From a virus, in the IMG/VR virus record IMGVR_UViG_3300012936_004232, positions 1-21,045 of that record: 21,045 bases of DNA, one strand, 5' to 3'. How positions within the stretch are numbered: the stretch's first letter is position 1; each line of letters opens with the position of its first letter. Below, one piece after another: positions 1 through 21,045 of this stretch. A model generated the notes under the pieces. It saw only the letters and a list, made by a program, of their open reading frames with translations, did not search any database and was not told the origin of the DNA. The translations under genes were made by a program, and so were the position numbers.

Positions 1-1
1 G

Positions 2-61
2 AAAGTTGGTTACGTGAGTAAAAAAGCCGTCAAAAAACTTGAGCTTACGAGATCTTTTTAA
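2..61 (+). CDS. C-terminal end of an upstream gene (partial)
   Basis: An open frame enters from the left edge and stops at the TAA at 59-61. Its last residues are KVGYVSKKAVKKLELTRSF, a basic tail. The other two forward frames stop within the first 21 bases. Nothing in these 19 residues identifies the protein. A replication gene such as a helicase would fit before the primase, but that is only a guess from gene order in T4-like phages. Confidence 0.4.
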   Translation, partial: KVGYVSKKAVKKLELTRSF

Positions 62-71
62 TATATTCATA

Positions 72-90
72 TTAATAAAATTTTTATTAA
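72..90. repeat. 19-base perfect AT palindrome in the gap before the primase
   Basis: TTAATAAAA at 72-80 and TTTTATTAA at 82-90 are exact reverse complements around a single T. The palindrome sits 11 bases after the upstream stop codon and 75 bases before the primase start. It contains no G or C, so an RNA hairpin would be weak. A protein-binding site or a promoter element is as likely as a terminator. The rest of the gap (91-164) is AT-rich with an ATTAATTAATT run near 149-159, and no clear SD precedes the primase. Confidence 0.35.
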
Positions 91-164
91 AGTTTATCTT
101 TAAGAAAACATTATTATTGAAAGTATTGAAATGATAATGAAGTATATAATTAATTAATTCGCAA

Positions 165-1091
165 ATGAGCAAATTCTCTGTCATAAGTCTTCTTGAATCT
201 GTAATGGGTAGAGGGAAGATTAATTCTAATGATAATATTGCATTTCATTGTCCATTTTGTCATCATAACAAAAAGAAGATGGAAGTTAATATTGTTACTC
301 AATATTGGCATTGTTGGGTATGTAATGCAGCAGGCAGAAAATTAACGGTCTTATTTCGTAAATTAAATGTTCAACGAGAAAAAATAGCTAAATTAGTTGA
401 TCTGTTAGATGATGTAGAATGGAAACCAAATAAAACAACTACAGATACTCCAGTTCTTCAATTGCCAGAAGGATATAGGCCATTATGGAAGCTACAAGAA
501 ATGAGTCCTGAATATAGAAATGCTGTTCATTATCTTAAAGGTAGAAATATTACTATTCATGATATCTTAAAATATAGAATTGGTTATTGTCGAAAAGGTC
601 CATATAAAGGTAAAATTATTATTCCAAGTTATGATGCTAATGGTAGCTTAAATTATTTTGTAGCACGTGCATATTATGCAGAAGATAAATTTAAACATAA
701 AAATCCTCCGGCGTCGAAAGATATTGTAGGATTTGAATTACACATAAATTGGAAAATGCCTATTATATTAGTTGAAGGAGCTTTTGATGCTATTGCAATA
801 AAACGTAACTGTATTCCGTTGTTTGGAAAAACAATATCAAATACGTTAAAGAAAAGGATAGTAGAAAAAGGTGTAAAAGAAATTTATATATGTTTAGATT
901 TAGATGCACGTAAGCAAGCACTTGAAACGGCTGAATATTTTATGTCGAATGGATTGAAAGTATATTTTGTAGATATAACAGGAAAAGATCCTAGTGATTT
1001 AGGATTTGAAAAAATAACAGATGTATTACATCAAACGGATATTATGAACGAAACTGAGTTAATGGAACAAAAGATTTTATGCGCACTATAG
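165..1091 (+). CDS. DNA primase, CHC2 zinc finger plus TOPRIM (T4 gp61-like)
   Basis: This enzyme should make RNA primers for lagging-strand synthesis together with the replicative helicase. Residues 29-53 form a zinc-binding site of the primase type: C29-x2-C32, then C50-x2-C53 after a short basic and aromatic stretch. The TOPRIM fold follows, with the acidic glutamate motif EGAFDA at 204-209, the DLDA motif at 245-248 and a third acidic cluster DPSD at 275-278. These supply the metal-binding residues of the active site. At 308 residues it is close to T4 gp61 (about 340), so it looks complete. The ATG at 165 has no strong SD. Its last 13 bases overlap the next gene, which suggests translational coupling with the recombination nuclease. 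The primase call is firm; the helicase partner lies outside the window. Confidence 0.88.
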   Translation: MSKFSVISLLESVMGRGKINSNDNIAFHCPFCHHNKKKMEVNIVTQYWHCWVCNAAGRKLTVLFRKLNVQREKIAKLVDLLDDVEWKPNKTTTDTPVLQLPEGYRPLWKLQEMSPEYRNAVHYLKGRNITIHDILKYRIGYCRKGPYKGKIIIPSYDANGSLNYFVARAYYAEDKFKHKNPPASKDIVGFELHINWKMPIILVEGAFDAIAIKRNCIPLFGKTISNTLKKRIVEKGVKEIYICLDLDARKQALETAEYFMSNGLKVYFVDITGKDPSDLGFEKITDVLHQTDIMNETELMEQKILCAL

Positions 1092-4000
1092 ATATTGGAA
1101 TTGAAAAGATAGATAAAATCTATCATATAGCAGATGTACACGTTAGAAACGTAAAACGACATAAAGAATATGAGTTAGTATTTAAAAGACTATATTCTTA
1201 TATAAAGAAAACAAAAACACAAAATTCTGTTATATATGTTGCTGGAGATATAGTACATGCCAAAACAGATATGTCACCAGAATTAGTAGCAGTTGTATCA
1301 GATTTCTTTAGAAGATTATCAGATTTAGCTCCTACATTAGTAATTACAGGTAATCACGATTGCAATCTAAATAATAGTCATCGAATGGACGCCCTCAGTC
1401 CGATCGTTAAAGCCTTAAATCATCCAAGGCTACATTATCTTAAAGACAATGGTATATATTTGATATCCGGTGTACACTTTAACGTATTATCAGTATTCGA
1501 TAAACCAGTAGATTATATAAAAGCAGATAGTTTCGAAGGAGATTATAAGATTGCATTACATCATGGTTCGGTTCATAATGCATCGACAGATGCTGGATTT
1601 ACTTTAAGTAACACTCATGTCACAACAAAAATGTTTGAAGGGCATGATTTAGTATTATTAGGAGATATACATAAACCACAATATTTAGATGAAGATCGTA
1701 CAATTGCTTATGCTGGATCATTAATCCAACAAAATCACGGAGAAGCTTTAGGACATGGTATTATGGTATGGGACCTAGAAACAAAGAAATGTGAGTTTGT
1801 AGAAATACAAAATGATTATGGATATTATACATATCACGTAGAAGATGGTAAGATCTTAAACCCAAGTGATAAAATACCAATTCGTCCTAGACTAAGATTA
1901 AAAGTAAAAGACACTGATTCTGCGACTCTTAAAGAAATTGTTGCAAAAATAAAATCTGAATACAGAGTTCAAGATATTTCAATTCAGAAAATAAATGCAC
2001 TGAATACCACTGATTCCAAGAAAAAAATTAATTTTGGAAATATACGAGATGTTGAATGGCAAAATAAAGTTATTACAGAATACTTATCAGATGAATATGC
2101 ATTAGATGATCAATTATTAGATACAGTAAGACATATCAATAGAACAGTCCATAGTAAATTACCAACAAGTACATTAACTAGAAATATAACATGGCAACCA
2201 AAGAAATTTGAATTTTCAAACATGTTTAGTTATGGAGATAATAATTTAATCGACTTTACAAATATGAGTGGATTATATGGATTATTTGCTCCAAATGCTT
2301 CTGGTAAATCAACATTGTTAGATGCATTATCTTTTTGTTGTTTTGATAAATGTAGTCGTACTAAATATGCAAAACATGTACTCAATAATAAAAAATCTAG
2401 ATTTCATTGTAAGTTTGAATTTGAATTAGGTAAATACAAATATTTTATTGAACGTAATGCTCGTAAACATAATAATGGCCATGTTAAAGTAAATGTAGAT
2501 TTTTGGAGAATTGATGAATCTGGCAATCATGAAAGCTTAAATGGCGATCAAAGAGATTCTACAAATAAAATAATTCAACAGTATTTAGGTTCGTATGATG
2601 ATTTTGTTTTGACTGCATTATCATTACAAAATAATAATACTGGATTCATAGATAAAAGTCAAAGAGAAAGAAAAGAATTATTATCACAGTTTTTAGATAT
2701 TGATATATTTGAACAATTATATAGTATAGGTCATGAAGATATTAGAGAAACGGCTGCGTTAATTAGAGAATATAAGAGAAAAGATTTTTCGACAGATCTA
2801 GCAGCTGCTAATGATGTTATAACACAGTACACTGGTTCATATGAACAAATGAAAATGGATAAGTCAGAACATGAAGAAATGAAGACAAATCTTAATGACA
2901 TCATTTTCAATATGACCAAAGAATTAAAAAAGGTTGACGAAACATTAGATGATCCAGATGATATCTTATATGAAATAACTCAATTAAATGATCGATTAGG
3001 AAATATTAGATTAGAAAGAGATCAACAAAAAGATTTAATTAAAAATCAAAAGAAACTAATTAAAGAAACTAATCAGAAGATTAATAAAATTGATAAAACA
3101 AAATTAGAAAATTTATTAAACGAATTAACAGAATTAGATGCTGAACAAAATAGACTTGTTCATGAACTAAAAATGAAACAGTTAAAAATTCAACATGCTG
3201 AAAAAATGGTTTCTAAATTAGATAAACATGAATGGGACGAAGATTGTAGTTTTTGTATGGCAAATCCATGGTTAAAAGAAACAAAAGAAGTAGCAGATTT
3301 ATTGCCAAAATTAAAAGAAGAAGAGTTTGGTATTATAACACATCTTCAAGAAATAGAGTCTAATATTTTTAATATCAATGAAACTAAACCTAAAGAAAAA
3401 TTAGAAGCAGTTAATGCATTAGAATCATTACTAATGAATTATGATAAGACATTAGTAACAATGGAGCATAGTTTACAAGGAACTAAATGGGACGTAGAAT
3501 CAATATTAACTGAAATAAAAGATAAAAGAAAAGAACTAACTAAATCTCAAAAACAAAAAGATAATATTGCATTCAATAAAATTAAAAATTCAGAGATACA
3601 AGAAATTCGTGATGAAATATCAACAGTTAGTTTAGAGTTAGGACAATTAGATTCTAAACTACTAACTCTATCAGGTAAATTAAAAATGGCCGAAAAAACA
3701 AGATCAGATGCACAGGGAGGTATTGATAGATTGAAAGAACTTGAACAACAATATTCTGGTTATGAATATTATCAAAAAGCTGTTAACAGAGATGGAGTTC
3801 CTTATCATTTGATAACAAAAGCGTTGCCACAGATTGAATCTGAAATAAATAACATACTCAATCAGATAGTTGAATTTACAATTGTTTTACATACAGATGG
3901 TAAAAATATAAATGCTCATATAGTTTATGATGATGATAATTATTGGCCATTAGAACTAACATCTGGGATGGAAAAGTTTATTTCATCATTAGCAATAAGA

Positions 4001-4234
4001 ACTTCTTTAATAAATGTATCAAATTTACCAAGACCAAACTTTTTAGCAATTGATGAAGGCTTTGGCGTGTTAGATTCTGATAATTTGAATTCAATGTTTT
4101 TATTATTTGATTACCTAAAATCACAATTTGGTTTCTTAATGTGTATTTCTCATATAGATGCTATGAGAGATATAGTAGATAAATTGGTAGAAATTAAAAA
4201 AGTGAACGGATATTCTGAAATTAATTTTACCTAA
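1079..4234 (+). CDS. Fused Mre11/Rad50-type recombination nuclease (gp47-gp46, SbcD-SbcC)
   Basis: One frame encodes both halves of the complex that resects DNA ends for recombination-dependent replication. The N-terminal phosphoesterase has all the metal-binding motifs: DVH at 19-21, GD at 56-57, GNHD at 91-94, HH at 161-162 and GDIH at 195-198. A linker of about 180 residues leads to the ATPase: Walker A APNASGKST at 404-412, two long coiled-coil arms around a CxxC zinc hook (C723, C726), an ABC signature-like LTSGMEK at 960-966, Walker B FLAIDEGFG at 988-996 and an H-loop ISH at 1023-1025. In T4 the nuclease (gp47, about 340 residues) and ATPase (gp46, about 560) are separate genes, and SbcD/SbcC are separate in bacteria. 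Here the join near residues 340-375 is in frame with no internal stop. The start overlaps the primase and cannot be much later, because motif I lies at residue 19. Confidence 0.92.
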   Translation: MRTIDIGIEKIDKIYHIADVHVRNVKRHKEYELVFKRLYSYIKKTKTQNSVIYVAGDIVHAKTDMSPELVAVVSDFFRRLSDLAPTLVITGNHDCNLNNSHRMDALSPIVKALNHPRLHYLKDNGIYLISGVHFNVLSVFDKPVDYIKADSFEGDYKIALHHGSVHNASTDAGFTLSNTHVTTKMFEGHDLVLLGDIHKPQYLDEDRTIAYAGSLIQQNHGEALGHGIMVWDLETKKCEFVEIQNDYGYYTYHVEDGKILNPSDKIPIRPRLRLKVKDTDSATLKEIVAKIKSEYRVQDISIQKINALNTTDSKKKINFGNIRDVEWQNKVITEYLSDEYALDDQLLDTVRHINRTVHSKLPTSTLTRNITWQPKKFEFSNMFSYGDNNLIDFTNMSGLYGLFAPNASGKSTLLDALSFCCFDKCSRTKYAKHVLNNKKSRFHCKFEFELGKYKYFIERNARKHNNGHVKVNVDFWRIDESGNHESLNGDQRDSTNKIIQQYLGSYDDFVLTALSLQNNNTGFIDKSQRERKELLSQFLDIDIFEQLYSIGHEDIRETAALIREYKRKDFSTDLAAANDVITQYTGSYEQMKMDKSEHEEMKTNLNDIIFNMTKELKKVDETLDDPDDILYEITQLNDRLGNIRLERDQQKDLIKNQKKLIKETNQKINKIDKTKLENLLNELTELDAEQNRLVHELKMKQLKIQHAEKMVSKLDKHEWDEDCSFCMANPWLKETKEVADLLPKLKEEEFGIITHLQEIESNIFNINETKPKEKLEAVNALESLLMNYDKTLVTMEHSLQGTKWDVESILTEIKDKRKELTKSQKQKDNIAFNKIKNSEIQEIRDEISTVSLELGQLDSKLLTLSGKLKMAEKTRSDAQGGIDRLKELEQQYSGYEYYQKAVNRDGVPYHLITKALPQIESEINNILNQIVEFTIVLHTDGKNINAHIVYDDDNYWPLELTSGMEKFISSLAIRTSLINVSNLPRPNFLAIDEGFGVLDSDNLNSMFLLFDYLKSQFGFLMCISHIDAMRDIVDKLVEIKKVNGYSEINFT

Positions 4235-4238
4235 TAGA

Positions 4239-4254
4239 ATCAGGTAAGCCTGAT
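4239..4254 (+). terminator. Small hairpin after the nuclease gene, possible terminator
   Basis: ATCAGG at 4239-4244 pairs with CCTGAT at 4249-4254 around the four-base loop TAAG, starting four bases after the stop codon. The following ATTTATTATAAAA is AT-rich but not a clean U-tract, so intrinsic termination would be leaky at best. It could instead be a processing site or an mRNA-end stabiliser between replication genes and virion genes. Confidence 0.3.
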
Positions 4255-4274
4255 ATTTATTATAAAATAAAGGG
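4253..4274 (+). promoter_or_regulatory. Promoter/RBS-like block before the giant tail gene (copy 1)
   Basis: The block reads ATATTTAT, then TAT, then AAAATAAAGGG, with exactly eight bases between the final GGG and the ATG at 4283. A near-identical block with the same eight-base spacing precedes the gene at 17326. AAAGGG is a plausible ribosome-binding site. The AT-rich part resembles, but does not equal, the T4 late-promoter TATAAATA. It overlaps the right arm of the hairpin at 4239-4254. Confidence 0.5.
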
Positions 4275-4282
4275 TAAGTTAT

Positions 4283-7200
4283 ATGCCAGCAGGTACATGG
4301 AATCTAGGTCGATTAAGAAAACGTGTTGATTATGTAGGTCTTAAAGACTTAGGTATATCACTAATCGATCAAACAGTTAATTCTGACAACTACTTTAACA
4401 TTATAGAATTTCCAAACCAACTAACAGGTGGTAAAAACTTATTTAAGATCAAGGCTAGTGCAAATACATTAGTTAAAGATTCTAAAATACATATTGAAGT
4501 TTTAGATTCAAACGGCAGCCCTATTTATTATGAACCTATTAATTATCTAGAAGCAGATGGTACTAGAGTAATTGCAGTATATGTATATCCAGATACACCA
4601 TACGGTTCGGCAACAATATATGTAGCTGGTAGAGCTCAAGTCGATTTAAATGGAAGACGGTTAAGATCTAGTCAAGATGTAAATGATCCAGATTATATAA
4701 ACTTTCCAAATGTGTTATGGCAAAGAAGTGTAACTGTAGCACCTGAAAGATTAAATTCAACCGAAATAATCTTTACTCAACAACCTTCCATAACATTACA
4801 AGAAGTTGTACAACCATATTTGCAACCAGTTAATCTAACAAATGTTGCAACTCAAAGTTTTGGAGTAGGAACATGTACAATACGACCAAAACCACAACAA
4901 CAAAGTATTACAAGATTTGAAGTTGCAGCATTAGCACCTGCAATTCAAGGATCTGGAACACGTAATTCTCCACCTAGTTTTTATGGTAATCAGTTGATGG
5001 CAAATCCTGCATCAGTACAAGTAGCAGCAGATAGAGGAGTAGTTAATATAGGATCATCTGGACCGACATCAGGTACAACAAGTACAATTATAACAGCATT
5101 AGATGAATCTATATTCGAAACATCAGTACCATTTTTTACATCAGATATGGGACAAGGAGATGTTATTACAATTGTTAATCCAAATATTGAAGTTCCATCT
5201 GCGGGTCCTAAATTAAATAGTGAAGGTCTTTTAGTACCAGATTCACAAGCATCTACTGAAGGGTTCAATTCTGCAGCCCCAGGATTAATATTTGGATTGT
5301 CTGGTTCATATAATTTTGTGATTGATACTATTTTAAGTACGAAAAAAGCTCAAGTAGTATTATTAGAAAATCCAGCCGGATTCAAAAATATTGCAGATTC
5401 CAATACAGGAGGAAAGTTTGCAGTAACACTTACAGGTACTGGAGGTGGAGGAATAATTGGAAATCGTACTGTAACTGTAGATAAAGTTGAACCAACAGCA
5501 AATTATACATGTAGTTTTACATTACCGTTCGTAACTGAAATTACAGAACAATCTCAATCATTTGCTGAAATTAAAATATCTAATATAGAGCCGGCAACCG
5601 GTGATGTATACAAACTAAAAACATTTTATAAAGCAGGTGGTCAATTTGGAGATTTTATTGATGCTGGAGAAGTAGTATTAGAACAAGTAGAAATATTAGA
5701 AGATCAACTAAACTATGAAGCAAATGCTTCAGATGGAGCTACTTATAATAGAATGGGATTCTTTTCTAGTTTAGGAGATTATCAGACATACTTTACGAGT
5801 AGTGGCGGTATAATTCCACCGACAGTTCCATTAGCAGAAACATTTGAACCAGATGATTTACTGAGTGGAATACGATTAACACCTACAACTACATATGGTC
5901 CAAATGATTTTTCATATATACGACTTAAAGATTCGTTTAAACCATCATTAACAAAAAATACTCAATACTTGATGACTGTTAACTTATTTGCAGATTCATC
6001 AAATGTTTCGACAGATCCAAATGTAGGACCATATCCTCAATTAGATATATATGTGTCTGGAAGTAAAGGTCGATTTAATAATGATGAAATGACAGTTAAT
6101 GCTTATATTAAGCAACCATTTGGAACAGTAGGTGCAGTACAAGGATATGAAGAATCATTAACAGGAATATTTGAATCAGACCAAACGTTTGGTACTAGAA
6201 TAGGATCTGTGCAAATAAATTCATCCGGAAGTATAGTTCCGGCAATATTTAGATTTGAAAGTTTAGATGACCAAGAAGTTGAATTTTATTTTGTACAAAG
6301 AAGTGGTAGATATAATATTGGAAACATTAGCGTAAAAACATTTAACGAATCCAAATTTACGCCAAACTTTACAAGAATTAATACACGTATACCAACACAG
6401 TTTATAAAAACACCGCTTACTTTCAAACTATTGTTTTATGATTATCTAAACAATCAAGCAGAAGCAGAAGCAATAATTTATCCAGTAACATTCACCGGAG
6501 AAAATTCTGTATTTGGTGGTAACAATGATATTATAACAGGCACAATGACTGTTGGTAATGTTGTAGGAGAAGGTATTGAGTTAGTAGGTCAAAATTCTGC
6601 TTATATTAGATCGATTGGATATGATGGATTTAATAAAGCAAAACTACCGGAAAATCAAGGTGGATTTTTAATGTATACTGGATCTATAGAAATTACAGGT
6701 TCAGATGGAACAGGTGATACTGATTCTTATCAAGGAGTAGGATTAGAAATTGTAGCAGATTCTGGAAGTTTCTTAAGGTTTGCAACTCAAGAAGTTTCTG
6801 GTAAAGCGGCCGGATTAGAAATACGTACTCCTAAATTTTTCTTAGGAGATGAAAATACACAAATTAGTGGATCGAATGGTAATATAAAAATTAGCGGATC
6901 TAATCTAGATTTAAGATCAGATTCATTCTTCCTAGGAGGCCAATCAGCATTTATATCAGGAGCAAATGGTAATATTGAAATTACATCGAGTGGGTTTCAT
7001 TTAGATGAAAATGGAGATGTTATACTTCAAGGTACTATTACAGCTGATGCTGGAGGATCAATTGGAGGATTTACAATTGGAACTAGTGACTTAACAACTA
7101 CCAATTTTTCGATTGATGCGGCCGGCAGACGAATAACATTAGGATCTGGCAATGATATTTTTGTTGCTGACGGAGATGACGGAATATTCTTAGGAAATGC

Positions 7201-10200
7201 ATCTCAACATTCAGCACCATTTGCAGTTAATCTTCAAGGAGCACTTACTGCTAGTTCTGGATTAATTGGTGGATTTGAAATTGGAACTTCACAACTTAAT
7301 GATACATCAGATTCTCTAATACTAAAAGATTCAGGTCAAATAACAGGATCGAATGTACTTTTTAGTGGCGGAAAGATTGCTGGATGGTCGATCTCAACCA
7401 GCACCATTCAAAAAACAAATGTAAATGGTGGTGTCAAAATGGACTCTACCAACAAACGTTTAACATTCAGAACCGGATCAGCTCAAGACACAGAAATAGT
7501 ATTTATAGGAAATCTTGGATCTAATAGATATGGTATAAAAGGTTTAGATGCTACTGATACTTCAAAAACAATATTCAAATTAGGTGAAGAAGGAAATGAA
7601 ATAGCCGGATGGACTTTGACTGATGAATCTTTAACAGGCGGTCAGATGATTATCCGAAAAGATGGAACAATTGAATCTGCAGGATTTGCATCTAATGTAG
7701 CTGGTTCTGGATTTAGATTGACTGCAAATCAAGGAGGATTTCTTGAAGTCGAAAATGCTAGAATTAGAGGTACATTAGCAACAACAGTTTTTGAAAAAGA
7801 AGCAGTAAATGCAGTAGGTGGTCAATTATATGTAGCAAATTCATCAACATTAACAGGTTCAGCTGTAGCACCAAATGGAGTCCATTCAGCAACAACGACC
7901 ACAATGTCGTTAGAAAATGTTTCAGGATTTTCGCCAGGAGAAATACTTACTGCTAAAAAAGTAAGTAGTACAGGTTTTGCTACAGAATATATGTTAGTTA
8001 ATTCTTCATCTAGATTTGATAAGTCTAGTGAAACTAATTTTGGAGGATTCTTATTTGTTCAGAGAGGATATGGTGCTGGAACAGCAGGAGACTCAGGGTC
8101 TTTAGGAGATTTAGCATCTGTAGCACAATCATATTCAGGATCACAAGTAATTGTATCAACAGGTAAGATAGGCACAGGATATATTAGATTAAATGCTAAT
8201 CCAAATGACCCATTTACACCATATATAGACATCGTAGAAAGAACTGGATCAGCAATTTATGATATAGATTTAAAAGCTAGACTTGGAGATTTATCAGGTC
8301 TTAGTCAGGCTAGATTGCATGGAACAGATCCTACTAATGCAGGGTTTGGTTTATATTCACAAAATGTATTCCTTGAGGGTGGTATTGTAGCTAATACTGG
8401 TTCCATTGCAGGTATTGAAATGGAGTCTGGTAAATTATATACCGGCGAAGGAAATCATGCAAATACCGATACTGGATTCTATATAGACTCTGGAAGTAAA
8501 TTTTCATTAGGTGATAAATTAACATGGGATGGAACAGCATTAACCGTACGAGGACAATTGCGTTTGAATAATGGAACGCCTGTTGGTAATGGAATGGTAT
8601 GGAGTGGTAGTTGGGAAGTAGGAAAGACATATAATGTTAGTGATGCAGTTGAATATTCTGGTTCATCATATATTGCTGTAGGATCTGAACCACATGTAGC
8701 ATCACATACTAATAGACCTCCAGCTCCAGCATCATGGAGTTTAATGGCAGGTTCTGGATCAGATGGAATTATAGGTAGTGATGGATTTACTGCAAGATCA
8801 TTATTATTAACATTATCTTCTAATGTAATGGTATTTGATAATTCAAGTGATACAAGTGCAACACCAGATAATATTACATTTACTATACAACAACAAAATT
8901 TACATAGTACTATACCACCTGCGAATATATCTATTGTAACTAACACCGGTGCAAATATAACAGGATTTGCATATGATACCGGTAGTATAGTAGATGAAGG
9001 AGGACGATTTTCTGGTCAGGCTAGTGGTAGTATAACATGGGTAGGTAGTATATCATCCGGCGGATTAGCACAAACTAAAGGATATTTTCCAATAACAATT
9101 ACAGTAACATCAGGATCAGTTTTATCTGATTCTGCAACAATAGCTAAAATACAAGGTGGAGATGATGGATCTCAAGGTACTGCTGGTACTGATGCTAAAC
9201 TATTATCATTAGAAACATCGACATTTACATTTGTAAAAGCATTGGATGGGACAATAACACCTGCAACAGCATCAATAACAGCTAGTTTACAAAATACAAC
9301 ATCAGCAACAGCATCATATGAAACAGTTCCAGCAGTAACATTATTAACTGGTTCGTTATTAGATTTAACTAGAATGGAACTAACGAAAGGACATTTTGGA
9401 ACTAATACATCAGTTAGAATTACTGCAAACGGGGATAGCGGCGCTGTCACAGACTCAGTTACTTTTGTATTATTGGATGAAGGTTCTGGTAATATTCAAA
9501 CAACATTATCAAATCCTAGTCATACATTCCAATCCGATTTCAATGGAAATGTTACTAGTTTTGATGGAGGAGGGTCTGAACTTAATGTATTTGAAGGTGC
9601 AACAGCATTAACATATAAAACAACTACACCAGCTGCTGGACAATTCTCTGCTTCTCTAAATGCAATAAATATAACACCTGGTTCTATTACCGGTAATAAT
9701 TCAACAACTGCAGTATTAAATACTCCTTCTGCAATGTCTGCAGCATCCGGAGCATTACATGTTACAATTACAGGTAAAACACAAAACGATACAGCATTTA
9801 CTTCATCAGTAACTCAATCATTTGCAAAATCATTAGCAGGAGAAACAGGAACGCCTGGTACTAATGCTAAAGGGGTAATTGTAAATGGATCAACATTAAT
9901 ATTTACAAAAGCAATTGATGGAACAATAACTCCATCTTCTGCAACATTTACTGCTAGCTTAAATGGTGCAACTGATGATGGTGCATGGTCTACAACAGCA
10001 GGAACATTATCTGGTATTAGTAATGATGCATCAGATACAGCCGCTCCTCCTGTATGTACAGTTAATAGTGCTGATTTTGTAGATGGAATGAAAGTTACAT
10101 ATACAATGGCATCTGCAGACAATTCATTTGCTGATTCAGTAACATTGAAATTGATAGATGCAGGATCTGGTAATGTTCAGACAATACTTTCAAATACAAA

Positions 10201-13200
10201 TCATACATTTTTAGCTAATTCACAAGGAATAATTGCAACAGGATCAGCAATAGACTTCAATCAAGCTGGACAATATCCAAGCTCATCATTTAATGGTGAT
10301 ACCACTGTACATGTATTTGAAGGCGCAACAAAGATACCATTTACAGCATCATTTGCAAGTAGTTCAAATAGAATAGAAACATCAGTATATACAAATCAAG
10401 CATTACCATTAAATTGGAGGTCAGCTCCTAGTGGAACATTTGCTGATACTAGTTTTACTAACTTTTCAGATAATATGAGCCTTAATGGTTCTCCTGCAGA
10501 AAATGCAATTGCAATAGGAACAGGTCCATTTGGTGAACAAGAACTATTATGGGAATGTTATCCTGATTTTGCAGATGGACCAGACGGAGGTTGGAATAGC
10601 TCCGTCTTCGATGTTGATAAAACATCGGCATACTTATTTATCGTGTATTCTAAAAGACATGTACATCAAAACTCTGGTTCATTTTATTGGGGCTGGAGAA
10701 ATGTAAATTCATCTGATTCTCATATTAAATATGGTACATCTACCGGTGCTGAGCATGCATCATCAACTAATCCATATTTTATGAGCGGAACCAATACTCA
10801 TCCAGAAGTTGAAAGGTGGTATTTACATGTTGGTATAGTACATGCATCAGGTAGTAATCCGTCTGGTAATGATCAAATGCTTTGTGGTACATATGATTTA
10901 GAAACAAAACAAAAAGTAAAAGCCGGAAGTACATATACATTCACTACTGATACTGCGAAAGCTAGTCATAGATGTTATCATTATTATAATAGATTAGGAG
11001 GATATCCGGATTCACCAGGATCGACGCCAGGAGATTCAGGATCATTAGCAGCATCCGGATCATCTTATAAAGTCAAATATCAAACAATGGCATTACCAGC
11101 CGTTTACAAAGTAGATGGTACAGAACCTAGCATAGAAATGTTATTGAATGGACATAGAGTAACACCAGAAACAGAAGCAGGTAAGCGTATTGATATTAGA
11201 GTACATGGATATACAGGTTCATTATCAGAAACATTGACAGTGTTTACATCTGGTTCGACACAGAACGGAACAGCTTTTGATCAACAAACAAATACAATAT
11301 CATATAACAAATCAATTGCCGGTGCAGAAAATATTCAAGCAGAATTTACTAATCCAACAATTACATTACCAGGTAATGCAAGTGGCGTACCTACATCATT
11401 TGATAATAGTGGTACAACAATATCGGTATTTGAAGGAGCAGTTAAACTGCAATCAGAAGTATTTAGTGGCAATCAACCTGCAGGTAAATTTGAAGTATCT
11501 GCATCTGGATTAAATATAACACCAGGTGCTGCTTCAGTAAGTGGCCAAGATATTGTAATAGCAGATCATAGTAGTGTAACTGCTACTAGTGGTTCAATTA
11601 CATATACAATACAAGGTAAAACATCAGAAGGCATCAACTTTACAAGAACTAAAATTCAACCTTTCTCTGTATCAACTGCAGGTGATGTTGGTGCAACTGG
11701 AGCAACCGGTCCGAATTTTGATTTCTTATCCGGATCTTTATCTGAAATTGATACAACAGGAGGCCTATCGGCAGGTTTATTATTAACATCAGATGTTTTA
11801 GGATTTCATAACGCCATATCACAAGGAAGTGGACCTCCATATAATAATGCATCATTATCTAATTTTACATCATATTTGGATAGTGGTGGTAATTTCTATT
11901 TAGGTTCAGGATCAGGAGATTTAGGTGCCGGATATTTTGCGTGGAACAATGATGCAAAATCATTATTGATATCGGGTTCGGCAGTTGATATTAGAGTAGA
12001 TAAGTTTTATTTAGGTAGATCAAATCAATTCATATCAGGAGCTAATGGAAATGTAGAGATCAAATCAACCAACTTCCATTTAACACCTCAAGGTGATATC
12101 ACTGCAAGTGCTGGAGCAATAGGTGGCTTTGAAATTGGCTCAACTATAATACGAAGTGCAACAGATCAAAACAGTGATGGCACAGATGATACATTTGTGA
12201 ATATGGGATCAACAATGAGAACCACATCAGGCTCCTTCAAAGACCCATTAGGATTTGCAATTTATAGAAATGATAACATTGCAGCTATAGGCGAAACTAA
12301 AATTATAAGAATGGGACAGATTGCACCTAAAGATAGAGCATTTTTATCTGGATCAACTGAATTAGGATTCACAATACAGAAACGAGTTAGAACTGGTGGT
12401 GATAGTAATGGTGCATATAAAGACATAGTTAGATTTGGACAAGATGAAACATTTATAGGCGGAGAAGTACGAATAGGCGGAGTTCCAGAAGTTTTATATT
12501 TTGAAGATTTTTCTAGAAGTACAACATTATCAGACTTTATTGCTGCATCAAATAATAATCCTACTACCAATGGTAGCAATGTAACATTCCATGTTTCTTC
12601 AACCGGTGGGCTAAGTGATTCATCAATATTGACCGGACAGACGGATACAGTTGAAGGCAGTCAAGCAATTAAACTTGGTAATAACTCTGGTAATGACCAA
12701 GTATGGTCTAATGGTAATTTCTTGATACCATATGATGGCGTATCATTATATGAAATTGAAGTAAGAGTAAAGGTTACAGCAGATACGAGCCAAGATAGTC
12801 TATTCTATTCCGGATTTGTTGGGTATGCTGCAGATGCAACAACCAAAGTCAATTTTTCAGGAGCTGACAGTTTTAGTTCACAACATTATTTAGCAGCTAG
12901 CGGAAAAAGACCAGGTGCTAATTATGAAACCTTTAAAGGATATGCAAGAGGATTTTCAGCCGGCAACGCTGATTCATCAAATAAACATTATAGAAGTGCA
13001 CCTGGAAATGTTCATGCAGATGTAAGATTTGTTGCACCAATGTTCTTAGCCAATCATAATGGAGATGATGCAATAACAGTAATTGATTATATCAAAGTAA
13101 CAAAATATGAAGATGGACCATTAAGAGTCGGAGCCGGCGGAATAACAACTGGATTGCTTGAGTCATTCAATTTCAATGCCGATTCCGGATCTAGAATTGA

Positions 13201-13603
13201 TTTGAATAATGGTGTAATCAAATTAGGAGGAAATGATAATCCAGGATTTTCAGTAGATGAATTAGGATTTGTAAAAGCAACAAACTTTGCAGAAAAGGTA
13301 GTAGAAGTAGACATCAATAATAGAGATCAGTATTTTGAGGATGTATCAAATTCTGGAGTAAGATTAGTATTTGATGGATCATTGGGAGGAGATGTTACAA
13401 TGAATATGCAGTTATCAGTAGCACCTCATAATTTTACTGCAGGCGCAACAAAACCTATTAAGGATATAAAATTACCACAACAGGCAACCGACGATTATTC
13501 ATCAGTAAGAGTGATAGTTGCCACGTCCGGAGTACAATTTGATAACGGAAGTATTGGAGCAACCATTGCTGAATCCACTTTTGTTCCAGGACCACCACCG
13601 TAA
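4283..13603 (+). CDS. Giant modular tail fibre / adhesin virion protein (3106 residues)
   Basis: This is almost certainly a virion surface protein for host recognition, built from many beta-rich modules low in Cys and rich in Gly, Ser and Thr. Visible order: an N-terminal globular region (1-170), probably the baseplate attachment end; a jelly-roll-like region (475-690); a run of GGFxIGTSxL and AGWxI fibre repeats (about 923-1115); a CBM5/12-like module (1437-1488); short collagen-like GxY linkers such as GSDGIIGSDG; alternating Ig-like repeats (about 1650-2450) interrupted by a lectin-like domain (2042-2246); GATGATGP at about 2473; a second copy of the FISGANGN module (2574-2619); a final jelly-roll-like domain (2737-2946); and a C-terminus ending in PGPPP. 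No enzyme active site was recognised. The ATG is supported by the AAAGGG eight bases upstream. Virion-protein confidence is high, but exact position (long tail fibre or baseplate-attached fibre) cannot be told. Domain names rest on pattern recognition. Confidence 0.82.
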   Translation: MPAGTWNLGRLRKRVDYVGLKDLGISLIDQTVNSDNYFNIIEFPNQLTGGKNLFKIKASANTLVKDSKIHIEVLDSNGSPIYYEPINYLEADGTRVIAVYVYPDTPYGSATIYVAGRAQVDLNGRRLRSSQDVNDPDYINFPNVLWQRSVTVAPERLNSTEIIFTQQPSITLQEVVQPYLQPVNLTNVATQSFGVGTCTIRPKPQQQSITRFEVAALAPAIQGSGTRNSPPSFYGNQLMANPASVQVAADRGVVNIGSSGPTSGTTSTIITALDESIFETSVPFFTSDMGQGDVITIVNPNIEVPSAGPKLNSEGLLVPDSQASTEGFNSAAPGLIFGLSGSYNFVIDTILSTKKAQVVLLENPAGFKNIADSNTGGKFAVTLTGTGGGGIIGNRTVTVDKVEPTANYTCSFTLPFVTEITEQSQSFAEIKISNIEPATGDVYKLKTFYKAGGQFGDFIDAGEVVLEQVEILEDQLNYEANASDGATYNRMGFFSSLGDYQTYFTSSGGIIPPTVPLAETFEPDDLLSGIRLTPTTTYGPNDFSYIRLKDSFKPSLTKNTQYLMTVNLFADSSNVSTDPNVGPYPQLDIYVSGSKGRFNNDEMTVNAYIKQPFGTVGAVQGYEESLTGIFESDQTFGTRIGSVQINSSGSIVPAIFRFESLDDQEVEFYFVQRSGRYNIGNISVKTFNESKFTPNFTRINTRIPTQFIKTPLTFKLLFYDYLNNQAEAEAIIYPVTFTGENSVFGGNNDIITGTMTVGNVVGEGIELVGQNSAYIRSIGYDGFNKAKLPENQGGFLMYTGSIEITGSDGTGDTDSYQGVGLEIVADSGSFLRFATQEVSGKAAGLEIRTPKFFLGDENTQISGSNGNIKISGSNLDLRSDSFFLGGQSAFISGANGNIEITSSGFHLDENGDVILQGTITADAGGSIGGFTIGTSDLTTTNFSIDAAGRRITLGSGNDIFVADGDDGIFLGNASQHSAPFAVNLQGALTASSGLIGGFEIGTSQLNDTSDSLILKDSGQITGSNVLFSGGKIAGWSISTSTIQKTNVNGGVKMDSTNKRLTFRTGSAQDTEIVFIGNLGSNRYGIKGLDATDTSKTIFKLGEEGNEIAGWTLTDESLTGGQMIIRKDGTIESAGFASNVAGSGFRLTANQGGFLEVENARIRGTLATTVFEKEAVNAVGGQLYVANSSTLTGSAVAPNGVHSATTTTMSLENVSGFSPGEILTAKKVSSTGFATEYMLVNSSSRFDKSSETNFGGFLFVQRGYGAGTAGDSGSLGDLASVAQSYSGSQVIVSTGKIGTGYIRLNANPNDPFTPYIDIVERTGSAIYDIDLKARLGDLSGLSQARLHGTDPTNAGFGLYSQNVFLEGGIVANTGSIAGIEMESGKLYTGEGNHANTDTGFYIDSGSKFSLGDKLTWDGTALTVRGQLRLNNGTPVGNGMVWSGSWEVGKTYNVSDAVEYSGSSYIAVGSEPHVASHTNRPPAPASWSLMAGSGSDGIIGSDGFTARSLLLTLSSNVMVFDNSSDTSATPDNITFTIQQQNLHSTIPPANISIVTNTGANITGFAYDTGSIVDEGGRFSGQASGSITWVGSISSGGLAQTKGYFPITITVTSGSVLSDSATIAKIQGGDDGSQGTAGTDAKLLSLETSTFTFVKALDGTITPATASITASLQNTTSATASYETVPAVTLLTGSLLDLTRMELTKGHFGTNTSVRITANGDSGAVTDSVTFVLLDEGSGNIQTTLSNPSHTFQSDFNGNVTSFDGGGSELNVFEGATALTYKTTTPAAGQFSASLNAINITPGSITGNNSTTAVLNTPSAMSAASGALHVTITGKTQNDTAFTSSVTQSFAKSLAGETGTPGTNAKGVIVNGSTLIFTKAIDGTITPSSATFTASLNGATDDGAWSTTAGTLSGISNDASDTAAPPVCTVNSADFVDGMKVTYTMASADNSFADSVTLKLIDAGSGNVQTILSNTNHTFLANSQGIIATGSAIDFNQAGQYPSSSFNGDTTVHVFEGATKIPFTASFASSSNRIETSVYTNQALPLNWRSAPSGTFADTSFTNFSDNMSLNGSPAENAIAIGTGPFGEQELLWECYPDFADGPDGGWNSSVFDVDKTSAYLFIVYSKRHVHQNSGSFYWGWRNVNSSDSHIKYGTSTGAEHASSTNPYFMSGTNTHPEVERWYLHVGIVHASGSNPSGNDQMLCGTYDLETKQKVKAGSTYTFTTDTAKASHRCYHYYNRLGGYPDSPGSTPGDSGSLAASGSSYKVKYQTMALPAVYKVDGTEPSIEMLLNGHRVTPETEAGKRIDIRVHGYTGSLSETLTVFTSGSTQNGTAFDQQTNTISYNKSIAGAENIQAEFTNPTITLPGNASGVPTSFDNSGTTISVFEGAVKLQSEVFSGNQPAGKFEVSASGLNITPGAASVSGQDIVIADHSSVTATSGSITYTIQGKTSEGINFTRTKIQPFSVSTAGDVGATGATGPNFDFLSGSLSEIDTTGGLSAGLLLTSDVLGFHNAISQGSGPPYNNASLSNFTSYLDSGGNFYLGSGSGDLGAGYFAWNNDAKSLLISGSAVDIRVDKFYLGRSNQFISGANGNVEIKSTNFHLTPQGDITASAGAIGGFEIGSTIIRSATDQNSDGTDDTFVNMGSTMRTTSGSFKDPLGFAIYRNDNIAAIGETKIIRMGQIAPKDRAFLSGSTELGFTIQKRVRTGGDSNGAYKDIVRFGQDETFIGGEVRIGGVPEVLYFEDFSRSTTLSDFIAASNNNPTTNGSNVTFHVSSTGGLSDSSILTGQTDTVEGSQAIKLGNNSGNDQVWSNGNFLIPYDGVSLYEIEVRVKVTADTSQDSLFYSGFVGYAADATTKVNFSGADSFSSQHYLAASGKRPGANYETFKGYARGFSAGNADSSNKHYRSAPGNVHADVRFVAPMFLANHNGDDAITVIDYIKVTKYEDGPLRVGAGGITTGLLESFNFNADSGSRIDLNNGVIKLGGNDNPGFSVDELGFVKATNFAEKVVEVDINNRDQYFEDVSNSGVRLVFDGSLGGDVTMNMQLSVAPHNFTAGATKPIKDIKLPQQATDDYSSVRVIVATSGVQFDNGSIGATIAESTFVPGPPP
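6923..7081 (+). repeat. FISGANGN fibre module, copy 1
   Basis: Residues 881-933 of the giant protein: FFLG, FISGANGNIEI, FHL, GDV and GGFTIG in order. The same order recurs at 12002-12139, about 5 kb downstream, with clear DNA-level similarity around the FISGANGN codons. The two copies bracket the central adhesin part. Confidence 0.7.
8591..8746 (+). other. CBM5/12-like carbohydrate-binding module inside the giant protein
   Basis: Residues 1437-1488 show the spacing of aromatic and glycine residues typical of small CBM5/12 modules: VWSGSW, then Y at the YNVSDAV strand, VEYSGSSYIAV, a proline-rich loop PPAPAS and W-S-L. In phage tails such modules are thought to bind cell-surface polysaccharide. 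It is followed directly by a short collagen-like GSDG linker. Confidence 0.55.
9230..9292 (+). repeat. Adhesin repeat A, copy 1
   Basis: Codes FVKALDGTITPATASITASL (residues 1650-1669). It recurs as FTKAIDGTITPSSATFTASL at 9902-9964. Both begin an Ig-like unit of about 220 residues that then runs into repeat B. Confidence 0.7.
9482..9604 (+). repeat. Adhesin repeat B, copy 1
   Basis: Begins GSGNIQTTLSNPSHTF and ends VFEGAT (residues 1734-1774). It is one of three versions of this unit. The conserved points are an N-I/V-Q start, SN or TN near position 10, a T-S-F or similar strand, and VFEGA at the end. Confidence 0.7.
9902..9964 (+). repeat. Adhesin repeat A, copy 2
   Basis: Second copy of the KAxDGTITP unit (residues 1874-1894). 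It follows a GTPGTNAKG collagen-like linker, just as copy 1 follows GTAGTDAK. The whole linker-plus-A-plus-B block therefore looks tandemly duplicated. Confidence 0.7.
10163..10330 (+). repeat. Adhesin repeat B, copy 2 (expanded)
   Basis: Begins GSGNVQTILSNTNHTF and ends HVFEGAT (residues 1961-2016). It is longer than copies 1 and 3 by an internal expansion (GSAIDFNQAGQYPSSSF region). It is followed by the lectin-like insertion instead of directly by the usual INITPG strand. Confidence 0.65.
10408..11025 (+). other. Lectin-like (jelly-roll) domain inserted between adhesin repeats
   Basis: Residues 2042-2246 are rich in aromatic residues, unlike the Thr/Ser/Ala-rich repeats on either side. 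They carry GPFGEQELLWE, DGGWN, FDVDKTSAYLF, GSFYWGW, NPYF and WYLHVG, a pattern I associate with a concanavalin-like domain shared by many phage tail proteins. Flanking text returns to Ig-like repeat sequence, so the domain appears inserted into a pre-existing repeat array. Probable role: binding a host surface sugar. Confidence 0.6.
11321..11443 (+). repeat. Adhesin repeat B, copy 3
   Basis: Begins GAENIQAEFTNPTITL and ends ISVFEGAV (residues 2347-2387). It is followed by LNITPG and TYTIQGKT strands that match the LNAINITPG and HVTITGKT strands after copy 1. A GDVGATGATGP linker closes the array. Confidence 0.65.
12002..12139 (+). repeat. FISGANGN fibre module, copy 2
   Basis: Residues 2574-2619: FYLG, FISGANGNVEI, FHL, GDI and GGFEIG, matching copy 1 in order and spacing. 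It returns the protein to fibre-type sequence after the adhesin section. Confidence 0.7.
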
Positions 13604-13609
13604 TAATAT

Positions 13610-13614
13610 AGAGG
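13610..13614 (+). promoter_or_regulatory. Ribosome-binding site of the S74 fibre gene
   Basis: AGAGG lies seven bases before the ATG at 13622 and seven bases after the stop of the giant gene. There is no room for a separate promoter, so the two fibre genes are probably co-transcribed. Confidence 0.6.
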
Positions 13615-13621
13615 AATAATA

Positions 13622-14809
13622 ATGTCAAATAATATAGATTTAACAGACGGAGAACAATATACGTTCGGAAAAATAGCAGGCCAGGCAGTTATACTATCTG
13701 GTACTGATAATGCACAAGCAACATTAAAAATAAGGAATAGAGTTGAGATCAATGCCGTATCTTCTACTACTACAGGATTGATATTGGATCAAAACATTAA
13801 TTCTAATGTTACTCCAATGATTAAACTTCATAATAATAACCCTGGAAGCTCGGCCGATGTTGCAATAGAATTCGAATCAGAATATGATAGTGGACAGCAA
13901 TGGAGAATGGGAATAGATGCTAACAGCAAAGAATTCAAAATCATTGATACAACTTTTTTCACAGACACTACATATACATTTAAACTTGATACTGATGGTG
14001 ATGCATATATAGAAACAGACTTACATGTTGGTGATGATGTGTTTGTAGGAGATAATCTTACAGTTGCTGATTCACTTTCAGCAGGCGATGGCGGCTTTGT
14101 TGTTAATGGCTCGAACGGTAATCTTGTACTTGGAGAAAATAATGGAACTGATAGTAGAATAACAGTATTCGAAGGAGATTCTACCAGAAGAAACAGATGC
14201 GAAATTGGAGCAGATGCTACTAGTGCATTTATCAATGGAACATTTGGTACAGGTGGTAGTACAGATGTACGTATACTGAACAATGATTCAGTCTGTGCTG
14301 ACTTCGAAGCTTCTGAAGCATATTTCCATACAATAGATAATTCTTCTGGAAATGCGGATATGAAATACGATACTAGTGATGGTGAAATGACATATTCAAC
14401 CTCAACTAGAAATATAAAGAAAAATATTGTAGAAATATCAGGTTCAGATGATATACTAAAAGTAAAGTCAGTAAGTTATGATTACAAAGATGGTTCAGGT
14501 AAGGACATAGGTTTTATTGCAGAAGATGTTGCAGCTGTTAATCCTGAATTTGCAAAATATGGCCCAGACTTCGTATACGATGATAATGGAAGAAAAGTAC
14601 ACAAAATTGGTAAATGGGAAGAAGATGCGAATGGTAAATTGGTTCCGAAACAAGGTGCGTTTCCAAAAGGTACTGGACCAAAAGATAGATATGAAAAACA
14701 TAGTGATAATCAAGTTCCTATCGATATTAATGTAAGAGCATTATTATCTCATGCAATACAGAAAATACAAGACTTGGAAGCTAGATTGAAATCATTAGAG
14801 AATGCATAA
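13622..14809 (+). CDS. Tail fibre protein with C-terminal S74 intramolecular chaperone
   Basis: The last 140 residues are an intramolecular chaperone/auto-protease of the S74 family, which helps a trimeric fibre fold and then cuts itself off. S261-TRNI-K266 has the Ser and Lys five residues apart, as expected for the catalytic dyad. GFIAEDV at 297-303 is the family hallmark, and residues 367-395 form the usual C-terminal helix (IDINVRALLSHAIQKIQDLE) for trimer coiled-coil pairing. Self-cleavage should occur just before S261. Residues 1-250 are beta-rich fibre sequence with repeated short motifs such as LHVGDDVFVGDNLTV and GFVVNGSNGNLVLG. It directly follows the giant fibre gene, so it may be the distal fibre section or tip. 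It is complete, starts at ATG with a good SD, and is not a fragment of the larger gene. Confidence 0.85.
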   Translation: MSNNIDLTDGEQYTFGKIAGQAVILSGTDNAQATLKIRNRVEINAVSSTTTGLILDQNINSNVTPMIKLHNNNPGSSADVAIEFESEYDSGQQWRMGIDANSKEFKIIDTTFFTDTTYTFKLDTDGDAYIETDLHVGDDVFVGDNLTVADSLSAGDGGFVVNGSNGNLVLGENNGTDSRITVFEGDSTRRNRCEIGADATSAFINGTFGTGGSTDVRILNNDSVCADFEASEAYFHTIDNSSGNADMKYDTSDGEMTYSTSTRNIKKNIVEISGSDDILKVKSVSYDYKDGSGKDIGFIAEDVAAVNPEFAKYGPDFVYDDNGRKVHKIGKWEEDANGKLVPKQGAFPKGTGPKDRYEKHSDNQVPIDINVRALLSHAIQKIQDLEARLKSLENA

Positions 14810-14815
14810 TTCATA

Positions 14816-14823
14816 ATATTTAT
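14816..14823 (+). promoter_or_regulatory. ATATTTAT junction motif (copy 2)
   Basis: The same ATATTTAT core as at 4253 and 17296, here only six bases (ATATAG) before the ATG at 14830 and without the AAAGGG that follows the other copies. If it marks a promoter, the transcript for the 814-residue protein would be nearly leaderless. Confidence 0.35.
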
Positions 14824-14829
14824 ATATAG

Positions 14830-17274
14830 ATGAAAACTTTAGGACACGAAATAATAGAACAGATGTTATCTGAGTCACCAGTGAAAACTGTATTGGTAGT
14901 ATATCCGGGCAGATTTCAACCAATGGGACAACATCATGCTGCAGTTTATAAAAAATTGGCAAGCAAATTTGGTAAATCAAATACATTTGTTGTAACATCA
15001 GACAAAGTTGCATTACCTAAATCTCCATTGAATTTCAAAGAAAAGGAAATGGTAATGCGAAAACATGGAATAACAAATGTTGTTCAAGTCCGAAACCCAT
15101 ATCAAGCACAAGAGTTGACTAGCAAATATGATCCAGAAACAACTGCATTATTATTTGCTGTAGGTAAAAAAGATATGATGGAAAATCCTAGATTCAAAAT
15201 AGGATTAAAGAAAAATGGAGAACCTAGTTATTTTCAAGATTATGAAGCAAATAAAAATAATCTGCAACCATTTACTCAACATGGATATTTAGTTGTTGCA
15301 CCGCATGTTGATATTCAAATACCTGGCTTTGGAGAAATGTCCGGAACTACATTAAGACAAGTATTAGCAACAGCTGATGCAGAAACATTTAAAGATGTTA
15401 TGGGATTTTTTGATCCTAAAATATATAACATGTTACAAACTAAGTTTTCTTCATTACGTACGGAAACAATAGAATCATTTTTAACTGAGAATAGTTTAAC
15501 CGGAATTGGAGATACATCTGCAGATGATGGTCCTAGATACTTATATGGAAATCAAGCTACATATAGAAAAAAGACTGCAGAAATGGCTAGACGATTAGGA
15601 TATGAGGTAGTAAATTATATAGTTAAAGACAACCCAATTGAAGTACATGACACAAATTATCCAGATGGACCCCCATTAACAGTTTCATATTTTCCTACCG
15701 GCGTAAAAGGAGGAGATTTTGCAGGTACAGATTATTTGAAAAATTATAAAGGTAATCCTGCATATTCATTATGGAAAAAAGAAATACAAAAAATAGCTCA
15801 AGTCGTAGGATATAAGTTTTTAGATTTTCTAGGAGCAGAAGATTCTATAGAATCTAGTAAAAAGGAAAAGTTAGGAACACCTACAGGACTAATGGAAGAT
15901 TTCAATGTACCTATCAATATAGGTGATACAGTGATGATGGGCAAGTTTAAAAATAAACCTGTCGTTGTACAAACAATTCAAATCAGTCAAAAAGGAGATT
16001 TATTAATAAATGGCAAATCGGCTGCTCGATTTAGAATAATACCAAAAGAAGAAAAACAAGCATTAACTAAAGAGTGGTGGAGCGATTCGTTAAAAGAATT
16101 GTTAACAGAGGCAAAGGCAAATACACATTTAACTCATTTAGAAGAATTAGTTTTGACTCAAGGAGAATCTGGATATAAACAAGCAAGATCATTTTTAGTT
16201 GAACTACTAAAAAATCTAGCAGGTAATTCAAATACCAAAATAAACACATCAGTTAAATGGGACGGAGCCCCGGCGATATTTACAGGAATCAATCCTGATA
16301 ATGGACAGTTCTTTGTAGGAACAAAGTCAGTATTTAATAAAGTACCTAAGATTAACTATACAATGGAAGATATAGATGCTAACCATGGACAAGCTCCTGG
16401 TCTAGCAGATAAATTGAAGTTGGCATTACAATATTTTCCATCATTAGGTATAAAAAATATTCTGCAAGGAGATTTTATGTTTGATTCGAGTATGGTTAAA
16501 AATACAAATATAGATGGTAAGCCACATTTGTCATTCAGACCAAATACAATTACATATGCAGTAGAATCAGATTCTGAATTAGGAAAACAAGTTGCAGCAG
16601 CAAAAATTGGTATAGTATTTCATACAACATATCAGTCATTATCTTCAGGAGCTAGTTTTGGAGCAGATGTAAGTGGATTAAATCAAACTAGAGATGTTTG
16701 GTTTGATGATGCATTTTTTAAAGATTCAACAGGTATAGTTACATTAACAGTCGAAGAAGCAAAAGAAGTACAAAATTTAATTAAAAAAGCAGATTCTATT
16801 AAAGTTAATTATGATAACTTACCAATGGCAGATCTTAATGTTTATTTGAACAAAGAAATCAAATCTGGACAATTTGTTAATAATCCTAAGGTATCATTTA
16901 AAGCATTTCAAAAATGGTATAAAATGACAAGAATCGATAAACGTATTGAAAAATTAAAATCTGAAAAAGGAAAAATGAAAGCTATAGCTGCTGGACAAGA
17001 ACAAATGAAAATGTTTCAAAGAAGGCAACAAGATATAGTAAATTTATTTCAAGTATCAAAATTATTGTCAGACGCCAAACTTATATTTGTACGTAAATAT
17101 AACAATGCTATTTATAATGCAAAACATTTTGTAGACGATGGTAAAGGAGGCTTAAGAGTCACTGCACCAGAAGGATATGTTGCAGTTGATAGAATAGGCA
17201 ATGGAGTTAAATTTGTAGATAGGATAGAATTTAGTAGAGCAAATTTTGCTATGGATAAAGGCTTTACAAAATAG
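14830..17274 (+). CDS. NMNAT/cytidylyltransferase-like enzyme fused to a ligase-like domain
   Basis: Residues 18-200 are a Rossmann nucleotidyltransferase of the NMNAT/cytidylyltransferase superfamily: GRFQP at 27-31 opens the nucleotide site, H36 is the second histidine of the HxGH motif, and SGTTLR at 171-176 matches the ISSTxxR motif. The first HxGH histidine is replaced (GQHH at 33-36). Residues 222-345 form an unrecognised domain and 360-405 a small beta domain. Residues 430-814 carry nucleic-acid ligase-type motifs: KWDG at 476-479 (lysine that takes the AMP), GDF at 547-549, VFHTTY at 596-601, EGYV at 781-784 and K794-x3-R798. Spacing between the last two pairs is larger than usual because of a helical insertion. 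Candidate prohead-protease sites (LSE|S at 15, LTE|N at 220, LTE|A at 427) fall at the N-terminus and the domain linkers. The superfamily call for the first domain is firm; the ligase call is inference; substrates are unknown. Confidence 0.72.
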   Translation: MKTLGHEIIEQMLSESPVKTVLVVYPGRFQPMGQHHAAVYKKLASKFGKSNTFVVTSDKVALPKSPLNFKEKEMVMRKHGITNVVQVRNPYQAQELTSKYDPETTALLFAVGKKDMMENPRFKIGLKKNGEPSYFQDYEANKNNLQPFTQHGYLVVAPHVDIQIPGFGEMSGTTLRQVLATADAETFKDVMGFFDPKIYNMLQTKFSSLRTETIESFLTENSLTGIGDTSADDGPRYLYGNQATYRKKTAEMARRLGYEVVNYIVKDNPIEVHDTNYPDGPPLTVSYFPTGVKGGDFAGTDYLKNYKGNPAYSLWKKEIQKIAQVVGYKFLDFLGAEDSIESSKKEKLGTPTGLMEDFNVPINIGDTVMMGKFKNKPVVVQTIQISQKGDLLINGKSAARFRIIPKEEKQALTKEWWSDSLKELLTEAKANTHLTHLEELVLTQGESGYKQARSFLVELLKNLAGNSNTKINTSVKWDGAPAIFTGINPDNGQFFVGTKSVFNKVPKINYTMEDIDANHGQAPGLADKLKLALQYFPSLGIKNILQGDFMFDSSMVKNTNIDGKPHLSFRPNTITYAVESDSELGKQVAAAKIGIVFHTTYQSLSSGASFGADVSGLNQTRDVWFDDAFFKDSTGIVTLTVEEAKEVQNLIKKADSIKVNYDNLPMADLNVYLNKEIKSGQFVNNPKVSFKAFQKWYKMTRIDKRIEKLKSEKGKMKAIAAGQEQMKMFQRRQQDIVNLFQVSKLLSDAKLIFVRKYNNAIYNAKHFVDDGKGGLRVTAPEGYVAVDRIGNGVKFVDRIEFSRANFAMDKGFTK

Positions 17275-17295
17275 TATTGATAAGTGAAACATAGC

Positions 17296-17317
17296 ATATT
17301 TATATTAAAATAAAGGG
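17296..17317 (+). promoter_or_regulatory. Promoter/RBS-like block (copy 3)
   Basis: ATATTTAT, then ATT, then AAAATAAAGGG, 20 of 22 bases identical to the block at 4253-4274. The spacing from GGG to ATG is again eight bases. Conservation reaches beyond the SD-like AAAGGG, which argues for a promoter plus ribosome-binding site rather than a ribosome site alone. Confidence 0.5.
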
Positions 17318-17325
17318 ACAGACCA

Positions 17326-17835
17326 ATGAAAGAAACAACATTAAGAAACATGATCAGAAAACAGATCAAAGAATCTTTGAAAGAAGCTCCTATGGCAAGA
17401 ACAGCTGTTGGACAAAAATTAGGTTCGGTAGAAAAAATGGCCGGCGTTAAAATGTTAAAAAAAGCATTAGACCAAGGATCACCAATACAACAAGCAGCAG
17501 GATTACTTCAAGTAGTACAAGCTATTTCAGGTAACAACCCTGCAGTATCAAAGCAATTAGCAAGAATGTTAATGAAGAAAGATAATCAGGCGGGAGATAT
17601 GGGTAAGCCAGATGGCGCAGCTGATAGATTTGAATCAGTAGATGAAGACAAAACATTATCTACTAAATTTGGTAAAGTTGATGATACACAAGCTATGAAA
17701 ATGTTAAAAAGTACATTAGGAAATAAAGGTGCAAATGTTCAAGGCGATTTTGTATTAGATTTGATAAAAAGCTTAGGCCTTAAGCCTCAAGCAAAAAATC
17801 GTATCAAAATGAAGATTAAGGATATCTTTAATTAA
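17326..17835 (+). CDS. Small protein with a capsid-targeting-like N-terminus
   Basis: The function is not recognised. Residues 1-20 form a basic amphipathic helix (MKETTLRNMIRKQIKESLKE) ending in L18-K19-E20 followed by Ala, which fits the (I/L)xE|A consensus cut by the T4 prohead protease. T4 internal head proteins carry a comparable removable N-terminal targeting peptide. Residues 40-85 are Ala/Leu/Gln-rich helix, 86-120 a charged, probably disordered linker, and 121-169 a basic helical end. It starts 50 bases after the 814-residue enzyme under its own promoter/RBS-like block, and its stop is one base before the next start. An internal capsid protein is my inference. A scaffold-related or DNA-binding protein is also possible. 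Confidence 0.7.
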   Translation: MKETTLRNMIRKQIKESLKEAPMARTAVGQKLGSVEKMAGVKMLKKALDQGSPIQQAAGLLQVVQAISGNNPAVSKQLARMLMKKDNQAGDMGKPDGAADRFESVDEDKTLSTKFGKVDDTQAMKMLKSTLGNKGANVQGDFVLDLIKSLGLKPQAKNRIKMKIKDIFN

Positions 17836-17836
17836 T

Positions 17837-18460
17837 ATGAGCAATAAGTTACAAAATGTGAAAGCTATCAAGCAGATGCTTGCTGGCGAACACCGAACCC
17901 AAACACGTAAATCAATTTATACAGGTAAAACAAAATCAAAAGAATTAGAAGTAATAGAATCTTTTGAAGATGGTAAACCTAAAGTATGGATTGAAACAGA
18001 TACAAAAGGATTCAGAACAAGAGTTACACAACATGATGGATTTACAACACGTCAACCAGAAAATTCAATATTAAAGAAAGTTCAAGATACTCTTAAAGTA
18101 CCAGATGAATGTCCCAAATGTGGTACAAATATGCGAGAAAAAGAAAAATCTTTGAACTTTAAATTTTATTTCAAACGTGGTAAGTGTTTTGGTTGTGTTT
18201 TAACAGAAGAAAGAAAAATTAAACAACAAGGACCAGAAGCCTGGCAAAAGTATCAAAAAGAAATCATGTTATCAAATGCAGAATCATGGTTTAAAGATAC
18301 CGATAAAGAAGTTGAAATTGTAAAACAACAAGTAAAAGAAACTACTTGGGAAAATGCAGATGGTGAAAGAAATGAGATTGATATTTCTTCTTTCATTGAA
18401 AAGATTGAAAAAGATTATAATAAATTAAAAGAAGATATTAGATCTTCATTTGAGGCATAA
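17837..18460 (+). CDS. Hypothetical protein with a four-cysteine zinc-binding site
   Basis: No family is recognised. C92-PK-C95 and C117-FG-C120 form a likely zinc ribbon, separated by a basic, aromatic-rich stretch (KSLNFKFYFKRG region) that could contact nucleic acid or fold as a beta hairpin. The N-terminal third contains GEHRTQTRK and a beta-rich part rich in Thr and Lys. The C-terminal 60 residues are charged helix, probably coiled coil. It starts one base after the previous stop with no close SD, so translational coupling is likely. It precedes the membrane-associated small protein and holin. A terminase partner, head protein or regulator would each fit; the sequence does not decide. 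Confidence 0.65.
   Translation: MSNKLQNVKAIKQMLAGEHRTQTRKSIYTGKTKSKELEVIESFEDGKPKVWIETDTKGFRTRVTQHDGFTTRQPENSILKKVQDTLKVPDECPKCGTNMREKEKSLNFKFYFKRGKCFGCVLTEERKIKQQGPEAWQKYQKEIMLSNAESWFKDTDKEVEIVKQQVKETTWENADGERNEIDISSFIEKIEKDYNKLKEDIRSSFEA
18452..18455 (+). promoter_or_regulatory. SD that selects the GTG start at 18462
   Basis: GAGG lies six bases before GTG at 18462. It is inside, and so cannot serve, the alternative TTG start at 18450. The GTG start also gives an N-terminus, MKLSNLIVEN, that matches the style of its neighbours. Confidence 0.6.
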
Positions 18461-18461
18461 A

Positions 18462-18983
18462 GTGAAACTATCCAATCTAATAGTAGAAAATGTAGAAGCA
18501 GAAATAGAAGATGTATTTGATACTCTTGAAAAAGATATTCAAAAACTAAACTTAGATGCACCTGAATCAGAAGCACTCATAACAGGTGCTGGCTCATTGA
18601 CATTAGCTGGTGTTGCTTTATCATTCGGCGAAATATCAAGACTATTAGGAAAATTTGTAAATTTAATAAGTAAGATACCAGGATTTAAAAGTTTATCTGG
18701 AGATAAATTGATTTCATTTGGAGAAGAATATCATCATGCAATTATTGGTGCATTTGAAAAGGTTATTAAATTAGCTGGAGTAAAAGATACTGCAAAGGCA
18801 CATAAAGCTGCTGAACTACTTCATATGGTAGTAGTGGGTTTATTATTATATAAAGGTGTTGGTGGAATGGCATCGAAATTTGGTAAAGGACAATTTGCTG
18901 GAGCTACTTTTAAAGGTGTATTGAATGCAATTAAAAGTAACGAACTAGGAGTATTCCTTAAGGATGCATTTGGTTCAATTTAA
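18462..18983 (+). CDS. Hydrophobic Gly-rich protein of unknown function, GTG start
   Basis: 173 residues from GTG at 18462; the upstream TTG at 18450 overlaps the previous gene and lacks an SD. The first 30 residues are acidic (VEAEIEDVFDTLEKD) after an MKLSNLIVE segment ending in I-V-E|N, a possible though weak prohead-protease site. Two hydrophobic stretches follow: about 38-57 (GAGSLTLAGVALSF) and 117-136 (LLHMVVVGLLLYKGVGG). Amphipathic helices lie between and after them (LISKIPGFKSL, FKGVLNAIKSNEL). Membrane association or a compact helical bundle are both possible. It sits just before the holin, so a lysis accessory is an option, but the N-terminal resemblance to the capsid-block proteins points to the virion. 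No family recognised. Confidence 0.6.
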   Translation: MKLSNLIVENVEAEIEDVFDTLEKDIQKLNLDAPESEALITGAGSLTLAGVALSFGEISRLLGKFVNLISKIPGFKSLSGDKLISFGEEYHHAIIGAFEKVIKLAGVKDTAKAHKAAELLHMVVVGLLLYKGVGGMASKFGKGQFAGATFKGVLNAIKSNELGVFLKDAFGSI

Positions 18984-19006
18984 TAGATTAAAATAGAGAA
19001 ATAGTT

Positions 19007-19399
19007 ATGAGTATAATAACAAAATTATTTTCAGGCGGCGCAGCCGATTTAGTAAAAGGTGTAGGTGGAGTAATAGATAACTTACATACTTCAAAGGAAG
19101 AAAAATTAGAAGCCGAACAAAAGATAAAAGAATTAGTCGCACAATACGAAATAGAAATGGAAAAGAATATCACAGACAGATGGAAAGCTGATATGAATTC
19201 TGATTCTTGGTTATCTAAAAACGTAAGACCATTAGTGCTTATATTTCTAGTTGTATGTACAGTTCTTATGATATTTATAGATGCAGGAACAATTGCTTTT
19301 GAAGTAGAACAAAAATGGACAGATCTTTTACAATTAGTACTTATTACGGTCATAGGTGCATACTTTGGCGGCCGTTCATTTGAAAAAAGTAAAAAATAA
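19007..19399 (+). CDS. Holin, 3TM / gene-transfer-agent type
   Basis: A 130-residue membrane protein expected to open the inner membrane at the end of infection. Residues 1-25 hold an amphipathic Gly-rich helix (IITKLFSGGAADLVKGVGG). Residues 28-65 are a charged helix, and SDSWLSKNVRPL at 65-76 matches the junction typical of the 3TM GTA-holin family. Two clear membrane helices follow, about 75-93 (LVLIFLVVCTVLMIFID) and 106-121 (DLLQLVLITVIGAYF). The tail is basic (SFEKSKK). The start follows the previous stop by 23 bases with a weak AGAG SD. No endolysin gene is visible in the window, so the rest of the lysis system lies elsewhere. Confidence 0.78.
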   Translation: MSIITKLFSGGAADLVKGVGGVIDNLHTSKEEKLEAEQKIKELVAQYEIEMEKNITDRWKADMNSDSWLSKNVRPLVLIFLVVCTVLMIFIDAGTIAFEVEQKWTDLLQLVLITVIGAYFGGRSFEKSKK

Positions 19400-19408
19400 G
19401 CAGTTCTT

Positions 19409-19430
19409 TTATTTGTTTTTCTGCAAATAA
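19409..19430 (+). terminator. Weak inverted repeat between holin and terminase
   Basis: TTATTTG at 19409-19415 pairs with CAAATAA at 19424-19430 around an eight-base loop and is followed by TTTCTT. The stem has one G-C pair, so a functional terminator is doubtful. The AT-rich end of the gap (TTATATTAAGGTATAAT) could also hold a promoter. Confidence 0.25.
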
Positions 19431-19441
19431 TTTCTTATATT

Positions 19442-19445
19442 AAGG
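19442..19445 (+). promoter_or_regulatory. Ribosome-binding site of the terminase gene
   Basis: AAGG six bases before the ATG at 19452, in a TATTAAGGTATAAT context. It supports this start over downstream ATGs. Confidence 0.5.
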
Positions 19446-19451
19446 TATAAT

Positions 19452-21032
19452 ATGGCGGTAAAGAAAAGCATAAAAGAAATCATACGTGATGAATATAAGA
19501 GGTGTTCTCAAGACCCTGTACATTTCATGCGTAAGTATTGTATTATACAACATCCTACTAAAGGTAAGATGTATTTCAATCTATATCCTTTCCAAGAAGA
19601 AGCATTAAATGAATTCAAAAACAACAGATATAATATTGTTTTAAAGTCTAGACAGCTAGGTATATCAACTTTATCTGCTGGATATTCATTATGGTGTATG
19701 ATTTTCAAATCAGATTATAATGTATTAGTTATTGCAACAAAACAAGATGTAGCAAAGAATCTTGTTACAAAAGTAAGAGTAATGCATGATAATTTACCTT
19801 CATGGTTAAAAGGAAAGACCATGGAAGATAATAAACTTTCATTGAGATTTAAAAATGGTTCACAAATTAAAGCTATATCATCTAAAGGAGATGCTGGTAG
19901 ATCTGAAGCATTATCATTACTAGTAATTGATGAAGCAGCATTTGTTGATAGAATTGATGAAATATGGACTGCGGCACAACAAACATTAGCAACAGGTGGT
20001 GGAGCTATTATGTTATCAACACCAAATGGTACAGGTAATTTATTTCATAAAACATGGACACAAGCCGAAGCCGGCGGACAATTTAATCCTATCAAATTAC
20101 ATTGGACCGTACATCCAGAAAGAGATCAAAAATGGAGAGATCTTCAAACAGAATTATTAGGAGAAAAAAGTGCTGCACAAGAATGTGATTGCGACTTTAT
20201 ATCATCAGGTCATACAGTAGTAGATGGTCCTATCATTCAATGGTATGAACAAACATATGTAGAAGATCCAAAAGAAAAAAGAGGATTTGATGGCAACTAT
20301 TGGATATGGGAATATCCAAACTATTCTAATTCATATGTAGTAGTAGCGGACGTTGCCAGAGGCGATGGAGGAGATTATTCTGCATTCCATGTATTAGATA
20401 TAAAAACAATGCAACAAGTTGCTGAATATAAAGGAAAAATAGGAACTACAGAATATGGGAATATGTTAGTTGCTGTTGCAACAGAATGGAACAATGCATT
20501 ATTAGTTATTGAAAATGCAAACATAGGATGGGCAGTAATACAGGTTGCAATTGATAAGGGATATGAAAATTTATATTATTCTTATAAACAAGATGCATAT
20601 GTTGATGAAGATGTACATTTGAGAAAAGGATATGATTTAAAGGGTAAAGGACAAAAGGTTCCTGGCTTTTCTACTACATCAAAAACAAGACCGTTAATCA
20701 TATCTAAATTAGAAACATATTTTAGAGAAAAATCACCAATTGTAAAGTCAAAACGATTGGTAGATGAATTATATGTCTTTATATGGAACGGAAGTAGAGC
20801 AGAAGCACAAAGAGGATATAATGATGATTTAGTAATGTCATTTGGTATTGCATTATGGGTTAGAGATACTGCATTAAGATTACATCAACAAGGTGTTGAT
20901 TTATCTAGAAAGGCATTAGGAGGTTTTGGTAAATCAGCAGGAGTATATTCAACAGGAACAGATAGACCAAAAGAATGGCAATGGAAATCAGGTGATAAGG
21001 ACAATGAAGATTTAACCTGGCTTTTGAAGTAA
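19452..21032 (+). CDS. Terminase large subunit (gp17-like): packaging ATPase and nuclease
   Basis: This motor cuts concatemeric DNA and drives it into the prohead. ATPase domain: an adenine-side FQ element near YPFQEE (45-50), a Walker A loop KSRQLGIST at 65-73, Walker B LLVIDEAAF at 156-164 with E161 as catalytic glutamate, and coupling motif LSTPNGTGN at 188-196. The Walker A lacks the usual GKT/S lysine (I71 stands there); K65 at the start of the loop may replace it, as in the displaced-lysine loops known from lambda gpA. The nuclease domain of RNase H fold has D300 and D308 (VADVARGDGGD), E354 (VIENANIG) and D458/D459 (NDDLVM), the acidic set expected for gp17-type enzymes. At 526 residues it is shorter than T4 gp17 (610) but has both domains complete. 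No small terminase gene is seen beside it. Confidence 0.95.
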   Translation: MAVKKSIKEIIRDEYKRCSQDPVHFMRKYCIIQHPTKGKMYFNLYPFQEEALNEFKNNRYNIVLKSRQLGISTLSAGYSLWCMIFKSDYNVLVIATKQDVAKNLVTKVRVMHDNLPSWLKGKTMEDNKLSLRFKNGSQIKAISSKGDAGRSEALSLLVIDEAAFVDRIDEIWTAAQQTLATGGGAIMLSTPNGTGNLFHKTWTQAEAGGQFNPIKLHWTVHPERDQKWRDLQTELLGEKSAAQECDCDFISSGHTVVDGPIIQWYEQTYVEDPKEKRGFDGNYWIWEYPNYSNSYVVVADVARGDGGDYSAFHVLDIKTMQQVAEYKGKIGTTEYGNMLVAVATEWNNALLVIENANIGWAVIQVAIDKGYENLYYSYKQDAYVDEDVHLRKGYDLKGKGQKVPGFSTTSKTRPLIISKLETYFREKSPIVKSKRLVDELYVFIWNGSRAEAQRGYNDDLVMSFGIALWVRDTALRLHQQGVDLSRKALGGFGKSAGVYSTGTDRPKEWQWKSGDKDNEDLTWLLK

Positions 21033-21036
21033 CAAG

Positions 21037-21045
21037 ATATTTATA
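21037..21045 (+). promoter_or_regulatory. ATATTTATA junction motif (copy 4), at window edge
   Basis: Four bases after the terminase stop codon. It matches the core found at 4253, 14816 and 17296. Whatever follows is outside the window, so the AAAATAAAGGG part cannot be checked. Confidence 0.35.

What the first reader, a model, noticed from the sequence alone, without database searches (positions are those of the whole stretch)
14830..17274. Nucleotidyltransferase joined to a ligase-like domain in one phage gene
An N-terminal NMNAT/cytidylyltransferase-type Rossmann domain (GRFQP, SGTTLR) shares a chain with a C-terminal domain carrying KWDG at 476-479 and EGYV at 781-784 followed by K794. That is the order of motif I, motif IV and motif V of covalent nucleotidyltransferases; EGYV is also, from memory, the form seen in T4 RNA ligase 1. 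GDF (547-549) and VFHTTY (596-601) sit where motifs III and IIIa would be. NAD or CDP-type chemistry coupled with AMP-lysine chemistry suggests an undescribed nucleic-acid repair, capping or cofactor-linked modification activity.
Basis: partly seen in the sequence, partly recalled or inferred. Interest (0 to 1): 0.78.

Follow-up and report, generated by a model that had tools for sequence, protein, structure and literature searches.

The report
Ligase-like domain fused to NMNAT-like nucleotidyltransferase
One phage gene joins a nucleotide-activating enzyme domain to a second domain (Pfam DUF6267, no known function) that conserves the whole active site of DNA/RNA ligases and capping enzymes; this second domain is carried by hundreds of marine phages, several of which have no ligase of any family tested.

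Summary
The 814-aa ORF (14830-17274) has an N-terminal HIGH-type nucleotidyltransferase (NTase) and a C-terminal DUF6267 domain (431-810, Pfam E 6e-100). K476, D478, G479, E781, G782 and K794 are invariant in 87 relatives; the one apparent exception is a mini-intein inserted directly behind KxDG. AlphaFold2 models of long and short forms are confident (pLDDT 92). Foldseek against PDB gives no individually significant match, but with the short form the ten best hits are all covalent nucleotidyltransferases from different families. Sequence profiles do not reach known ligases. I conclude that DUF6267 is a very divergent branch of the covalent nucleotidyltransferase (ligase/capping) superfamily; lysine-AMP chemistry is inferred, not shown. 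The link to NMNAT-like NTases is general: N- or C-terminal fusions with different NTase subtypes, or adjacent genes. PHROG 455 already contains such a chimera, but no paper found assigns the domain a function. The window's NTase has an altered HxGH motif (GxHH), so its activity is uncertain. Four phages with DUF6267 lack four standard ligase families, but two others have both, so simple replacement of DNA ligase is not established. Best guess: nucleic-acid end joining, the NTase supplying or recycling the cofactor.

The parts
14830..17274 (+). whole ORF, 814 aa, NTase + middle region + DUF6267
   Evidence: identical or near-identical ORF in IMG/VR loci L001-L004
14830..15465 (+). N-terminal HIGH-superfamily nucleotidyltransferase domain, residues 1-212
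   Evidence: PF01467 17.4 bits (cut-off 21) and phrog_395 cytidyltransferase E 6e-6; 10 of 11 family members match PF01467, best E 6e-11; PDB profile best hit MJ0541 archaeal NMNAT 1f9a E 0.0025
14908..14937 (+). GRFQPMGQHH (27-36), altered HxGH: first His lost, second His kept
   Evidence: GRFQPMG[QRKP]HH in the fused clade, GRFQPFHKGH in unfused relatives L118 and L146
15340..15357 (+). SGTTLR (171-176), equivalent of the ISxTxxR motif
   Evidence: S171, L175 and R176 invariant in A7
15466..16119 (+). middle region 213-430, no family match; absent or shortened in several fused relatives
16120..17259 (+). DUF6267 domain, residues 431-810
   Evidence: PF19782 E 6e-100; AlphaFold2 pLDDT 91.6
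16120..16143 (+). NTHLTHLE (431-438), conserved HxxHxE block before motif I
   Evidence: H and E residues invariant in the 71-sequence alignment A6 and
16255..16266 (+). motif I KWDG (476-479), K476 = presumed nucleotidyl-lysine
   Evidence: invariant in 87 of 87; KIDG in L172 outside its intein
16324..16326 (+). K499 in FFVGTKS, position of motif Ia
   Evidence: invariant
16465..16473 (+). QGD (546-548), position of motif III (Asp instead of the usual Glu)
   Evidence: invariant in the long forms; QAD in short forms
16543..16557 (+). NTITY (572-576), candidate motif IIIa strand
   Evidence: N572 and Y576 invariant
16621..16632 (+).
   Evidence: H598, T599 and Y601 invariant
16750..17103 (+). 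helical insert about 641-758 between motifs IIIa and IV, shorter in 283-320-aa relatives
   Evidence: DSSP of models; short forms
17170..17181 (+). motif IV EGYV (781-784)
   Evidence: E781, G782 and V784 invariant
17209..17211 (+). motif V K794, followed by near-invariant R798
   Evidence: K794 88/88, R798 87/88

Best explanation
DUF6267 is a strongly diverged covalent nucleotidyltransferase (the DNA ligase / RNA ligase / mRNA-capping superfamily). K476 would attack the alpha phosphate of a nucleotide cofactor to form a lysine-NMP intermediate held by motifs III, IV and V, and pass the NMP to a 5' end so that two nucleic-acid ends can be joined. The HIGH-type NTase, fused here and a neighbouring gene elsewhere, most likely makes or regenerates that cofactor (for example NAD+ from NMN and ATP, as NMNAT does) or prepares the substrate. 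Shown: motif conservation, confident fold models whose best structural neighbours are ligases, and the recurrent NTase association. Inferred: lysine adenylylation, ligation, substrate, and the cofactor role of the NTase.
For: Pfam DUF6267 E 6e-100. All catalytic-motif residues invariant in order in 87-88 sequences, and in short forms sharing 27-36% identity with long ones. Intein placed exactly after KxDG in L172, as inteins do in active sites (the rule is general knowledge). AlphaFold2 pLDDT 91.6 and 92.0, pTM 0.88 for both, with strand/helix order matching motifs I-Ia-III-IIIa-IV-V. Foldseek/PDB with the short form: ranks 1-10 and 35 of the top 50 are DNA ligases, RNA/tRNA ligases, LigA or capping enzymes, and the others listed have probability 0.06 or less; with the long form the highest probabilities (0.10-0.23) are almost all from the same superfamily. 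BFVD: RNA ligase of phage Atu_ph07 E 6e-4, probability 1.00. NTase link: fused or within 3 kb for 52 of 90 ORFs found with the DUF domain alone, plus 4 further away; fusions at either end with different NTase subtypes. Gene sits beside uvsX, gp41 helicase and MazG in T4-like cyanophages.
Against: No single PDB match is significant (best E 0.07, TM-scores 0.16-0.26). Profile-profile comparison with T4 Rnl1 and Rnl2 is at the level of reversed decoys and profile searches of PDB and Pfam find no ligase. Motif III has Asp for Glu, and motif V has K...R instead of KxK. No OB-fold or other known nucleic-acid-binding domain was recognised. The window's NTase has lost the first His of HxGH. No activity has been measured.
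Confidence: 0.6

Rival explanations
1. DUF6267 is specifically the DNA ligase of phages that lost or never had T4 gp30, sealing Okazaki nicks and recombination intermediates.
For: PMC2984593 states that T4-like cyanophages have no g30 DNA ligase homologue and that a distant one might be unrecognised. S-WAM1, S-RIM2, syn9 and Melnitz-3 carry DUF6267 and have none of PF01068, PF01653, PF09414, PF09511. The gene lies in the replication/recombination module.
Against: Stenotrophomonas phage DLP_6 has DUF6267 and a PF01068 DNA ligase; Vibrio phage EniLVp02 has DUF6267 plus DNA ligase, Rnl1 and Rnl2 families. Host ligase can substitute, as PMC2984593 says. The NTase partner is unexplained.
Confidence: 0.2
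2. RNA repair: the protein mends tRNA or other RNA cut by host anticodon nucleases; NTase, kinase and phosphatase neighbours process the ends.
For: RNA ligases are among the best structural neighbours. Some loci add a HAD-like phosphatase downstream, or an NTase fused to a P-loop kinase.
Against: Kinase and phosphatase neighbours are sporadic. The conserved neighbours are DNA replication genes. EniLVp02 already has Rnl1 and Rnl2 families.
Confidence: 0.2
3. A nucleotidyl transfer other than ligation, such as 5' capping, nucleic-acid modification or protein nucleotidylylation, with the NTase making the donor.
For: The NTase partner resembles NMNAT and phosphopantetheine adenylyltransferases. 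Mass spectrometry found the neighbouring NTase in virions of S-SZBM1, S-CREM2 and S-SCSM1, hinting at a role early in infection. No nucleic-acid-binding domain is recognised.
Against: The DUF6267 protein itself (SSZBM1_141) was not among the S-SZBM1 virion proteins. Motif arrangement alone does not separate ligases from capping enzymes.
Confidence: 0.15
4. The motifs are convergent: DUF6267 is an unrelated, perhaps non-catalytic, fold.
For: No individually significant PDB match and low TM-scores; no profile match.
Against: Invariant catalytic residues in order, intein at KxDG, and ten of ten best structural hits of the short form being covalent nucleotidyltransferases of different families.
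Confidence: 0.12

Closest known systems
Covalent nucleotidyltransferase superfamily (ATP/NAD DNA ligases, T4 Rnl1/Rnl2 RNA ligases, mRNA capping enzymes)
   Same: Order and invariance of KxDG, Ia Lys, III acidic residue, EG[YF]V, V Lys; predicted strand order; best Foldseek neighbours
   Different: No sequence-profile match, Asp in motif III, K...R in motif V, large helical insert between IIIa and IV, conserved HxxHxE block before motif I, no recognised OB or DNA-binding domain
Pfam DUF6267 (PF19782) / PHROG 455
   Same: Window residues 431-810 are a full-length, high-scoring member; PHROG 455 also joins DUF6267 to the cytidyltransferase
   Different: Window type has the NTase at the N terminus and a different NTase subtype
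HIGH-superfamily NTases: NMNAT (NadM/NadR type), phosphopantetheine adenylyltransferase, phrog_395 cytidyltransferase
   Same: GRFQP, KSPxxFxEK and SGTTLR blocks; best PDB profile hits are NMNAT and PPAT
   Different: HxGH replaced by GxHH in the fused clade; substrate unknown; matches weak

Membership tests
DUF6267 (PF19782) | Score above the Pfam gathering threshold over the full model | tested here: met
   335.6 bits against 27, model positions 1-376 of 376
Covalent nucleotidyltransferase superfamily | Motif I KxDG with invariant Lys | tested here: met
Covalent nucleotidyltransferase superfamily | Motif III acidic residue, usually Glu | tested here: inconclusive
   Invariant D548 at the expected place, Asp not Glu
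Covalent nucleotidyltransferase superfamily | Motif IV EG-x-V and motif V Lys | tested here: met
   E781, G782, V784 and K794 invariant; KxK of motif V is K...R
Covalent nucleotidyltransferase superfamily | Adenylation-domain fold | tested here: inconclusive
   Confident models; best neighbours are this superfamily, but E 0.07 or worse and TM about 0.2
Covalent nucleotidyltransferase superfamily | K and E of motifs I and IV together in one pocket | not testable with these tools
   No coordinates are returned by the structure tool
Covalent nucleotidyltransferase superfamily | Covalent lysine-NMP intermediate | not testable with these tools
   Needs biochemistry
T4 RNA ligase 1 (PF09511) | Sequence-profile homology | tested here: not met
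   hhalign P 0.038, only motif IV-V aligned, reversed decoy equal; no Pfam match
T4 RNA ligase 2 (PF09414) | Sequence-profile homology | tested here: not met
   hhalign P 0.13; no Pfam match
ATP- or NAD-dependent DNA ligases (PF01068, PF01653) | Sequence-profile homology | tested here: not met
   No Pfam match from any of 15 members and no PDB profile match
HIGH-superfamily nucleotidyltransferase (PF01467) | Family match | tested here: met
   The window alone is below the cut-off (17.4 against 21) but 10 of 11 relatives match, best E 6e-11
HIGH-superfamily nucleotidyltransferase (PF01467) | Intact (H/T)xGH catalytic motif | tested here: not met
   GQHH in the window, GxHH throughout the fused clade
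NMN adenylyltransferase | NMN and ATP as substrates | not tested
   Only weak profile similarity

The most novel reading that the evidence does not exclude
A new class of phage covalent nucleotidyltransferase that works as a unit with a cofactor-making NTase: the ligase-like domain uses a dinucleotide such as NAD+, releases NMN, and the fused NTase turns it back into NAD+ with ATP. The same unit would supply end-joining in marine T4-like phages in which no ligase is recognised.
Probability: 0.15. Interest if true: 0.85.

Novelty: new variant of a known kind. Interest (0 to 1): 0.6.

Why it matters
DUF6267 occurs in at least 467 phage records, mostly T4-like cyanophages, has no assigned function, and no paper in the library searched names it. 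If it is a covalent nucleotidyltransferase, a widespread gene of abundant marine phages gains a testable chemistry, and the puzzle of the missing ligase in T4-like cyanophages (PMC2984593) becomes a simple enzyme assay. The repeated fusion to NMNAT-like enzymes would show how a phage couples cofactor supply to end joining.

Tried and rejected
(1) Close kinship to T4 Rnl1 from EGYV: EGFV is nearly as common in the family and profile comparison is at decoy level. (2) Detecting the superfamily by sequence: Pfam, NCBIfam and PDB profiles give no ligase. (3) Simple replacement of DNA ligase: two phages carry both. (4) DUF6267 as a virion protein: its neighbours are detected in S-SZBM1 virions, it is not. 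(5) K476/D478/G479 lost in L172: explained by an intein. (6) Anti-phage defence: no PADLOC match. (7) A LigA alignment for profile comparison failed in my script, so LigA was compared only through Pfam, PDB profiles and Foldseek. (8) The Atu_ph07 RNA ligase gene behind the BFVD hit was looked for but which of its ligase-like ORFs it is was not settled.

Full report
What is there. The ORF 14830-17274 (+) is 814 aa. The window is a 21-kb virus record with a primase-like gene, an SbcD-SbcC-like gene, a 3106-aa likely tail-fibre protein, a tail-fibre protein with a Peptidase_S74 chaperone domain, this ORF, three small genes without convincing family matches, a holin and a terminase large subunit. 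Residues 431-810 are a complete DUF6267 domain. Residues 1-212 are a HIGH-superfamily NTase: weak for the window alone, clear for the family. Residues 213-430 match nothing.

Motifs. Alignments of 15, 88 and 71 DUF6267 domains show that the invariant columns are those a covalent nucleotidyltransferase would need: K476xDG (I), K499 (Ia), D548 (III), N572/Y576 and H598/T599/Y601 (IIIa region), E781-G-x-V (IV), K794 (V), with near-invariant R798. L172, the only apparent exception, reads LSTKIDG, then an intein-like insert starting with Cys and ending VVIHN, then SPAVF; the intein call is from its hallmark residues and Pfam did not confirm it. An intein immediately after the presumed active-site lysine motif is what one expects of an essential active site (general knowledge).

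Fold. AlphaFold2 gave pLDDT 91.6 / pTM 0.88 for window residues 427-814 and 92.0 / 0.88 for a 298-aa short-form relative. Foldseek against PDB gave no match below E 0.001 for either. For the short form the ten best matches are DNA ligase IV, Thermococcus ligase, tRNA ligase, DNA ligase III, a Palaeococcus RNA ligase, Naegleria RNA ligase, LigA and Pyrococcus ligase among them, and I count 35 of the top 50 from this superfamily; the rest are mostly carbonic anhydrases with probability 0.02 or less. For the long form the same superfamily has nearly all the highest probabilities (0.10-0.23), with carbonic anhydrases ranked among them by E-value but at probability 0.05 or less. Among viral models the first hit outside plain family members is an RNA ligase of phage Atu_ph07 at E 6e-4. 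TM-scores are low (0.16-0.26), so the relationship is distant. Sequence-profile methods do not see it. I judge superfamily membership at about 0.85 and true ligase activity at about 0.6.

The NTase partner. DUF6267 and NMNAT-like NTases occur as N-terminal fusions (window type, and another subtype in L051, L053, L054, L058), C-terminal fusions (L045-L049, L085, L096) and adjacent genes. Of 90 ORFs found with the DUF domain alone, 7 are fused, 45 have an NTase gene within 3 kb and 4 further away; 10 with at least 3 kb downstream have none detected and 24 have too little flank. In the window clade HxGH is GRFQPMG[QRKP]HH, while related unfused genes in L118 and L146 keep GRFQPFHKGH and the other subtypes keep [HT]xGH. 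Conservation of GxHH suggests a selected change, but activity cannot be assumed. Best PDB profile matches are archaeal NMNAT and PPAT.

Context. In T4-like cyanophages the gene lies in the order uvsX, 2OG oxygenase, gp41 helicase, MazG, an unknown gene, DUF6267, cytidyltransferase. In 138 of 146 loci with enough sequence an ORF ends within 350 nt upstream of DUF6267. By eye several of these diverse ORFs carry a PD-(D/E)XK-like nuclease signature, for example SDVKIEI...AIWLEVKMS in L115; Pfam does not recognise those tested, so this is a lead only. The window lacks this neighbour. A library review says T4-like cyanophages lack g30 DNA ligase and RNase H homologues (PMC2984593). Four tested phages with DUF6267 have none of four ligase families, but DLP_6 has a DNA ligase and EniLVp02 has three ligase families; T4 rang as positive control for the three ATP-ligase families.

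What is known. No paper in the library mentions DUF6267. PHROG 455 already spans DUF6267 and the NTase but is labelled unknown function. The neighbouring NTase has been reported in cyanophage virions and speculated to act on NAD levels (PMC10665884, PMC9602691, PMC9146016). The fusion is therefore present in databases; the assignment of DUF6267 to the covalent nucleotidyltransferases appears to be new as far as these tools show.

Limits. Coordinates of the models were not available, so the key K476-E781 distance is untested. Neighbourhood counts rest on a homology threshold and on related loci, and many contigs are short. Searches of public collections were capped.

Noticed in passing
L172:1586-3274: Intein-like insert of about 140 aa placed exactly between KIDG and SPAVF of a DUF6267 protein in a contig binned as Bacilli; Pfam did not name it.
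   Followed up: partly
L115:7204-7959, L169:7148-7939, L117:6913-7956, L118:6167-7288, L090:6835-7956, L312:3665-4933: Diverse ORFs directly upstream of DUF6267 show a PD-(D/E)XK-like nuclease signature by eye, often with SLK in place of ExK; no Pfam match for those scanned.
   Followed up: partly
L118:10277-12838: An HxGH-intact NTase relative of the window's N-terminal domain is fused to a P-loop kinase (Zeta_toxin/AAA_33) near a separate DUF6267 gene, recalling NadR or polynucleotide-kinase fusions.
   Followed up: no
L102:2729-3490; L138:9149-9757: A HAD-like phosphatase and an adenylate kinase gene recur downstream of DUF6267 in some loci (10 and 6 loci).
   Followed up: partly
window 1079-4234: Single 1051-aa ORF with a calcineurin-like phosphoesterase domain and an SbcC-like ATPase, apparently a fusion of the two subunits (T4 gp47 and gp46 equivalents).
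   Followed up: no
L406:6233-7321 and 7349-8722 (S-SZBM1_140 and _139): The NTase next to DUF6267 and the following hypothetical protein were detected in the S-SZBM1 virion proteome (PMC9146016); DUF6267 (SSZBM1_141) was not.
   Followed up: yes
L043, L044, L036: Fused proteins of 929-962 aa carry extra sequence between NTase and DUF6267 compared with the window.
   Followed up: no
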